From Butyricimonas sp. Marseille-P3923 (GTDB lineage: Bacteria > Bacteroidota > Bacteroidia > Bacteroidales > Marinifilaceae): a stretch of 64,000 bases of DNA. Shown piece by piece: positions 1-64,000 of the stretch. The number at the start of each line of letters is the position of its first letter. The stretch's first letter is position 1. The stretch lies in contig NZ_FXXL01000006.1 of NCBI RefSeq assembly GCF_900184685.1, positions 682,001-746,000 of the forward strand, read 5' to 3'. The notes under the pieces are model-generated. The model did not search any database and had not been told where the DNA came from. It saw only the letters and a program-made list of their open reading frames with translations. The position numbers and the translations under genes are program-made.

Positions 1-973
1 CGTCTGTCTGATTTCCAAGCAAAAATTCCGTCGAGTAGGTTTTCACGTTATATTTACTGAGATACAACAGGCATTCGGACGGACAAGTCTTATACCCTTT
101 TGCGATATCCGTTTCGCCACTCATTGTCATGACAGGTTTTCCATCCACACCTTTGGCGTCTATAATTCCTTTCGCCAACGCGTAAGCCTTTTCTTTTTTT
201 CCCAAATAAAGGTACATTCTGGCTTGAATTGCTTTCACCGCCCAATAGTTCATTCTAGCTTGACGATAATACATATAACTGTTATTCAATTCATTCCCGC
301 TTACAGAATTCAAGTTGGAGAAAGTATATTGAAACACCGGATCACTATCTTTCAAGAAAGATTCCGCTTTAACCAAATCGCTTTCTAGTTTTGCCACGTA
401 AGCATCGAAACCATAGTAAGCAGGCATTTCGTCAATAGAGGTAGTTTCAGAATAGGGTAATTCAACTTGTTGGCTTGCTCCTTGCGGCATCTGCCCGAAC
501 AAGCGAAGCACATCCAACTGACAAAAAGCACGGATGGCGTAAGCCTCTCCCGTAATCACGGCACGAGCCGCCGGATCTTCGATGACATCACCATTTTTCT
601 CAGCGTACTTAATAATCATATTAGCCTGAGCAATCACGTTAAACAACCCGGCATATATCGTTTTGATCGCGGCCTTAGAATAATCACTCGTGTAATTATG
701 TTCCATCAAATCATTATCCTCGTAACGAGTCGAATTACGGAATTGATACCAAAGATTTGCCAATGATTCGATATTAGACATTGTCAATCTCTCCCCGTAA
801 ATATCTTGACCGGCTAAACTCATGTAACAACCCGTGAGAGCATCCTGAAATCCCTTGTACGTGGTAAACAAGTCTTTGTCTTTCTGTTCCGTGTCCGGCC
901 GCACATCCAACCAATCATTACAGGAAACGGAAAACAAAGCCATGACTACCGTTATGATATATAATCTTTTCAT
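1..973 (-). CDS. SusD/RagB-family outer-membrane lipoprotein, partial (C-terminus beyond window)
   Basis: Surface lipoprotein that usually caps a SusC-type TonB-dependent channel and binds the ligand, often a glycan or peptide. The reverse strand reads from ATG at 973 with no stop before base 1, so about 324 N-terminal residues are visible. A short hydrophobic signal ends in FSVSC followed by NDWLDVRPD, the classic SusD start: lipobox cysteine, then an aromatic/acidic stretch. Helix-rich TPR-like sequence follows. It starts 24 bp after the SusC stop, so the two are co-transcribed. The family is clear; the substrate cannot be read from this. Confidence 0.92.
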   Translation of the reverse strand, partial: MKRLYIITVVMALFSVSCNDWLDVRPDTEQKDKDLFTTYKGFQDALTGCYMSLAGQDIYGERLTMSNIESLANLWYQFRNSTRYEDNDLMEHNYTSDYSKAAIKTIYAGLFNVIAQANMIIKYAEKNGDVIEDPAARAVITGEAYAIRAFCQLDVLRLFGQMPQGASQQVELPYSETTSIDEMPAYYGFDAYVAKLESDLVKAESFLKDSDPVFQYTFSNLNSVSGNELNNSYMYYRQARMNYWAVKAIQARMYLYLGKKEKAYALAKGIIDAKGVDGKPVMTMSGETDIAKGYKTCPSECLLYLSKYNVKTYSTEFLLGNQTD

Positions 974-997
974 AAATACAGTTTTTAATATTACATG

Positions 998-3900
998 TTA
1001 GAATAAGAACTTAATATATCCTTGAATATTACGAGCATACGGGTAACTGGTTCCGCGCTCCATTTTAATGGATGACAAATGCAGAATATCAGACATATTC
1101 ACGCCAAAAGTGATAGAACCGGCACGAGTATATTTCTGAACCCAAGGAGAATCCCAACGATATTGTATCCCGACAGAAGATATCTCGAACACGTTATCAT
1201 TCATCACGAAACGGGATGTCGCACGAGTTTGGGTATTACTCAGTTGCTTGAAGAACGTCACGTCACCCGCTTGAAACCACCGGGCTTTTAGCACACGGGC
1301 GTCCACATTTTGGCTAGTCAAGGTATTTTTTGTCACCTCCACCTTGTTCAACAAAGTTTCATTATACGCTTTACCTCCCCAGTAATAAGAACAGGCAACA
1401 TTCACCGTCAACCCTTTCCACATAAACAGGATACTACCGTTCCCCCGGTATTTCTGCTCTTTCGCACCCAAATACACCTTATCCGACGGCTTCCAAGTAT
1501 CCGTGATATTTCCGTCCTTATCAAGAAAAATCTCGTTACCCGTACTTGGGTCAATCCCCAAAGAACGAACAGCATAAATAGCGTTTTGCGGGCGTCCCTC
1601 GTAGAACAAGTTGCTCACGTCCACGTCCTCTTGTAAATACAATTCATTCTGCGCCTTAATCGCCTCCGAAAGTTTCGTGATACGATTCTTATTATATACC
1701 AATTGCCCGCTAAACATCAAAGTAACCTCCCGCTCATAATCACGAATAGCATACCCGCTCAAAGCCAACTCCCAACCATTATTCTTCACCTCCCCGACAT
1801 TCGCGATATAAGAAGAGTAACCCATGGACAATGGCAAATCCATACTGGAAAGAAGATTTGCAGTCTTTTTCGTGTACACGTTCAATTCACCTTTCAAACG
1901 CCCTGCCCACAAACCAACTTCCATGCCTACATTCAACTCGTTCGTTTTTTGCCACGTTAACCTCGGATTTCCCCATCCTTGCAGAATCGCCCCGTTCCAA
2001 TTCATATACTTGTTATCCGTGGAATACTTGTAAGTTGTCGATGCCCCGGTAGATGACCCCTGCTGCGAACCTGTTTCACCGTAAGACCCCTTCAACCTCA
2101 GCATGGTTATTACCGGATGACCTTGCAAGAAAGACTCGTTATGCAAATTCCATCCGATACCGGAACTCCAGAACGGGGCATACTTCTTGTCACTCCCGAA
2201 CGTGGAACTACCGTCAACCCGGTAAGCCAAATCCACGTAATAACGACCGTCATAAATATAATTCACGTTCCCGGTCAACCCGAAACGGCGGGTACTTGTT
2301 TTCAATCCGTTAGGAATCCCGTCTTTCATATATTGTCGGGCATTCCCCAGAAAACTCATATCTTCACTCGAGAATCCTTCCAACTCAAAACTATACGAAC
2401 GAGATTGAGTCTCCGCCAATGACCAATCAATACCCACGGACAAAAGATGTTTTTCCGCAAAAGTTCTATTATACGTCATCGTGACATTTCCGCTGTAACT
2501 ATACTCTTTCCCGGTTCCGTAGCGATATAACCCTCTACGAAAAAAACCTTCATCCGTGGCATATTCCGCTTTTTTATCCCCGGTTGTGAAATAAGAATGC
2601 TCTGCCGGTAAGAAATAATCACTACTATTATCCGTGCTGGAAATACCTAATTGCCCCCTCAGCATCAATCCTTCCATAATATTCCACTCGATCGAGAAAT
2701 TATTAGTCAATGATTGATATCCCGTTTTATCAAAAGAATTTAACGAGGCATCATACAACGGATTCTGCCTATCCAGATCACTATAACGAAAACCGTCAAA
2801 ATAACGCACGAGATTACCGTTCTCATCATACGGCGCATCATACGGCTGTTGTTCTGCATAAGTACTGAACGAACCATACCTGCTTTCGCATCCCCGATTC
2901 ATCCCGTAAGACGTGTAATTCTTGAAAATCAAATTATCAATCGTATACATCAACGTGATCGAACCGTTGAAATTACGCCGGGAAGAACCTTTCATCGCCC
3001 CGACTACATTTTTATACGCCAAAGAACCGCTCCACCGAAATTGTTCACTTCCCCCTTCCATTCGCAAATTATAATGAGATCCCACGCCCGTGTGTAAAGG
3101 CTTACTCAACCAATCCGTGTCAACCCCTGCAAGTACAGCCTTCAAACGCTTGTTATATCTTTCCGTGTATCTCACGTCATTTCCCGGTAAAGAAGACTCG
3201 TACAACCCGGACATCTTTTCCAACTGAAGCTTCTCTGCAGCATTTAACAGGTCATAAGAACTCAAATCCGGCGCCTCGATATCCATCCCAATCTCCGCGT
3301 TAATCCTCAATTTACCTGCCTCCGGTTGTTTGGTAATTACCACTATCACACCGTTCGATCCCCTTGAACCGTAAATAGCCGTGGCCGCCGCATCCTTCAA
3401 TATGTTGATCGATTCAATCTCATCATCATTATAGTCCATCAATTTCTCCAGCGTGATCTCGAAACCATCCATGATAATCAAGGGAGTATTAACAGCATTA
3501 GATGCACTCTCGTTATACTCCTGCACGCTCATGGGCAATGAAGAATTACCCCGGATATTGATTTGAGGAATAGCGTTCGGGTTACTTCCGACCGCATTAT
3601 TCACCATAAAATTCAACGATGCATCAATATTTTTCAATGTCTGCAACACGTTTTGTCCCTTGTACATTTTCAATTGCTCTGAAGTAATGCTTGAAACTGC
3701 CCCCGTATAACTTTCTTTCGCTTTCTTGAAGATACCGGTAACCACGACCTCATCAATCTCTGAGGTCTCATCTTCCAATGTCACGTTAATTACATCCTTG
3801 TCTGCATATACGACCTCTTTCGAAGTCATGCCGACAAACGAAAAGACCAGCACCGGTTTCTCCTGTCCGGCCGTCAACGTGATAGAATAATTTCCATCAA

Positions 3901-4381
3901 CATCCGTGGCAACACCCAACGTCGTACCCTTGATACGCACGGTCACTCCCGGAAGCGGATTATTCTGCACGTCGACCACCTTCCCGGTAATCGTCAACTT
4001 CTTCACCTCTTCTTTTTTCGTTTCTCGTTTTATAACATAAACTCCGTCAAGCACCTCGCAAAAGAAACCCTTCCCTTTCAACACAGCATCAATAGCCTCT
4101 TTTACCGAAACATCTTTCAATGACACAGGACCGCACATCACTTTTTCCAATTGATTCTCGTTAAAAATAATCTGTACTCCCGTCGCATCCTTAATATAAA
4201 TCAGAACATCACTCAGCGGTTCCGATTTCACGTTCAACGTTACTGTTTTCGATTGCGCCAAAATGGCACTCGAAACAGTAAACGTTAATAACAGAATGAA
4301 AACAACGCGTAATTTCATGCCCGAAAACATTTTTCTTAAATTAACAGGAATACCTTGCCTGTCAAACCGATTTTTTTTCAT
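998..4381 (-). CDS. SusC/RagA-family TonB-dependent outer-membrane transporter with N-terminal STN domain
   Basis: TonB-dependent channel importing a ligand delivered by its SusD partner. The 1127 aa show a signal/hydrophobic stretch (about 22-42), an STN (secretin/TonB N-terminal) domain at 46-118, a carboxypeptidase-regulatory-like beta domain at 129-205, then EIDEVVVTG at 208-216, a plug at roughly 225-350 (containing the family motif DAAATAIYGSRGSNGVI) and a 22-strand barrel ending in an aromatic residue. The STN domain means it can signal to a FecR anti-sigma factor, and a FecR gene lies directly upstream. The set therefore looks like a transporter that reports ligand binding to its own ECF sigma factor. 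Confidence 0.95.
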   Translation of the reverse strand: MKKNRFDRQGIPVNLRKMFSGMKLRVVFILLLTFTVSSAILAQSKTVTLNVKSEPLSDVLIYIKDATGVQIIFNENQLEKVMCGPVSLKDVSVKEAIDAVLKGKGFFCEVLDGVYVIKRETKKEEVKKLTITGKVVDVQNNPLPGVTVRIKGTTLGVATDVDGNYSITLTAGQEKPVLVFSFVGMTSKEVVYADKDVINVTLEDETSEIDEVVVTGIFKKAKESYTGAVSSITSEQLKMYKGQNVLQTLKNIDASLNFMVNNAVGSNPNAIPQINIRGNSSLPMSVQEYNESASNAVNTPLIIMDGFEITLEKLMDYNDDEIESINILKDAAATAIYGSRGSNGVIVVITKQPEAGKLRINAEIGMDIEAPDLSSYDLLNAAEKLQLEKMSGLYESSLPGNDVRYTERYNKRLKAVLAGVDTDWLSKPLHTGVGSHYNLRMEGGSEQFRWSGSLAYKNVVGAMKGSSRRNFNGSITLMYTIDNLIFKNYTSYGMNRGCESRYGSFSTYAEQQPYDAPYDENGNLVRYFDGFRYSDLDRQNPLYDASLNSFDKTGYQSLTNNFSIEWNIMEGLMLRGQLGISSTDNSSDYFLPAEHSYFTTGDKKAEYATDEGFFRRGLYRYGTGKEYSYSGNVTMTYNRTFAEKHLLSVGIDWSLAETQSRSYSFELEGFSSEDMSFLGNARQYMKDGIPNGLKTSTRRFGLTGNVNYIYDGRYYVDLAYRVDGSSTFGSDKKYAPFWSSGIGWNLHNESFLQGHPVITMLRLKGSYGETGSQQGSSTGASTTYKYSTDNKYMNWNGAILQGWGNPRLTWQKTNELNVGMEVGLWAGRLKGELNVYTKKTANLLSSMDLPLSMGYSSYIANVGEVKNNGWELALSGYAIRDYEREVTLMFSGQLVYNKNRITKLSEAIKAQNELYLQEDVDVSNLFYEGRPQNAIYAVRSLGIDPSTGNEIFLDKDGNITDTWKPSDKVYLGAKEQKYRGNGSILFMWKGLTVNVACSYYWGGKAYNETLLNKVEVTKNTLTSQNVDARVLKARWFQAGDVTFFKQLSNTQTRATSRFVMNDNVFEISSVGIQYRWDSPWVQKYTRAGSITFGVNMSDILHLSSIKMERGTSYPYARNIQGYIKFLF

Positions 4382-4427
4382 ACTTTTGATTGTTTACATG
4401 TTAACATTAATGTGAAACTTGTTAGAG

Positions 4428-4462
4428 GTACGAGTTTAGGTCGCCAAACTTACGACTCGTAC
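4428..4462. other. Intercistronic hairpin between FecR and SusC genes
   Basis: GTACGAGT (4428-4435) pairs perfectly with ACTCGTAC (4455-4462), and inner bases can add GTTT/AAAC-type pairing. Read on the plus strand it is followed by a T run, but both flanking genes run leftward. It may act as an mRNA processing or stability element in the FecR-SusC transcript, or as a terminator for antisense transcription. Confidence 0.5.
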
Positions 4463-4466
4463 TTTT

Positions 4467-5627
4467 TTATCTTTTCATAACCACAATACTCCGGCCTTTT
4501 ATCTCAAACTTAATATCACACCCTTCTTCAAAAAAGCGTAATAAAGTTTCAATTTTGGCATAACGATTCAATGTCCCCGTGAAATACAACTTTTTCAACG
4601 TCTCATCACTAAACGAGATATCCACGTTGTACCAACGCATGACATCATTCATGATCTCATTCAAAGGACAACGTTCGAAACGGAATTGTTTACTTTTCCA
4701 AGCAATCTCGTTATCAACCTTCACTTCCTGAACAACCGGATTCCCGCCATTTTCATAACTGATCTGGAACCCCGGTTTGATTTTTATATAATTCTCCTTG
4801 TCGTCTTTCTTGCAAAATCCCACGCTTCCCTCCACCAAAGTAGTTTTTATCTCCTTCTCCCCCATGTACCTCTTCACATTGAATTCCGTCCCGTAAACCC
4901 TTACATTTCCCAAATCTGTTTCCACCACAAACGGACGTTCCGTATCATGCGCCACCTTAAAATACGCTTCTCCCGAAAGAATCACCCGACGTTCCCGTCC
5001 CTTAAGACTCACGGGGAATTTTAATTCCGAATCCGCATTCAGCCAAATCTCACTCTTGTCACTCAATACCACATGATACTCACCCCCCTTGGGAATAATA
5101 ACCGTGTTGTACGCCAACTCACCTGCCTCCCCATCCCCCGTGAAAGTGATTTTTCCCTCGTTTCGTATAATTTCCGCCACCCCTATCGCCAATCGAGCCG
5201 TGTCTGTCGTTTTATCCAAGTTTACATTCGTCCCGTCAGCCAGTACTAGAATTGCTTTGCTCTCCCCCGGGGTAATCTCTGCAACCGTTACATTTTCCTC
5301 CTCTATTGCCCGATTCTCTATCATAAATATTCCCCCGATACCCAGTAATAACACAGCCGCGGCACTCCAACCCAACCATTTCCGACGTAAAGTCAAACGC
5401 CGTTGTCGTTTCTGCTCTTTCAACATGCTATCCAATCGCAACATGACTCTCGGCATATTCGTTTCGTGTACCACATCCTCATTCCATTCGGCAACCATCC
5501 GTTCATAATACTCCCGATGCTTCCAGTCTGTCATCCATTCTTCAAAAGATGCTTTTTCCTCTTCTGACAGCTCCCCGTTCATGCTCCGCACGAGTAAACT
5601 CCAATCTATGTATTCATCCTGTTTCAT
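4467..5627 (-). CDS. FecR-family anti-sigma factor
   Basis: Inner-membrane anti-sigma factor that relays the signal from the STN domain of the SusC receptor to an ECF sigma factor. ATG at 5627 is preferred; the longer frame would start with TTG at 5642. It has an N-terminal cytoplasmic sigma-binding segment, one membrane span near WLGWSAAAVLLLGIGGIFMI, a periplasmic FecR domain (GEAYFKVAHD-type motif, then VYGTEFNVK) and a C-terminal DUF4974-type domain (FERCPLNEIMNDVMRWY). It faces away from the ECF sigma gene 122 bp upstream. Length is typical. Confidence 0.93.
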   Translation of the reverse strand: MKQDEYIDWSLLVRSMNGELSEEEKASFEEWMTDWKHREYYERMVAEWNEDVVHETNMPRVMLRLDSMLKEQKRQRRLTLRRKWLGWSAAAVLLLGIGGIFMIENRAIEEENVTVAEITPGESKAILVLADGTNVNLDKTTDTARLAIGVAEIIRNEGKITFTGDGEAGELAYNTVIIPKGGEYHVVLSDKSEIWLNADSELKFPVSLKGRERRVILSGEAYFKVAHDTERPFVVETDLGNVRVYGTEFNVKRYMGEKEIKTTLVEGSVGFCKKDDKENYIKIKPGFQISYENGGNPVVQEVKVDNEIAWKSKQFRFERCPLNEIMNDVMRWYNVDISFSDETLKKLYFTGTLNRYAKIETLLRFFEEGCDIKFEIKGRSIVVMKR

Positions 5628-5697
5628 ATATCCGTGTTTCAATTTTCAAGTATAATATCCACACAACTCCAAAACGGGGGACAATATTTTTATCTTT

Positions 5698-5730
5698 TTT
5701 GTCAAAGAATCGAGAATATAAATAAATTTG
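5698..5730 (+). promoter_or_regulatory. Bacteroidota-type promoter of the ECF sigma gene
   Basis: TAAATTTG (5723-5730) matches the -7 consensus TAnnTTTG, with TTTG (5698-5701) 21 bases upstream as a -33 element. The gene starts 20 bases downstream. Confidence 0.6.
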
Positions 5731-5749
5731 TAATCAAAATCCATTTCAC

Positions 5750-6301
5750 ATGAACGAAGAAATAAATATCAATGAACTTGGAAAAAGAATCAAAAGGCGA
5801 GATGAAGAAGCCTTTCGTGTCATGTACTTGGAATATTTCTCAAAATTCCAACATTACGCCATGCGTTACCTTTACGACTGGGATGAAGCGGAAAATCTTG
5901 TACAGGAAGCCTTCTTCACGTTATGGTGCAACTTGGACAAATACAATGAAAACCGTAATATCATCGCTTACTTGCTCACGATTGTCAAAAACGCTTGTCT
6001 GAAATATATCCGTGATCTTAAAATTCACGACAATAACCAAGACAAGATGATCGAAGCCATTCTCTTTTCTAACCTCCCGGACGAAGAACCGGACGAAAAT
6101 CTGCATCGCCGTTTGAATCAAATCCTCACCCAATTACCGGAAAAACAAAAAGAGGTGCTATTAAAACACGCAGTAGAACACAAGACTCTCCCTTCTATCG
6201 CCAAAGAGCTGGATATCGCCGAATCAACCGCAAAAACACATTATAAACGGGCTATCGCAATCCTGCGCAAAAACTTACAATTTATCATCTTTGGATTTTA
6301 A
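5750..6301 (+). CDS. ECF-type RNA polymerase sigma factor (Bacteroidetes sigma-70 family)
   Basis: Directs RNA polymerase to the promoters of the linked transport genes when released by FecR. The 183 aa contain a region 2 (about 25-90, including DWDEAENLVQEAFFTLW) and a region 4 helix-turn-helix (about 120-175, including LPSIAKELDIAESTAKTHYKRA). The divergent FecR gene makes it the probable partner. In many SusCD loci of this phylum sigma and anti-sigma are on the same strand; here they diverge. Confidence 0.94.
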   Translation: MNEEININELGKRIKRRDEEAFRVMYLEYFSKFQHYAMRYLYDWDEAENLVQEAFFTLWCNLDKYNENRNIIAYLLTIVKNACLKYIRDLKIHDNNQDKMIEAILFSNLPDEEPDENLHRRLNQILTQLPEKQKEVLLKHAVEHKTLPSIAKELDIAESTAKTHYKRAIAILRKNLQFIIFGF

Positions 6302-6308
6302 AAAGAAA

Positions 6309-6335
6309 GACTTGACAGCAAAACACCATCAAGTC
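6309..6335 (+). terminator. Weak hairpin after the ECF sigma gene
   Basis: GACTTGA (6309-6315) pairs with TCAAGTC (6329-6335) around a 13-nt loop, just after the sigma gene stop. No clear T run follows, so termination is only a guess. Confidence 0.35.
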
Positions 6336-6341
6336 TAACCG

Positions 6342-6413
6342 TACCCCCGGGCAGAATCGAACTGCCATTTAAAGTTTAGGAAACTTCCGTTCTATCCGTT
6401 GAACTACAGGGGC
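6342..6413 (-). tRNA. tRNA-Arg, anticodon CCT
   Basis: On the reverse strand a full cloverleaf can be drawn. Acceptor GCCCCTG pairs with CGGGGGT (two G-U pairs), followed by TA, D stem GTTC/GAAC, anticodon stem GAAGT/ACTTT with loop TTCCTAA (anticodon CCT), variable loop AAAT and T arm GGCAG-TTCGATT-CTGCC, with discriminator A. It is 72 nt and the CCA is not encoded. It reads AGG codons. Confidence 0.95.
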
Positions 6414-6564
6414 GCTCGTTTGAACTGCAAAACTAATCGAAAAAAACGTTAGTTCCAAATAATATTTTTCAATTCACAAATCCGCAGATTCAACTCTCCA
6501 ATACAACTTTTCAAGTCATTTTTTTCGAAAAGCCTCAAATACATATATAAATCCGTTCAAGTAT

Positions 6565-6598
6565 AAAAAAAGCTACCAGCCAAATTGCCGATAGCTTT
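6565..6598 (-). terminator. Rho-independent terminator of the LruC-domain gene
   Basis: Read leftward, AAAGCTA (6598-6592) pairs with TAGCTTT (6575-6569), followed by a run of T. It lies about 65 bases past the stop of the leftward gene. The remaining 6302-6662 gap holds only the tRNA and AT-rich sequence. Confidence 0.6.
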
Positions 6599-6662
6599 GC
6601 TATGAAAAAAGATCCTCACCAAGTTCTCCATCATCGTGTAATCATTTTCCGACAAATCTCCC

Positions 6663-7739
6663 CTAATTCTGCCGTCCGTTGTTCAATACACCGGAATCAT
6701 CTTCTATCACGTACACTCCCAGTTCATTAGCATTAAAAGCACCTTCCGGACAAATCTCTCGTCCGTTTTCATAAATCTTCCCGTCAAATTCACCCTTCCC
6801 GTTCATCCATTCCCAAATTTCGGGATACACGTCTTTTATATGTTTCATCTCTTGCGGGTAATTAAACCAATCTTTACCACACACTTGATTGTTTTTGTCT
6901 TTATATTGCATTCCCGTTTCGGTAATCACCAAACCGTAAGGCAATTTATCCTTATCCAAAGATTCTTTCAAGTGATTCACGGATAAAGCGTATATTCGAG
7001 TCCCACCGTCCACTTCAATAAACCATTCTACTCTCATAGCCCCTTCCCCGTTAATCTTGGATATATCCCAACTTCTTATCGTGGAACCGAGAAAGGTTCT
7101 ATTCCGGTCAAAATTTACTTCATTGAACATGACATTGAGAAACCCCTCATACTCTTTGTCATCCTGCTCTTTCCCGTAATTGAACATTTGTTTTCGGCAA
7201 GTCTTGTCTTTCGTGATCAGGCCACTGAAGATTTGCTTACTTCCTTTATAAACGTCACATCCCAACTTTATCTCTTTTGTAGAACCTAACGCAACCGGTT
7301 GTACCCCGAAGCCAAAGATGTTTCCCGATTGCTGGTATTTCACGTGAATCACGAGATCATTATAATCATAGTCACCCACCCAAGAATCCTCGAAACAAAT
7401 CACTTGAAACAATCGGAATTGATTTTCTCCTACAATATTCGGGAATTTATCATCAAAACCTCTGGACAAACTTCTTCCCCCAAGATCTTCATTCTTATCC
7501 GCGTAAGAAACTTTTGCCTGCACGCCTTTAGGAACAAGTATCGGAAACTCCGAATACCCAATGGCTACCGTATCTTCTCCCACGGTTACTATAGTTACTT
7601 TCCCGTCCTTCACCGGAACATTAAATTCTTCCGTTGTAATAAAACGAGAAACATCCTCCTTTGTAAGGTCACTTTTTAAGCCGTCGGAACAGGCTCCGAA
7701 CATTACTCCGGCTACCAAAACAGATAAAACTTTTCTCAT
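6663..7739 (-). CDS. LruC-domain lipoprotein (DUF4842-like)
   Basis: Exported lipoprotein of unknown role. The ATG at 7739 has AAAAAGG five bases upstream and is preferred over the in-frame GTG at 7745. The signal peptide MRKVLSVLVAGVMFGAC ends at the lipobox cysteine. The core carries FEDSWVGDYDYNDLVIHV, the acidic signature of LruC/DUF4842 proteins, which are common in Bacteroidota and Leptospira and often resemble calcium-binding beta-sandwich domains. The C-terminal part describes a second beta-rich region ending near VIEDDSGVLNN. It stands alone with its own promoter and terminator. Confidence 0.82.
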   Translation of the reverse strand: MRKVLSVLVAGVMFGACSDGLKSDLTKEDVSRFITTEEFNVPVKDGKVTIVTVGEDTVAIGYSEFPILVPKGVQAKVSYADKNEDLGGRSLSRGFDDKFPNIVGENQFRLFQVICFEDSWVGDYDYNDLVIHVKYQQSGNIFGFGVQPVALGSTKEIKLGCDVYKGSKQIFSGLITKDKTCRKQMFNYGKEQDDKEYEGFLNVMFNEVNFDRNRTFLGSTIRSWDISKINGEGAMRVEWFIEVDGGTRIYALSVNHLKESLDKDKLPYGLVITETGMQYKDKNNQVCGKDWFNYPQEMKHIKDVYPEIWEWMNGKGEFDGKIYENGREICPEGAFNANELGVYVIEDDSGVLNNGRQN

Positions 7740-7767
7740 ACACACCTTTTTAATTAATTACCTGAGA

Positions 7768-7775
7768 CAAAGGTA
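7768..7775 (-). promoter_or_regulatory. -7 promoter box of the LruC-domain gene
   Basis: The reverse strand reads TACCTTTG, a match to TAnnTTTG, 28 bases before the ATG at 7739. The rest of the 335-bp divergent gap (7740-8074) is AT-rich and shows no gene; TAACTTCG near 8022 is a one-mismatch candidate for the rightward gene. Confidence 0.5.
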
Positions 7776-8074
7776 TGAATTTTATTTCTTTACCGGAGTC
7801 ACTTTTAAGATATAATTGTCGAAAAGTATACTATTTTGTTACATCTTAAAACACACAACTGACACAAATAACCTTTATTCCCGTGTGTATCACTCGTTAT
7901 CTCCGCTTGTCTAAAAATTAAATTATTACTAAAACAGCCTTAAAACATCGAAATTGAAAGTTTTGCAATCGATTTTATTAAAAAATTGATATGAAAAATT
8001 TTATTTCAAAAACTTATTATTAACTTCGCAACACAAATACATAACAGCGTATATTCACTTTAAAACAGATAAAC

Positions 8075-9298
8075 ATGGTTAGCGACTACAAAGAAATTCT
8101 ATCAGACAGCGCCAAAGGAATGAAGCGCTCTGCTATCAGGGAGTTATTAAAGTTAACTCAAAAACCGGAAATCATTTCTTTCGCCGGGGGACTTCCCGCC
8201 AAAGAATCTTTCCCGTTAGAACAATTACAGGAGATTTCCGCGGAAGTAATCGCCACGGATGGTGCTGCCGCTTGTCAATACGGTTCAACCGAAGGTGTTC
8301 CGGAATTATTGGAAATTCTGGCTCAACGTTATCGTGACCAAGGATTAAGTTTCGTTACCAAAGAAAATATCACGATGACCACTTCTTCTCAACAAGGATT
8401 GGACTCTGTTGGTAAACTTTTCTTGAATCGCGGAGATAAATATATTTGCGAATTGCCCTCTTATCTTGGTGCTTTAGGTGCATTCAACTCTTACGGCGGC
8501 GTTGGCGTAGGAATCCCTCAAGATGAACAAGGTATGAGTGCCGTGGAATTGGAAAAAACTTTGGCTGAAATGAAGGCTAAAGGTGAAAAACCGAAATTTA
8601 TTTATCTGATTCCGGACTTCCAGAATCCCGCCGGTATGACTATGCCGGAGGCCAGAAGAATGGAAATCCTGAGCATTGCCAAGAAATACGACATCTTGAT
8701 TATCGAGGATAGCCCTTACCGCGAATTACGCTTCACGGGTAAACCGCAACGTATGTTGTATGATCTGGACAAGGGTGAAGGTAACGTGATCACGTTGGGA
8801 ACTTTCTCTAAAATTTTCTTACCGGGATTCCGTATGGGTTGGGTTCTCGCTCACCCGATGGTAATCGACAACTTCGTGAAAGCAAAACAAAATACAGACC
8901 TTTGTACTTCCGCGTTCTTGCAAAAAATCACGGTGAAATTCTTCCAGAAGAACTACTTCGATGCCAACGTGAAGAATATCGTTGAAATGTATCGCAAGAA
9001 ACTGGAGGCCATGTTAGGTGCTTTCGAAAAATACATGCCGGAAGGTGTTACATGGACTCGTCCGGAAGGTGGTTTGTTCTTGTTCTTGAACTTGCCGGAA
9101 GGATACGACGCAGAAGAATTGTTCCAGATCGCCATCGAGAAAAACGTGGCATTCGTTCTCGGAACCGTGTTCTTCGTGAACGGTAAAGGCAAAAACACCA
9201 TGCGTATCAACTTCTCGTACATGAGCGAGGAAATGAACATCGAAGGTGTGAGAAGACTTGCCGAATCTATCAAAGAATTGTACGCAAGACATAAATAA
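8075..9298 (+). CDS. PLP-dependent aminotransferase, class I/II (LysN/MocR-catalytic type)
   Basis: Transfers amino groups between an amino acid and a 2-oxo acid using pyridoxal phosphate. The 407 aa have the fold-type I layout: ISFAGGLPAKESFP near the N-terminus, IPDFQNPAGMTM in the cofactor region, and GTFSKIFLPGFRMGWVLA with the Schiff-base lysine. The pattern is closest to the 2-aminoadipate/aromatic aminotransferase group, which resembles the catalytic half of MocR regulators but has no DNA-binding domain. The exact substrate is not readable. Own transcription unit ending in a hairpin. Confidence 0.9.
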   Translation: MVSDYKEILSDSAKGMKRSAIRELLKLTQKPEIISFAGGLPAKESFPLEQLQEISAEVIATDGAAACQYGSTEGVPELLEILAQRYRDQGLSFVTKENITMTTSSQQGLDSVGKLFLNRGDKYICELPSYLGALGAFNSYGGVGVGIPQDEQGMSAVELEKTLAEMKAKGEKPKFIYLIPDFQNPAGMTMPEARRMEILSIAKKYDILIIEDSPYRELRFTGKPQRMLYDLDKGEGNVITLGTFSKIFLPGFRMGWVLAHPMVIDNFVKAKQNTDLCTSAFLQKITVKFFQKNYFDANVKNIVEMYRKKLEAMLGAFEKYMPEGVTWTRPEGGLFLFLNLPEGYDAEELFQIAIEKNVAFVLGTVFFVNGKGKNTMRINFSYMSEEMNIEGVRRLAESIKELYARHK

Positions 9299-9319
9299 TT
9301 TAGAATTTAAAATTTAAAG

Positions 9320-9364
9320 TTTAGAGTGGAGTATATGAACAAAATTCATATATTTCACTCTAAA
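9320..9364 (+). terminator. Two-part hairpin between aminotransferase and dtd
   Basis: TTTAGAGTG (9320-9328) pairs with CACTCTAAA (9356-9364). Inside it, TATATGAA pairs with TTCATATA, with a 3-nt symmetrical internal loop. Flanking AATTTAAA tracts extend the symmetry. Probable terminator. Confidence 0.6.
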
Positions 9365-9383
9365 TTTTAAAACTCAAATTTAA

Positions 9384-9836
9384 ATGAAAATAGTTATTCA
9401 AAGAGTTACACGTGCCAGCGTCACGATCGAGCAACAATTGTTTTCTTCCATAGGAAAAGGGATGCTTATATTGGTGGGCATTCAAGCTGACGACACGGAT
9501 GAAGACATCGCGTGGCTCTCTTCCAAAATAGTGAACCTTCGTATTTTCGATGACGAAAACGGAGTAATGAACAAATCCATCTTAGAAACGAGTGGTGAAA
9601 TCCTTGCCGTCAGCCAATTCACACTGATGGCTCGCACGAAAAAAGGCAATCGTCCATCGTATATTGACGCCGCTCCACCGGCAATCTCGATTCCCTTGTA
9701 CGAAAAATTTGTCTCCGTATTAAGCCAAGAACTTCATAAACCGGTGCAAACCGGTCAATTCGGTGCAGATATGAAAGTAGAACTCGTCAATGATGGCCCG
9801 GTGACTATTATTATTGATAGTAAAACCAAGATTTAA
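9384..9836 (+). CDS. dtd: D-aminoacyl-tRNA deacylase
   Basis: Hydrolyses D-amino acids mischarged onto tRNA, a cytoplasmic proofreading enzyme. The 150-aa length is typical. The SQFTLMARTKKGNRPSY motif provides the catalytic region and the C-terminal NDGPVTIIID contains the Gly-Pro element that makes the enzyme chiral-selective. It is followed by the pyrophosphohydrolase gene, so both may form a small quality-control operon. Confidence 0.95.
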   Translation: MKIVIQRVTRASVTIEQQLFSSIGKGMLILVGIQADDTDEDIAWLSSKIVNLRIFDDENGVMNKSILETSGEILAVSQFTLMARTKKGNRPSYIDAAPPAISIPLYEKFVSVLSQELHKPVQTGQFGADMKVELVNDGPVTIIIDSKTKI

Positions 9837-9894
9837 AAATGAAATGACTATTTTTGGGACTTTCAAATTAATTCACTTTTAAAATTATAACACT

Positions 9895-10224
9895 TTGGAT
9901 ATCGCGGAATTACAAACAGCAATAGACGCATGGATCAAGACGCATGGAGTCAGATACTTCAGCGAGTTGACAAACATGACGATTCTCGTGGAAGAAGTCG
10001 GGGAATTAGCCCGGGTGATAGCAAGGAAGTACGGGGAACAATCCTATAAAGAAGGAGAAGTAGATAATTTGGCCGAAGAACTAAGCGATGTATTGTGGGT
10101 TTTGGTGTGTTTGGCAAATCAAACAGGGGTGGATTTGAACGAGGCCATAAACAATAATTTTGCAAAAAAAACGGCAAGAGATGCTAATCGGCACAAAAAA
10201 AATCCCAAACTCTTTAAAGATTAA
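9895..10224 (+). CDS. MazG-like nucleotide pyrophosphohydrolase
   Basis: All-alpha NTP pyrophosphohydrolase, probably a house-cleaning enzyme for aberrant nucleotides. The 109 aa carry the EEVGE...EELSDVLW metal-binding pattern typical of MazG-like proteins, and VRYFSELTNMTIL at the N-terminus matches the Bacteroidota subfamily. The start is TTG at 9895. An in-frame ATG at 9844 is cut by a stop, and the next internal Met is at residue 28, inside the conserved core. TTG is therefore the best start. Confidence 0.88.
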   Translation: MDIAELQTAIDAWIKTHGVRYFSELTNMTILVEEVGELARVIARKYGEQSYKEGEVDNLAEELSDVLWVLVCLANQTGVDLNEAINNNFAKKTARDANRHKKNPKLFKD

Positions 10225-10236
10225 CCACATTTATCC

Positions 10237-10244
10237 TACTTTTG
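10237..10244 (+). promoter_or_regulatory. -7 promoter box of the RND exporter gene
   Basis: TACTTTTG matches TAnnTTTG, 31 bases before the ATG at 10275. Confidence 0.5.
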
Positions 10245-10274
10245 CCTGTGAATGCGTAATCAATAAAAAATATC

Positions 10275-12635
10275 ATGTGGACTAAGATAGCAGGGATTCT
10301 TCTTCGTAACCGGATTGCCTTTATTACAGGGATCTTGATCATAACCATCTTCATGGGATTCCAAATTCCAAAAGTGGAAATGTCGTACGAATATGCCAAC
10401 TTGTTACCAGCCACAGATAGCGCCTATCTGGATTACGTTGATTTTCACGAGAAATTCGGTCAAGAAGGCAATGTTATGGTTTTTGCCGTTCAAGATTCGA
10501 ACTTCTACCAGTTGGATAAGTTGAATGACTGGATTGCCATGTGTGATAGTTTAAAGGCTTTGCATGGAGTCATTGCCCTCGTGGATATCACGCATTCATA
10601 TAACTTGCAAAAGGACACTCTCAACAAAAAATTCGAGATTCATCCCATTTTTCCGAATCGTATCAAAGATCAGAAAGAACTGGACAGCCTTGTCAATATT
10701 ATTGAAAACTTACCCTTCTACGACGGGACGCTTTTTAACAAGGCGAAAGATATTTACGGGATGATGATTTCAGTTTCCGCCGATGTGATGAATTCTCCGG
10801 CACGGGTAGGACTGGTAAAGGATGTGTTGGAAATCACGGAAGAGTATTCAAAGAAATATAACATACAGATGCATTATTCGGGGATGCCTTACATCCGGGT
10901 AATCAATGCCGAGAATATCAAGGGGGAAATGTACATGTTCATTTTCTTGTCTTTGCTGATTACCACGTGTATCTTGTACCTGTTTTTCCGTTCTTTCCGA
11001 ATTATTGGCTTCTGCTTGTTGATTGTTCTGATTTGCGTGAGTTGGACGGTCGGCGTCATGGCTATGCTGGGGATTAAAATCACTCTGTTGACCGCCATGC
11101 TCCCGCCTTTATTGATAGTGATTTGTATACCGAATCTAGTGTTCATGATTAACAAATTCCACGCGGAATACGACCGACACGGCAACAAAATTAAGGCGTT
11201 GCAACGCATGATTCAAAGAATCGGGAACGCTTCTTTCTTGAGTAACTTGACAACGGCTGCCGGATTTGCCACGTTTATCGTGACTTCCAGCCAAATTCTG
11301 GTAGAGTTCGGAATCACGGCATCTATCGGTATCGCCTTTGTTTACTTCGTGTGCCTCATCATGATTCCCTGTGGATTCAGTTTTATGCCTGACCCGGATA
11401 GCAAACAAATCAAACATCTGCATAACAAACTAGTAAATAATACAATAGATCATGTCATCCAGCTTATTCTAAATCGCCGGAATGTAGTTTACGCCATAGC
11501 TATCGTGATAGTCATTCTAGGTGGAATAGGGATATCCATGATAAAATCTACCGGCTATATGGTGGATGATTTGAAAGAAACAGATCCTATTCGTCAAGAC
11601 CTTTCCTTTTTTGAAAAGAATTTTGACGGACTGATGCCGTTGGAAGTAACTGTCGATTTCAAAAAACCAAAGCAGGTTTTAAATTTACCTAATCTCGAAA
11701 AACTGGATAGACTCTCCAAAGAATTAGCCGAAGATGAAGATGTATCCAAGCCTATTTCTATCGTGGAAGTAATCAAGTTTGCCAATCAAGCCTTTTATAA
11801 CGGCAAACCGACTTACTACAAGCTTCCGACCAATATGACGAAGAATTTCATCCTGAAATACGCTTCACAATCCACGGGAGAACTTGGTAACCAAGCCAAT
11901 TCATTTATTGACTCCACTCTCCAGCGAACGCGGTTAAGTTTCCGGATTAAAGACATCGGCACCAAGAAAATGCAGGAAAAAGAAATTAAACTGTATGAAA
12001 TCGCAGAGAAGTATTTTCCAAGTGATCGTTACACGGTGAAAGTGACAGGTTCAAGTATCATTTTCTTTAAAGGAACCCAATATCTTGTATTCAACCTTTT
12101 TACCTCACTTGCCTTGGCCATTCTTCTGATTGCCCTCTTTATGGCGTGGATGTTCAAGAGCAAACGTATGGTACTCGTGGCATTGCTCCCCAATATTATC
12201 CCGCAAATCATCACGGCTGCCATCATGGGGTATTTCGGAATCCCCATCAAAGCATCCACGATACTGGTATTCAGTATTGCCTTTGGAATCTCGGTAGACG
12301 GAACCATTCACTATCTGGCCAAATACCGTCAGGAATTGCAGGGAACGAACTGGAGTATCCGTTCCTCCGCAGTGTTGGCCTTGAAAGAAGCGGGACAAAG
12401 TATGATATACAACGCAATCATCCTGTTCTTCGGCTTCGGTATCTTCGCCCTTTCCGATTTCGGGGGAACCGTCGCACTGGGAATCCTAGTATCGATCACC
12501 TTGCTCGCCGCCATGCTTTCCAACTTGATCCTCCTCCCGTCACTCTTGCTGACGCTGGATAAACACACCACGAACAAAACATTCCAAGACCCCAAAATTG
12601 ATATCTTCTCGGAAGAGGAAACGAAAGAAAAATAG
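10275..12635 (+). CDS. RND-superfamily / MMPL exporter
   Basis: Inner-membrane exporter of the RND superfamily (MMPL/SSD-like predicted exporter). The 786 aa have the duplicated layout: one N-terminal span, a periplasmic loop and about five spans (residues about 225-400), then the same again (spans about 410-430 and 600-760), with FSIAFGISVDGTIHYLAKYR in the second half. Substrates of such proteins include lipids and hopanoids in other bacteria; none can be assigned here. No fusion or outer-membrane partner is adjacent. Confidence 0.88.
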   Translation: MWTKIAGILLRNRIAFITGILIITIFMGFQIPKVEMSYEYANLLPATDSAYLDYVDFHEKFGQEGNVMVFAVQDSNFYQLDKLNDWIAMCDSLKALHGVIALVDITHSYNLQKDTLNKKFEIHPIFPNRIKDQKELDSLVNIIENLPFYDGTLFNKAKDIYGMMISVSADVMNSPARVGLVKDVLEITEEYSKKYNIQMHYSGMPYIRVINAENIKGEMYMFIFLSLLITTCILYLFFRSFRIIGFCLLIVLICVSWTVGVMAMLGIKITLLTAMLPPLLIVICIPNLVFMINKFHAEYDRHGNKIKALQRMIQRIGNASFLSNLTTAAGFATFIVTSSQILVEFGITASIGIAFVYFVCLIMIPCGFSFMPDPDSKQIKHLHNKLVNNTIDHVIQLILNRRNVVYAIAIVIVILGGIGISMIKSTGYMVDDLKETDPIRQDLSFFEKNFDGLMPLEVTVDFKKPKQVLNLPNLEKLDRLSKELAEDEDVSKPISIVEVIKFANQAFYNGKPTYYKLPTNMTKNFILKYASQSTGELGNQANSFIDSTLQRTRLSFRIKDIGTKKMQEKEIKLYEIAEKYFPSDRYTVKVTGSSIIFFKGTQYLVFNLFTSLALAILLIALFMAWMFKSKRMVLVALLPNIIPQIITAAIMGYFGIPIKASTILVFSIAFGISVDGTIHYLAKYRQELQGTNWSIRSSAVLALKEAGQSMIYNAIILFFGFGIFALSDFGGTVALGILVSITLLAAMLSNLILLPSLLLTLDKHTTNKTFQDPKIDIFSEEETKEK

Positions 12636-12649
12636 AGAACGCGGAAGCA

Positions 12650-13981
12650 TCATATCAGCTTCCGCTCCTTCAAATCCAAATAACTATTGATACTGTTCAC
12701 GGTGAGGGCTTCCGGTTTGGAAAGGATCACCCGGATACCCATTTGGCTCAATTCCCGCACCATTTGTCGTTTCTCCATGGCAAATCCGGCGGCAATGGTT
12801 TCGAAATAGACATCTTTGACACCACGTACAGGACGTTCCAAAGCTTTATTCAGCTCCGAGTTTTCAAATAAAACAATCAATACCAAATGTCGGCTCGCCA
12901 GTCGTCGCAAAGCCGAAAGATGACGCTGCATTCCGGTTACGGTGTCGAAATTGGTAAAAAGGATTAACAGACTACGTGTCGGGATTTGTCGGACAACCGA
13001 AATATATAATTTCTCGAAATCCGACTCTTGATAATGTGTTTCCAACCGATAGAGGAATTCACTGATTCTATTCAATTGTCCCACCCGATTATCCGCTTTC
13101 ACACAATTCCGGGAAGTATTGGAAAACGTGATTAATCCTGCCCGATCACCTTTTTTCAATATCACGTTGGACAATGTCAGTATGGTATTGATTGCATGAT
13201 CCAGCATCGTCATCCCGTTAAAGGGGGATTGCATGGTACGACCTTTATCCACGAGGCAATAAATCTGTTGCGAGCGTTCCTCCGTGTAAGTATTTACCAT
13301 TAAATGGTTATGCTTTGCCGTGGCTTTCCAGTTCACGGTACGGGGATCATCCCCCACCACGTAAGGCTTGATCTGTTCGAACGCCATATTCCCCCCCAAC
13401 GCACGGGTACGCATTGCACCGTTCTCCGGGTGATAATTCCCGTAAGCCATTAACTCGTACCGGTGCATCATCATAAACGACGGGTAAACGGCAACCTCCC
13501 GTTCCAAATCAAAAGAGTAACGCCTTTCCACCAGCGACAAACGGGTAGATATAAATGCCCGAACCTTGCCGAACCCGTATGCTCCCCGTTTGGTTGGGCG
13601 CAAAGTATAATTTATTCTCTGCTGTTCGCCGGGCATCATATTTAAAGAGAAAGAAATATGCCGATTCTGGAACTCCACAGGAATCTCGTCTATCAAACGG
13701 CAATGCACCCCCACGGGATAACGATTCCGAACCTCGACACGAACGGGATTTTCCTCCCCGTTGGAAAGCTTGTCCGAAACAACACGGGAAGCCTCGAATC
13801 CTTGTTTATAACGGTACAAGGCTATCAACTCCAATAACACCATCACCGCATACATGAGCAAAGCCCCCGCCACCCATATCAATAGTAAAGGAAAGACATA
13901 AGCCATCACGAGGGCAAAAATGCCCAACAGCAAACAGGTGAAAAAACGCCCGGTCAGATATGTATCTTTAAATACTCGCAC
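12650..13981 (-). CDS. DUF58 domain protein
   Basis: Membrane-anchored DUF58 protein, the usual partner of MoxR ATPases. Two N-terminal hydrophobic segments (about 10-55) precede a beta domain and the DUF58 core with GDDPRTVNWKATAKHNHLMVN, the family signature. A von Willebrand A-like region follows, but its MIDAS-like start reads DKGRTM instead of DxSxS, so metal binding is doubtful. The start codon is GTG, sharing one base with the stop of the MoxR gene. Last gene of the leftward operon. Confidence 0.92.
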   Translation of the reverse strand: MRVFKDTYLTGRFFTCLLLGIFALVMAYVFPLLLIWVAGALLMYAVMVLLELIALYRYKQGFEASRVVSDKLSNGEENPVRVEVRNRYPVGVHCRLIDEIPVEFQNRHISFSLNMMPGEQQRINYTLRPTKRGAYGFGKVRAFISTRLSLVERRYSFDLEREVAVYPSFMMMHRYELMAYGNYHPENGAMRTRALGGNMAFEQIKPYVVGDDPRTVNWKATAKHNHLMVNTYTEERSQQIYCLVDKGRTMQSPFNGMTMLDHAINTILTLSNVILKKGDRAGLITFSNTSRNCVKADNRVGQLNRISEFLYRLETHYQESDFEKLYISVVRQIPTRSLLILFTNFDTVTGMQRHLSALRRLASRHLVLIVLFENSELNKALERPVRGVKDVYFETIAAGFAMEKRQMVRELSQMGIRVILSKPEALTVNSINSYLDLKERKLI

Positions 13982-14958
13982 TATCTTGGTACTTCTATTT
14001 TAGAAACGATTTGTTGTATAACCTGATCGACTGTCACACCTTCCAACTCTTTCTCGGAAGACAGCTGCACCCTGTGCCGCAACACGGGAGCCACCAGTTG
14101 CAACACGTCATCCGGGGTCACAAAATCTCTTCCTTGGATGGCCGCGAAAGCCTTTGCTCCATTCATCAAAGCAATAGAAGCACGCGGAGAAGCCCCCAAA
14201 TACAACCAGCCACTCTTGCGGGTAGCGTAAACGATATTCACGATAAACGTTTTGATCTTCGGATCAACCACCACTTGAGACACGGATTCCCTCAACTCCC
14301 GCAACATATTGACATTCAGCACGGGTTCCAACGTGTTCCAATCCTTGATTGCTCCACGGTCATGCAATTCAAGCACCTCAACCTCTTCCTCCGCAGACGG
14401 GTAAGTCACGTTTATCTTGAACAGGAAACGGTCTAATTGTGCTTCCGGCAACCGATAGGTCCCCTCGTGCTCGATCGGATTCTGGGTACCGACCACGATA
14501 AACGGGTAGTCCATCTTGTATTCTACCCCGTCATTCGTGATCTGCCGCTCTTCCATCACCTCGAACAAAGCCGCTTGAGTCTTTGCCGGGGCACGGTTAA
14601 TCTCGTCCACGAGAACAAGATTGGTAAATATCGGTCCTTTCCGGTACTCGAAACGTCCTGTCGCGGGAATAAATACCGAGGTCCCCAAAATATCGCTCGG
14701 CATCAAATCCGGCGTAAACTGTATCCGGTTAAACTTCACGTCCAGCATCCGGGACATGACCTTCGCCATGAATGTTTTGGCGATACCGGGTACCCCCTCG
14801 ATCAGAATATGTCCGTCAGCCAACATCGCCGTCAACAACAAATCCGCCACTTCCCGCTGTCCGACAATCACTTTGCCCATTTGTTCCCGAATCCGGGCAA
14901 CCTTCTCGTGCAGACTCGTGAAGTCAATTCTGGACTCAAAATTTATCTGGTCTTCCAT
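13981..14958 (-). CDS. MoxR-family AAA+ ATPase
   Basis: Chaperone-like AAA+ ATPase. Walker A is GVPGIAKT (54-62 region; the usual Gly before Lys is Ala) and Walker B is LVLVDEIN (114-121). VVGTQNPIEHEGTYRLPEAQLDRF is replaced by the close variant typical of MoxR, and ASPRASIALMNGAKAFA lies near the C-terminus. In known MoxR/DUF58 operons the ATPase activates or assembles surface or membrane complexes. It lies between DUF4350 (4 bp gap) and DUF58 (1-bp overlap). Confidence 0.95.
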   Translation of the reverse strand: MEDQINFESRIDFTSLHEKVARIREQMGKVIVGQREVADLLLTAMLADGHILIEGVPGIAKTFMAKVMSRMLDVKFNRIQFTPDLMPSDILGTSVFIPATGRFEYRKGPIFTNLVLVDEINRAPAKTQAALFEVMEERQITNDGVEYKMDYPFIVVGTQNPIEHEGTYRLPEAQLDRFLFKINVTYPSAEEEVEVLELHDRGAIKDWNTLEPVLNVNMLRELRESVSQVVVDPKIKTFIVNIVYATRKSGWLYLGASPRASIALMNGAKAFAAIQGRDFVTPDDVLQLVAPVLRHRVQLSSEKELEGVTVDQVIQQIVSKIEVPR

Positions 14959-14962
14959 GCTT

Positions 14963-16120
14963 CTATCTTTTAGTTTTAAACAACTCTATATATTTCACTA
15001 ATTCTCGTAACTTCTCTTCGTTCACGTGTTCTGTCTTCCGGATCAACAGAATCAAGTTCACCAACTTCTCCGTTTCCTCTTTCGGTACTCCCGAACGTTC
15101 CGCCAATAATACCGCAAACTCGGCGTTTAATTCATCTGTCCGTAACTTATAGTAATACCGGATTTCTTCCAAGAAACAATCTATCCGTTTATTAGCTATC
15201 GCCACGTGATCCCGATGTTTATAATACAGGGAACTCACCACCCCGACAAATTCCAACGTTCTGTTCTCCGGGGGACGAATGACAGGAATGTACCGTTGCT
15301 CCCGTTTTGAACGGAACAACACGTACAAAATGCCACCCAGCAACAATAATATATACGCCCATTTCAATGCCGGATACTGAAGAAGTACCCGGAAAGGAGT
15401 AGCCTGTCCCTTGCGCTCGTTTTTCTGGTACTCGTCCCAAACCGCGTTCAGATCGGCAGGGAGAAAAGACAGTGCCTTCTGGTAATAATCGCCCGCCAAA
15501 GAATCCAACAAATAAAAATTCGTGAAAGCGATCGGATTCGTGTGCAGGTAAAGAACCCCTTCACCGTAAGGCAGACGGATAAAATTCGGCATCGTTACCG
15601 TATCCACGTATCCCAGTATTTCCCCGGCAAATGATTTTTCCAATTTAAAATACCGGTGTTTTACCCGGAAAGGATATGCCTTTCCAAACCCGCGGATATA
15701 ATCATTCCCTTCCCGAAAATCCTGTACTTCTTTTACTCCCGCAACAGATAACAACGTGTCCGGTATATATTCTGCCGAAAGAAAAAGCGTGTTTCCCCCT
15801 CCCACGTAATCCAACAGGATATCAGCCTCTCCATTCGCGTTTTTAAAATATCGGTTCACGAAGAAATATACTTCCGGTTCATCACTATCTTTCAGACGCA
15901 ATCTCTCTCGCGGGGAAACCCGTGAAACCGTTGTCTTTCCTTCTGGGAACATATACGGCAAAGCGTCTTTCATGATATAAGTCCCGAAAGGTCCTTTCTT
16001 ATCCACCGAGAAATTCATACTCCAATCCACGGGTTGCGGCTTATTTGCCTCGTAAATCGTGTAGATCGTCATTAGCGCTACCACGAGAAGGATGATCCAC
16101 AAATTCTGCCCACGCTTCAT
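14963..16120 (-). CDS. DUF4350 domain membrane protein
   Basis: Membrane protein of unknown role that belongs to MoxR/DUF58/DUF4129 clusters. ATG at 16120 is chosen because a strong Shine-Dalgarno AGGAGGTGGAG sits directly before it, and because the ATG overlaps the stop of the DUF4129 gene by 4 bp (ATGA). The longer frame to 16204 lies entirely inside the neighbouring gene. A membrane span is found at residues about 6-24, then a periplasmic region containing a GATase-like DUF4350 fold, a second span near ALKWAYILLLLGGILYVLF and a charged cytoplasmic tail. Confidence 0.85.
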   Translation of the reverse strand: MKRGQNLWIILLVVALMTIYTIYEANKPQPVDWSMNFSVDKKGPFGTYIMKDALPYMFPEGKTTVSRVSPRERLRLKDSDEPEVYFFVNRYFKNANGEADILLDYVGGGNTLFLSAEYIPDTLLSVAGVKEVQDFREGNDYIRGFGKAYPFRVKHRYFKLEKSFAGEILGYVDTVTMPNFIRLPYGEGVLYLHTNPIAFTNFYLLDSLAGDYYQKALSFLPADLNAVWDEYQKNERKGQATPFRVLLQYPALKWAYILLLLGGILYVLFRSKREQRYIPVIRPPENRTLEFVGVVSSLYYKHRDHVAIANKRIDCFLEEIRYYYKLRTDELNAEFAVLLAERSGVPKEETEKLVNLILLIRKTEHVNEEKLRELVKYIELFKTKR

Positions 16121-16803
16121 TTCTCCACCTCCTTTCTGAAGTCTATAAAATATTGCCGGATATTCCGGTATGCCTCTTCGTCGACCGGAAATTCCCCGTA
16201 ACAAACGTGATCGAATATACGGCTTAGATCTTCAAAAGTCCGGCTCCATTCCCGGTCACGTATCTCGTAAACATAGTCCCGATTGGTTTTGGAAGCTTCC
16301 CAACGAATCACCTGCTTCTCATCTAAAATTTGAAGCAACCCGGAATAACTTACCCGGACAGCGAGCGTGTAATCTTTTTCCTGCTCTGCCTTTACCAACA
16401 TCCGGGAAAAAGTATCCCCGTCCTGCTCCCCGTTATAATCTCCCGTATCCGCGGCAAAAAGTCCCTCTCCCCTCTTTCTGAAAACCAAACTCTTCCGATA
16501 TTTTATAAGTAAAATGATCAAACCGCCCGCCAAAAGAATCAAGATAATATATAACACGATATCCATGACCTGTGAAGAAGAATCAGACCATTTCATCCGG
16601 AACAACCGTTCCAAAATCCAACGTTTAATCCAATCCCACAACCCGGGAGCGGCAGACATATCCCTCTCGTAATCGAAATTAGCGTCATTTCTATATTTTT
16701 CCAGAAAATCGGCACCGGGGGAACGCGTCACCTCTTCCGCCAACATCGTTCCCCGGCAGCAAACCAGTACAAACAGAATAATATATCTAGTCAGCCATCT
16801 CAT
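16117..16803 (-). CDS. DUF4129 domain protein
   Basis: Secreted/membrane protein with a C-terminal DUF4129 domain (about the last 80 residues; pattern WEASKTNRDYVYEI then FDHVCYGEFPVDEEAYR). The ATG at 16803 gives a proper signal peptide (MRWLTRYIILFVLVCCRG) and overlaps the preceding gene by 17 nt. The longer frame to 16836 has no better start. A membrane span lies near IVLYIILILLAGGLIILLI. In other bacteria DUF4129 is linked to transglutaminase and MoxR systems. Confidence 0.83.
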   Translation of the reverse strand: MRWLTRYIILFVLVCCRGTMLAEEVTRSPGADFLEKYRNDANFDYERDMSAAPGLWDWIKRWILERLFRMKWSDSSSQVMDIVLYIILILLAGGLIILLIKYRKSLVFRKRGEGLFAADTGDYNGEQDGDTFSRMLVKAEQEKDYTLAVRVSYSGLLQILDEKQVIRWEASKTNRDYVYEIRDREWSRTFEDLSRIFDHVCYGEFPVDEEAYRNIRQYFIDFRKEVEK

Positions 16804-17668
16804 CCGTTTTATTTTCAGGTCGAGTTCCCAATTCATCTATCCGGCTCAACAATGTCGTGTGTTCCATCTCTTCCGACCGGGAGAAGAAGAACATCCCCAG
16901 CCCGATAAACACAATCGTGTGTAGCGTGTATTTTCCCAAGTAAGAAAGTAACAGCGTGAACGTCACCTCGTAAATTCCCGGCATTTCCCCCGTAAACGCT
17001 GAAGTTACGGTCAATGCCATATAAGGTATACTGAATACATAAGCAACAACTCCCACCAATAACTGCAAAACCACGGCATAACCGACAGTTCGCCACCAGT
17101 TCCCCTTCGTGATCGCCATAGCCCTAGACATCAAGGCATCAAAGCCGTTGTCCTTGATAATAATCAAATAAGTCCCGAAAGTCAAAGCCACCCCAAAATA
17201 AATCCCCGGTACAATCAGAAAAAGACATCCCACAACCACGATAATCATATAAAAAAGCGACCATACGATAAAGATTCCTAGTTTTCTCATCATCATGGCA
17301 AATACCTCGCTAATCGTGATCCGTTCCTCCACCCCTCCCCGGTAATGATCCCAATATACCCGAAGATAACAAATGGAGAACAGCTGCACCCACGCCACCA
17401 TAATCATGGCAAAAAGTCCCGTCATCATGGAATTAATCATCACATTCCCGAAAGCATCCGTCGTTCCCAGATATTGTTGCGGGTTATAAGTCATATCAAG
17501 CGCACCCAATAACAAATCCTTCATTAAAAACACAACCAACAGAATTACCGGAAACCCGATCACCGCGAAAGCCCGAATAAAAGGCACGAACTCCTGTTTC
17601 ATAAAATTTATAGTTGCTGTTATCAAGTCCGAAAAAGAACGTTCCACGCTCAAATTAATCTTTTCCAT
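16787..17668 (-). CDS. Multispan integral membrane protein of the MoxR/SpoIIM cluster
   Basis: About six membrane spans, with soluble N- and C-termini. Hydrophobic blocks are visible around AVIGFPVILLVVFL, MMTGLFAMIMVAWVQLFSICYL, GIFIVWSLFYMIIVVVGCLFLIVPGIYFGVA (two spans), VVLQLLVGVVAYVFSIPYMAL and LHTIVFIGLGMFFF. It resembles the membrane domains grouped with glycerophosphodiesterase-associated proteins (DUF975-like). ATG at 17668 is chosen: it overlaps the upstream stop by 14 nt (translational coupling). The function is not known; its constant neighbours suggest a shared membrane complex. Confidence 0.78.
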   Translation of the reverse strand: MEKINLSVERSFSDLITATINFMKQEFVPFIRAFAVIGFPVILLVVFLMKDLLLGALDMTYNPQQYLGTTDAFGNVMINSMMTGLFAMIMVAWVQLFSICYLRVYWDHYRGGVEERITISEVFAMMMRKLGIFIVWSLFYMIIVVVGCLFLIVPGIYFGVALTFGTYLIIIKDNGFDALMSRAMAITKGNWWRTVGYAVVLQLLVGVVAYVFSIPYMALTVTSAFTGEMPGIYEVTFTLLLSYLGKYTLHTIVFIGLGMFFFSRSEEMEHTTLLSRIDELGTRPENKTDEMAD

Positions 17669-18614
17669 ACAATTCGTTTTTATGTAAGTAATAAGGATAA
17701 ACAATAAAATAACCGATCACGCCACCCAGCGAAAGGATAATCGCCGCGGCTCCCACGACAGGATAACTATCGGCATATCTCGTGATAAAACTTTCAATCC
17801 ATCCGGCAATCACGAAGAAAGGAATCAATCCCGTGACAATCTTTATACCCCGCAACGCACCCTCTTTAAATGAATACATCCGGCGGTAAGTGCCCGGAAA
17901 CAAGAAACTATTCCCCATAACCAACCCGGCTCCCCCGGCTATAATAATAGAGGTGATTTCGAATGTCCCGTGTGCCCAGACCGAAAGAACCGAATGTAAC
18001 AGCAATCCCTGTTGGAAGAAAAAATACTGGAAAGCCCCGACCATCAAACCATTCGTGAAAAGAATCCACAAAGTCCCCGCCGAGAAAAGAATACCGAAAA
18101 CAAAGGCGACAAACGACACTTTTATATTGTTCGTGGTAATCATCACGAACATATCCAACTCGTCCCCGGAAGCATAAATACCCATTGGCGTCCCGTTCTC
18201 AATATTACTGATCGTTCTTTCCACGTAAGCATCCCCCAGAATAGAACGCACGAAACTCTCGTCATGTGCCGTGGAAAACACCCCGATTAATGCCGAGAAC
18301 AAGAAGAGAAGCAACGCGAACAATAAAGTCCGTCGTTCCCGGTAAAGCAACAAGGGAAACTCGTGTCCCCAGAATGTCAACATCCCTCTCCTCTCGGACT
18401 GCTCACCCTTGCCGTATATATTAATCTGGTAAACAGATATTAACTGATTCAGATACTTCTCCACGTCGCTTCCCGGGTAAAAAGTTTTGGCATAAGAAAG
18501 ATCATCAGACAAAATCACGTAATTAGAGGCAAGCGTATCCGTGTTCAAACGTCCCACGTTCTCCATTTCCGCCCATTTTGATTTATTCCTATTTACAAAC
18601 CGCGATTCTTTCAT
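17655..18614 (-). CDS. SpoIIM-like (stage II sporulation protein M domain) membrane protein
   Basis: Membrane protein with a SpoIIM domain: about five spans after an N-terminal cytoplasmic region of some 100 residues. The signature block is VSFVAFVFGILFSAGTLWILFTNGLMVGAFQYFF followed by SVWAHGTFEITSIIIAGGAGL. The bacterium does not sporulate; in Bacteroidota this family occurs with MoxR, DUF58 and RDD genes. First gene of the leftward operon, divergent from the RDD gene. Confidence 0.88.
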   Translation of the reverse strand: MKESRFVNRNKSKWAEMENVGRLNTDTLASNYVILSDDLSYAKTFYPGSDVEKYLNQLISVYQINIYGKGEQSERRGMLTFWGHEFPLLLYRERRTLLFALLLFLFSALIGVFSTAHDESFVRSILGDAYVERTISNIENGTPMGIYASGDELDMFVMITTNNIKVSFVAFVFGILFSAGTLWILFTNGLMVGAFQYFFFQQGLLLHSVLSVWAHGTFEITSIIIAGGAGLVMGNSFLFPGTYRRMYSFKEGALRGIKIVTGLIPFFVIAGWIESFITRYADSYPVVGAAAIILSLGGVIGYFIVYPYYLHKNELYGKD

Positions 18615-18674
18615 AATCCGTTTTCCACACGTTTTTTACTGTGCTAAAATTAATGCATTTCGAGAGAAAAACTG

Positions 18675-18682
18675 TATTTTTG
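18675..18682 (+). promoter_or_regulatory. -7 promoter box of the RDD gene
   Basis: TATTTTTG matches TAnnTTTG, 21 bases before the ATG. Confidence 0.5.
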
Positions 18683-18702
18683 TGAAAATATTTCCATAAA
18701 AC

Positions 18703-19416
18703 ATGAACATCTCTATCAATACCGCCCATAATGTAGCTATCAATTACACTCCCGCGGGAGTTATAGACCGTGTTTTAGCCACCATTATAGACTTTGCATT
18801 CCTATTCGGGTTGCTATTCATGAGCGCTATCGTGTTAGGCGCATTGAGTACTTTCATAGACATGGACTGGTTAATGTTCATTCTTGTATTTCTATTATCT
18901 CTCTATCATTTAATTTGTGAATACGCGTTCAACGGGCGTAGCCTCGGAAAATTTACCATGCGTCTTCAAGTAGTCAAACTAAACGGTAAAAAACTCACAT
19001 TCTGGGATTGTATGCTCCGTTGGATATTCCGTTTGATTGACATCACCATTTCCAGCGGAGCCGTTGCCCTTATATCCATCATTGTTTCCAAACACACGCA
19101 ACGTCTTGGAGATCTGGCAGCGGGGACAACCGTAATCCGTCACGAGAGAAGCGTCACGTTAAAACAGATGAGCCAGTACGATGCCCCGGAAGAATACGAG
19201 GTCGTGTTTCAACAAGCCGCTCTCCTTTCCGACAAAGATATCAAAATCATCAAAGACGTACTCCGTGAAGTAAACAGAAACAAAAATTACAACCTACTTG
19301 CCCCTTTGGCAAAAAAAATTAAAGAGGTAACAGGTATTGAAACCGATATGGTACCTCTCGACTTTGTAAAAACCATTTTAAAAGATTACACGCGCTTGGC
19401 AAATGGCAATGACTAA
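18703..19416 (+). CDS. RDD-family membrane protein
   Basis: Small integral membrane protein of the RDD family. An RDD-type span starts at GVIDRVLATIIDFAFLFGLLF, with Arg/Asp residues near the span edge; a second span follows near LMFILVFLLSLYHLICEY and a third around the IDITISSGAVALISIIV block. The hallmark QRLGDLAAGTTVI follows. The C-terminal 80 residues are soluble and basic. It faces away from the SpoIIM-like gene; the two families usually sit together. Confidence 0.9.
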   Translation: MNISINTAHNVAINYTPAGVIDRVLATIIDFAFLFGLLFMSAIVLGALSTFIDMDWLMFILVFLLSLYHLICEYAFNGRSLGKFTMRLQVVKLNGKKLTFWDCMLRWIFRLIDITISSGAVALISIIVSKHTQRLGDLAAGTTVIRHERSVTLKQMSQYDAPEEYEVVFQQAALLSDKDIKIIKDVLREVNRNKNYNLLAPLAKKIKEVTGIETDMVPLDFVKTILKDYTRLANGND

Positions 19417-20297
19417 AGACTCGCATCTTTAGCCGCTACCGTCTTTATCTCTTTCAGTACGTCTTCCAATAATTGTGACGTTCCTATTCTGAAATACTTC
19501 GGACTAATCCATGCTTCACCCAGCACGTGTTTCACGATTGTCAAATAACGAATAGCGTTTTGCACTTTCGTGATACCCCCGGCTACCTTTATTCCGACCA
19601 TTTTCCCTGTTTGAACATGGAATTGGCGCAAAGCCTCACAGATCACGTAAACCGCCTCCGGGGTAGCATTCATGGGCACCTTTCCCGTTGACGTCTTGAT
19701 AAAATCCGCCCCGGCGTATGCCCCGAGCAGAGAAGCATTGAATATACTTTCTATCGTCTTTAATTCTCCTGTTTCGAGAATCACTTTCAGCACGACTCCG
19801 GCACACGCTTCCCGAATAGCAACCAGCTCTTTATAAACTTGTTCGTAATTGCGTTCCAACACTTCCCCCACGGAAATAACCACGTCAATCTCGTCTGCCC
19901 CGGCGGCAATAGCCTCCTTACATTCGGCCAACTTCACATCGAGAAATGTCTGTGCGGCAGGAAAACAAGCCCCTACCACGGTCGTTTTGATCGGCGTACC
20001 CGCCAACCCTGCTTTCACGACTGGAGCGAAACGGGGAAAAACGCAAACAGAAGCCACGTCCGGCAACGTATTCTTCTTGATTTTCTTTAAAAGTTCTGTC
20101 ACAAAAGCAGTCACGGACTTTTCGGAGTCAGTCACTTTCAACGTCGTGTAATCCATACAAGAAACGCACAATTCGAAATTCTCGTTGCAATAAGCCGGAG
20201 CGATTTCTTTTTCAATCACGCCGTCCAACTCAAATTCGATACGATCTTCCAAATTTGAATACCCGTAAGCCGCCAATGTTTCCACTATATTCTCCAT
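19413..20297 (-). CDS. deoC: Deoxyribose-phosphate aldolase
   Basis: Cleaves 2-deoxyribose-5-phosphate to glyceraldehyde-3-phosphate and acetaldehyde in deoxynucleoside catabolism. The Schiff-base lysine lies in ADFIKTSTGK; EIDVVISVGEVL and GIKVAGGI complete the barrel signature. ATG at 20297 gives the usual N-terminus; an in-frame ATG at 20348 would add 17 poorly conserved residues. A -7 box lies upstream of both. Its 3' end overlaps that of the convergent RDD gene by 4 bp. Confidence 0.93.
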   Translation of the reverse strand: MENIVETLAAYGYSNLEDRIEFELDGVIEKEIAPAYCNENFELCVSCMDYTTLKVTDSEKSVTAFVTELLKKIKKNTLPDVASVCVFPRFAPVVKAGLAGTPIKTTVVGACFPAAQTFLDVKLAECKEAIAAGADEIDVVISVGEVLERNYEQVYKELVAIREACAGVVLKVILETGELKTIESIFNASLLGAYAGADFIKTSTGKVPMNATPEAVYVICEALRQFHVQTGKMVGIKVAGGITKVQNAIRYLTIVKHVLGEAWISPKYFRIGTSQLLEDVLKEIKTVAAKDASL

Positions 20298-20407
20298 ATA
20301 CTTTAATTTATTACTTAGGCTCCTCCCCCCATCTCTGTCTTCCTTCATACGAAAAAAATCACCACCGGGTTATGGCAATAACCCTTGTTCGTTTCCTTAA
20401 GCCAAGG

Positions 20408-20415
20408 CAAATTTA
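20408..20415 (-). promoter_or_regulatory. -7 promoter box of deoC
   Basis: The reverse strand reads TAAATTTG, matching TAnnTTTG. Confidence 0.45.
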
Positions 20416-20459
20416 CACAATGTTTGTGAGGTTTTAAAGTAAATCTCGCCCAAAATAAT

Positions 20460-20467
20460 TAATTTTG
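20460..20467 (+). promoter_or_regulatory. -7 promoter box of mutS
   Basis: TAATTTTG matches TAnnTTTG, 48 bases before the ATG at 20515. Confidence 0.45.
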
Positions 20468-20514
20468 GAAGGTGAAATTCAACCGAAATCTATAAGCTAA
20501 AGATAATAAAATAT

Positions 20515-23133
20515 ATGGCAAGCAAAACAGAAGAACAAACGACCCCGTTAATGCAGCAATATTATTCGGCAAAGGCAAAATATCCCGACGCGATCCTGTT
20601 ATATCGTATGGGTGACTTTTACGAAACCTTCGGCGAAGACGCCAAGCTCACCGCTAAAATTCTAGGCATCACCCTGACGAAACGTTCCCACGGCTCTCCC
20701 GGTGACGTCGAACTGGCAGGCTTCCCGTATCACGCCATAGACAACTACCTCCCGAAACTCGTGCGTGCGGGGCAACGTGTAGCCATTTGCGAACAATTGG
20801 AAGATCCCAAGAAAACCAAGAAACTCGTGAAAAGAGGCGTTATCGAATTGGTAACACCCGGTGTTTCCTACAACGAGAACACCATTGACAACAAAAATAA
20901 CGTTTTTCTCGCTGCCGTTTATTTTACCAAGACCAAAGCCGGCCTCTCCCTTCTGGATCTTTCCACGGGAGAATTTCTCACGACGGAAGGCACCCCGGCA
21001 ACCATGGACAAGATACTAAACAGTTTCCAGCCCAAGGAAGTTCTTTACCCCAAAGGCTCGGAAGCCCGTTTCAACGAAATCTTCGGTTCTAAATATTACA
21101 CGTACCCCATAGAAGAATGGTTCTTTGAAACCGAATCTTCAGCCGACCGATTGAAAAAACATTTCGAGGTCACCACCCTGAAAGGATTCGGGATCGACAA
21201 AATGGATTGCGGTATCTCTGCCGCCGGAGCCGTACTTTACTATCTTGATGCAACCAAACACGAACTTGTCGGACATATCACCTCGATCTCCCGTATCGAC
21301 GAATCGACCTGCGTATTGCTCGACCGGTTCACGTTGCGCAATCTCGAAATTCTGGACACGCTTCACGAGGGCGGACGCTCCTTGGCAGACATTATCGACA
21401 GAACCATCACCCCCATGGGCGGACGTACATTACGCCGCTGGCTCTGTATGCCCTTGAAAAATCCGGCAGAGATCAACGAACGTCTTGACATCGTGGAATG
21501 TTTCGTGAACCACGAGAACGAACGCTTGGAACTGGAACAAATACTTCGCACCATCGGCGATCTGGAACGTCTTGCTTCTAAAATTGCCGTCGGACGTATC
21601 TCCCCCCGGGAAATAGTTCAACTAAAAGTTGCATTACAAGCGATTAAACCGTTAAAAGGACAAGCCTTGGCTACGGGCAACGAGATTCTATGCAAATGGG
21701 TGGAACGACTCGATGACTGCGAAGAATTATACCAAAGAATAGAAAAAGACATCCGGGAAGACGCCCCCGCTTTGCTTAGCAAAGGCAACGTGATCGCCGA
21801 AGGCGTGAACGCGGAACTGGACGAATTGCGGAATATCTCTTCCCACGGGAAAGAACTCTTGTTGAAAATGCAGCAACGGGAAATCGAAAATACCGGAATC
21901 CCCACGCTGAAAATCAGCTTCAACAACGTGTTCGGGTACTATATCGAGGTCACCAGAATCCACACGCACAAAGTTCCCGAAACATGGATCCGCAAACAGA
22001 CGCTCGTCAATGCCGAACGTTACATCACCCCGGAATTAAAAGAATACGAGGAAAAGATACTGGGCGCCGAAGAACGGATTCAAACACTGGAAAGCGACAT
22101 CTACAACGAACTCATGGCAAAGGCAACGACATATATCCGCCCTATCCAACAGGATGCCCGGATCATATCGCATATCGATGCTTTAATCTCGTTTGCCAAC
22201 GTTGCCATAACCAACGACTACCATCGCCCGGAAATCAACGAATCATTCGTTATCGACATCAAAGCCGGACGCCACCCCGTGATCGAGAAACAATTGCCCC
22301 CGGGAGAAAATTACATCGACAACGATCTTTATCTGGATAACGAGAAACAACAAATCATTATCATCACCGGACCCAACATGGCAGGTAAATCCGCCCTCTT
22401 GCGGCAAACGGCACTCATCGTCATCATGGCACAAGCCGGATGTTTCGTCCCCGCCGCATCTGCCAAAATCGGGTATGTCGACAAGATTTTCACCCGTGTA
22501 GGAGCCTCTGACAATATTTCCCTCGGGGAATCCACCTTCATGGTCGAGATGAACGAGGCGGCAAACATACTAAACAACATCTCCGACCGCAGTCTTGTCC
22601 TCTTCGACGAGCTGGGACGGGGTACCTCTACTTACGACGGAATTTCCATCGCTTGGGCTATCGTGGAATTCCTGCACGAGAATCCCAAAAATAGAGCTAA
22701 AACACTATTTGCCACCCACTATCACGAACTGAACGAAATGGAAAGTTCCTTCCCCAAGATCAAGAACTTCAACGTGTCGGTGAAAGAAATCAGCAACAAG
22801 ATCGTATTTCTCCGCAAGTTAGTCAAGGGCGGCTCCAACCACTCCTTCGGAATCCAAGTCGGTAAAATGGCAGGACTGCCCCAATCCGTCATCAAACGCT
22901 CGTCCGAGATACTGAAACAACTTGAAAATGACCGTAATTCCAACGGAAACATACAAAAAAATGTAGCCAACATCGGCAACGAACGGGAAGGTATTCAATT
23001 AAGTTTCTTCCAGTTGGAAGACCCGGTGTTACTCCAAATCCGTGACGAAATCGCGGGACTCGACATCAACAGCTTAACCCCCTTGGAAGCCTTGAACAAA
23101 CTGAACGAAATCAAAAAAATTACGGGTATCTAA
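20515..23133 (+). CDS. mutS: DNA mismatch repair protein MutS
   Basis: Recognises mismatches and starts repair with MutL. The 872 aa are typical. The mismatch-binding domain contains [13 protein letters not shown] (the Phe-X-Glu motif is FYE), followed by connector, lever and clamp domains. The ATPase has Walker [14 protein letters not shown], the [15 protein letters not shown] stretch and Walker [17 protein letters not shown]. The C-terminal helix-turn-helix is also present. A single-gene unit with a strong terminator. Confidence 0.98.
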
Positions 23134-23140
23134 GAGATAA

Positions 23141-23171
23141 AAGCCCTAAAAGTCAAATGCTTTTAGGGCTT
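23141..23171 (+). terminator. Terminator of mutS (probably bidirectional)
   Basis: AAGCCCTAAAAG (23141-23152) pairs with CTTTTAGGGCTT (23160-23171) around TCAAATG, then a T-rich stretch. The convergent gene ends at 23179, so the hairpin can serve both. Confidence 0.85.
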
Positions 23172-23178
23172 CTTTATA

Positions 23179-26100
23179 TTATTTTACCTTTACCCATTTC
23201 ACGGCATCGGCTACTACCATTTGAAAATACGTACTACGATATTTCTTAACCTCAATGGGAGCTACTCCCCGGTCGTCCAACACGACACGGGATTCCCCTT
23301 CCGGTAGAGTAAATCTGCCCAATGATACCCAAGCTTCTTCTTCCGGTAGGGTAAATTTGGTCGGCAACCAATCTCCTTCTTGAACTTCGAGAACAATTTC
23401 CTCTTTTCCTTCTGCTGTATAGACGGTATAGTAGTTTTTCATCCCGGGGTGATCCGTTGCATAAATCTGTCCCTCAACGACTTCACTAAGATGAGGTCTA
23501 TAGATAAATATCTCATATTTTCCTGCTTCCGGAAGATTTGCCACCCATTCCGCTTTAAACTTTCCCGAGCCGGCTTTTTTTACAAAAGCACCGCGAATAT
23601 GATCACCGCAAAATTCTTGTGTTATAGCAAGACTCCACTCGTTAGCTTTAACAGAACTGAAGCGCAAATATTCCCTCTCGTCCCCTTTTTTGAGCAGATC
23701 GGTCAATCGTTTTCGATTATCCGCCGAGTCAATCAAATGAAAATTTTCGTCCCCGTTATCAACAATGATCTCTCCCGGGCGGTAAAATTGATTTCTCTCG
23801 AGCAAGGTGACTTCTTCACTGGGTACAGATCCTGACAATGGAGAGTCTCCATGATTAAATGAAATATCTTTTGGGAAATTCCCCGAAAAATTAGTGCTCA
23901 ATCGCAACTCATCTTCTATATCTTCATGCATGATAATTCGCTTGCATTCCCTAGGTTTAATCAGGTAACTTCTACGGTAGCAGATTGTTGCACCACCGAT
24001 TCGACTTTCACGGGTAATGAGCGAAACAACACCATCCGTTTCTCCGAAATTACCCACTTTAAAATCAATGATTTGCGTATCTTCCGTCGTTTTGCGGGTT
24101 TCATCCTTTATCGTCAACAATGGAATCCGGCGCCCCGTGTACCACTCGTCCATGTATGCTTTAATATTCTGACCGAAACGCTGTTCAAAGCCTTCGATAA
24201 ACGAATCGAAATTGACTTCCCGGAAACGAGTACTTGCATTAAATTCCTGCATGAACCGGGTTAAAGAATCCCATGTGGTTATTGTTGTAAGATAGCCTAA
24301 TAAATAAGAAACCTTTAAAGAAATAACGGAACTTTGTTCCCTGCTGTATCCTTCCGTGATAATTCCTTCTAATCCCTTCTCGGCAATACGATTTATCATT
24401 TTCGGAGTCACGTCACCTCTAATTTCTTTTGGATTCATCATTTGCCTGAATATTTGGTCTATACCCTGATACGTGTCAGACGTGAGGCTGCTACTATAAT
24501 CCGAAAAAATATGTCCTATGCCTATCCGGTCTAAAATGAAAGGTATCTTATAGGTCAACAGGAAATCTTGCACGCTTATGCCTCTGTCTGGCTGACCGGT
24601 AAAAGTACTGAGACACGTGGTCTCAACCTTGTATAATCTTTCACCGAAAAGTGCTATTTCCGGTTGAACATTATCTCTGAATGAATATGAGCCTGAAAGG
24701 TACAAGGATGCAGGAACTTCGACCAATTTCAAATACTTAAAGGGGTAAGGATTGGGTTTGCCCTCCTCGATAATATCCTTGCATTGCTTTGATATTTCCG
24801 TTAACTTTTTCTCTCGGTTCGGATTATCTTTTTTCAGTGCTTCCCACTCATCGAAATAATTCATGTAGAAATCATTTCCCGGGTACGTGTAAAACTCCAC
24901 GGCAATCGAATCGATGGCGATCGCCCTTTTCTCGTATTTCCCCATGCAAAGAGTCAACTCGGTCAAATCTTGTAAATTATTGAACGTAACGTTATCTCCT
25001 TCTTTCATGGGTTCTCCTTGTGATAAAACGGTCATTCCTCCCGAATTCTCAACATGAAGGGTGTAACTTGTGAAATTAATCTCTTTAGACGCTTGAAATT
25101 CGACGGGAGGAACTGTCGTCGGGTACCACATCACTTCCGGTACAAGTAACGTGAATCCGTTGGAAACAAAAGCCCTGCGTTTGCCATAATTTTCATGGTA
25201 TGAATAAGGAATGTCGAAAGAGAAGAAATTCTCGTCGGAAACATTTATCTGGTAAACATCCTCATCAATGCCTCCCTCGTAGTCCATCGCTAATTCGATA
25301 CATTCACCGGGAACCAAGGGACGTTCGATGATAATGATCTGGTGCTCCCTGCGAAAAGGAATATTTTGTCCGTCGGATTCAATCTTGTTAATTTTCAGTC
25401 CCGGGTTCAAAAAGAGTAAAAACTGATCCATTTTTACTTTTTTCTGGTTTTGGATACTCATCCGGCTTGTTACCGAGAACTGATCTCCCCCGGGACGATA
25501 CACGAGGTCATGCGTGAGCACGCGTGCCGTGGGATATTCGTTGTATGCAAGAAACGCTTCGCGATACGCGATTCTGTTGTTCAAGCGGGTTTGAAACTTA
25601 TTAATATAAATATACCCTAACCCGAAGGAAAACACCAAAAGCAGAGTCGCGGAAATGATAAAATAAGGTTTCCGACGAGGGGCTTCGGGCAACCTCTTCA
25701 TAAGAGAAACGGAGAAATAAAACAAACTGATTCCCAATAGTAAAAAAGCGCCTCGCTGGAGCAAGTAATCCCCTGTACCCGTGAACCCGATCATGGTGGA
25801 AAAAACATCCGTCTGCAAACTCCCCCGGAAATCCAGCACCCCGTGAAGAGGGGTTATCAAAAAACTGTACGAGAAATAGAGAAAACCGATTAGGATAAAC
25901 CAACTGATAAACGAGAGTTTGACCAACCTGTTTACAAACAAAGATAATCCGGTGATAAAAACGAGCGAGGGTAACACGCGCGTGAGGAGATAAAAAAGAT
26001 ATACCCAGAGATTAACAGGCGAGTCGGGAATGGCTATATTGATAAGTACACAAGCAATCATGAAAATCACATCTACAACCAAAAACGGTATAAGAACACC

Positions 26101-26424
26101 TAAAAATCCCCCGAGAAGAGATTGTTCATTACCGATAGGTCGAGCAGAAAGTACCTCCCGGGTTTCCGCTTTCCTTTGCTTCCTTGTGATATCACAGATA
26201 ATAAAAGTAACGATTAATGATTGAAATAGATTCAAAAAGTAAATTCCACGTAAAGGCATAGAAGATGCAAATACAACGTCCTTCCACAAAAGCCAATCCC
26301 GTTCCCACGGGACGAGAATACCTAATATACACAAAACCCCGAGAATGAAGAAATAAAATAACCAATTTCTTCTTACCAGCTTGCTCTCGTAAGAGATAGC
26401 TGCTTTTAAAGCTGTTGTTTCCAT
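23179..26424 (-). CDS. Fusion of ABC-2-type permease, M1-peptidase-like region and golvesin-like C-terminal domain
   Basis: Large membrane protein of 1081 aa. ATG at 26424 is chosen because the longer frame to 26541 would start inside the upstream terminator palindrome, while a TTG-N19-TATATTTG promoter lies at 26453-26482. Residues about 18-275 carry about seven spans with the ABC-2-like turn KAETREVLSARPIGNEQ. Residues about 276-900 form an extracytoplasmic region resembling M1 aminopeptidases (PFKYLKLVEVP, then NVQPEIALFGE), but no HEXXH zinc motif is present, so it is probably not an active peptidase. The last 130 residues, ending ADAVKWVKV, resemble the golvesin/xanthan-lyase carbohydrate-binding-like domain. 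No ABC ATPase gene is adjacent. Function unknown. Confidence 0.75.
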   Translation of the reverse strand: METTALKAAISYESKLVRRNWLFYFFILGVLCILGILVPWERDWLLWKDVVFASSMPLRGIYFLNLFQSLIVTFIICDITRKQRKAETREVLSARPIGNEQSLLGGFLGVLIPFLVVDVIFMIACVLINIAIPDSPVNLWVYLFYLLTRVLPSLVFITGLSLFVNRLVKLSFISWFILIGFLYFSYSFLITPLHGVLDFRGSLQTDVFSTMIGFTGTGDYLLQRGAFLLLGISLFYFSVSLMKRLPEAPRRKPYFIISATLLLVFSFGLGYIYINKFQTRLNNRIAYREAFLAYNEYPTARVLTHDLVYRPGGDQFSVTSRMSIQNQKKVKMDQFLLFLNPGLKINKIESDGQNIPFRREHQIIIIERPLVPGECIELAMDYEGGIDEDVYQINVSDENFFSFDIPYSYHENYGKRRAFVSNGFTLLVPEVMWYPTTVPPVEFQASKEINFTSYTLHVENSGGMTVLSQGEPMKEGDNVTFNNLQDLTELTLCMGKYEKRAIAIDSIAVEFYTYPGNDFYMNYFDEWEALKKDNPNREKKLTEISKQCKDIIEEGKPNPYPFKYLKLVEVPASLYLSGSYSFRDNVQPEIALFGERLYKVETTCLSTFTGQPDRGISVQDFLLTYKIPFILDRIGIGHIFSDYSSSLTSDTYQGIDQIFRQMMNPKEIRGDVTPKMINRIAEKGLEGIITEGYSREQSSVISLKVSYLLGYLTTITTWDSLTRFMQEFNASTRFREVNFDSFIEGFEQRFGQNIKAYMDEWYTGRRIPLLTIKDETRKTTEDTQIIDFKVGNFGETDGVVSLITRESRIGGATICYRRSYLIKPRECKRIIMHEDIEDELRLSTNFSGNFPKDISFNHGDSPLSGSVPSEEVTLLERNQFYRPGEIIVDNGDENFHLIDSADNRKRLTDLLKKGDEREYLRFSSVKANEWSLAITQEFCGDHIRGAFVKKAGSGKFKAEWVANLPEAGKYEIFIYRPHLSEVVEGQIYATDHPGMKNYYTVYTAEGKEEIVLEVQEGDWLPTKFTLPEEEAWVSLGRFTLPEGESRVVLDDRGVAPIEVKKYRSTYFQMVVADAVKWVKVK

Positions 26425-26452
26425 TATTGTAAGATTTATTTTTAGTACGAAA

Positions 26453-26482
26453 CAAATATATAAACAAAATAGTGTTATACAA
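26453..26482 (-). promoter_or_regulatory. Promoter of the permease/M1-like fusion gene
   Basis: The reverse strand reads TATATTTG (plus 26453-26460) with TTG about 19 bases upstream, downstream of the 40-bp palindrome. It supports a start at 26424. Confidence 0.5.
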
Positions 26483-26520
26483 CAGATAATAGTGTAAAAA
26501 ACGAAGAACCCACCCCATAA

Positions 26521-26560
26521 ATTAAGCCCCACAAGTTTCATGAAACTTGTGGGGCTTAAT
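26521..26560 (-). terminator. Perfect 40-bp palindrome, terminator of the cyclophilin gene
   Basis: The two 20-base halves are exact reverse complements (each half includes AAGCCCCACAAGTTTCA or its complement). It begins 24 bases past the leftward cyclophilin stop. Probable strong terminator separating it from the next leftward gene. Confidence 0.8.
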
Positions 26561-26583
26561 CCATTATATTATATAATCTATTC

Positions 26584-27387
26584 TTACTCCTTCCTCACGC
26601 TATAAATCACCACATCTTTCTCCGGGCGATCGGCACTTCCCGTTTTCACGGCTGCAATTTTATCTACCACGTCCAATCCCTCGATCACCTCCCCGAAAAC
26701 CGTGTATTGCCCGTCCAAATGCGGCGTACCGCCAACCGTCGTGTAAGCCTTTTTCTGTTCTTCGGACAATACCAATTCCTCGTCGGCAAACAGACTGTCA
26801 CACTCTTGCGTCAATTTCTCCGACAAGGTAGCAAGACCGGCAGTGTCGTTCGCTTCCTGCAAACGCTCCAATTCGCTTACATATTTCATCTTTAATTGGT
26901 TATACAATGCCAGTTTACGTCTTCCGTTAATACTTTGCACCATGGTTTCCAACTCTTCCGGTTCATAAACCCGCCCTTGAACGATATAGAATTGTGCCCC
27001 GCTGGAACCGCGTTCCGGGTTTACTTGATCGCCTTCACGAGCCGCGGCAAGCGCTCCCTTCTTGTGAAAATATTCCGGCACACGGAATTCCGCGTCCACC
27101 CGATAGCCGACATCCCCCTCGCCCAACATCACGTCCGGCGCTGCATTCTTGGACGTGGGGTCACCACCTTGAATCATAAAGTGGTTTATCACCCTGTGAA
27201 ACAACAAACTGTCATAGAAATTCTCTTTCACCAACTTCAAAAAATTATCCCGGTGTTTGGGAGTATTCTCGTACAAACGAATCCGGATATCACCATAATT
27301 CGTGGAAATTTTCACGACAGGTTCAGCCTCCTCCTTACAGGAAGAAACCATCACCAAAAGCAACAAAACGCCAATAATCTTATTCAT
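26584..27387 (-). CDS. Cyclophilin-type peptidyl-prolyl isomerase lipoprotein
   Basis: Catalyses cis-trans isomerisation of proline bonds in exported proteins. The signal peptide MNKIIGVLLLLVMVSSC ends at a lipobox cysteine, so it is a lipoprotein. Cyclophilin motifs are FHRVINHFMIQGGDP, NPERGSSGAQFYIVQG and LDGQYTVFGEVIEGLDVV. Between the last two is a charged helical insert of about 65 residues (about 140-205), longer than in simple cyclophilins but common in Bacteroidota. Confidence 0.93.
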   Translation of the reverse strand: MNKIIGVLLLLVMVSSCKEEAEPVVKISTNYGDIRIRLYENTPKHRDNFLKLVKENFYDSLLFHRVINHFMIQGGDPTSKNAAPDVMLGEGDVGYRVDAEFRVPEYFHKKGALAAAREGDQVNPERGSSGAQFYIVQGRVYEPEELETMVQSINGRRKLALYNQLKMKYVSELERLQEANDTAGLATLSEKLTQECDSLFADEELVLSEEQKKAYTTVGGTPHLDGQYTVFGEVIEGLDVVDKIAAVKTGSADRPEKDVVIYSVRKE

Positions 27388-27423
27388 AATCGGTAGTTAA
27401 ATTAGAAATTCTTACTTTCCACG

Positions 27424-27431
27424 CAAAAATA
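27424..27431 (-). promoter_or_regulatory. -7 promoter box of the cyclophilin gene
   Basis: The reverse strand reads TATTTTTG, matching TAnnTTTG, 37 bases before the ATG. Confidence 0.45.
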
Positions 27432-27500
27432 GAGGAAAATACTTTATTAACAATAAATTTGTTCGTATCTTGGCATGATAAATTATAAATTTCACGAAGT

Positions 27501-27905
27501 ATGAAAGCGTATTTATTTCTCACGATTGCTGTTCTAGCCGCTTTTTTCTCCTCATGCACGGAGAAAACCACTAAAAAAGAAACCGTTCAGACTGTTCAGA
27601 AAGAAACGGTTATCATCCGGGACACTGTTTACATAAACAAGGAAGAGCCAAAAACGACCTCCGTAAAAGAAGCTCCCGCTTATTTCCTTATTGCCGGATG
27701 TTTTGAATACAAAAGCAACGCGGACCGCCTACGCGAGAAACTTCAAAAAGAAGGATACCCAAACGCATTAGTCATGCCCTATTTTGAAAACCTGTATCTG
27801 GTCGCTTACGAGGGATACGCCACTCACAAAGAGGCCGTTGCCGCTGCCCGGCAACTCCACAAGATTCCCGGCAATGAAGAAGCATGGATACATCCTGTCA
27901 AATAA
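27501..27905 (+). CDS. SPOR-domain lipoprotein
   Basis: Small lipoprotein (134 aa) with a signal ending FFSSC and a C-terminal SPOR domain at about 65-130 (AYFLIAGCFEYKSNADRLREKLQKEGYP then NLYLVAYEGYATHKEAVAAARQL). SPOR domains bind glycan strands stripped of stem peptides, typically at the division septum. A second SPOR lipoprotein follows after 10 bp, so the pair is co-transcribed. Confidence 0.88.
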   Translation: MKAYLFLTIAVLAAFFSSCTEKTTKKETVQTVQKETVIIRDTVYINKEEPKTTSVKEAPAYFLIAGCFEYKSNADRLREKLQKEGYPNALVMPYFENLYLVAYEGYATHKEAVAAARQLHKIPGNEEAWIHPVK

Positions 27906-27915
27906 TTGAACGACT

Positions 27916-28377
27916 ATGAAATTCGTGTTATTCCTGTCATTTATCGCGTTGCTCACCCTCGTCGGTTGTCAACGCGATAAAATGAATCCTAAAAACCTGA
28001 CAACCGTTAATGTCAAGCGAGAACTGAGCGTGACTCCCGCCAAGGCAACAGCCGCCGCCAAGAGTACGGAAGAAACACCCGTGCCGCCGACGGAAGCACA
28101 ACCTTCCGCGACACCTCAAACGACAACAACGGAAAAACCTGCAACACCGACAAAAAGCTACCACATCATCGTGGCAAGCCATCCCCGCGAAAGCCTCGCG
28201 CAGGAAGATGTCGCACGGTTAAAAGCACAGGGATACACCGACGTGCGAATCATCACGAAAGACCAACGCTACCGGGTAAGTATAGCGAACAATCCCGACA
28301 AACAGGAAGCCACAAGGCAAAGGGACGAACTGGCTCGCCGCTTGAAACAGGATGATATCTGGATTACCCTTTATTAA
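27916..28377 (+). CDS. SPOR-domain lipoprotein
   Basis: Lipoprotein (153 aa) with lipobox LTLVGC, a low-complexity Thr/Pro/Ala/Glu linker (about 35-80) and a SPOR domain at about 82-153 (YHIIVASHPRESLAQEDVARLKAQGY). Same probable septal-peptidoglycan role as its neighbour, with a longer linker that could reach through the periplasm. Its 3' end overlaps the convergent membrane gene by 14 bp. Confidence 0.86.
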   Translation: MKFVLFLSFIALLTLVGCQRDKMNPKNLTTVNVKRELSVTPAKATAAAKSTEETPVPPTEAQPSATPQTTTTEKPATPTKSYHIIVASHPRESLAQEDVARLKAQGYTDVRIITKDQRYRVSIANNPDKQEATRQRDELARRLKQDDIWITLY

Positions 28378-28969
28378 ACAGTACGCTCACCACGATTACG
28401 CCATAAAAGAACCCGGCATAAATCTGGGCGGGAGTGTGTCGTTTCAAGTACAGCCTTGAAAAAGCCAGAACCCCGGCAATCAGAATCAGAAAAGGCAACA
28501 GGTTTACCACCTCCCCGAAATACTTCGTCCCCAACGTAAAGACAAAAGCACACAAAGCCCCTATCGCGGTCATATGCATACTCATCTTCCAGCGCATCGT
28601 CACGATCATAAACCCGGAAAGCAGAATCACCATAATCAAGTACAACTCCCGCACGATATTGGAAAACGGCAGATTCCGGGACAGATAAAACACCAAAAAA
28701 GCCCCCACGACAGTAGCCAGCACGGGAAACACCCTGTCTTGCTTATGTATTAACCGATAATTACCTATTAACCCAAGCCATTTCAACAACGGAAGGCTCA
28801 ACAACGGCAGCATCGTCACTCCCAGTAAAGTCAACATATAAGACATACGTTGCGTGTAAACCGGAATCCCCGAGAAAATCGTGTCCGAATTAAACGTGAT
28901 AAATAACATATACATCGGCAACAACAACGGGTGAAAAAGTACCGACACACACCATGCAAAAATTCTCAT
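28364..28969 (-). CDS. PAP2-like integral membrane protein, probably non-catalytic or divergent
   Basis: 201 aa with about five to six membrane spans. It resembles the PAP2 phosphatase superfamily: MSMHMTAIGA sits where PSGH would be, and SRLYLKRHTPAQ sits where SRxxxxxHxxxD would be. The Pro-Ser-Gly and the final Asp are missing, so phosphatase activity is doubtful. Found widely in Bacteroidota next to rpoN. Leftward, 14-bp tail-to-tail overlap with the SPOR gene. Confidence 0.7.
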   Translation of the reverse strand: MRIFAWCVSVLFHPLLLPMYMLFITFNSDTIFSGIPVYTQRMSYMLTLLGVTMLPLLSLPLLKWLGLIGNYRLIHKQDRVFPVLATVVGAFLVFYLSRNLPFSNIVRELYLIMVILLSGFMIVTMRWKMSMHMTAIGALCAFVFTLGTKYFGEVVNLLPFLILIAGVLAFSRLYLKRHTPAQIYAGFFYGVIVVSVLFNKG

Positions 28970-28987
28970 ATTAAAAAAACATTCATT

Positions 28988-30478
28988 TTAAACTTCTCGA
29001 CGAAGTCGAGCAACCGGAATATCCAGCAATTGGCGGTACTTGGCGATCGTCCTCCGGGCGATCTGGTATCCCTTGTCTTTCATCATATCCACCAATTCGT
29101 CATCCGTGTACGGCTTACGCTTATCCTCACTTTCTACAATATCCTTAAGCACATTTTTAATTTCCCCTGTACTCACTTCCTCTCCGCTACTCGTCGGCAT
29201 ACTCCCTGAAAAGAACTGTTTCAAAGAATATATACCGAACCATGTCTGTATATATTTTGAATTGGAAACACGCGATATCGTCGAAACATCCAATCCCGTG
29301 ATATCAGCAATATCCCGCAAGATCATCGGTTTCAACTTACTCTCGTCCCCCGTCATGAAAAATTGTTTCTGGAACTGCACGATAGCCGTCATCGTCAGCA
29401 TCAACGTGTTATTCCGCTGCTGCACGGCATCGATAAACGAACGGGCTGAACTCAACTTGTATTTCACGAAAGAAACCACATCTTTTTTCTCCCGTGAATT
29501 GGAATGCTTCTGGTAATCCTCCAGCATATTAACGTAAGACTTATTCAACCGCAACTCGGGAATATCTCCCGTGTTCAAACTAAGTTGTAACTCCCCGTCC
29601 ACGATATCCAGATTAAAATCCGGTATAATCTTTTCCGCACCCGGCACGGACGAATCGGAAATCTGTCCACCCGGTTTCGGGTTCAATTTCAATATCTCGT
29701 CCACCGCCTCTTTCAACTCGGCATCCGAAATCTTCATCCGCTTGGAAATCTTCTCGTAATGCTTCTTGGAAAATTCCTCGAAATAATCCTCTAGAATAAT
29801 ACGGGCATCCACCAACGCGGGGGAAGCCCCTTCCGACAAACGACGTTTCACCTGCAACAACAGACACTCGCGCAAATCCCTCGCCCCTACACCCGGCGGG
29901 TCAAATTGCTGCACGACCTTCAACAGGGATTCGATCTTCGCGTCGTCCACCTCGATACCCGCGCCGAAAGCCAAATCATCCACGATATTCTCCACGTCCC
30001 GGCGCAAATAACCGTCGTCGTCAATATTACCGATAATATACTCGCAAATTTTTCGATCCAGCTCACGCAAATGCTGCGTGCCCAACTGTTGCACCAGATT
30101 CTCGCGGAACGAAATCCCACCCGAAAGCACGAACTCGCGGGCATCATCATCCTTGGATGCATTCGAGGAACTCAGCCTGTAATCCGGAATATCATCATCG
30201 TCACTAATATAATCATCCAAAGAAAATTCATCATCCGCGGAATTATATTCCTCTTCTTCATGCGCATTCTCTTCGTAATCCACCTCATCATCCCCCTCTT
30301 TGAAATCCACCTCCGGTTCCGGCTTCTCTTCTCCCTCTTCCAAAAGAGGATTCGACTCCAACTCCTCCTTTATCCGTTGTTCCAATTGATACGTGGGAAG
30401 CTCAAGCAGCTTTATCAGCTGGATTTGCAACGGATTGATTTTCAACCCCAACTTCTGTTGTAAACTCTGCTTGAGCAT
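28988..30478 (-). CDS. rpoN: RNA polymerase sigma-54 factor
   Basis: Sigma factor for enhancer-dependent transcription. The N-terminal glutamine-rich activator-interacting region (QSLQQKLGLKINPLQIQLIKLLELP) is followed by an acidic stretch (about 40-90), a core-binding domain (about 130-330) and the DNA-binding region with ARRTIAKYR (474-482), the RpoN box. Length is typical. It lies 16 bp after asnS, in the same direction. Confidence 0.97.
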   Translation of the reverse strand: MLKQSLQQKLGLKINPLQIQLIKLLELPTYQLEQRIKEELESNPLLEEGEEKPEPEVDFKEGDDEVDYEENAHEEEEYNSADDEFSLDDYISDDDDIPDYRLSSSNASKDDDAREFVLSGGISFRENLVQQLGTQHLRELDRKICEYIIGNIDDDGYLRRDVENIVDDLAFGAGIEVDDAKIESLLKVVQQFDPPGVGARDLRECLLLQVKRRLSEGASPALVDARIILEDYFEEFSKKHYEKISKRMKISDAELKEAVDEILKLNPKPGGQISDSSVPGAEKIIPDFNLDIVDGELQLSLNTGDIPELRLNKSYVNMLEDYQKHSNSREKKDVVSFVKYKLSSARSFIDAVQQRNNTLMLTMTAIVQFQKQFFMTGDESKLKPMILRDIADITGLDVSTISRVSNSKYIQTWFGIYSLKQFFSGSMPTSSGEEVSTGEIKNVLKDIVESEDKRKPYTDDELVDMMKDKGYQIARRTIAKYRQLLDIPVARLRREV

Positions 30479-30494
30479 CCCTTTATCCTAAAAA

Positions 30495-31940
30495 TTAAAA
30501 TTCAGCATTCTTCGGCGCACGCGGGAACGGGATCACGTCACGGATATTTCCCATTCCGGTCACGAACAGCAACAATCGCTCGAATCCAAGCCCGAAACCA
30601 CTATGCTCCGCCGAACCGAAACGTCTTGTATCCAAATACCACCACATGCTGGACACCGGAATCCCGACTTCCTGCATACGGGTAACCAACTTATCGTAAT
30701 TCTCCTCGCGTTGCGACCCACCGATAATCTCCCCAATCTGCGGGAAAAGCACGTCCATCGCCGCCACGGTCTTGCCGTCCGGGTTTTGCTTCATGTAGAA
30801 AGCCTTGATCTCCTTCGGGTATCCCGTCAAAATCACCGGCTTCTTGAAGTGCTTCTCCACCAGATAGCGCTCGTGCTCACTTTGCAAATCCACGCCCCAG
30901 CCCGTCACCGGATACTGGAACTTACCGTTCTTATTCGGCTTGCTGTTCATCAATATATCGATAGCTTCCGTGTAGGTCACCCGCTCGAAATCATGAGTCA
31001 GCACGAATTGCAACTTCTCTATCAACTCCATGGAACGCTCTTCCGCTTTCTTGTCCTTCTCTTCCTCTTGCAAACGCTTGCTCAAGAATTGCAGGTCATC
31101 CATACAGTTATCCAAAGCGTAACGGATCAAGTATTTCAAGAAATCCTCCGCCAAATCCATGTTATCGTTAATATCATAGAAAGCCACTTCCGGCTCGATC
31201 ATCCAGAACTCCGACAAATGCCGCGTAGTATTGGAATTTTCAGCCCGGAAAGTAGGTCCGAACGTGTAAATACGTCCCAAGGACATAGCCCCCAACTCCC
31301 CTTCCAACTGTCCGCTCACTGTCAAGTTCGTGGCTTTCCCGAAGAAATCCTGCTTAAAATCAACACTCCCGTCTTCCATCAATGGCGGGTTAACCGGATC
31401 AAGCGTTGTTACCCGGAACATCTCTCCCGCCCCCTCGCAATCGGAAGCCGTGATCAACGGCGTATGCAAATAATAAAAACCATGATCGTTAAAATACTTG
31501 TGGATAGCGTAAGCCATCGCGTGGCGGATACGGAACACCGCACCGAAAATATTCGTGCGGAAACGCAAATGCGCCACCTCCCGCAAGAACTCCAAGCTAT
31601 GCTTTTTCGGTTGAATCGGGTACTTATCTGGATCGGCCTCTCCCATCACGATCACCTCCGAAGCCTGAATCTCACGAGCCTGTCCACTTCCGGCACTCTC
31701 CACGAGCAACCCCTTCACGTGAACAGCCGCACCCGTTGTCACCTTCTTCATCACCTCTTCCGGGGTCTTCTCCATGTCAACCACCACCTGTATATTATTT
31801 ATCGTAGAGCCGTCATTCAACGCGATAAAATTCACTTGTTTATTACCGCGTTTGGTTCTTACCCATCCTTTAACCTCAACCTCAATACCGCAATCCGTTG
31901 ATTGCAACAGTTCTTTGACTGACATTCTACTTGTTTTCAT
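30495..31940 (-). CDS. asnS: Asparaginyl-tRNA synthetase
   Basis: Class IIb synthetase charging tRNA-Asn. An N-terminal OB-fold anticodon-binding domain (about 15-115, [24 protein letters not shown]) is followed by the class II core with motif 2 around [21 protein letters not shown] and motif 3 [15 protein letters not shown] near the C-terminus. 481 aa is slightly longer than the usual 465, with a charged insert ([18 protein letters not shown]) before the last third. Own promoter at 31973. Confidence 0.97.
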
Positions 31941-31972
31941 CTGAAAAACATTTAAATATTAAACTTACACTG

Positions 31973-31980
31973 CAAAAATA
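31973..31980 (-). promoter_or_regulatory. -7 promoter box of asnS-rpoN
   Basis: The reverse strand reads TATTTTTG, matching TAnnTTTG, 33 bases before the asnS ATG. Confidence 0.5.
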
Positions 31981-32124
31981 GTATTTTTTCCACTACGGCA
32001 CAGTCAAAACCCTTAAAAAATAACTTATAGACCCTTTCGGTGCTGTACAAATTGCTTGCCAAACTTAGAATTCTCTCTTAGATTCTTCCATCACAGAACC
32101 CGAAATCTCCCGTTCGCCCCATCA

Positions 32125-33246
32125 CTAGGCTATAAACAAATCACTCAAAATAGCATCCGATATCACCCAACCGGATTCCGTAATCCGGATTTTCCCATCC
32201 CGCTCTACCAAATCGCCGGAGTCCAAATACTTTTGTAACGACATCCCGACTTCCCTCCAAAACTTCCCGAACTTCTTATCCGCATCCAACTTATCTATCC
32301 CCCACATCGTCCGCAAATTCGTCATCACGTACTCGTTATACAAATCAACATCCGTTAATTCCTCTTTTTCAAAAGATAACAATCCATTATTTAAACTCTC
32401 TATATAGGTTTTCAAATTCGCCGTGTTCCATTGTCTGGAATGCAAATCATACGAGTGAGCCGAAGGACCGAAACCGATATAAGGCTTTTGCTGCCAATAG
32501 GACGTGTTATGAATCGAATATCTCCCCTCCCGTGCGAAATTAGATATTTCATAATGCTCGAAACCAATACTTTTCAAACGCTTGCACACCCTGTCATAAC
32601 GACAAGCCATCACCTCCTCATCCTCCGGCTTAAACTTCCCCTGCCTCACCATCACCTCGAAAACAGTATTTGAATCAACACTTAACATGTAAACCGACAA
32701 ATGCTTTACAGGCAAACTATTTACAATATCAACATCATGCATCAACTCCTCGTCCGTCTGTCCGGGCAACCCGATAATTAAATCCACACTGATATTATCA
32801 AACCCCAAAGATGCCGCCAATCGCACCCCCTCGATTGCCTGCCGCCCCGTGTGCGTCCGGTTTATTCGCTTCAAATGAACGTCAGAAAACGACTGTACAC
32901 CAATGCTTAAACGATTAAAACCCATCTCCCGGATACCCGCCAACCGCTCCCTTGTCAAATCCTCCGGGTTCAACTCGATAGTCCGTTCCGCTCCCGGCAA
33001 AATATCATAATGCATTTCCAACGCATCCACTATCCGTTGCAACTCCCCCCGCTCCAGATAGGACGGAGTTCCCCCGCCGAAATAAACCGTACTCACATCC
33101 TTACCCGGCAAATACCCCCGCCGCAACGCTATCTCCCGCTCAATCGCGTCCAGATAAGCCTCTTTCAATTTCAGAGAAGCCACCGAATAAAAACCGCAAT
33201 AAAAACACTTACTCCGGCAAAAAGGCACGTGTACATATATTCCCAT
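32125..33246 (-). CDS. hemW: Radical SAM heme chaperone HemW
   Basis: Radical SAM protein that binds and delivers heme; often misannotated as coproporphyrinogen III oxidase. The cluster-binding motif is CRSKCFYC (C-x3-C-x2-C at residues 10-17). GGGTPSYL and the C-terminal HemN_C-like domain follow. ATG at 33246 is preferred because the longer frame starts with TTG at 33273. True HemN has an extra N-terminal Cys region not seen here. Confidence 0.9.
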   Translation of the reverse strand: MGIYVHVPFCRSKCFYCGFYSVASLKLKEAYLDAIEREIALRRGYLPGKDVSTVYFGGGTPSYLERGELQRIVDALEMHYDILPGAERTIELNPEDLTRERLAGIREMGFNRLSIGVQSFSDVHLKRINRTHTGRQAIEGVRLAASLGFDNISVDLIIGLPGQTDEELMHDVDIVNSLPVKHLSVYMLSVDSNTVFEVMVRQGKFKPEDEEVMACRYDRVCKRLKSIGFEHYEISNFAREGRYSIHNTSYWQQKPYIGFGPSAHSYDLHSRQWNTANLKTYIESLNNGLLSFEKEELTDVDLYNEYVMTNLRTMWGIDKLDADKKFGKFWREVGMSLQKYLDSGDLVERDGKIRITESGWVISDAILSDLFIA

Positions 33247-33324
33247 GACATGAGTTTTACTGTTAATCTGCAAAATAACAACATTTATTCACACGCTCAA
33301 CCATGATCCTGTTAATTTGTTTAC

Positions 33325-33332
33325 TACATTTG
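33325..33332 (+). promoter_or_regulatory. -7 promoter box of the TonB-dependent receptor/DUF4249 operon
   Basis: TACATTTG matches TAnnTTTG, 20 bases before the ATG at 33352. Confidence 0.5.
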
Positions 33333-33351
33333 TAATGTTTCGGAAATACAA

Positions 33352-35604
33352 ATGGTTGCATGTATGGCTAGATGGTTCATTATCCTGTTCACCCTTATCT
33401 CTTTTTCCCTTGACGCGCAAACGCTTGTCATGGGAAAAGTCATCGCGAACTCGGGAGAACCCGTGAGTGGGGTAAATATCTATTGCATGGAGAATAAAAA
33501 CGGCACCACCACCGACTCGCTAGGCTTTTTCCAACTGGAATGCACGATCCCCTGTACCTTGGAATTTTCGCATGTCAACTACAAGAGCGAAACTTACAAA
33601 CTAACGAAAAGCGATGCCCCTTTCGTCGTCACGTTACGAAACAAACAAAACAACCTGAAAGAAGTAGTGGTAAGAGCCGTACCGGCAAGCGGGCGTATCC
33701 TCTCGTCCATAAAAAATATTGAACGGATACCCGCGATACTGGGAGAACAGGACGTTTTGAAATACCTTGCCACGATGCCGGGCATCGTGACCACCAACGC
33801 ACTGAACTCCGGCATTTACGTCCGCGGGGGAAACAGTAACGAGAACGGCTTTTTAATCAACAACATGGTGATAGCCTACCCGGATCACCTTACCGGGGTA
33901 CTTTCCACTTTCGACCCTTACATTCTGGGAAATTCCACCCTTTTCAAAAGCGGCTTCCCCGCCCGCTACAACAGCTTTCTCTCCTCTTATATAAACATGC
34001 GTCCCGATCCGGGCAACAAATACAAACACGAGGAGGAAGTCACCATAGGACTCGTGTCATCCGCTCTTAAAGCCAAAGGACCGATCATAAAGAATCACAC
34101 CTCGTTTGCCGTTTCCGCCCGTACCTCTTATTTGCAGCATATCTCCAAACTCTACAACCGGTCAATGGACAACGAACAAAATCCTAACTATATGCCGGAG
34201 TACTCTTTCAGTGATATTACCGCGAGTATAGATTCACGTCTTTCGGACAAGTGGAAAGCCTCCGCTTTCGGGCTCTTCTCCATCGACCACATGAAAATGA
34301 AGATCAGCGAACACGTGCAATACATATTCGACTGGCACACGTTTTCCGGCAACATCAACGCTTCCTATACCCCCACTTCCAAAGAACAATGGGATTTCCA
34401 ATTCGGTGGTAAAAACACGTACAGCGAGGGCGACGCCTTCGGCAGCATCCCCATGGGCGGCGGCAACCGCCATTACGCTTTACTGGGACAAATTTCCTAC
34501 AACCGTAAACTCTCCGACAAAATAAATATAAACACAGGGAGCAAATTCGAGTATTCGCGTTTTGAAACGGCGAACAAATCAAACGAACGTGAAAACCTTC
34601 TGATAAAAAGTTCCGACAGGGATTTTAATCTATACGAGATTTACATGGATATAAACTACCGGTTAAATCACAACTTCACGTTAAATATCGGGGGCAATTA
34701 CCAGTATTACCACGGGGATACCCGAGCTCACACGTTCTCCCCCCGGGCAAAGATCAGCTATACAAATAACAAAACCACCCTGTGGGCTGACTACGCGAAA
34801 ACGGTGCAGTATCTGAGCCTGTACCCTTATTTCACGGTAAAAACCCCTATCGACATCTGGTACCCGCTGGCAAAAAACACGAAACCCGCGATCTGCCACC
34901 AGTACTCGATCGGCGTAAACCAAGAGATCGGGCAAACTCTTTCTTTTTATGCCGGACTGTTTTACAAAGACATGCGTAACGTGAAAGACTTCGCCTCGGA
35001 TATTCAGACGGAATACTCCGCCTTGACCGACAACCTGATTCAAGGCAAGGGATATGCCAAAGGCATGGAGTTTGACCTCACGTTAAACCACCATGCCCTG
35101 TATGCACGTGCCAACTACACGCTCTCGGAATCCAAACGCAAGTTTGCCGAAATCAACAACGGGCGATCCTTTTTTCCCCCGTATGACGTGAAACACAACG
35201 TCGTACTGAACCTGTCTTATGAAATTTCACCCCGTTTCCTGCTGAACACACTATGGACATTCTCGTCGGGCGTGTACACGACATTCCCGAAAGGGATGGT
35301 CGTGGCACAAAACATCACGGAAATCCAGACAGGGGAAAATCCGGTTCTGATTCCCGTGTACACGGACCGTTATAATTACAAATTACCGGACAACCACAGG
35401 CTGGACGCCAGTCTGGATTACAAATTCAGCGGCAAGAAAACCTTTTACAAATTAAGCATCGGGGCATACAACGTGTACAACCAATCCAACCCCTCGTTTG
35501 TTTATTTTCAAGCGGAAACCACCCGTAACTTAACAAAAATTATCCCGAAATCCAAGGTAATGTTACCATTTATTCCTTATCTTTCACTGCGCATTAATTG
35601 GTAA
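33352..35604 (+). CDS. TonB-dependent outer-membrane receptor with carboxypeptidase-like domain
   Basis: Outer-membrane importer. Signal peptide (about 1-22), an N-terminal carboxypeptidase-regulatory-like domain (about 25-100, GKVIANSGEPVSGVNIY), a plug with GIYVRGGNSNENGFLINNM and a barrel ending in LSLRINW with the aromatic terminus. It is shorter (750 aa) than SusC and has no STN domain. The following DUF4249 lipoprotein is its usual partner, so the pair forms a SusCD-like uptake unit of unknown ligand. A second ATG at codon 5 is possible. Confidence 0.92.
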   Translation: MVACMARWFIILFTLISFSLDAQTLVMGKVIANSGEPVSGVNIYCMENKNGTTTDSLGFFQLECTIPCTLEFSHVNYKSETYKLTKSDAPFVVTLRNKQNNLKEVVVRAVPASGRILSSIKNIERIPAILGEQDVLKYLATMPGIVTTNALNSGIYVRGGNSNENGFLINNMVIAYPDHLTGVLSTFDPYILGNSTLFKSGFPARYNSFLSSYINMRPDPGNKYKHEEEVTIGLVSSALKAKGPIIKNHTSFAVSARTSYLQHISKLYNRSMDNEQNPNYMPEYSFSDITASIDSRLSDKWKASAFGLFSIDHMKMKISEHVQYIFDWHTFSGNINASYTPTSKEQWDFQFGGKNTYSEGDAFGSIPMGGGNRHYALLGQISYNRKLSDKININTGSKFEYSRFETANKSNERENLLIKSSDRDFNLYEIYMDINYRLNHNFTLNIGGNYQYYHGDTRAHTFSPRAKISYTNNKTTLWADYAKTVQYLSLYPYFTVKTPIDIWYPLAKNTKPAICHQYSIGVNQEIGQTLSFYAGLFYKDMRNVKDFASDIQTEYSALTDNLIQGKGYAKGMEFDLTLNHHALYARANYTLSESKRKFAEINNGRSFFPPYDVKHNVVLNLSYEISPRFLLNTLWTFSSGVYTTFPKGMVVAQNITEIQTGENPVLIPVYTDRYNYKLPDNHRLDASLDYKFSGKKTFYKLSIGAYNVYNQSNPSFVYFQAETTRNLTKIIPKSKVMLPFIPYLSLRINW

Positions 35605-35610
35605 AAACGA

Positions 35611-36417
35611 ATGAGGAAAATCATCTCCATATTCATATTGACAGGTCTGTTCTCCTGTATGCCCGAAGAGGAACTCCCGATCAAAGACATGGGAGCCATC
35701 TCCGGATATTTTATCGAATGTTATTGCATTCCCGGAGAACCTTATATTCTAAACGCAGCAAAGATTTTACCTCTTACCGAAATGATTGACCCGGGAGCCG
35801 TCGTCGACTTGGATGTATCTATCAAAGCCGACAGCGTCATTCAACTGGTGCCCGTGCCGGGAGCCCCTTCCTTTCTAGGCAATTACCAACACATGACCCG
35901 CATGGAGAATTACGGGATAGACTCTCTCTTCCTGAGCATCCTTACACCCGAGAACGAACACATTACAGCTAAAACAGCCGTTCCTGAGGCTATTGAAATT
36001 TCTTCTTACACGGTTTCCCAAACAACCAATTCCGTGTCAATTACGTTCCCGACATCCCGGAACCCGAGGCAAAACTACTATATTTTCAGTATGCAAGCCC
36101 GAAAGAGCGATCAGGATGACCCGATATTGAAAAAAGAAACCATCTACATGGATCTGTCCGACCATACCCCGGGAACATCCATCGAAAAAACGATAAAATG
36201 CCCGCAGATAGAGCAAGCCGATGCTGTTTTTATCACGTTGATGCGCATCACCGAGGCATGCTATAATTACCAGATTTCCCTTTACGAGGCGAACAGCGCC
36301 AACCAAGGAAGTATCACCACTCCCGTTCCCCTCGTCGGTAACATACAAGGAGCTTTGGGCATCTTCACGTGCTACACGAAATCCAACAAATACATTCCAA
36401 AAGAGAAATTCAATTAA
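35611..36417 (+). CDS. DUF4249 lipoprotein
   Basis: Lipoprotein of 268 aa with signal MRKIISIFILTGLFSC and the DUF4249 pattern (GAISGYFIECYCIPGEPYILNAAKI, early conserved block; beta-rich throughout). It follows the TonB-dependent receptor after 6 bp and is co-transcribed. DUF4249 proteins are thought to assist such receptors at the outer membrane; the ligand is unknown. Confidence 0.85.
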   Translation: MRKIISIFILTGLFSCMPEEELPIKDMGAISGYFIECYCIPGEPYILNAAKILPLTEMIDPGAVVDLDVSIKADSVIQLVPVPGAPSFLGNYQHMTRMENYGIDSLFLSILTPENEHITAKTAVPEAIEISSYTVSQTTNSVSITFPTSRNPRQNYYIFSMQARKSDQDDPILKKETIYMDLSDHTPGTSIEKTIKCPQIEQADAVFITLMRITEACYNYQISLYEANSANQGSITTPVPLVGNIQGALGIFTCYTKSNKYIPKEKFN

Positions 36418-36485
36418 CGACTGAAGACTTCAGTACCAATAAGACTGATAAACAGTAATAAATCCTACCCGAATACTGTATCATT

Positions 36486-36635
36486 CCCGTATGAATTCCG
36501 GTTCACTCCCATGTAAAACGCTATTAGTTCCCTATTAAAACGCTATTAAAACCCTATACTATAATAGCGTTTTAATAGCTTACTAAAAGCTTAGTAAAAA
36601 CTTTATAACCAGAATTGAACCGGAATTGATACGGG
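36486..36635. repeat. Nested inverted repeat after the DUF4249 gene (MITE-like or terminator)
   Basis: Outer arms CCCGTATGAATTCCGGTTCA (36486-36505) and its complement (36616-36635) match at 19 of 20 positions. Inside, CTATTAAAACGCTATTA (36532-36548) pairs perfectly with 36562-36578, and TTACTAA (36580-36586) pairs with TTAGTAA (36591-36597). The element marks the start of the AT-rich segment. It may terminate the upstream operon or be a small non-autonomous element. Confidence 0.7.
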
Positions 36636-36874
36636 ATTCAAACCGAATTTATATAGTTTTTGGGGAGAACCTCATCCCGTTCTCGACATAAAGTACTTCT
36701 CCGGATTCCCTTCCCGCCCTATGATATTACATCCAAAATTTTCAAAATGTTTGGATTACTCTCTATTCATCATCTGTTGAAAAAATCAAATTTCAACTTG
36801 ACATATTCTAAAATATTTTTCATATTCAACAGAAAAATCACACAACAAAGGGATATATTCAAAGAAATATTATT

Positions 36875-36882
36875 TATCTTTG
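36875..36882 (+). promoter_or_regulatory. -7 promoter box upstream of the cobalamin riboswitch
   Basis: TATCTTTG matches TAnnTTTG and lies about 83 bases before the aptamer. No clear -33 TTTG at the ideal distance. The stretch 36640-36870 shows no convincing gene. Confidence 0.5.
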
Positions 36883-36964
36883 CCAAGAGTTCTTAAAAAT
36901 AAATTGTCATAAAAATATAGCAATTTATTAATATCATAGGAAAGAGGTTCTTTTATCTTAGATA

Positions 36965-37143
36965 AAGATTAAAAGGGAATACCGTGTAATTCGGTAACTG
37001 TTCCCGCAGCTGTAAGTCCTAACTTCAATTTGAAGTTGACTTCCTAGAACTACGTCACTGTTCATTCATGAATGGGAAGACTCTAGGAAAGGATAAGTCA
37101 GAAGACCTGCCTCCAACAATATAGATTTATCTCCTGCGGAGAA
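36965..37143 (+). ncRNA. Cobalamin (B12) riboswitch
   Basis: Sensor RNA for adenosylcobalamin or a related cobamide. Conserved elements appear in order: AAAAGGGAATACCGTG, TTCCCGCAGCTGTAAG, GTCACTG, GGGAAGA, and the B12 box AGTCAGAAGACCTGCC (37096-37111). After it a hairpin TCTCC-TGC-GGAGA (37130-37142) carries CTGCGG, complementary to CCGCAG at 37004-37009, which suggests the loop-loop contact of this riboswitch class. The next gene on this strand is the first CDC-like lipoprotein gene, 319 bases downstream. The downstream hairpin at 37306-37345 could be the switch output. Class and ligand specificity are not proven. Confidence 0.93.
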
Positions 37144-37305
37144 CGGGGTGGTACAATAAGTTTTTATCTTATTGATAAAGCATCAAGATTTCCTAGAAAT
37201 AAAGTTTATATTGTTAAACACAAACGACACTGTCGTATTACCTACCTATATATTAATAAGTTATACTTTATTATGGCTAAATAAAAGTAAGTTTAATAAA
37301 GAAAA

Positions 37306-37345
37306 GACGTTGCCAAACACCCCTCGAAATGGCATAGGCAACGTC
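37306..37345 (+). terminator. Hairpin in the leader between riboswitch and first CDC-like gene
   Basis: GACGTTGCC (37306-37314) pairs with GGCAACGTC (37337-37345) over 22 loop bases, followed by CGCTCTTTCT. The weak T run makes it a possible attenuator or the riboswitch expression platform. Confidence 0.5.
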
Positions 37346-37363
37346 CGCTCTTTCTAAGATAAG

Positions 37364-37382
37364 AAAGGAGGCACGAATGTAA
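37364..37382 (+). other. Strong Shine-Dalgarno followed by a start-stop codon pair
   Basis: AAAGGAGG (37364-37371) precedes, with five-base spacing, ATG directly followed by TAA (37377-37382). Such a strong ribosome site is rare in this genome. It lies 80 bases before the first CDC-like gene and could be a start-stop regulatory element or a relic of a deleted gene. Confidence 0.5.
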
Positions 37383-37461
37383 AAAGAAATACTTAAAGTT
37401 TATTTGTGAAAAACAATCATTATTATAAATAAACAAGTCGTACAATATAAAAACTAATGAT

Positions 37462-38562
37462 ATGAAATCTATAAATATTTTATTGGCATCCATTACGATG
37501 CTTACTTTCATAATTTCTTGTTCAAAAGACGATAAGCTTATTTTAGAAAAGAAAAAAAATACTCATGCACTAATAAAATATCCACAAACCCCTATCGACA
37601 TAGTGGCGGGTAATACAGACCAATACAACTCAAACTCAAGGGCATTATCCTTCCTTAAAGATAGTTTATGGCCTGAAGCAACTGGCCATACTTTAATATA
37701 TGAAACAGATGAAATCACATCACTACAAGGGTTAGAAAGATATATTTATTTAGGAGCACTATTAAAAGGAGAGTCTTTAGAAACCCAAAAGTATCAGGCA
37801 TTAACCAATAAAGTGGAACCTATTACTATTTCATACTCGTTTCCAGCTAAATTTGTAATTGATGAGATAGAAAGACCTTCTCTTTCTGCAATGAGACAAT
37901 CTATTGTTAACACTATGAATAATAATGGTATGTCCGGGAAACAAATAGTGTCTTTCAGTTATGATATGAATCAATTCACCTATTACGACGAATTGAAGTT
38001 AAATTTTGCATCTAATATTAATGTTGCCAGCATTCTCAATATAACTGTAGATGCGGCAAAAGGGAAAATATCTCAAAGAACAGGCTTAATTGCTAAATTT
38101 ATTCAGAAAAATTTCACAATGGACATGGATATTCCATACGATGGAAATTTACTTTTGAACAACGATGATATAAATTCTCTAACAGGCTATTCCCCTGTTT
38201 ATATTAGTTCGATAACTTATGGGCGAATGGGAATTATAACTATGGAATCAAATTATAGTTATAATGAAGTTAGGTTAGCAGTAAAAGCTGCATTTGATGC
38301 CAAAATAATTAATGGAGATATTAGTATTTCCAGTAATTATAAAAAAATCATAGATGAATCTAATATAAAAATTTATATGGTTGGAGGAGATGGAAGTGGT
38401 GTTGCAGAATCTGTTGAAGGATTCGCCGCTTTTAAGAAATATATAATTAATGGAGGTTATTATTCTCCTGAGGTTCCAGGCGTTCCTATTGCTTTTACCG
38501 CAAGTTATTTAATTGATAATTCTCCTGTTTACACAAAATTTAGGATTAATATTCCAAAATAG
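37462..38562 (+). CDS. CDC-like (CDCL) pore-forming lipoprotein, short form
   Basis: Distant relative of cholesterol-dependent cytolysins. Of 366 aa, Cys20 ends a lipoprotein signal (LTFIISC). Matches to the cytolysin core occur in the same order as in the family: YLGALLKG (96-103; YPGALLKA-type), ITISYSFP (121-128), YISSITYGR (247-255; the YISSVAYGR signature), GGD (308-310; the Gly-Gly hinge), and PGVPIAFTASYL (339-350; PGVPIAYTTNFL-type). It stops right after the core and lacks the membrane-binding domain 4 and its undecapeptide, as known for short CDCL components. Bacteroidota CDCLs act as two-component antibacterial toxins. Neighbours: the long form follows after 39 bp. Visibly AT-rich compared with flanking genes, which suggests acquisition. 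Toxin activity is inferred. Confidence 0.88.
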   Translation: MKSINILLASITMLTFIISCSKDDKLILEKKKNTHALIKYPQTPIDIVAGNTDQYNSNSRALSFLKDSLWPEATGHTLIYETDEITSLQGLERYIYLGALLKGESLETQKYQALTNKVEPITISYSFPAKFVIDEIERPSLSAMRQSIVNTMNNNGMSGKQIVSFSYDMNQFTYYDELKLNFASNINVASILNITVDAAKGKISQRTGLIAKFIQKNFTMDMDIPYDGNLLLNNDDINSLTGYSPVYISSITYGRMGIITMESNYSYNEVRLAVKAAFDAKIINGDISISSNYKKIIDESNIKIYMVGGDGSGVAESVEGFAAFKKYIINGGYYSPEVPGVPIAFTASYLIDNSPVYTKFRINIPK

Positions 38563-38601
38563 AATTTTCAAGAATGAATTTATACACAAAATCGAAAAGA
38601 T

Positions 38602-40206
38602 ATGAAAAATATACTATTTATATCCATTATATCACTATTATTTTTTAGTGCTTGTGAAAAACACTCGTTGGAGATTAATGATAATAATCCTGCATTTAAT
38701 CTTCCTAAATTCCCCGAGGAAATAATTAATGTTAATACTCATAACTATATGCCAGAAATGGCAATAGAAAAGTGGGAAAATGGTAATATAAAACCCTTTG
38801 GACAAAATAATCTTTCTCGTGCAACAGAGATTCTCAAAGATAGCTTGTGGAAAAATGACTTCGGAAGGACTATTTATGCTCAAGCAGACGAATCAATAAT
38901 CTTGCCAAATCTTCAAAGATATATTTTCCCGGGTTCTTTGTTAAAGGGGAATACAATTTCTGATTGTAACTACACTCCAATTAGCACAACGATTAATCCA
39001 ATAACTGTCTCTGTGTCATTTCCTGCTAAAAAAGTTGTGGGAACTATTGAAAAACCCTCACTATCTGCTACGAGAAGTTTTGTAAATGATGTTTTGCAAC
39101 AAGAAGGAATTGGCTCCCAGAATTCATCACTAAATTTTAATATCGATCAATTTACTTCTTACGACGAGTTAAGGATGGCATTTGGCTCCAATGCAAAAAC
39201 TAGTGCATTATTTTTTAGCAACACTTCATCTTCTTCAGAGAAAGTACAAAAGATATCTAAAAAAACAGGTTTATATGTAAGATTTGTTCAGCGCAATTTT
39301 ACTATAGACATGGATATTCCGTCATCAGGAAGTTTAATTAACGGTCATTTAACTTCGGAGCAGACAGGTGGGTATTCTCCCGTGTATGCGGCATCTATTA
39401 CTTATGGGAGAATGGGGATATTGGCAATAGAAACGGATTATACATATACAGAAGCACACAAGATTATCGAGCAAGCCTTTAAAACAATTTTCTACAAGAA
39501 ATCAAGTACATTAACGGACGAAGCGAAGCGCATGTTGAGTTCAGCTACTATGCGAGTTTATCTAATAGGAGGGGACGGACAATCAGGCGCACAGACAGTA
39601 AACGGATATCAAGATTTTATTCGCCATATATCCGAAGGAGGTACATTTAATTCTATGACTCCAGGAGTTCCGATTTATTGTAGCTTTGCTTATTTAAGTG
39701 ATAACGCACCTGTAAAGATTAAATTTAAAATTAATGTTTCGTCTGATCCTGTTTATGCAAGGATCGAGTACCGAAACATGGATGGAAAACCTTGGAGTAA
39801 TTATAGACAAGGTTGGAAAAATGGAGATGTATATATTGCTTTCTATTCAGATTTAGCAGCAACAACTCGAACCGAACCCGCTTCTTTTATTAAATTTAAA
39901 TACAGACAAGTTTATCGCTACCAACGTTGTCAAGATGCTAAATGGGATGATCTAATTGATGATGAATTTAAAGTTGAAGAAGAAGGTTTTATACAAAATA
40001 CATATAAAGAGAATTCCATATTATTATTCAAACAAATGTGTTTACAACTTGAAGAAAACTATGACCCAGATGTTCTATTTGGTCAATATACTTGGTTCAA
40101 AGAATGGGGATGTCAATTAACTGAAGGGGATTATTACAAAATATTAAAACCTATCGCTTTGGATTCAAGATACAAATATGATGTTTGGCCAGAAGAAAAC
40201 TATTAG
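38602..40206 (+). CDS. CDC-like (CDCL) pore-forming lipoprotein, long form with extra C-terminal domain
   Basis: 534 aa, a clear paralog of the preceding short form. Lipobox Cys18 (LLFFSAC). Core motifs: FPGSLLKG (109-116), ITVSVSFPAK (134-143), YAASITYGR (262-270), GGD (323-325) and PGVPIYCSFAYL (354-365). Residues about 380-534 form an extra domain in the place of CDC domain 4, but no ECTGLAWEWWR-like undecapeptide is present. Instead there are several Trp/Tyr/Cys residues (for example YTWFKEWGCQLTEGDYYK at 496-513), so it probably binds a receptor other than cholesterol. In known CDCL pairs the long component binds the target and recruits the short one. AT-rich. Followed by a hairpin, then a third paralog. 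Confidence 0.87.
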   Translation: MKNILFISIISLLFFSACEKHSLEINDNNPAFNLPKFPEEIINVNTHNYMPEMAIEKWENGNIKPFGQNNLSRATEILKDSLWKNDFGRTIYAQADESIILPNLQRYIFPGSLLKGNTISDCNYTPISTTINPITVSVSFPAKKVVGTIEKPSLSATRSFVNDVLQQEGIGSQNSSLNFNIDQFTSYDELRMAFGSNAKTSALFFSNTSSSSEKVQKISKKTGLYVRFVQRNFTIDMDIPSSGSLINGHLTSEQTGGYSPVYAASITYGRMGILAIETDYTYTEAHKIIEQAFKTIFYKKSSTLTDEAKRMLSSATMRVYLIGGDGQSGAQTVNGYQDFIRHISEGGTFNSMTPGVPIYCSFAYLSDNAPVKIKFKINVSSDPVYARIEYRNMDGKPWSNYRQGWKNGDVYIAFYSDLAATTRTEPASFIKFKYRQVYRYQRCQDAKWDDLIDDEFKVEEEGFIQNTYKENSILLFKQMCLQLEENYDPDVLFGQYTWFKEWGCQLTEGDYYKILKPIALDSRYKYDVWPEENY

Positions 40207-40227
40207 TAATTAAATTTGTTCAATGAA

Positions 40228-40255
40228 AAGCTGTTTCCCATAATGGAAACAGCTT
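40228..40255 (+). terminator. Hairpin between the long CDCL gene and the third paralog
   Basis: AAGCTGTTTCC (40228-40238) pairs perfectly with GGAAACAGCTT (40245-40255) around CATAAT, followed by CTTAAAC. Probable partial terminator or processing site, lowering expression of the third gene relative to the toxin pair. Confidence 0.65.
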
Positions 40256-40270
40256 CTTAAACTAAAAGAT

Positions 40271-41278
40271 ATGAATAGATTATTCTTTGTTATAATTTTA
40301 ATAAAAATAGGACTAAGCGCTTGTCACAACAATCTTGAGCACGAAGACCCTATAATAAAGATTGACTCCACGAATTTATCTGAAATAGTTTGGAGTGATT
40401 ATCTTCCCTCCTCGCTGCTGCTAATGCACGATAGCCTTTGGCCAGATCAAAAAGGACATAGTTTTTTTGTACAAAGTGAAAAATTATTTGTAATCCCAAA
40501 TAACGAAGTAAATATCTATATCGGAGCAATTATTGATAGCAATTTAAAACAATTTCCAAATGTGAAAGTAGTGGATAATGTAGATTGCAATTCAATTTCT
40601 TTATCATTTAGTACCAACAAAAAATGCTATCATTACTCTCAAATACCATCAAAAGAAAACATGAACTTGATAATAAAGGATTATCAACGAGAAAATGATA
40701 GTCAACAAATTGTATCATTCAAATATGATAATGGTTTTAGATATAATTCTTATAAAGAACTTTTTTTGCAATTTTCCTATTTGGGAATACACCTAGATAG
40801 TATATTAACAGGAGAAAGGTACGATAAAATTTCCATGAGCAAAAAGAATGGGATCGCCATCGTTTTAGAACGCAAATTGTTTAGTCTTGACATGGACATC
40901 CCTTCAACTCCTTTGAATTTTGCAGAAGAGAACAAGGATGAACATGTATATATATCATCAATAATGTTTGGAGATCTTAAAATAATGTTGATTGAAGCTG
41001 ATTTATCTCTTAGTGAGATGAACACTTTTATTGGTTCAATAAAAAATAAAAACAATTTAACTGTTAAGGAACAGAATGTTATAAAAGATTGGAATATATC
41101 CATAATAGATATAAATTCAAAGGAAATAAAAAAAACAGGAGATCTGAATAATCCAATATATTGGTTTTATAATAAACTTTTAAATACGAATATTCACGCA
41201 GTCCCTATTTATGCAACTTTTGCTAATTGTAATGATCATAGCCCTTGCAATGTATCTTTTAGCATAGCATTGCCATAA
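40271..41278 (+). CDS. Diverged CDCL paralog lipoprotein lacking the pore motifs; candidate self-protection protein
   Basis: 335 aa lipoprotein (lipobox LSAC, Cys18). Homology to the two preceding proteins is visible: DSLWPDQKGHSFF (54-66) against DSLWPEATGHTLI, NIYIGAIIDS against YIYLGALLKG, FSLDMDIPS (204-212) against FTMDMDIPY, YISSIMFGD (227-235) against YISSITYGR, and AVPIYATFANCNDHSP (310-325) against GVPIAFTASYLIDNSP. The Gly-Gly hinge is gone (IIDINSKE at 278-285) and the Gly-Arg of the signature is Gly-Asp, so it is unlikely to form pores. The reading frame is intact, which speaks against simple decay. A surface lipoprotein protecting the producer is known in CDCL systems; that this gene has this role is my inference. 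Confidence 0.7.
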   Translation: MNRLFFVIILIKIGLSACHNNLEHEDPIIKIDSTNLSEIVWSDYLPSSLLLMHDSLWPDQKGHSFFVQSEKLFVIPNNEVNIYIGAIIDSNLKQFPNVKVVDNVDCNSISLSFSTNKKCYHYSQIPSKENMNLIIKDYQRENDSQQIVSFKYDNGFRYNSYKELFLQFSYLGIHLDSILTGERYDKISMSKKNGIAIVLERKLFSLDMDIPSTPLNFAEENKDEHVYISSIMFGDLKIMLIEADLSLSEMNTFIGSIKNKNNLTVKEQNVIKDWNISIIDINSKEIKKTGDLNNPIYWFYNKLLNTNIHAVPIYATFANCNDHSPCNVSFSIALP

Positions 41279-41418
41279 ATTCACTAGAATAACAAGATAA
41301 AAGGCAAAAACTTTATTCATTATTGGAGACTTAATTTACTTATTGATCAAGATATCTTTTCTTTGTAGAATATAAAAAATGGATTAAATCTTCCCGCTCT
41401 CGAATTTTCACGGAATGT

Positions 41419-41449
41419 TTTGGAGTTCAAAGTTTTTTGTGTAATTTTG
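41419..41449 (+). promoter_or_regulatory. Promoter of the rplM-rpsI operon
   Basis: TTTG (41419-41422), 19 bases, then TAATTTTG (41442-41449): the best match in the window to the Bacteroidota consensus TTTG-N19-TAnnTTTG. Bases 41279-41418 show no gene. Confidence 0.7.
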
Positions 41450-41454
41450 CCCCT

Positions 41455-41639
41455 CATTTTGGAGTGGAATGCTCGAAAATTCGCGAGGAATACCTTAGCC
41501 ATGCTCCCCGTGAAGCTTCGGATTCCGTTGAAAACTAAAAGTTTGCCCGATAAACCTCGTTATTTTCAACCGGAAAAAAGAACGCCAGAGCGTCCATGAA
41601 GAAATACAAACAGAAGTTTAATTAATAATTTAAAAAGAA
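41455..41639 (+). promoter_or_regulatory. Structured leader of rplM, candidate L13 autoregulatory RNA
   Basis: About 185 untranslated bases lie between the promoter and the GTG of rplM. GTTGAAAA (41527-41534) pairs with TTTTCAAC (41563-41570), flanked by CC/GG pairing, and ACGC-CAGA-GCGT forms a hairpin at 41582-41593 near the start. Ribosomal protein leaders of this kind are known upstream of L13 in Bacteroidia; whether this one fits that model needs a covariance search. Confidence 0.5.
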
Positions 41640-42095
41640 GTGGATCAGATTAGTTACAAAACAACTTTCGTCAACAAAGCCACCGCGCAAAAAGAGTGGA
41701 TTGTGATTGACGCTGAGAATCAAGTTGTGGGTCGTCTTGCCGCTAAAGTTGCGAAACTATTGAGAGGCAAATACAAACCCAGCTACACCCCGCACGTGGA
41801 TTGCGGTGACAATGTTATCATTGTAAACGTGGAGAAAGTAATCTTCACCGGAAAGAAAATGACCGATAAAGAATATCGGAGACACACGCAGTATCCCGGA
41901 GGACAACGTATTTCAACTCCCGCACAAGAGATGGTTCGTTTCCCCGAGAGAATACTCGAGCATGCGGTAAGAGGTATGCTCCCCAAAAACCGCCTTGGTA
42001 GAGCTGTATTCAAGAACATGCACCTGTTCGTGGGACCGGAGCACAATCATGAGTCACAACAGCCTAAAGTAATTGATATAAATACACTTAAATAA
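41640..42095 (+). CDS. rplM: 50S ribosomal protein L13 (uL13)
   Basis: Binds 23S rRNA early in assembly of the large subunit. 151 aa, start GTG. RGKYKPSYTPHVDCGDNVIIVN and VRGMLPKNRLGRAVFKNMHLFVGPEHNHESQQP are the family core. rpsI follows after 6 bp, the normal L13-S9 pair. Confidence 0.98.
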   Translation: MDQISYKTTFVNKATAQKEWIVIDAENQVVGRLAAKVAKLLRGKYKPSYTPHVDCGDNVIIVNVEKVIFTGKKMTDKEYRRHTQYPGGQRISTPAQEMVRFPERILEHAVRGMLPKNRLGRAVFKNMHLFVGPEHNHESQQPKVIDINTLK

Positions 42096-42101
42096 CAAGG
42101 T

Positions 42102-42488
42102 ATGGAAGTAGTAAATGCAGTAGGTAGAAGAAAAACAGCGGTAGCCCGCGTCTATCTTAACGAAGGAAAAGGCAATATTACAATCAACAAAAAGAGCTTG
42201 GAAGAGTATTTCACGTTGCCTACCCTCCAGTATGTAGTGAAACAACCGCTTGAATTATTAGGCGTTGCCGGACAATACGATATCAAAGTAAACCTTGTTG
42301 GAGGCGGTTTTAACGGACAGGCAGAAGCTTTACGCTTGGGTATTGCCAGAGCATTGGTGAAAATCAACGCGGAAGACAAATCCAAATTGAGAGCGGCAGG
42401 CTTCATGACCAGAGACCCGCGCGAAGTTGAGCGTAAGAAACCGGGACGTCCGGGCGCACGTAAGAGATTCCAGTTCTCTAAACGTTAA
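42102..42488 (+). CDS. rpsI: 30S ribosomal protein S9 (uS9)
   Basis: Contacts the P-site tRNA through its C-terminal tail. 128 aa with [17 protein letters not shown] at the N-terminus and the basic tail ending KRFQFSKR, whose last Arg reaches the P site. Co-transcribed with rplM. Confidence 0.98.
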
Positions 42489-42580
42489 TCAGAGTTTAGT
42501 ATCTAAATTGGCGGGACTTCTCGAGAGAACTACCCGGCGATTGATAAAATTTAAGAATGTAAACTTTAAAAATGACACAA

Positions 42581-43360
42581 ATGTCAAATACGAATTTCGA
42601 CGAATTATTAAATGCAGGTTGTCACTTCGGACACCTTACCCGTAAATGGAATCCTAAAATGGCTCCGTATATCTTCATGGAGCGTAATGATATCCACATT
42701 ATTGACCTGAACAAAACCGCTATCATGTTGGACAAGGCAAGTGCAGCCTTGAAACAAATAGCCAAGTCAGGCAGAAGAATTCTGTTTGTTGCAACAAAGA
42801 AACAGGCTAAGGACATTGTTGCTGAAAAAATTTCAAATATCAATATGCCGTTCGTGACTGAAAGATGGCCGGGCGGAATGTTGACCAACTTCCCGACTAT
42901 CCGTAAGGCAGTGAAGAAAATGACCACCATTGACAAAATGGAAAAAGACGGTACTTTCTCTCACCTTTCAAAACGGGAAAGACTCCAGATATCTCGTCAA
43001 AGAGCAAAATTGGAAAAGAACTTGGGCAGCATCGCTGACCTGACCCGTCTTCCGGCCGCTCTTTTCGTGGTTGACGTGATGAAGGAATATATCGCAGTAA
43101 AAGAAGCCAACACGCTTGGTATTCCGGTATTCGCTATCGTGGACACGAACTCAAGCCCCGAGGGAATTGATTTCGTAATCCCGGCAAATGACGACGCTTC
43201 TACTTCTATCTCTTTGATTATCGACAAAGTAGCGGGAGCCATCAAAGAAGGCTTGAGCGAAAGAAAAGCGGAGCGAGAGAAAGAAGGTGACAAGAAAGGC
43301 GCCGACAGAGCGGAAGCTCAAGAGGAAGTGGTAGAGGAAAAGGCCGCTACTGAAGAATAA
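42581..43360 (+). CDS. rpsB: 30S ribosomal protein S2 (uS2)
   Basis: Late-assembling small-subunit protein. FDELLNAGCHFGHLTRKWNPKMAPYIFMERN starts the conserved core; DTNSSPEGIDFVIPANDDA is the C-terminal signature. An acidic tail of about 35 residues follows, common in this phylum. ATG at 42581 gives the usual N-terminus MSNTNFD; the in-frame ATG at 42572 adds three residues. tsf follows. Confidence 0.97.
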   Translation: MSNTNFDELLNAGCHFGHLTRKWNPKMAPYIFMERNDIHIIDLNKTAIMLDKASAALKQIAKSGRRILFVATKKQAKDIVAEKISNINMPFVTERWPGGMLTNFPTIRKAVKKMTTIDKMEKDGTFSHLSKRERLQISRQRAKLEKNLGSIADLTRLPAALFVVDVMKEYIAVKEANTLGIPVFAIVDTNSSPEGIDFVIPANDDASTSISLIIDKVAGAIKEGLSERKAEREKEGDKKGADRAEAQEEVVEEKAATEE

Positions 43361-43369
43361 ATTAATTTT

Positions 43370-43440
43370 AGATTTTAGATTTTGGATTTTAGATTGAAAT
43401 CATTCCAAGTTTTTGATTCAAACTCCATAATCTAAAATCT
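43370..43440 (+). repeat. GATTTTA repeats forming a hairpin between rpsB and tsf
   Basis: AGATTTTAGATT (43370-43381) and a second copy GGATTTTAGATT (43385-43396) can each pair with AATCTAAAATCT (43429-43440). Alternative left arms allow two structures. Possible intercistronic regulator of tsf or weak terminator. Confidence 0.5.
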
Positions 43441-43468
43441 TCAACGAACAATTGAAATTTATAAGAAT

Positions 43469-44287
43469 ATGGAAATAAAAGCAGCAGACGTGATGAAGTT
43501 GCGTAAAGCAACAAATGCCGGAATGATGGACTGCAAGCACGCGCTCCAAGAGGCCGAAGGTGATTTCGACAAAGCCGTTGATATCATCCGCAAGAAAGGT
43601 CTTGTTGTGGCAAGCAAACGTGCAGACAGAGATGCAAAAGAAGGTTGCGTTTTAGCCAAAACCGACGGGAAGAATGCAGTTATGGTTTCATTAAACTGCG
43701 AAACCGACTTCGTTGCCAAAAATGAAGGATTTATCGGTTTCACGACTCGCATCCTTGACGCCGCTTTAGCCAATATGCCCGCCACTACCGAGGACTTGTT
43801 AGCTATCCAACTGGACGGTAGAAGCATCGCTGACCAGATTGCTGAACAAACCGGAGTTATCGGCGAGAAACTGGAATTAAGCTACTACGGTTGCTTGAAA
43901 GCAGAAGATTGCGTTGTTTACATTCACCCGGGAAACATGTTGGCTACCGTTGTCGGTTTCAACAAAACGGCTGACGCCCAAGTGATGAAAAACATCGCCA
44001 TGCAAGTAGCGGCTATGGCTCCTGTTGCTGTAGACAAAGACGGTATCCCACAGAATATCATTGACCATGAATTCGAAATCGGTCGCGAGAAAGCTCGTGA
44101 AGAGGGTAAACCGGAAAACATGTTGGAGAAAATCGCTCAAGGTCGCTTGAACAAATTCTTCCAAGAGTCTACTTTGCTGAACCAAGTTTTCGAGCAAGAC
44201 GGTAAAATGTCTGTAAGAGATTACTTGAAGAGTGTTGACAAAGATTTGACCGTTACTTCATTCTTGCGTTACACGCTGAATGTTTGA
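43469..44287 (+). CDS. tsf: Elongation factor Ts
   Basis: Nucleotide exchange factor for EF-Tu. 272 aa, with the UBA-like N-terminus MKLRKATNAGMMDCKHALQEAEGDFDKA and the core TDFVAKN-type motif CETDFVAKNEGF. Located after rpsB as in most bacteria. Confidence 0.98.
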   Translation: MEIKAADVMKLRKATNAGMMDCKHALQEAEGDFDKAVDIIRKKGLVVASKRADRDAKEGCVLAKTDGKNAVMVSLNCETDFVAKNEGFIGFTTRILDAALANMPATTEDLLAIQLDGRSIADQIAEQTGVIGEKLELSYYGCLKAEDCVVYIHPGNMLATVVGFNKTADAQVMKNIAMQVAAMAPVAVDKDGIPQNIIDHEFEIGREKAREEGKPENMLEKIAQGRLNKFFQESTLLNQVFEQDGKMSVRDYLKSVDKDLTVTSFLRYTLNV

Positions 44288-44312
44288 TAAGCGACAAATC
44301 ACTCGAAATAGG

Positions 44313-44343
44313 AAACAGGCTTAGCGATAGGCCTGTTTTTTTA
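44313..44343 (+). terminator. Rho-independent terminator of the ribosomal/tsf operon
   Basis: AAACAGGC (44313-44320) pairs with GCCTGTTT (44331-44338), then a run of T. Confidence 0.88.
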
Positions 44344-44360
44344 TCCTTAACGCGACTGAT

Positions 44361-45017
44361 ATGCTGAAAGAATACAAGTATATACTTTTAGACCTTGACG
44401 GAACGGTTACCGATTCCATGGAAGGTATTACCAAATCCATTCAATACGCCCTGAAGTATTTCGATATCGAGGTGAAAGACTTGAACCAACTCCGGAAATT
44501 TGTAGGTCCCCCCTTGAAGGAATCGCTCATGGAATTCTACCACTTCAGCGAAACGCAAGCCGAAGCAGGAATCAATAAATACAGGGAAAGATTCGCCGAA
44601 ACCGGTATATACGAGAATGCCGTTTATCCCGGGATAGAGCCTCTCTTGCGACAATTGAACGCGGCAGGCAAAGAAGTGATGCTGGCTACCGGAAAACCTG
44701 CCTATTATGCCCAAAAGATATTGGATTATTTTCATCTGAGCCCTTATTTCAAGTTTGTCGGCGGCAGCGGACTCGACGGTTCGTTATCCCACAAGGATGA
44801 AGTCATCCAGCACGTGCTGGAAAACAACAACATTCAAGACTTGAGCCAAGTCGTTATGGTCGGTGACCGGAAACATGACATCAAAGGGGCTCAAAAAGTA
44901 GGAATCGACAATATCGGTGTCCTTTACGGTTACGGGGACGAAGAAGAATTAACCCGTGCCGGAGCCGACCGTATCGTGGCATCGGTGGAGGAGTTAGGAC
45001 AAATACTACTAGTCTAA
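44361..45017 (+). CDS. HAD-family hydrolase, phosphoglycolate phosphatase-like
   Basis: Cytoplasmic phosphatase of the HAD superfamily, Gph/YqaB-like. Motif I DLDGTVTDS (nucleophile Asp11 and Asp13), motif II Thr in MLATGKPAYYA, motif III/IV MVGDRKHDIKGAQKVGI. The helical cap between residues about 20 and 85 makes it a class I type. Substrate unknown. It overlaps the convergent GT39 gene by 4 bp. Confidence 0.9.
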   Translation: MLKEYKYILLDLDGTVTDSMEGITKSIQYALKYFDIEVKDLNQLRKFVGPPLKESLMEFYHFSETQAEAGINKYRERFAETGIYENAVYPGIEPLLRQLNAAGKEVMLATGKPAYYAQKILDYFHLSPYFKFVGGSGLDGSLSHKDEVIQHVLENNNIQDLSQVVMVGDRKHDIKGAQKVGIDNIGVLYGYGDEEELTRAGADRIVASVEELGQILLV

Positions 45018-46657
45018 TCCGCTTTCTTTTCCAGAATCGTCACGTAGCGCACGAATTTCGGGGAATAACGTTTCTTGTCCGATTTGGGGCGGGTGTTGTT
45101 GTCGTACATGTCGATAAAATGCAGGTTTACCCGTTCTGCCATGCCGGGAGGTAATATTTCCGCGGCGGGTTTGCCGGAAACCAACACGATAGGGAGAGAG
45201 TCCAGCAGGGTGGTGTCGTTCTCGATGTCCCAAGGTAAGATGCGACGTCCCGCCTCGTACACCAATTCAATCCGTAATTCCTCGTCCGACGGGTAATAAA
45301 AAGGGATATGATTCACTTCCTCGATTTCCCGCACTGCCGAGATGCTCTTGATTTCGGTGTTATTGAACATATTGGCGACACGAGGCATAAGCAGTGTTTC
45401 CACTAAAATCAGCAATAAGACGACTCCCGTGAAGACTTTCATCGATTTCATCCTTACCCCTCCCGCAAAAATAGAATAAGCGGCAACAAGGAAAAGGAGG
45501 GTAACAATGATAAAGAGTGCCAGTCCCATCTGCCCTTTGACGTAAAACAAAAAGTATATCGCCACGGGCATCCCGAGGGCTATCAATGCCGGAAGGAACG
45601 CGTTTACCCGGAAGACAACACGGTCGCCGGCGGTAAGCTTTTTCTCTTTCGTGGCTACAAATATATACACCACGTAATGCGCCACGACCATGGAGGCAGG
45701 GATAAGTATCGGCAGGAGATAACGGGTTTTCTTCTCCGGGAAAAGGGAGAGCAATACCAAGGTCACTAAGGTCCATACCACGGCAAAGGCGTATTCCTTT
45801 TTCATTGTCACTTTCCGTTTCAGCCAAGGCCAACACAATCCGGTCAACAGGAATAACGACCATATACCGGATTCCGCGAAGAATTGCCAATAATAATACC
45901 ACGAGCGGACATTTCTCTCCATCCACGCCGTCGATTCTTTTGCCCACACGAACATGGTCATGTCCTTGTGGAATATAATCAGATACAAGTACCACCAGAA
46001 GCTAACCGCGACAAAGACCAGCAGCATGACCACTATCGGCAATCCCTTTCTCTTGAACGACGGACGGTACACGGCAATATAACTGAGCAGGAAAGGAAGC
46101 AATAAGGCGTAAAAGGCTACCGGACCTTTCCCGAGGAAGGACAACCCGAGAAATGTTCCCGCCCATATAAACATACCCCAGCTTGTTCGCCGACTGACAA
46201 TTCCTTTATAAAAGAAGAGTATCGCTCCCAGCATAAAACTATGGCAATAGATGTCCCATGTCGCCACGCGTCCCGCCATGATGACATTGAAGCACGTCGC
46301 CAATACCACCGCAGAGAGTAATCCCAACATCCGATTGCCGCTTAACGCGGAAGCGAAGAAATAAAGGAAAAATACCATCAAAGTTGCCATGATTCCGGCA
46401 GCAGCACGTTGCATAGAGATGTTGTCCGGCTGAAGATATTCTATTCCCGCGGCCACCCAAGTGGGCAGAGGCGGTTTCTCTAAACGCAATTCCCCGTTCA
46501 TGGTGGGTACCAACCAATTGTCGTACTCTATCATCTCGTGAGCCGTAACCAAGTTACGGGACTCCATAATATCTTCATAAACAGCCCCATTATTCACGAA
46601 AAAAGCGAAACAACAAACGATAAGAATAAAGAGGTAATGTATATAGTTTCTCTGCAT
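45014..46657 (-). CDS. GT39 glycosyltransferase, ArnT-like
   Basis: Integral membrane glycosyltransferase of the PMT/ArnT type, which moves a sugar from a polyprenyl phosphate donor to a lipid A or other periplasmic acceptor. 547 aa with about 12 spans. The first periplasmic loop has EDIMESRNLVTAHEM and LRLEKPPLPTWVAA, the ArnT-like catalytic loop with its acidic residues. A second ArnT-like gene lies 2.4 kb downstream on the other strand, as if both belong to one lipid A modification module. Confidence 0.9.
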   Translation of the reverse strand: MQRNYIHYLFILIVCCFAFFVNNGAVYEDIMESRNLVTAHEMIEYDNWLVPTMNGELRLEKPPLPTWVAAGIEYLQPDNISMQRAAAGIMATLMVFFLYFFASALSGNRMLGLLSAVVLATCFNVIMAGRVATWDIYCHSFMLGAILFFYKGIVSRRTSWGMFIWAGTFLGLSFLGKGPVAFYALLLPFLLSYIAVYRPSFKRKGLPIVVMLLVFVAVSFWWYLYLIIFHKDMTMFVWAKESTAWMERNVRSWYYYWQFFAESGIWSLFLLTGLCWPWLKRKVTMKKEYAFAVVWTLVTLVLLSLFPEKKTRYLLPILIPASMVVAHYVVYIFVATKEKKLTAGDRVVFRVNAFLPALIALGMPVAIYFLFYVKGQMGLALFIIVTLLFLVAAYSIFAGGVRMKSMKVFTGVVLLLILVETLLMPRVANMFNNTEIKSISAVREIEEVNHIPFYYPSDEELRIELVYEAGRRILPWDIENDTTLLDSLPIVLVSGKPAAEILPPGMAERVNLHFIDMYDNNTRPKSDKKRYSPKFVRYVTILEKKAD

Positions 46658-46689
46658 AATCTTTTTGAATTACACTTGCGTTTAAGACG

Positions 46690-46697
46690 CAAATTTA
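46690..46697 (-). promoter_or_regulatory. -7 promoter box of the leftward GT39 gene
   Basis: The reverse strand reads TAAATTTG, matching TAnnTTTG, 33 bases before the ATG at 46657. Confidence 0.45.
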
Positions 46698-46789
46698 TAA
46701 CAATAAAATTATTTTATATTGTATCCTACCTAAATTATCAAACAAAGGGGGCAAAACGCTTTTTGCACAGATAATTCAAAATCTAATAT

Positions 46790-46819
46790 TGCTTTTACGA
46801 TAAAGTTGATTTATCTTTG
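46790..46819 (+). promoter_or_regulatory. Promoter of the porin gene
   Basis: TATCTTTG (46812-46819) with ATTG at 46790-46793. The gene starts 23 bases after the -7 box. Confidence 0.55.
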
Positions 46820-46841
46820 CCGCCTAAAATCAATTTAGTTT

Positions 46842-47852
46842 ATGAAAAAAATATTTGTATTCTTTTTACTCTCTGTATCAGGTATATTGAGTGTGTGTGC
46901 TCAAGAAAAAAACACGATTAATTTATCGGGAGAAGCACGAGTTGATTATCACCATAACTTGGGTTCCGCCCCTGCATCCGAGAACGGTTTCCGGGGAAGT
47001 ATGGTTAATTTGAAAATAAACGGCTCGTTCGGCGAGGGATTTTCCTACGCTTACCGCCAACGATTGAACAAGGCTAACACGGAAAGTTCTTTTTTTAATT
47101 CTATCGATTACGTTTATCTCAATTACGCGATTAATAAAAACTGGAGTCTTTCCGCGGGAAAACAAATCGTGGGTATCGGCGGATACGAGTATGACCTTGC
47201 CCCTATCGATATTTATACTTTATCCGAGTTCTGTAACAATATTTCCTGTTATCAATTCGGGGCGAGTGCATCCTACGCGCTTGACAATAACAAGGATTTG
47301 TTCACGCTTCAATTGTGCCAATCTCCATTCCAGATTGAAGGGAACCGGGATATTTACGCTTTAAATTTCGTGTGGTACGGGAACCGGGATTGCTGGAACA
47401 CGATTTATTCCGCGAACTTGGTCGAGTATTTACCCCACAAGTTTATCGGTTATCTCGCTCTAGGAAACCAATTCAAATCGGGCAAAACCACTTTCAATAT
47501 CGATTTGATGGGTCGCACCACGGGCGCACAAGTGAAAGACGGTGATTTATTCAAGGATTTCTCTATTATAGGGAGTATCACGCAAGAGATTGGGGAACAC
47601 GTGATTTTACGGGTAAATGCCTCTCACGATGTGAACAAGAACAAGAGTGCAGGTGATTTGTGCGTGCTTCCCGGTACGGAAATCACGAACGTGGGCGGCG
47701 GTATCGAGGTATTTCCCGCACGTACCCGCGATGTACGGTTGCACGCTTATTATTCCTATTACGCGGGCCGTAACGCTTCCGGGACTTTACAACCCGATGA
47801 CATGCAGCTTAGCGTGGGTTTAACTTGGAGAATTAATTTCATTAAAAAATAA
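46842..47852 (+). CDS. Outer-membrane beta-barrel protein, OprO/OprP-like porin
   Basis: 336 aa with signal peptide MKKIFVFFLLSVSGILSVCAQ. Alternating strands with aromatic girdles, the porin-like YAYRQRLNK and DYVYLNYAINKNWSLSAGKQ stretch, and a C-terminal strand ending in LTWRINFIKK. Resembles phosphate-selective porin O/P-type barrels in Bacteroidota. The permease gene follows after 32 bp, so the pair could be an outer/inner membrane uptake route. Substrate unknown. Confidence 0.78.
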   Translation: MKKIFVFFLLSVSGILSVCAQEKNTINLSGEARVDYHHNLGSAPASENGFRGSMVNLKINGSFGEGFSYAYRQRLNKANTESSFFNSIDYVYLNYAINKNWSLSAGKQIVGIGGYEYDLAPIDIYTLSEFCNNISCYQFGASASYALDNNKDLFTLQLCQSPFQIEGNRDIYALNFVWYGNRDCWNTIYSANLVEYLPHKFIGYLALGNQFKSGKTTFNIDLMGRTTGAQVKDGDLFKDFSIIGSITQEIGEHVILRVNASHDVNKNKSAGDLCVLPGTEITNVGGGIEVFPARTRDVRLHAYYSYYAGRNASGTLQPDDMQLSVGLTWRINFIKK

Positions 47853-47884
47853 CTCAACCCTCTATTTATTAATCCTGTAAAAAC

Positions 47885-49006
47885 ATGAAGAAATTTATTC
47901 CCACCGGGATTCCATGCCTAATTATCGTGGTTGGAATTTTTTATTACATCGCGTCCGTGATGGAAATCCCGCACATGCTCAACACAATCATGAATACCGC
48001 TCATGATTTATTATTGAATACGGTCTTCTATTTAATGGGAATCTGTGTCATCACGGGTGCCCTAGGACGTATTTTCGTGGAGTTCGGTGTCGTGAAACTT
48101 TTGGAAAAAATCTTGCGTCCTTTGATGAAGCCTTTGTTCAATTTACCGGGAACTGCCTCATTGGGAGCCGTGTTGACATTCTTGTCGGATAATCCCGCTA
48201 TTATTTCTCTGGCGAAAGATGTTCGTTTCGGCAGTTATTTCAAGAAATACCAATTGATATCTCTTACCAATTTCGGAACCGCTTTCGGCATGGGATTGCT
48301 TGTTATCGTTTTCATGATTGGTCAAGGGTATTACTCCGCACCTTTCATCGGTTTGTTCGGGGCGTTTTGCGGCTGTATCGTTTCCACCCGCCTTATGCAA
48401 CGTTTCATCCTGAAATCGCATCCCCATTTCAAAGATGAAAGCGCGATAACTGAAATCGTGGAAGTGGAAGAAAATACGGATAATTCGAATAAAACTCTTT
48501 TCTTGCGTATTTTGGACGCCTTGCTTGACGGGGGACGCTCGGGAGTAGATATCGGTATCGCCATCATCCCGGGGGTATTGGTTATCTCCACGTTCGTGAT
48601 GATATTAACTTTCGGACCGTCCGCAGAAGGATACACCGGAGCCGCTTATCAAGGAACGGAACTTCTTCCCTATCTGGCGGGTAAAGTAAATATTCTTTTC
48701 GAGTGGCTTTTCGGTTTCGAGGACCCCCACCTTGTAGCATTCCCCATTACAGCCCTTGGAGCGGTGGGCGCAGCCCTAGGTCTTGTACCTAATTTCGCGG
48801 CTCAAGGTTGGATTGACGGTAACGCTATTGCCGTGTTTACCGCTATCGGTATGTGCTGGAGCGGTTATTTAAGTACCCATACCGCTATGCTGGATTCTCT
48901 GGGATTCCGCCAGCTAACATCAAAGGCCATCGTCGCACACACTGTCGGCGGACTTGTTGCCGGTGTTATCGCGCATTGGGTTTATGTACTTTTCCAATTA
49001 TTGTAA
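47885..49006 (+). CDS. GATE-domain inner-membrane permease (CD0519/CD1768-type)
   Basis: 373 aa with about nine spans. Nucleoside-recognition (GATE) type repeats are visible around LPGTASLGAVLTFLSDNPAII and again near the C-terminus, where GLVPNFAAQGWIDGNAIAVFTAIGMCWSGYLSTHTAMLD occurs. The fold suggests solute transport, but GATE-domain proteins differ widely in substrate. Downstream of the porin gene with a strong terminator after it. Confidence 0.8.
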   Translation: MKKFIPTGIPCLIIVVGIFYYIASVMEIPHMLNTIMNTAHDLLLNTVFYLMGICVITGALGRIFVEFGVVKLLEKILRPLMKPLFNLPGTASLGAVLTFLSDNPAIISLAKDVRFGSYFKKYQLISLTNFGTAFGMGLLVIVFMIGQGYYSAPFIGLFGAFCGCIVSTRLMQRFILKSHPHFKDESAITEIVEVEENTDNSNKTLFLRILDALLDGGRSGVDIGIAIIPGVLVISTFVMILTFGPSAEGYTGAAYQGTELLPYLAGKVNILFEWLFGFEDPHLVAFPITALGAVGAALGLVPNFAAQGWIDGNAIAVFTAIGMCWSGYLSTHTAMLDSLGFRQLTSKAIVAHTVGGLVAGVIAHWVYVLFQLL

Positions 49007-49011
49007 TATGA

Positions 49012-49052
49012 AAAGCTAACGAAAAGGTTGTGAGAACCTTTTCGTTAGCTTT
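49012..49052 (+). terminator. Terminator of the porin-permease unit
   Basis: An 18-base arm starting AAAGCTAACGAAAAGGTT (49012-49029) pairs perfectly with 49035-49052 around GTGAG. Ends in CTTT. Confidence 0.82.
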
Positions 49053-49085
49053 CCCGTAACACGTATATTACTTACGCGAACAGAC

Positions 49086-50696
49086 ATGAAAAATATAAAG
49101 CCGTATCCATATTTTTTGTTATTCGCCTTGGTTTTACCCGTGTTGTTGTTTCGGGATTTTACGCCCAACAACGAGTTAAAATACTTGAGCATCGCGGACG
49201 AGGCTTTACGAGAGGGGCATTTCTTCACTTTCTATAACCAAGGAGAAGTATACGCGGATAAACCACCCTTGTATTTCTGGTTTATCATGCTGTGTAAATG
49301 GATTTTCGGCGAATATCACATGCTAGTGCTTTCCCTGTTTTCAATCATCCCGGCACTGGTTTCCATTCACGTGATGAACAAATGGGTGGAAGAGGATACC
49401 ACTCCCCGGTCAAGGTGGAACGCTTCATTGATGCTTTACACGAGCGCATTCTTTATCGGCTCCGGGCTTGTGTTGCGCATGGATATGCTGATGTGCATGT
49501 TTATCCTGCTGGCTTTGTACACGTTCTATAAACAATATTCCGGCAAAGGACGACCACTTGACCGTTTTTTGCTACCAGTTTATATCTTCTTGGCTATTTT
49601 CTCGAAAGGACCTGTCGGTTTTATCGTTCCTGTCGTTTCAATCACGGTATTCCTAATCGTGAAAAAAGAAATCCGGCAGTTCGGGCGTTATCTGGGATGG
49701 AGCGCGTGGGGTATTCTTCTGGGGTTATGTGCCATATGGTTCGGGTGCGTGTATATAGAAGGCGGAAACGCCTATCTCAATAACCTGCTTTTTAACCAGA
49801 CCGTCAACCGGGCTATTGATTCATTCCACCATAAAGAGGCATTTTGGTATTACGGAATCACCATTTGGTACTCCATTGCCCCTTGGTCACTTTTATATAT
49901 AGCGACCATCATTATTGCCCTCCGTAAAAAACTGCTCACCACGGACAAGGAGAAGTTTTTCCTGACCGTAATCGTTTCGTCTTTCGTGCTTTTATCCATG
50001 TTCAGCGCGAAGCTCGATATTTATATGTTACCCCTGTTCCCGTTTTTCACTTATCTGACTGTATTGTTGCTCCCTAAAATAAAAGAAAAACGGATTGCTT
50101 TCGCGGTATATATCCCGGTCGTCGCATTCATGATTGCCCCCGTTGTCGCTTTGGCAATCCATAACAAGTTTGAGTACCCGCACTCCATATTTATTTTCAT
50201 GGCGATAGGTGTACTGTTCGTCTTCAGTCTATTCGCTTTCTCGCTGCTACTGAAGAAAAAATTATACCAAGCGATAAACACTGCCGCCTTAGGGATATTG
50301 GGAACATTGTTTGTCGGGGGCTTTGCCCTGCCGCGGCTCAATTCAAATATAGGATTATCCGAAATGGCTGAAAAAGCTCATGAAATTTGCGAAGAGGAAG
50401 ATATCGACCACTATTATTACTACCGTTTCCGTAGCGGGGAAAACATGGATGTTTATCTACATGAAGACCCGATAAAGATATCGGACGAGGATTCTTTGTT
50501 CAAGGTGTACGAGCAAGGGGATTGCATGATTTTCCTAAAAGAACGGGATGTGGCTCGTTCAGAAGCTATAATGACATGGCTTGAAACCGTACATTACGAG
50601 AAAATAGGAATCTTTTATCTGGTACACCCGTCACAAGGCGAACAATTAGCAACTACCCTTGCGGGAGAGCCAAATGTTGCGACCGTAAGCCAGTAA
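49086..50696 (+). CDS. GT39 glycosyltransferase, ArnT-like
   Basis: 536 aa, about 12 spans, again PMT/ArnT type: NNELKYLSIADEALREGHFF and YADKPPLYFWFIMLC form the catalytic first loop. The C-terminal soluble part has SGENMDVYLHEDP. The final 51 bases overlap the convergent LAB_N gene. Together with that gene and the GT2 gene it suggests a polyprenyl-sugar pathway feeding lipid A or glycan modification. Confidence 0.9.
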   Translation: MKNIKPYPYFLLFALVLPVLLFRDFTPNNELKYLSIADEALREGHFFTFYNQGEVYADKPPLYFWFIMLCKWIFGEYHMLVLSLFSIIPALVSIHVMNKWVEEDTTPRSRWNASLMLYTSAFFIGSGLVLRMDMLMCMFILLALYTFYKQYSGKGRPLDRFLLPVYIFLAIFSKGPVGFIVPVVSITVFLIVKKEIRQFGRYLGWSAWGILLGLCAIWFGCVYIEGGNAYLNNLLFNQTVNRAIDSFHHKEAFWYYGITIWYSIAPWSLLYIATIIIALRKKLLTTDKEKFFLTVIVSSFVLLSMFSAKLDIYMLPLFPFFTYLTVLLLPKIKEKRIAFAVYIPVVAFMIAPVVALAIHNKFEYPHSIFIFMAIGVLFVFSLFAFSLLLKKKLYQAINTAALGILGTLFVGGFALPRLNSNIGLSEMAEKAHEICEEEDIDHYYYYRFRSGENMDVYLHEDPIKISDEDSLFKVYEQGDCMIFLKERDVARSEAIMTWLETVHYEKIGIFYLVHPSQGEQLATTLAGEPNVATVSQ

Positions 50697-51257
50697 ACCC
50701 GTGGATTGCCCAAGTATCAAGACCGGGTCGTGCCGATAAATGGCGTATGAAACAATAATCAATGAACCGAATAAGCTGATTACCCAGAAACCAAGCGGGA
50801 GAAGGGATTCGTCTTTGCGCTTGGAATAAATCCACTGGTAAACGAAACGGAGGGTAAATATAATCTGCCCCATCGAACCGTAGATCAATAACCACAAAGG
50901 AATTTTCTCGTTCCGGAAGAACTGGTCGACAAACGCGCTTGCGTCTTCTATCATGTAAATGATTGCCGCAACGGGCGTAAGCAAAAGCACGGTACGCAAA
51001 ACCAAAGGCAACCATTTCCACTGGTGCTTTTTGTTCAGGTTCCAGATATAAATATAATAGGATATGATCTGTCCGAAAATAATAGCGAAGTCATCCCTCA
51101 ACCAACCATAAATGAATAACAGGTAGGATCCCAATATGCTCAATTGCCAGAATATCGCCGGGGAGATTACTTTTTTAGCTCGCTCGGACAATATCCATTG
51201 CAGTAATATCCGGGCGGAAAAGAAAATCTGAGCGAGAAATCCGATAACGTAAATCAT
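50646..51257 (-). CDS. LAB_N (lipid A biosynthesis N-terminal-type) membrane protein
   Basis: 203 aa made of two tandem LAB_N-like halves (IGFLAQIFFSARILLQWILSERAKK and IYGSMGQIIFTLRFVYQWIYSKRKDE share the same pattern), each with about two to three spans. LAB_N proteins occur with ArnC/ArnT-type genes and are thought to help flip or handle lipid-linked sugars. Its ATG overlaps the GT2 stop by 4 bp (ATGA), which indicates translational coupling. Confidence 0.87.
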   Translation of the reverse strand: MIYVIGFLAQIFFSARILLQWILSERAKKVISPAIFWQLSILGSYLLFIYGWLRDDFAIIFGQIISYYIYIWNLNKKHQWKWLPLVLRTVLLLTPVAAIIYMIEDASAFVDQFFRNEKIPLWLLIYGSMGQIIFTLRFVYQWIYSKRKDESLLPLGFWVISLFGSLIIVSYAIYRHDPVLILGQSTGLLAYGRNIWLSRKGSC

Positions 51258-51982
51258 AGATTGTTTTCAGCCACTTGATAGTTAATATAACGTTTCCTCA
51301 TCCAACGGTAAGCAAAACAATCTTTGAAAGGACCGACCAAGCGGTTAGCCAAGTTATATTTTGATTTTCCGGCGATACGCGGAAAATGGCGCACGGGAAC
51401 TTGTTTTACCCGCCCATGCTGCAACTGTATCAATGCCGGCAGGAAACGATGCATCCCGGTAAAGAAAGGAATCCGTTTCGCGTAATCGGTGCGCAACACT
51501 TTCAACGGGCATCCGGTATCCTCCACCCCGTCATGCGTCATCATTCGGCGGAACCCGTTGGCGATACGGGAAGACATATTTTTGACGAAACTGTCTTTCC
51601 GTCCGGTACGGATGCCCATCACCATCTCGAACTCGTCCGCGTGTTCCAACAGGCTATTAAAATCCTCGGGTGTCGTTTGCAAATCGGCATCGATGTATCC
51701 CACCCACTTGGAAAAAGAATTGTCTATCCCCGCTTTCATGGCAGCACTTAATCCCCCGTTTTTAGCGAGATTCAAAAAGAAAAATCCCTCGTTTCTACCG
51801 CAAACCTCCCGGATAAGGCGTTCACTATCATCTTTCGAGCCATCGTTTACAAACAATACGCAAGAAGTAACCTTGGCTGTCTTTAAAAACTCCCCCAACT
51901 CTTTCTCTAATCTTAGGATGTTCCCCTCCTCGTTATACACTGGCACTATGACTGTTAGATCGTAATTAGCGGTTCTGTTCAT
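51254..51982 (-). CDS. GT2 glycosyltransferase, polyprenyl-phosphate sugar synthase (DPM1/ArnC-like)
   Basis: Cytoplasmic-face transferase that loads a sugar onto undecaprenyl phosphate. GT-A fold: VPVYNEEGNI at the N-terminus, FVNDGSKDDS, then DADLQTTPEDF with the catalytic Asp. No long C-terminal spans, so it is closer to soluble DPM1 than to ArnC. It gives the donor for the ArnT-like transferases nearby. Confidence 0.9.
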   Translation of the reverse strand: MNRTANYDLTVIVPVYNEEGNILRLEKELGEFLKTAKVTSCVLFVNDGSKDDSERLIREVCGRNEGFFFLNLAKNGGLSAAMKAGIDNSFSKWVGYIDADLQTTPEDFNSLLEHADEFEMVMGIRTGRKDSFVKNMSSRIANGFRRMMTHDGVEDTGCPLKVLRTDYAKRIPFFTGMHRFLPALIQLQHGRVKQVPVRHFPRIAGKSKYNLANRLVGPFKDCFAYRWMRKRYINYQVAENNL

Positions 51983-52035
51983 CTGCGGTGAAATTTATAT
52001 TCTCAAATTAAATTATAGTTATAACAAAAATTCAT

Positions 52036-52043
52036 TAGTTTTG
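52036..52043 (+). promoter_or_regulatory. -7 promoter box of pyrH
   Basis: TAGTTTTG matches TAnnTTTG, 60 bases before the ATG at 52103. Confidence 0.5.
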
Positions 52044-52102
52044 TTGTTGCGTTTTAGCGAAGAAACTAAGTTTTTTGTTATAAAATTTAAACAAACAAAG
52101 AT

Positions 52103-52807
52103 ATGCAATATAACCGAATTTTGTTAAAACTCAGCGGAGAATCTTTAATGGGCGGTCAAAAATATGGTATCGACACCACGTGTTTGGAGAGTTACGCCCG
52201 TCAAATACATGAAATTGCAAAAATGGGAGTCCAAGTGGGGATTGTTATCGGTGGCGGCAATATTTTCAGGGGACTGAGTGGTACAAATAAGGGGTTCGAC
52301 CGGGTAAAAGGCGACAGCATGGGTATGTTGGCAACCGTTATCAACAGTCTGGCTTTAAGTTCGGCTTTAGACAACGAAGGATGTAAAAACAAAGTACTCA
52401 CGGCTATCCGCATGGAACCTATCGGGGAATTCTACTCGAAAGCAAAAGCCATGGAATATTTGAAAGAAGGGTATGTCACTATCATGAGTGCCGGAACGGG
52501 TAACCCGTATTTCACGACCGACACGGCGAGCAGCCTGCGTGCCATCGAGATAGAGGCGGATGCCATGTTCAAAGGTACCCGCGTGGACGGTATTTATACT
52601 GCCGACCCGGAGAAAGACCCGACAGCAACCAAATTCGATAAAATTACCTATGACGAGATATACAACCGGGGACTAAAGGTGATGGACCTGACGGCAACGA
52701 CCATGTGCAAAGAAAATCATTTACCGATTATCGTTTTCAACATGGACCAACCGGGTAACTTGAAAAAAGTCATTTCAGGGGAAAATATCGGAACAATCGT
52801 GTATTAA
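52103..52807 (+). CDS. pyrH: UMP kinase
   Basis: Phosphorylates UMP to UDP. 234 aa, amino acid kinase fold: LLKLSGESLMG, VIGGGNIFRG and the RAIEIEADAMFKGTRVDGIYTADPEKDP block are family signatures. Single gene before dxs. Confidence 0.98.
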   Translation: MQYNRILLKLSGESLMGGQKYGIDTTCLESYARQIHEIAKMGVQVGIVIGGGNIFRGLSGTNKGFDRVKGDSMGMLATVINSLALSSALDNEGCKNKVLTAIRMEPIGEFYSKAKAMEYLKEGYVTIMSAGTGNPYFTTDTASSLRAIEIEADAMFKGTRVDGIYTADPEKDPTATKFDKITYDEIYNRGLKVMDLTATTMCKENHLPIIVFNMDQPGNLKKVISGENIGTIVY

Positions 52808-52839
52808 TAATTGAAAATTGAAAATTGAAAAATTGGAAA

Positions 52840-52858
52840 TGAAGGGAGAAAACCTTCA
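52840..52858 (+). terminator. Small hairpin between pyrH and dxs
   Basis: TGAAGG (52840-52845) pairs with CCTTCA (52853-52858), followed by GACTTTTTTC. It comes after an (AAAATTG)n-like tract and is a probable weak terminator. Confidence 0.6.
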
Positions 52859-52879
52859 GACTTTTTTCAATGGTTAATT

Positions 52880-54763
52880 ATGAACGAAGAAAAAAGAATA
52901 TTAGATACGATAAACTCTCCCGATGATTTGAAGAAGGTGCCGGAAGACGACCTGATTCAATTGTGTCGGGAATTACGCGAGAAAATCATTGACGAGTGTT
53001 CGGAACACCCCGGACATTTCGGGGCCGGATTGGGGGTTGTCGAGCTTACCGTGGCATTGCACTACGTGTTCGATACCCCGTACGATAATATCGTGTGGGA
53101 CGTGGGACATCAAGCTTACCCCCACAAGATACTTACCGGGCGAAGGGACAACTTCTGCACGAACCGGCAGTACAAGGGACTCAGCGGGTTTCCCAAAAGA
53201 AGCGAAAGCGAATATGACGCTTTCGGGACGGGACACTCCTCGACCTCGATTTCCGCCGCGCTGGGAATGGCCGTGGCGGCAAAAATGAACGGGGAGGAAG
53301 ACCGCCTATCGGTGGCAATTATCGGGGACGGGGCGATGACCGGGGGACTGGCTTTCGAGGGATTGAATAACGCGGGTATTAATAATGCCAACCTGTTGGT
53401 TATCCTCAACGACAACAACATGGCAATTGACCCCAACGTGGGCGGAATGAATGAATACCTTCTCGATATCACGACTTCCAAAACATATAACAAACTGAAA
53501 GAAGATATCTGGAATATTCTCGGGCGCATCAATAAAATCAGCCCGGGAGCCCGAAACTTCATCCAGAAAATAGATAATAGCGTCAAATCATTGATGCTAC
53601 GCCAGAGCAACTTGTTCGAGGCTCTGGGATTCCGGTATTTCGGCCCCGTGGACGGGCATGATGTCAACCACTTGGTCAAGGTTCTCCGTGATCTGAAACA
53701 AATCAAAGGCCCTAAACTTCTCCACTGTATCACAGTCAAGGGGAAAGGGTTCAAACAAGCCGAGATAGACCAAACGACTTGGCACGCACCGGGGAAATTC
53801 AATAAAGAAACCGGGGAAATCATCAAAGAATGCAAGGAAAATACCCCGCCCAAATTTCAGGATGTTTTCGGTCATACCATACTGGAATTGGCTCATACCA
53901 ATCCCAAAATCGTGGGAATTACTCCCGCCATGCCATCGGGTTGCTCGTTAAATATCATGATGAAAGAGATGCCCGATCGCTGTTTTGATGTCGGCATCGC
54001 CGAACAACACGCCGTTACGTTCTCGGCAGGATTGGCGGCACAGGGGTACGTGCCTTTCTGTAATATCTATTCTTCTTTCATGCAACGAGCATACGATCAA
54101 GTAATACACGACGTGGCATTGCAAAAACTCAACGTCGTTTTCTGTCTTGACCGGGGAGGATTGGTCGGGGCTGACGGGGCTACACACCACGGCGTTTTTG
54201 ACCTTGCCAGCTTCCGTTGCATCCCGAACCTGACAATAGCCTCTCCCCTCAACGAGGAAGAATTACGCGATATGATGTACACGGCTCAATTGCCGGACAA
54301 AGGACCTTTCTCCATTCGCTACCCGCGAGGTAACGGGACAATGGTCAAGTGGCGTACCCCGTTCAAGGAATTGCCTATCGGGCAAGGACGTTGTATTATT
54401 GAAGGCGAGGATGTTGCCATCGTATCCATCGGAGCTATCGGGAACGAGGCTCTCAAAGCTATTGAAAAGGGAACGGGGCGTTCGGTTGCCTTCTATGATA
54501 TGCGATTCCTCAAACCTCTGGATGAAAAATTACTCCATTCAATATTTCATAAATTCAAAAAAATCATTACCTTAGAGGACGGAACAATCATGGGCGGACT
54601 GGGTAGTGCCGTGCTTGAATTTATGTCTGATCACGGGTATTCCGCCAAGGTTGTGCGCTTGGGTGTTCCGGATCAGTTCGTGGAACACGGTACACAACAA
54701 CAGTTATACCGTGAATGTGGTTATGATTGCGAATCTATATTCCGGGCAATTTGTTCGATATAA
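52880..54763 (+). CDS. dxs: 1-deoxy-D-xylulose-5-phosphate synthase
   Basis: First enzyme of the MEP isoprenoid pathway, joining pyruvate and glyceraldehyde-3-phosphate with thiamine diphosphate. 627 aa. [20 protein letters not shown] at the N-terminus, [19 protein letters not shown] for diphosphate/Mg binding, [19 protein letters not shown] in the transketolase pyrimidine domain, and a C-terminal transketolase domain. Crp/Fnr gene follows after 9 bp. Confidence 0.98.
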
Positions 54764-54772
54764 AAGGAAAGC

Positions 54773-55471
54773 ATGAAAGAAGAGGCTCCAATACCAAAAT
54801 TATCGGAATGTATTAGCAAATTCAAGCTAACATTTAAAGGTGTGCCTGACGAGTACCTCGAAACATTATTCACGGATGACACGGTAAAATTCTATAAAAA
54901 AGGCGAATACATCTATAAAGAAGGTTCTCGCATTAAAGGATGTTATTTTCTTTTTTCAGGTGTCGTGAAAATCTTCCAAACCGGAATTACCGGAAAAGAG
55001 CAAATTATTCGTTTCGGGAAAGAGAGCGAAATGTTCGGATTTCGTTCTGTCATCCGTAATGAATTAGCTTGTACCTCGGTGGAAACTTTATCCGACTGTA
55101 TATTGTGTTATATCTCTTATACATCGTTGACACACATGATGAAACACAGTTCGGATTTCGCTTATGAAATGATGCAAATCGCCTGCAAGGAACTGGAAGA
55201 AGCCAATCGTCATATCCGTGATATCGCTCAAAAATCGGTAAAAGCCCGGCTGGCAGAAATACTCTTGCTTATTGCTTCCGATTTCGGTGTTGAAGAAGAC
55301 GGGACTTTGCGACTGAATATCACCCGCGAAGACTTGAGTAATTTCGTGGGAACCGCTACCGAAACACTGATCCGACTGCTCTCCGATTTGAAGAACGAGG
55401 GACTGGTAGAAGCTAAAGGAAGGAAAATAAAATTATTAGATCATGATAAATTAAAAAGATTGGCTGATTGA
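54773..55471 (+). CDS. Crp/Fnr-family transcription regulator
   Basis: 232 aa. N-terminal cyclic-nucleotide-binding-like domain (about 25-130, KGEYIYKEGSRIKGCYFLFSGVVKIF) and a C-terminal winged helix (about 160-225, LNITREDLSNFVGTATETLIRLLSDLKNEGLV). No Fnr-type cysteine cluster at the N-terminus, so not an obvious iron-sulfur sensor. A good ribosome site (AAAGGA) precedes the ATG. Effector unknown; may be co-transcribed with dxs. Confidence 0.9.
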   Translation: MKEEAPIPKLSECISKFKLTFKGVPDEYLETLFTDDTVKFYKKGEYIYKEGSRIKGCYFLFSGVVKIFQTGITGKEQIIRFGKESEMFGFRSVIRNELACTSVETLSDCILCYISYTSLTHMMKHSSDFAYEMMQIACKELEEANRHIRDIAQKSVKARLAEILLLIASDFGVEEDGTLRLNITREDLSNFVGTATETLIRLLSDLKNEGLVEAKGRKIKLLDHDKLKRLAD

Positions 55472-55492
55472 TTTAAAATCATTCAATATGTC

Positions 55493-55500
55493 TATCTTTG
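55493..55500 (+). promoter_or_regulatory. -7 promoter box of the aspartate aminotransferase-like gene
   Basis: TATCTTTG matches TAnnTTTG, 30 bases before the ATG at 55530. Confidence 0.5.
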
Positions 55501-55529
55501 TGCAAGATAAATTTAAACTCGAATAACTT

Positions 55530-56726
55530 ATGCCACAGATTTCAGAAAAAGGGATGGCGATGCCTTCTTCGCCGATTCGCAAATTGGTTCCGTTCGCGGA
55601 TAAAGCAAAAGAAAGAGGGATTAAAGTGTACCACTTGAACATCGGACAACCGGATATTCAAACCCCGGAGGTCGCTTTGGAAGCTTTAAAACACTGTAAC
55701 GAGAAGGTGATTGAATATACCCATTCTGCCGGAAATCTTTCCTACAGAAAAAAATTAGCCAAATATTACCAGAATATTGGTATCAATATCGACGAAACGA
55801 ATATCATGATAACTACCGGAGGTTCCGAAGCTATCACGATAGCTTTCATGTCCACGTTGAACCCGGGTGACGAGGTGATTATCCCCGAACCGTTCTACGC
55901 CAATTATAACGCTTTTGCTCTTATGTGCGGCGTAAAGGTGAAGACGGTTACCTCTTCTATCGAAACAAACTTCGCTTTGCCCCCGATTGCAGAGATCGAG
56001 AAAGTAATTACTCCCCGCACGAAAGGTATCGTGATAGTGAACCCGAATAACCCGACGGGATACTTGTATTCCAAGGAAGAACTGGAACAACTTGCTACCA
56101 TCGTGAAGAAACATGATCTTTACCTGTACGCTGACGAGGTGTATCGTGAATTCTGCTATGACGGATACAAACATTTCTCCACGATGCAATTGCAAGGCAT
56201 CGAACAGAACGTGATCCTGTTGGATTCTGTTTCCAAGAGATACAGCGAGTGCGGTCTTCGCGTGGGTGCTTTGGTTACCCGCAACAAAGAGGTTATGACG
56301 GCTGCCTTGAAATTCGGTATGGCTCGTTTGTGCGCCCCGGCAATCGGTCAGATTGTTGCCGAAGCATCACTTGATACCCCCGCCGAATATTTTGAAAGCG
56401 TGTATAACGAATACATCGAAAGACGTGATTTCATGGTTGAAGCCCTCAATAAAATGCCGGGAGTTATTTGCCCGAAACCGAGAGGAGCTTTCTATGCCGT
56501 GGTAAAATTACCCGTTGACGATGCAGACAAATTCGCACAATGGTTGCTCGAGGATTTCGAGTACAACAAGCAAACCGTTATGGTAGCTCCCGCAAGCGGA
56601 TTCTACTCTACCCCGGGACTCGGTAAAGACGAGGTAAGAATTGCTTACGTGTTGAAGATTGAAGACCTCAAGGGTGCCATGGAAACATTGGCAAAGGCTC
56701 TTGAAGTTTATCCCGGTAGAAAATAA
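55530..56726 (+). CDS. PLP-dependent aminotransferase, aspartate aminotransferase family
   Basis: 398 aa, fold-type I, class I. NIGQPDIQTP near the N-terminus, IVNPNNPTGYLYSKEEL for cofactor-ring contacts, YADEVYREFCYDG, then LDSVSKRYSECGLRVGALV with the Schiff-base lysine. A C-terminal Arg in the substrate-carboxylate position is near DEVRIAYVL. Probably aspartate or related aromatic substrate; not certain. Confidence 0.9.
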   Translation: MPQISEKGMAMPSSPIRKLVPFADKAKERGIKVYHLNIGQPDIQTPEVALEALKHCNEKVIEYTHSAGNLSYRKKLAKYYQNIGINIDETNIMITTGGSEAITIAFMSTLNPGDEVIIPEPFYANYNAFALMCGVKVKTVTSSIETNFALPPIAEIEKVITPRTKGIVIVNPNNPTGYLYSKEELEQLATIVKKHDLYLYADEVYREFCYDGYKHFSTMQLQGIEQNVILLDSVSKRYSECGLRVGALVTRNKEVMTAALKFGMARLCAPAIGQIVAEASLDTPAEYFESVYNEYIERRDFMVEALNKMPGVICPKPRGAFYAVVKLPVDDADKFAQWLLEDFEYNKQTVMVAPASGFYSTPGLGKDEVRIAYVLKIEDLKGAMETLAKALEVYPGRK

Positions 56727-56728
56727 GC

Positions 56729-56750
56729 AAGGCGTGCTTTGGCACACCTT
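56729..56750 (+). terminator. Terminator hairpin after the aminotransferase
   Basis: AAGG-C-GTGC, loop TTTG, GCAC-A-CCTT (56729-56750), one C/A mismatch. It starts right after the stop codon. Confidence 0.5.
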
Positions 56751-56756
56751 CTAGTT

Positions 56757-56853
56757 CATAAGGTCTGTAAAGTCTATAAAGTCAAAGGTCCTTAGACCCT
56801 TGTTCTGTGACCTTACAGACCTTATAGACTTTATGGACCTTACAGACTTCATA
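56757..56853. repeat. 9-nt repeat array arranged as an inverted repeat
   Basis: Right arm: five tandem copies GACCTTACA, GACCTTATA, GACTTTATG, GACCTTACA, GACTTCATA at 56809-56853. Left arm: their complement as CATAAGGTC, TGTAAAGTC, TATAAAGTC at 56757-56783. The arms fold into a long imperfect hairpin around 56784-56808. Origin unknown; could be terminator, protein-binding array or slipped-strand expansion. Confidence 0.75.
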
Positions 56854-56978
56854 AACTGCATCCGGCAAAACGACTTTAAAGACTCATTTTTCGACCATAA
56901 CTTTACAGAAAATAAGGCGTTTCACTCATTTAGACCGAATATAAGCTTATCAGACACACTTTTATAAAACATTTTATC

Positions 56979-56986
56979 TATATTTG
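56979..56986 (+). promoter_or_regulatory. -7 promoter box of the acyltransferase gene
   Basis: TATATTTG matches TAnnTTTG, 31 bases before the ATG at 57017. Confidence 0.5.
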
Positions 56987-57016
56987 CCACGTGATTTCTA
57001 ATTTTAAAATTACGAC

Positions 57017-58159
57017 ATGACATCGGATTCCCAATTTAATAGTATCAGACCCTACATGGGGGAAGAGATTCCAGCCGCCGTGGAGCGACTGAGCCAAGCA
57101 GAAGAGTTTTTGGCACTTTTTTCCCAAATGACAAGGATTGATAAGACTAAAATACAAGAGCAACTGAAAGGTATCACTACCAGAAAAGAGTTTCAGGAAC
57201 GTTTTTTCGGTCCCACGATGAAGCGTTTGATAGCAGGAACGACCGACGGGGTGACAGCAACGGGGTTAGAATATATCGAACCGGGTAAAAGTTATCTCTT
57301 CGTTTCAAATCATCGGGATATTATCCTCGACTCGGCAATACTCAACGTGTTGCTATCAGAGCGGGGGTGCCACTATTGCGAAGCGGCTATCGGCAGCAAC
57401 TTGTTAATCAACAAATGGGTGACCGATCTCGTGAAGCTGGATGCCTGCTTTATCATAGAGCGGGGACTTCCCGTGCGTGACATGATTACCAGTGCGAATA
57501 TGCGTTCTCATTATTTGCGTGACGTCATTCACGAGAATGAGGATTCCGTGTGGATTGCTCAAAAAGAAGGAAGAACCAAAAACGGGGATGACCGCACGCA
57601 ACACAGTTTGCTGAAAATGTTCCGCATGAGTGGTCCGAAAGGTTTCGTGGAGAATTTCCGTGAATTACGGGTTGTGCCTGTATCCATCTCCTACGAGTGG
57701 GAACCTTGTGATGATCTGAAAACCGACGAATTATATCAAAAGACTGTCGGTGAATATATCAAGACTCCTGCCGCGGATATGAGAAGTATGCAACAAGGTC
57801 TGTCCGGATACAAGGGACGGGTGCATTTTGCCATCACCCCCCCGATTGACCATGAACTGGAAGAAATTGACGCCAAGGACAATAACGGCGACCGTATCGC
57901 TGAACTGGCAACGCTTATTGATTCCAGAATACAAGGTAACTTCAAATTGTGGGAGAATAATTACGTCGCTTACGACTTACTTCACGGCACGAACAAGTTC
58001 ACCTCCAAATACAGCGAGAAGGAAAAAGATAATTTCATCCGCGTGATGACTGAAAAGTTGGATAAACTCGAGGGAAACCGTTCCGTGCTGAACAACATTT
58101 TCCTTGAAATCTACGCTAACCCGGTTAAAAACGCTTTAGAAAGACATATATGCGAATAG
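57017..58159 (+). CDS. Lysophospholipid-type acyltransferase (PlsC/GPAT-like)
   Basis: 380 aa. The acceptor motif is VSNHRDIILDS (His99, Asp101, Asp105), i.e. the spacing is H-x5-D rather than the canonical H-x4-D unless Asp101 serves. ERGLPVRD and KEGRTKNGDDRT are the second and third family blocks. Probably acylates a glycerol- or lysophospholipid in the inner membrane. Its last 10 bp overlap the next small gene. Confidence 0.84.
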   Translation: MTSDSQFNSIRPYMGEEIPAAVERLSQAEEFLALFSQMTRIDKTKIQEQLKGITTRKEFQERFFGPTMKRLIAGTTDGVTATGLEYIEPGKSYLFVSNHRDIILDSAILNVLLSERGCHYCEAAIGSNLLINKWVTDLVKLDACFIIERGLPVRDMITSANMRSHYLRDVIHENEDSVWIAQKEGRTKNGDDRTQHSLLKMFRMSGPKGFVENFRELRVVPVSISYEWEPCDDLKTDELYQKTVGEYIKTPAADMRSMQQGLSGYKGRVHFAITPPIDHELEEIDAKDNNGDRIAELATLIDSRIQGNFKLWENNYVAYDLLHGTNKFTSKYSEKEKDNFIRVMTEKLDKLEGNRSVLNNIFLEIYANPVKNALERHICE

Positions 58160-58332
58160 CCAGATATTTGCTGATACTAGCAGCATTCCTTATTATGATA
58201 TCCAGTACGATTAGTCTTTTTGCCCCGCAAAATAGTCGTACTGCCGTGTACGTGAACGTGGGCGCCATGGCAGCACTCGCTGTTGCCGTCGGAGTCATCA
58301 ATTTCAAGAATACCCCGAGAAATAACATGTAA
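58150..58332 (+). CDS. Small two-span membrane protein
   Basis: 60 aa, two hydrophobic spans (ARYLLILAAFLIMISSTISLF and VYVNVGAMAALAVAVGVINF). The ATG overlaps the acyltransferase end by 10 bp and its stop shares one base with the next ATG, so it is translationally coupled on both sides. That makes a real gene likely although it is not recognisable. Function unknown. Confidence 0.65.
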   Translation: MRIARYLLILAAFLIMISSTISLFAPQNSRTAVYVNVGAMAALAVAVGVINFKNTPRNNM

Positions 58333-58616
58333 TGTACAAGTTCAAACGCAATATACATCTCAAAGACCGCTCGGTGGAAATGTGGTTCGGGTTGACCAGT
58401 AAAAGCCGCAATCAACATAGTAATTTTACTCTTTACGTTCTCACGGAAGGTCCTGATAAGCCTTTTAGCTATGCAGAGCCTATCAAGAGCGGCATCCCAT
58501 CCAAAAAGGAAGCCGAACGTTACGCGATTACCTATGCCAAAAACCTTCTGACACAACTCATCGAACGGGAAAAAGAAGAAAAAAAAGAACAAGAAGGAGA
58601 AAACGAGCTATTATAA
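58332..58616 (+). CDS. Small hypothetical protein
   Basis: 94 aa, no signal or membrane span, mixed alpha/beta with a long charged C-terminal helix (LLTQLIEREKEEKKEQEGENELL). Start overlaps the preceding stop (TAATG). It lies in a tight line acyltransferase / small membrane protein / this gene / gltX (10 bp gap), so it is expressed with them. Not recognised. Confidence 0.7.
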   Translation: MYKFKRNIHLKDRSVEMWFGLTSKSRNQHSNFTLYVLTEGPDKPFSYAEPIKSGIPSKKEAERYAITYAKNLLTQLIEREKEEKKEQEGENELL

Positions 58617-58626
58617 TATTAAAGAT

Positions 58627-60156
58627 ATGATTTCCGATAGAAAAGTCAGAGTAAGATTTGCTCCCAGCCCCACCGGAGCCCTTCACTTGGGTGGTGTAAG
58701 AACAGCCCTCTTTAATTACCTTTTTGCCCGCCATAACGGGGGTGATTTCCTGTTAAGAATCGAGGATACTGACCAAACCCGCTACGTACCGGGAGCCGAA
58801 GAATACATCATCGAATCATTGAAATGGTGCGGATTGACCGTGGACGAGGGTGTAGGTGCAGGGGGAGAATATGGACCTTATCGCCAAAGCGAGCGTAAAC
58901 CGCTTTACAAACAATATGCCCTCCAACTCGTGGAGTCGGGCAACGCATACTATTCGTTCGACAGTGCCGACGAGTTGAACGCGCAACGTGCAGCACATGA
59001 GGCAAAAGGGGAAACATTCATGTATAATGCCGCCACCCGCAAGCACATGAAGAATTCACTCAACATGAGCGCGGACGAAGTAAAAACCCTTTTGGATAGC
59101 GGTGCAAATTACGTGATTCGCTTCAAGATGCCGGAAAACGAAGATTTGCTATTACACGATATTATCCGGGGAGAAGTACATTTCAATACCTCTCTTCTGG
59201 ACGACAAAGTACTGTTTAAAGCAGACGGAATGCCCACGTACCATTTGGCAAACATCGTGGACGATCATCTGATGAAGATTTCGCACGTGATCCGCGGTGA
59301 AGAATGGTTACCCTCCCTCCCGCTACACGTACTCCTGTACCGGGCTTTCGGTTGGGAAGATACCATGCCGGAGTTTGCGCATCTGCCGTTGATACTGAAA
59401 CCCGTCGGCAACGGGAAACTCAGCAAACGTGACGGTAACAAAATGGGCTTCCCTGTGTTCCCCATGGAATTTACCGATCCGGAAACCGGTGAAAAATGGC
59501 ACGGCTACAAGGAAGACGGTTATCTGCCCGATGCCTTTATCAATATGCTTGCCCTATTGGGCTGGAATCCCGGCACGGAGCAAGAGATATTTTCTCTGTC
59601 CGAATTGTGCGAGCAGTTCACGCTGGAACGCGTAAATAAATCAGGCGCCCGCTTCAACCCGGATAAGGCAAAATGGTTTAATCACAAGTACCTCGTGGAA
59701 AAGAGCGATGCCGATTTGGCTGTCATATTAAATGAATTACTTGCAAAGGACGGTATTTCTTACGATATGAAGAAACTGGAGAAGATTTGCCATTTACTGA
59801 AAGAAAGAGCAAACTTCGTGGCAGATATTTACAATTCGTCACAGTATTTCTACAAAGCCCCGCAAAGTTATGACGAAAAAGGGGTGAAAAAATTCTGGAA
59901 AGAAGGAACACCCGCGCTGATGCAAGAGCTAGTCGGAGTACTGGAAAACGTACAAGACTTTACCTCCCCCAACACGGAAGAAGCCGTGAGGGAATGGGTT
60001 ACGGCAAAAGAAATGGGTTTCGGTAAGGTTATGAGTCCGTTCCGATTGGCTATTATCGGTGCCGCTGATGGTCCTCATTTATTTGACATTATTGAAATTT
60101 TAGGGAAAGAAGAAACTTTAACACGACTTCACCGTATTATAGATATATTGCGATAA
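58627..60156 (+). CDS. gltX: Glutamyl-tRNA synthetase
   Basis: Class I synthetase charging tRNA-Glu. HIGH-type motif SPTGALHLGG at residues about 12-21, KMSKS-type KLSKRDGNK in the second third, and a C-terminal anticodon-binding helix bundle. 509 aa is typical of Bacteroidota. No sign of the extended zinc motif. Confidence 0.98.
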   Translation: MISDRKVRVRFAPSPTGALHLGGVRTALFNYLFARHNGGDFLLRIEDTDQTRYVPGAEEYIIESLKWCGLTVDEGVGAGGEYGPYRQSERKPLYKQYALQLVESGNAYYSFDSADELNAQRAAHEAKGETFMYNAATRKHMKNSLNMSADEVKTLLDSGANYVIRFKMPENEDLLLHDIIRGEVHFNTSLLDDKVLFKADGMPTYHLANIVDDHLMKISHVIRGEEWLPSLPLHVLLYRAFGWEDTMPEFAHLPLILKPVGNGKLSKRDGNKMGFPVFPMEFTDPETGEKWHGYKEDGYLPDAFINMLALLGWNPGTEQEIFSLSELCEQFTLERVNKSGARFNPDKAKWFNHKYLVEKSDADLAVILNELLAKDGISYDMKKLEKICHLLKERANFVADIYNSSQYFYKAPQSYDEKGVKKFWKEGTPALMQELVGVLENVQDFTSPNTEEAVREWVTAKEMGFGKVMSPFRLAIIGAADGPHLFDIIEILGKEETLTRLHRIIDILR

Positions 60157-60174
60157 CTCTATTAAACAAAAACC

Positions 60175-60227
60175 AAAAACTAAAAGTTGGAAAAGATCAC
60201 ACTGACCCTTTCTAACTTTTAGTTTTT
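60175..60227 (+). terminator. Hairpin between gltX and the ZIP transporter
   Basis: AAAAACTAAAAGTT (60175-60188) pairs perfectly with AACTTTTAGTTTTT (60214-60227), with further partial pairing of GGAAAAG and CTTTCT. A T run ends it, so it probably terminates gltX. Confidence 0.75.
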
Positions 60228-60240
60228 AATACCGAAACGC

Positions 60241-61053
60241 ATGGATATCTCTTGGAATAACGTGTTGCTGGCTTTCACGCTAACTTTATTTGCCGGACTA
60301 TCGACCGGAATTGGTAGTGCCATTGCTTTTCTGACGAAAAAAACGAACAAAAAATTCCTGTCCCTCTCGCTGGGATTCAGCGCAGGAGTGATGATATACG
60401 TCTCTTTCGTGGAGTTGTTTCCTACCGCTAAAGAATCCATCGAGGAAGTGTACGACGGCAAGATTGCCGATATTATCACGGCTATCGCTTTCTTTTGCGG
60501 CATGGGACTTATTGCCGTTATCGACAAATTGATTCCTTCCTACGAGAACCCGCACGAGGTAAAATCCGTCGAGAGCATGGCGCAACAACCTCATGACAAG
60601 AAATTAATGCGCATGGGGATATTCTCGGCTCTCGCCATCAGTATCCACAACTTCCCGGAAGGTCTGGCTACTTTTATTGCCGGACTGTCTAACCCGGAAA
60701 TAGCATACCCGATCGCATTCGCTATCGCCATTCACAATATCCCGGAAGGGATTGCCGTATCGGTTCCCATATTCTTTGCCACGGGCAACCGAAAAAAAGC
60801 ATTCAAACTGTCTTTTCTTTCCGGCTTGTCCGAGCCCCTCGGAGCTATTATCGGCTTCGTTCTAATCTATTTCTTCATCGGGATTAATGCCGTTGTCCTT
60901 GGCGTTCTGTTTGCCCTTGTAGCAGGCATCATGGTATTCATCTCTCTTGACGAACTTCTCCCTACCGCCAAAGAATACGGCGCACATCATTTGTCTATTT
61001 ACGGACTCGTTGCCGGAATGGGGCTTATGGCTTTTAGCCTGTTACTGTTCTAA
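60241..61053 (+). CDS. zupT: ZIP-family metal transporter, ZupT type
   Basis: Imports zinc and other divalent metals. 270 aa, eight spans. The metal-binding motifs HNFPEGLATF and HNIPEGIAVS, in spans IV and V, are intact, and ELFPTAKE resembles the ZupT first-span motif. Single gene with a strong terminator. Confidence 0.93.
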   Translation: MDISWNNVLLAFTLTLFAGLSTGIGSAIAFLTKKTNKKFLSLSLGFSAGVMIYVSFVELFPTAKESIEEVYDGKIADIITAIAFFCGMGLIAVIDKLIPSYENPHEVKSVESMAQQPHDKKLMRMGIFSALAISIHNFPEGLATFIAGLSNPEIAYPIAFAIAIHNIPEGIAVSVPIFFATGNRKKAFKLSFLSGLSEPLGAIIGFVLIYFFIGINAVVLGVLFALVAGIMVFISLDELLPTAKEYGAHHLSIYGLVAGMGLMAFSLLLF

Positions 61054-61090
61054 AGATAAAGGCTCGATTTAACCGAGCCTTTATCTTTAG
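61050..61090. terminator. Bidirectional terminator between zupT and the nitroreductase gene
   Basis: CTAAAGATAAAGGCTCG (61050-61066) pairs perfectly with CGAGCCTTTATCTTTAG (61074-61090). It includes the stop codons of both convergent genes. Confidence 0.88.
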
Positions 61091-61713
61091 AATTTATTCC
61101 GATGAATTTTACTTTCATCGTATTTATCTTTCGCTTTTTGCAGACCATCGGGATAACCGACAGGAATGATACAAAGCGGCACAAATTGTTCGGGCATAGC
61201 CGTGTATTTCCGGACAACCCCGATGCGATCCTCGTAAGGATAAGCCGCCGTCCATACGGCTCCCAACCCGAGAGCCTCAGCAGCCAAGAGAATATTCTGC
61301 GTTACAGCCGAACAGTCCACGTACCAATAAGAAGAACGGGTAGAATCACCACAAACGACAATAGCCATCGGTGCTTGTGCCAACATTTTGGCATAAGGCA
61401 GACTTGCAGCCATCGAATCAAGCGCTGCCCGATCGGTTACCACGACAAATTCCCACGGACGTCTGTCCATCCCGGAAGGTGCAGCCATTCCCGCCTTCAA
61501 CATAGCGGTAATCTTCTCTTCCTCTACTTCTTTCTTTAAATACTTGCGTACACTCTTGCGTGCCGCGATATTTTCCAAAACAGCCTTGGTCTTCAAAACC
61601 GGATCATCTTGTTGTTTCGCATCTCCCATACATGATGTTTTTAAAAATACAATCACCAATACTACGGCAAGCAGAACGTAAAAGGTATTAAATTTCTTCA
61701 TTTTTTTCTTCAT
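61087..61713 (-). CDS. Nitroreductase-family flavoprotein, exported/membrane-anchored
   Basis: 208 aa. FMN-dependent nitroreductase fold: ARKSVRKYLKKEVEEEKI, AAPSGMDRRPWEFVVV and AEALGLGAVWTAAYPY. Unusually it begins with a hydrophobic leader (TFYVLLAVVLVIVFLKTSCMG), ending with a cysteine that resembles a lipobox, so it is probably at the periplasmic side. It follows the other flavoenzyme gene directly (TAAATG junction), so both are one operon. Confidence 0.87.
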   Translation of the reverse strand: MKKKMKKFNTFYVLLAVVLVIVFLKTSCMGDAKQQDDPVLKTKAVLENIAARKSVRKYLKKEVEEEKITAMLKAGMAAPSGMDRRPWEFVVVTDRAALDSMAASLPYAKMLAQAPMAIVVCGDSTRSSYWYVDCSAVTQNILLAAEALGLGAVWTAAYPYEDRIGVVRKYTAMPEQFVPLCIIPVGYPDGLQKAKDKYDESKIHRNKF

Positions 61714-62307
61714 TTATTTTTTCAATAACGCTTCTATCCGCTGACGATAAGCCTTTGCACCTTCTTTCACGTTCCCGGCTCCGGCAGGTGTCGCCACGCC
61801 ATAAACCACGTGAGGCGTTTGCCAGACCATACCCGAATGATTAGCCGTCAACTGGTAAGGACGCAATAACTCGTCCATCGTAAAATGATTCCTGCCTCCG
61901 GAACGATACGCCTCGTATTCCGAACCCGTTGTCGTGGCCACCATTAACGGTTTCCCTTTCACCACCTCGGTTTGTGCCAAGGGCGTGAAAATCTCATCCA
62001 ACCACTTTTTCAACTGTGAAGGCGCACTCGCCCAATAAAACGGGAATTGAAACACAACCGCTTTCGCCTCCGATAAAATTTTCTTGTGCGCCTCGGCGTC
62101 AAAAGGCTTGGCGTACAAATCCAGAATTACCACTCCCGGAATATCTTTCACGGCATCAATCAATGCCTTATTCGCCTGTGACTCCTTGAAATTCGGGTGA
62201 GCCAACAAGATCACTACATTTCCTGAATTCTTTGCTTTTTCCATTTTCTCTGCATTTAAAGCACCCGCGGAAAAAATAACCGCAAGTATTAATACAATTG
62301 TTTTCAT
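61714..62307 (-). CDS. NAD(P)H-dependent oxidoreductase, flavodoxin-like fold, with signal peptide
   Basis: 197 aa of the NQO1/KefF-like family: VVILLAHPNFKESQANKALIDAV for FMN phosphate, VFQFPFYWASAPSQLKKWLDEIF typical of the family. Residues 1-19 (MKTIVLILAVIFSAGALNA) look like a cleavable signal peptide, uncommon for this cytoplasmic family. It is followed without gap by the nitroreductase gene. A periplasmic quinone/nitro-compound reducing pair is plausible; not proven. Confidence 0.86.
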   Translation of the reverse strand: MKTIVLILAVIFSAGALNAEKMEKAKNSGNVVILLAHPNFKESQANKALIDAVKDIPGVVILDLYAKPFDAEAHKKILSEAKAVVFQFPFYWASAPSQLKKWLDEIFTPLAQTEVVKGKPLMVATTTGSEYEAYRSGGRNHFTMDELLRPYQLTANHSGMVWQTPHVVYGVATPAGAGNVKEGAKAYRQRIEALLKK

Positions 62308-62536
62308 AAGCTTAATTTTCAGTTTGCAACTTCGAATATACGAAAAAAACGGTTTCCCCCCTTAAACTTCTTACAAAATAAAAGATACTTGCAAATCCAT
62401 ATTTAAATTCAATATCGGGAATGTTTCCGGTTAAACGACTATTCATTTTTATAAATGTAACCGAATTTTAAAAATTACGTAAGAAATATAGCATTTATTG
62501 TCACAACAAATGAAAAACATATAATATTACATTATC

Positions 62537-64000
62537 ATGAAGACAGCGAAATACGTACTTGCACTAGACCAAGGGACAACCTCCTCCCGCGCCGTGCTTT
62601 TCAACCATGACGGAAATATTGTTGCCATGTCACAGAAACCAATCGAACAACACTTCCCTCACCCGGGTTGGGTGGAACACGATCCTAGCGAAATCTGGTA
62701 CACGCAATCCTCCGTGGCCGCCGAAGTTATCGCCAAAGCAGACCTCACGGGACTGGACGTGGCTTGTATAGGTATCACAAACCAACGTGAAACCACGATC
62801 ATTTGGGACAGGGAAACCTCTATGCCCGTCTATCGCGCCATCGTATGGCAAGACAGGCGTACTGCCGATATCTGCCGGGAATTGCAAGAAAACGGATATA
62901 CTGAAATGATCCGGGAGAAAACGGGATTACTGATTGATGCTTATTTCTCCGCCACAAAAATCAAATGGATTCTCGATAATGTCGAAGGTGTACGTGAACG
63001 GGCTGAAAAAGGAAAGTTGTGTTTCGGTACGGTAGACAGTTGGCTCGTGTGGAAGTTCACGCACGGACGGGTACACGTGACGGATGTCAGCAATGCTTCC
63101 CGCACGATGCTGTTCAATATTCACACGTTGCAATGGGATAAAGAGTTACTGGAACTTTTCGACATTCCCGAAGCTATACTTCCGGAAGTAAAAAGCAGCA
63201 GCGAAGTCTATTCGGAAACCAGTACAACTTTGTTCTCGACGAAAATCCCGATCTCCGGAATAGCCGGCGACCAACAGTCCGCCCTCTTCGGGCAACTCTG
63301 CCTTGAACCGGGAATGACGAAAACGACATACGGTACCGGATGTTTTATGGTCATGAATACCGGAAGCGAAGTCGTAAAATCGGAAAACAATCTGTTAAGC
63401 ACCATCGCGTGGAAAATCGGTGACTCCGTTACTTACGCCTTGGAAGGAAGTGTATTCGTGGGGGGAGCAGCCATCCAATGGCTACGGGACGGGATGCAAC
63501 TGCTCAGGACTGCCTCGGAAAGTGAGGCTCTCGCAACATCCGTTCAAGATAACGGGGGAGTTTATTTTGTTCCCGCTCTCACGGGAATGGGTGCCCCTTA
63601 CTGGGATCAATACGCCAGAGGTGCCATTCTCGGAATCACACGAGGAACAACTCCCGCACATATTGCCCGGGCAACACTGGAAGGAATTGCATTCCAAGTG
63701 TACGATATTTTAAAAGCCATGGAGCATGACACTCACCGCCAATCTCTCGAATTACGGGTAGACGGAGGTGCTGTTGCCAACAATTTCCTGATGCAATTCC
63801 AAAGTGACATTAACAGAACACACGTGGTTCGCCCCCAGATACTGGAAACAACAGCTCTCGGTGCGGCTTATCTCGCTGGATTGGCTATCGGGTTCTGGCG
63901 TGACACTGAAGAGCTGCGCAAACAATGGAACATCAACAAGGAGTTCTCCCCTGTTGCGACAGAAGAAGAGGTCGACAAACTCCTTCACATGTGGCATAAA
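62537..64000 (+). CDS. glpK: Glycerol kinase, partial (C-terminal end beyond window)
   Basis: Phosphorylates glycerol to glycerol-3-phosphate. Starts at ATG 62537 with [20 protein letters not shown], the FGGY-kinase N-terminal signature. [38 protein letters not shown] and [19 protein letters not shown] follow in the normal order. 488 codons are open to base 64000; the family length is about 495-500, so only a few residues are missing. The 229-bp gap before it (62308-62536) shows no gene. Confidence 0.97.

What the first reader, a model, noticed from the sequence alone, without database searches (positions are those of the whole stretch)
37462..41278. Three-gene cluster of CDC-like (CDCL) pore-forming lipoproteins
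Two adjacent lipoproteins share cytolysin-core motifs in the correct order: L-G/S-A/S-LLKG, the Y-x-x-S-I-T-Y-G-R signature, a Gly-Gly-Asp hinge and PGVPI. One is short (366 aa) and one long (534 aa), the layout of two-component CDCL toxins of Bacteroidota, which are known to kill related bacteria. A third paralog follows. Motifs are seen in the sequence, the family relation rests on my recall of CDC sequences, and toxin function is inferred. All three lack recognisable classic CDC domain 4 features.
Basis: partly seen in the sequence, partly recalled or inferred. Interest (0 to 1): 0.92.

Follow-up and report, generated by a model that had tools for sequence, protein, structure and literature searches.

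The report
Vitamin-switched bacterial pore toxin operon
A gut-type bacterium carries a two-part pore toxin of the kind that kills related bacteria, together with a disabled third copy that probably protects the producer, all behind an RNA switch that senses vitamin B12.

Summary
Genes 1 and 2 are a CDC-like toxin pair, CDCL short (S) and long (L): Pfam Thiol_cytolysin 2e-24 and 3.3e-20, solved EaCDCL-S 8.5e-88 and -L 1.4e-86. Such pairs are published. Two things go beyond. (1) The third gene (T) is not simply another toxin. It belongs to a separate clade (99/96); its second membrane-hairpin segment is shorter in 11 of 11 T rows against a constant 56 residues in 43 of 43 S/L rows counted; it lacks the glycine pair, the YGR arginine and the activating arginine. 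T-like genes lie beside S/L in four loci, and without S/L in 7 of 8 other genomes found. Best reading: a pore-incapable paralog serving as immunity (inferred). (2) A cobalamin riboswitch (99.4 bits) precedes the operon and is absent at this site in five of five genus relatives; a Dysgonomonas T-S-L operon instead follows its own TPP riboswitch. Vitamin control is inferred: the aptamer ends 334 nt before S, and 26 of 28 CDCL loci scanned have no riboswitch leader.

The parts
36875..36882 (+). TAnnTTTG box (TATCTTTG), the -7 element known for Bacteroides promoters (motif recalled), just upstream of the riboswitch
   Evidence: only match on the + strand between 36418 and 37462; the promoter itself is untested
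36928..37127 (+). cobalamin (B12) riboswitch aptamer, RF00174, full length 1-189
   Evidence: 99.4 bits, gathering 31.5, E 1.2e-24; absent at this site in 5 of 5 other genus genomes
37306..37345 (+). stable 9-bp hairpin between aptamer and S start, followed by a weak U tract; possible expression platform
   Evidence: fold of 37300-37365, -16.2 kcal/mol; not listed by the terminator scan; role inferred
37462..38562 (+). S: CDCL short subunit, 366 aa lipoprotein, predicted activation cleavage after Arg60
   Evidence: PF01289 2e-24; EaCDCL-S 8g32 E 8.5e-88; Arg60 aligns with Arg60 of the P. vulgatus S
38602..40206 (+). L: CDCL long subunit, 534 aa lipoprotein with non-CDC C-terminal region, predicted cleavage after Arg73
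   Evidence: PF01289 3.3e-20; EaCDCL-L 8g33 E 1.4e-86; Arg73 aligns with Arg70 of the P. vulgatus L
40271..41278 (+). T: pore-incapable CDCL paralog, 335 aa lipoprotein (LSAC lipobox, by eye), candidate immunity protein
36693..41394 (+). acquired block (31.3% GC against 44.5% for the rest of the window) holding riboswitch and S-L-T between a DUF4249 gene and rplM
   Evidence: no blastn alignment to any of 5 other genus genomes over this stretch; the right flank aligns in all 5, the left flank up to the DUF4249 gene in 4; GC

Best explanation
A horizontally acquired antibacterial operon. S and L are exported lipoproteins that work like the Bacteroides CDCL pair: L binds a rival's surface, a trypsin-like (C11-type) protease removes the propeptides of both at the conserved Arg, and many S join L to form a large beta-barrel pore that kills the cell. 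T is a lipoprotein on the producer that keeps the CDCL fold but cannot be activated or insert. It meets the producer's own S or L at its surface and blocks ring growth or insertion, as BcdI does in B. fragilis and CD59 does for complement. The cobalamin riboswitch keeps the operon low when B12 is plentiful and lets it on when B12 is scarce, so the weapon is drawn when neighbours compete for the vitamin. Basis: the S/L family relation is shown here and the pore mechanism is published for relatives; T's losses and lone occurrence are shown, its immunity role inferred; the riboswitch is shown, its control of the toxin inferred.
For: S/L; nearest rows in the tree are the P. vulgatus ATCC 8482 pair, whose L carries TRASE at Arg70, the site 'TR70' cut in BfCDCL-L (PMC11169675, text read). 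T: separate clade; second-hairpin segment 48, 51, 39 or 19 aa in 11 of 11 rows against 56 in 43 of 43 S/L; Gly pair 0 of 11 against 18 of 20 S and 14 of 23 L; YGR Arg 4 of 11 against 43 of 43 (70, recounted in 143). Arg275 to Ala leaves under 1% activity in perfringolysin O and the Gly pair does not tolerate side chains (PMC7527733, sections 6 and 7 read). No Lys/Arg at T residues 31-60, where S and L have the cleaved Arg (111). T-like genes lie directly upstream of S in three loci, the place of BcdI. Lone T: G007, G380, G179 have no PF01289 match and G357 only T itself; G448, G583, G783 are not among the 22 positive genomes of 349. No BcdI-like or 200-aa family protein among 198 window ORFs of 60 aa or more, so T is the only candidate protector there. 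The producer has a C11-protease lipoprotein (119, 122) that could activate its own toxin. Riboswitch; TPP switch ahead of T-S-L in Dysgonomonas, none downstream of thiF in three of three relatives examined. B. thetaiotaomicron operons with cobalamin riboswitches rise without cobalamin (PMC12751083, passages).
Against: No functional data. The YGR Arg survives in 4 of 11 T rows, and 9 of 23 L and 2 of 20 S rows lack an exact GG, so those motifs alone do not prove inactivity; the hairpin length is the stronger sign. T evolves fast and the G007 copy is split in two frames, so a decaying copy is possible. A Lys at T residue 61 could be cut. The good AF2 model was built on an alignment with S and L rows, which favours their fold; the T-only control (4 rows) came back poor, pLDDT 47.0 and pTM 0.47, so it gives no independent support for the fold. 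One of eight genomes with a T away from S/L (G666) has a CDCL on another contig. The aptamer ends 334 nt before S, against 54, 91 and 124 nt for three other + strand switches of this genome; two more (L164, L166) show no gene within that range. 26 of 28 CDCL loci scanned have no riboswitch leader. No operon or transcript is shown.
Confidence: 0.57

Rival explanations
1. T is a third working toxin component: a non-inserting scaffold or receptor adaptor (like C6/C8-beta of complement) that S and L need.
For: Adjacent on the same strand and related in sequence; published triplets exist in P. vulgatus/dorei (PMC11169675, section 7).
Against: T-like genes stand without S/L in 7 of the 8 genomes found where they are not beside S/L; 38 of 41 S/L-type loci listed have no T; two-part relatives work without it (PMC11169675).
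Confidence: 0.17
2. T is a decaying duplicate without function, or in the lone cases has taken another role, such as an adhesin (BACON-domain versions).
For: Long branches; the G007 copy is split; BACON domains above cut-off in 3 of 5 T relatives tested.
Against: Open T frames in several families, directly beside S/L in four loci (the B. ihuae one may lack its signal peptide); window T and the longer G007 piece differ most at third codon positions (125 against 94 and 76 of 251 codons), a weak sign of selection.
Confidence: 0.18
3. The riboswitch is a bystander: the CDCL genes landed behind it, or it serves something else, and it does not set toxin expression.
For: Aptamer to S start is 334 nt with a separate hairpin between; 26 of 28 loci have no such leader.
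Against: No other + strand ORF of 80 aa or more between it and S; absent together with the toxin genes in 5 of 5 relatives; an unrelated vitamin switch directly ahead of T-S-L in Dysgonomonas.
Confidence: 0.3

Closest known systems
BfCDCL S/L pair and BcdI immunity lipoprotein of Bacteroides MGE1/MGE2 (Abrahamsen et al. 2024, PMC11169675)
   Same: Adjacent lipoprotein S and L of similar sizes and the same order, Arg activation sites, same Pfam family; the pair in P. vulgatus ATCC 8482, whose layout fits MGE1/MGE2, is the nearest row in the tree for both window S (highest identity 51%) and L (45%).
   Different: The window has no BcdI-like gene; its extra lipoprotein is T, a CDCL paralog lying after L. 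The BcdI-like protein of ATCC 8482 gives no Thiol_cytolysin hit. The paper's main text has no 'riboswitch' or 'vitamin'.
EaCDCL-S/L of Elizabethkingia anophelis (PDB 8g32, 8g33, 6xd4, 9ccp, 9ccq)
   Same: Best solved relatives of S, L and T by sequence, and of T by model.
   Different: The paper says its operon has no other co-transcribed gene (PMC11169675 Discussion); here T and a riboswitch are added.
Published CDCL triplets (pattern 1, P. vulgatus/dorei)
   Same: Three CDCL genes together; in G660, which I take for this pattern, the third (295 aa, L138) also lacks the Gly pair (GN) and has shorter hairpin segments (45 and 50).
   Different: That third protein keeps the YGR Arg, scores closer to S than to the T profile (130.9 against 71.7 bits), has no clear lipobox by eye and lies before L; T is another clade, and window T and most T relatives tested miss the Pfam cut-off used in that survey.
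Cobalamin-riboswitch btu operons of Bacteroides (PMC12751083, passages)
   Same: Same riboswitch kind.
   Different: Those operons serve cobamide uptake; this one leads toxin genes.

Membership tests
CDC-like (CDCL) two-component toxin: S and L | Thiol_cytolysin core above the Pfam cut-off | tested here: met
   86.6 and 72.7 bits, cut-off 25
CDC-like (CDCL) two-component toxin: S and L | adjacent genes, S about 365 aa then L about 500 aa, lipoprotein signal | tested here: met
   366 and 534 aa, 39 nt apart; IISC and FSAC lipoboxes read by eye, no signal predictor run
CDC-like (CDCL) two-component toxin: S and L | YGR and Gly-pair motifs | tested here: met
   YGR and GG in both
CDC-like (CDCL) two-component toxin: S and L | proteolytic activation site in the N-terminal loop | tested here: inconclusive
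   Arg60 and Arg73 align with the P. vulgatus Arg60 and Arg70; cleavage itself cannot be tested
CDC-like (CDCL) two-component toxin: S and L | pore formation and killing of bacteria | not testable with these tools
   needs protein
Pore-forming CDCL subunit: T | Thiol_cytolysin core above cut-off | tested here: not met
   no PF01289 match up to E 1; relation shown by 8g32 E 2e-5 and by profiles
Pore-forming CDCL subunit: T | second hairpin segment of the constant 56 residues, Gly pair, YGR Arg | tested here: not met
   48 residues, DI, FGD
BcdI immunity family: T | homology to BcdI | tested here: not met
   phmmer with the BcdI-like ATCC 8482 protein: no window ORF up to E 1, T rows only at 0.3 or worse with filters off; the B. 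fragilis BcdI sequence itself was not compared
CDCL immunity protein (by function): T | protects producer, inhibits pore formation | not testable with these tools
   inferred from place, losses and lone copies
Cobalamin riboswitch RF00174 | covariance-model score above gathering | tested here: met
   99.4 against 31.5 bits, model 1-189
Cobalamin riboswitch RF00174 | controls the downstream operon | not testable with these tools
   orientation and order fit; expression untested

The most novel reading that the evidence does not exclude
Some Bacteroidales antibacterial pore-toxin operons are gated by vitamin riboswitches (B12 here, TPP in Dysgonomonas), so killing is switched on by vitamin scarcity. 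Their self-protection is a domesticated dead copy of the toxin itself: an uncleavable, insertion-incapable CDCL paralog that spoils ring assembly and spreads alone as orphan immunity.
Probability: 0.36. Interest if true: 0.87.

Novelty: new variant of a known kind. Interest (0 to 1): 0.7.

Why it matters
CDCL pairs are common in human gut Bacteroidota (PMC11169675), yet what turns them on, and how producers without BcdI survive, is open as far as I found. This locus gives testable answers to both: a vitamin-sensing leader and a toxin-derived protector. If right, it ties antagonism directly to vitamin competition in the gut, and it gives a bacterial case in which a disabled pore-former paralog works as its own antidote.

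Tried and rejected
Viral contigs: three scans found no relative; a fourth query could not run (42). Phage records gave four Listeria records with matches to L; plasmids gave six records for S and one for T (39, 40), and only the Chryseobacterium plasmid locus was used further. The G128 match of the order scan is a hemerythrin-like frame read by eye, so a likely chance hit. Codon comparison of near-identical lone T copies (L144/L145) was uninformative. T as BcdI homolog: not found. No integrase or transposase-like ORF was noticed next to the window block (read by eye). The T-only AF2 control was too poor to use (pLDDT 47.0), so no fold search was made with it. Literature searches for riboswitch with toxin or bacteriocin terms and for paralog or orphan immunity listed no report of either idea that I could see in titles and abstract starts; PMC4947327 was checked by passages and is not a precedent (125). 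The library holds open-licence papers only.

Rows left out of the motif count: near-duplicate Chryseobacterium loci, the Sphingobacteriaceae loci L051 and L056-L060, loci L053 and L061-L077 except L066 and L068, the truncated S of L037/L045 and L150, lone CDCLs such as L025 and L148/L149, and L145 as a near-copy of L144. A loose pattern read other residues than Arg at some Sphingobacteriaceae rows, so 'Arg in 43 of 43' holds only for the rows counted. L026 in that count is one piece of a broken gene. One search used 33 S/L rows with GG by a slip; searches show 32 (18+14), and I give no p-value for it. In the riboswitch scans, L037 is cut off near the gene start and L051, L055, L066 hold one CDCL gene each.
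Full report
WHAT IS THERE. On the + strand lie three ORFs: S 37462-38562 (366 aa), L 38602-40206 (534 aa) and T 40271-41278 (335 aa), 39 and 64 nt apart. All three start with a lipoprotein-type signal (IISC, FSAC, LSAC, read by eye). They stand between a TonB-receptor/DUF4249 gene pair and the ribosomal protein genes rplM-rpsI (named from the sequence by recall). The stretch 36693-41394 has 31.3% GC against 44.5% for the rest of the window. None of five other genomes of the genus aligns over this stretch; the right flank aligns in all five and the left flank up to the DUF4249 gene in four (in the fifth, L160, the left flank is shortened too). So it is an acquired block.

S AND L ARE A CDCL TOXIN PAIR. 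PF01289 hits at 2e-24 and 3.3e-20, cut-off passed. Against solved structures S hits EaCDCL-S 8g32 at 8.5e-88 and L hits EaCDCL-L 8g33 at 1.4e-86. In the tree both are nearest to the pair of Phocaeicola vulgatus ATCC 8482. That pair has a 279-aa lipoprotein directly upstream of S with a computed mature mass of 30.2 kDa and an L with TR at residue 70, which fits the published MGE1/MGE2 layout with BcdI (30.4 kDa) and the TR70 cut of BfCDCL-L (PMC11169675: parts of the text and sections 13, 15-17, 20 read). Window S and L have Arg at the matching place (Arg60, Arg73). The published mechanism is: L binds, a C11-type protease activates both, many S join to a pore (30 S subunits in the EaCDCL pore), and sensitive Bacteroides/Phocaeicola cells die (PMC11169675; PMC11952106, sections 6 and 9 read). 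Nothing here tests activity; membership by sequence is well met.

LOSSES IN T (recounted in 143; 20 S, 23 L, 11 T rows; rows left out are told in Tried and rejected). Residues from the Y of YGR to the first Gly of the pair, which hold the second transmembrane hairpin: 56 in 43 of 43 S/L; in T 48 (8 rows), 51, 39 and 19. Gly pair: 18 of 20 S, 14 of 23 L, 0 of 11 T. Arg of YGR: 43 of 43 S/L, 4 of 11 T; window T and its G007 relative have Asp. In perfringolysin O the Arg-to-Ala change leaves under 1% activity, and the Gly pair does not tolerate side chains and is trapped as prepore (PMC7527733, sections 6 and 7). Window T keeps the DSLW...GH part of the propeptide region shared with S and L but has no Lys or Arg between residues 31 and 60, where S and L have the activating Arg; a Lys follows at 61. 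Both models show a strand at 49-56, in the region of the extra strand beta0 described for pro-EaCDCL-S. So T looks locked in the pro-form and unable to insert (inference).

WHERE T OCCURS. Beside S/L in four loci: after L in the window, directly before S in L046, L047, L048 (one search lists 41 loci; T in three of them besides the window). Away from S/L in eight genomes that I found: G007, G357, G380, G179, G448, G583, G783, G666. G007, G380 and G179 have no PF01289 match at all, and G357 only T itself. G448, G583 and G783 are not among the 22 of 349 positives. G666 has a CDCL on another contig. The family scan found T in 2 of 56 genomes and the order scan found a match, S/L-like and chance ones included, in 7 of 393, so T is rare. 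Lone copies in toxin-free genomes are what an immunity gene would show and a pore component would not.

A VITAMIN SWITCH IN FRONT. Rfam finds one element between 36000 and 42000: a full cobalamin riboswitch at 36928-37127 on the + strand, 99.4 bits, E 1.2e-24. A TATCTTTG box lies at 36875. The five other genus genomes have neither the genes nor the switch at this site. The genome has nine such switches. Against direct control: 334 nt separate aptamer and S, against 54, 91 and 124 nt for three others on the + strand; two more on that strand (L164, L166) show no gene in that range, and the three on the - strand were not read this way. A stable hairpin stands between, which could be the platform or a separate element. 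Independently, in L047 a TPP riboswitch (8331-8419, 66 bits) lies just before T (possible starts 8440-8467) with a TACGTTTG box at 8320. It follows a complete thiamin operon that has its own TPP switch (gene names by recall). Three relatives aligned at thiF show no riboswitch in the stretch examined and nothing of the T-S-L block. Of 28 CDCL loci scanned (window; seven; seven new in 87; six in 88; seven in 116) two have a riboswitch leader, both among the four T-bearing ones (2 of 4 against 0 of 24, Fisher p 0.016; post hoc). A rough expectation of 0.22 such leaders, from an assumed share of riboswitch-led operons, gives P about 0.02 for two or more.

HOW IT MOST LIKELY WORKS. Low B12 frees the leader; S, L and T are made and exported. 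S and L act on neighbours as the published pairs do. T stays on the producer, which also has a C11-protease lipoprotein (394 aa) able in principle to activate its own toxin, and stops rings there. My odds: S/L toxin pair 0.93; T protective 0.6; riboswitch sets toxin expression 0.65.

OTHER PROTECTORS. A roughly 200-aa lipoprotein family, three members of which find each other at E 8e-8 or better (three-sequence database), lies next to S/L in 16 of 41 loci listed; it is a further immunity candidate. Among 198 window ORFs of 60 aa or more none matches this family or the BcdI-like protein, so T is the only known candidate there.

NOVELTY. The pair is a new member of a known kind; T and the leader make the operon a new variant. 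The main text of PMC11169675 has no 'riboswitch' or 'vitamin', and searches listed no report of either idea that I could see from titles and abstract starts; only open-licence papers are held.

Noticed in passing
L047 8331-8419 and 1310-1401: Dysgonomonas UBA5412: T-S-L operon with its own TPP riboswitch directly downstream of a complete thiamin operon that also has one; the two switches are 81% alike over 73 nt.
   Followed up: partly
L027 6375-6974, L033 12537-13124, L036 8866-9465, L048 12656-13270, L050 9127-9729, L147 5516-6130 and others: A family of about 200-aa lipoproteins next to CDCL S/L genes in 16 of 41 loci listed, without a Pfam family above cut-off in the two tested; candidate immunity proteins.
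   Followed up: partly
L139 6114-7001 (-) and L138 5079-8591 (-): P. vulgatus ATCC 8482 (G692) keeps the Gly-pair-less third gene of the published triplet without the adjacent L and S that G660 has.
   Followed up: partly
L026 7584-7949 and 7804-8622: Genus relative G007: T homolog (49% identity) alone, split over two frames, between a peptidase-like gene and an RND-pump-like gene (by eye); no PF01289 match in the genome.
   Followed up: partly
L048 8599-9717: B. ihuae T reads from inside its BACON-like part; istA/istB-like genes lie just upstream (L020 3158-5459, by eye), so the signal peptide may have been lost.
   Followed up: no
L046 11098-13148: Alistipes L gene seems split: a 537-aa frame followed by a 145-aa frame that still matches the L profile.
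   Followed up: no
L028 1984-2910: A second BcdI-like protein (308 aa) at the other side of the P. vulgatus locus.
   Followed up: no
window 36472-36649: 86-nt imperfect inverted repeat (71%) between DUF4249 gene and the block, partly shared with three of five genus relatives at the same site; maybe a terminator or the insertion edge.
   Followed up: no
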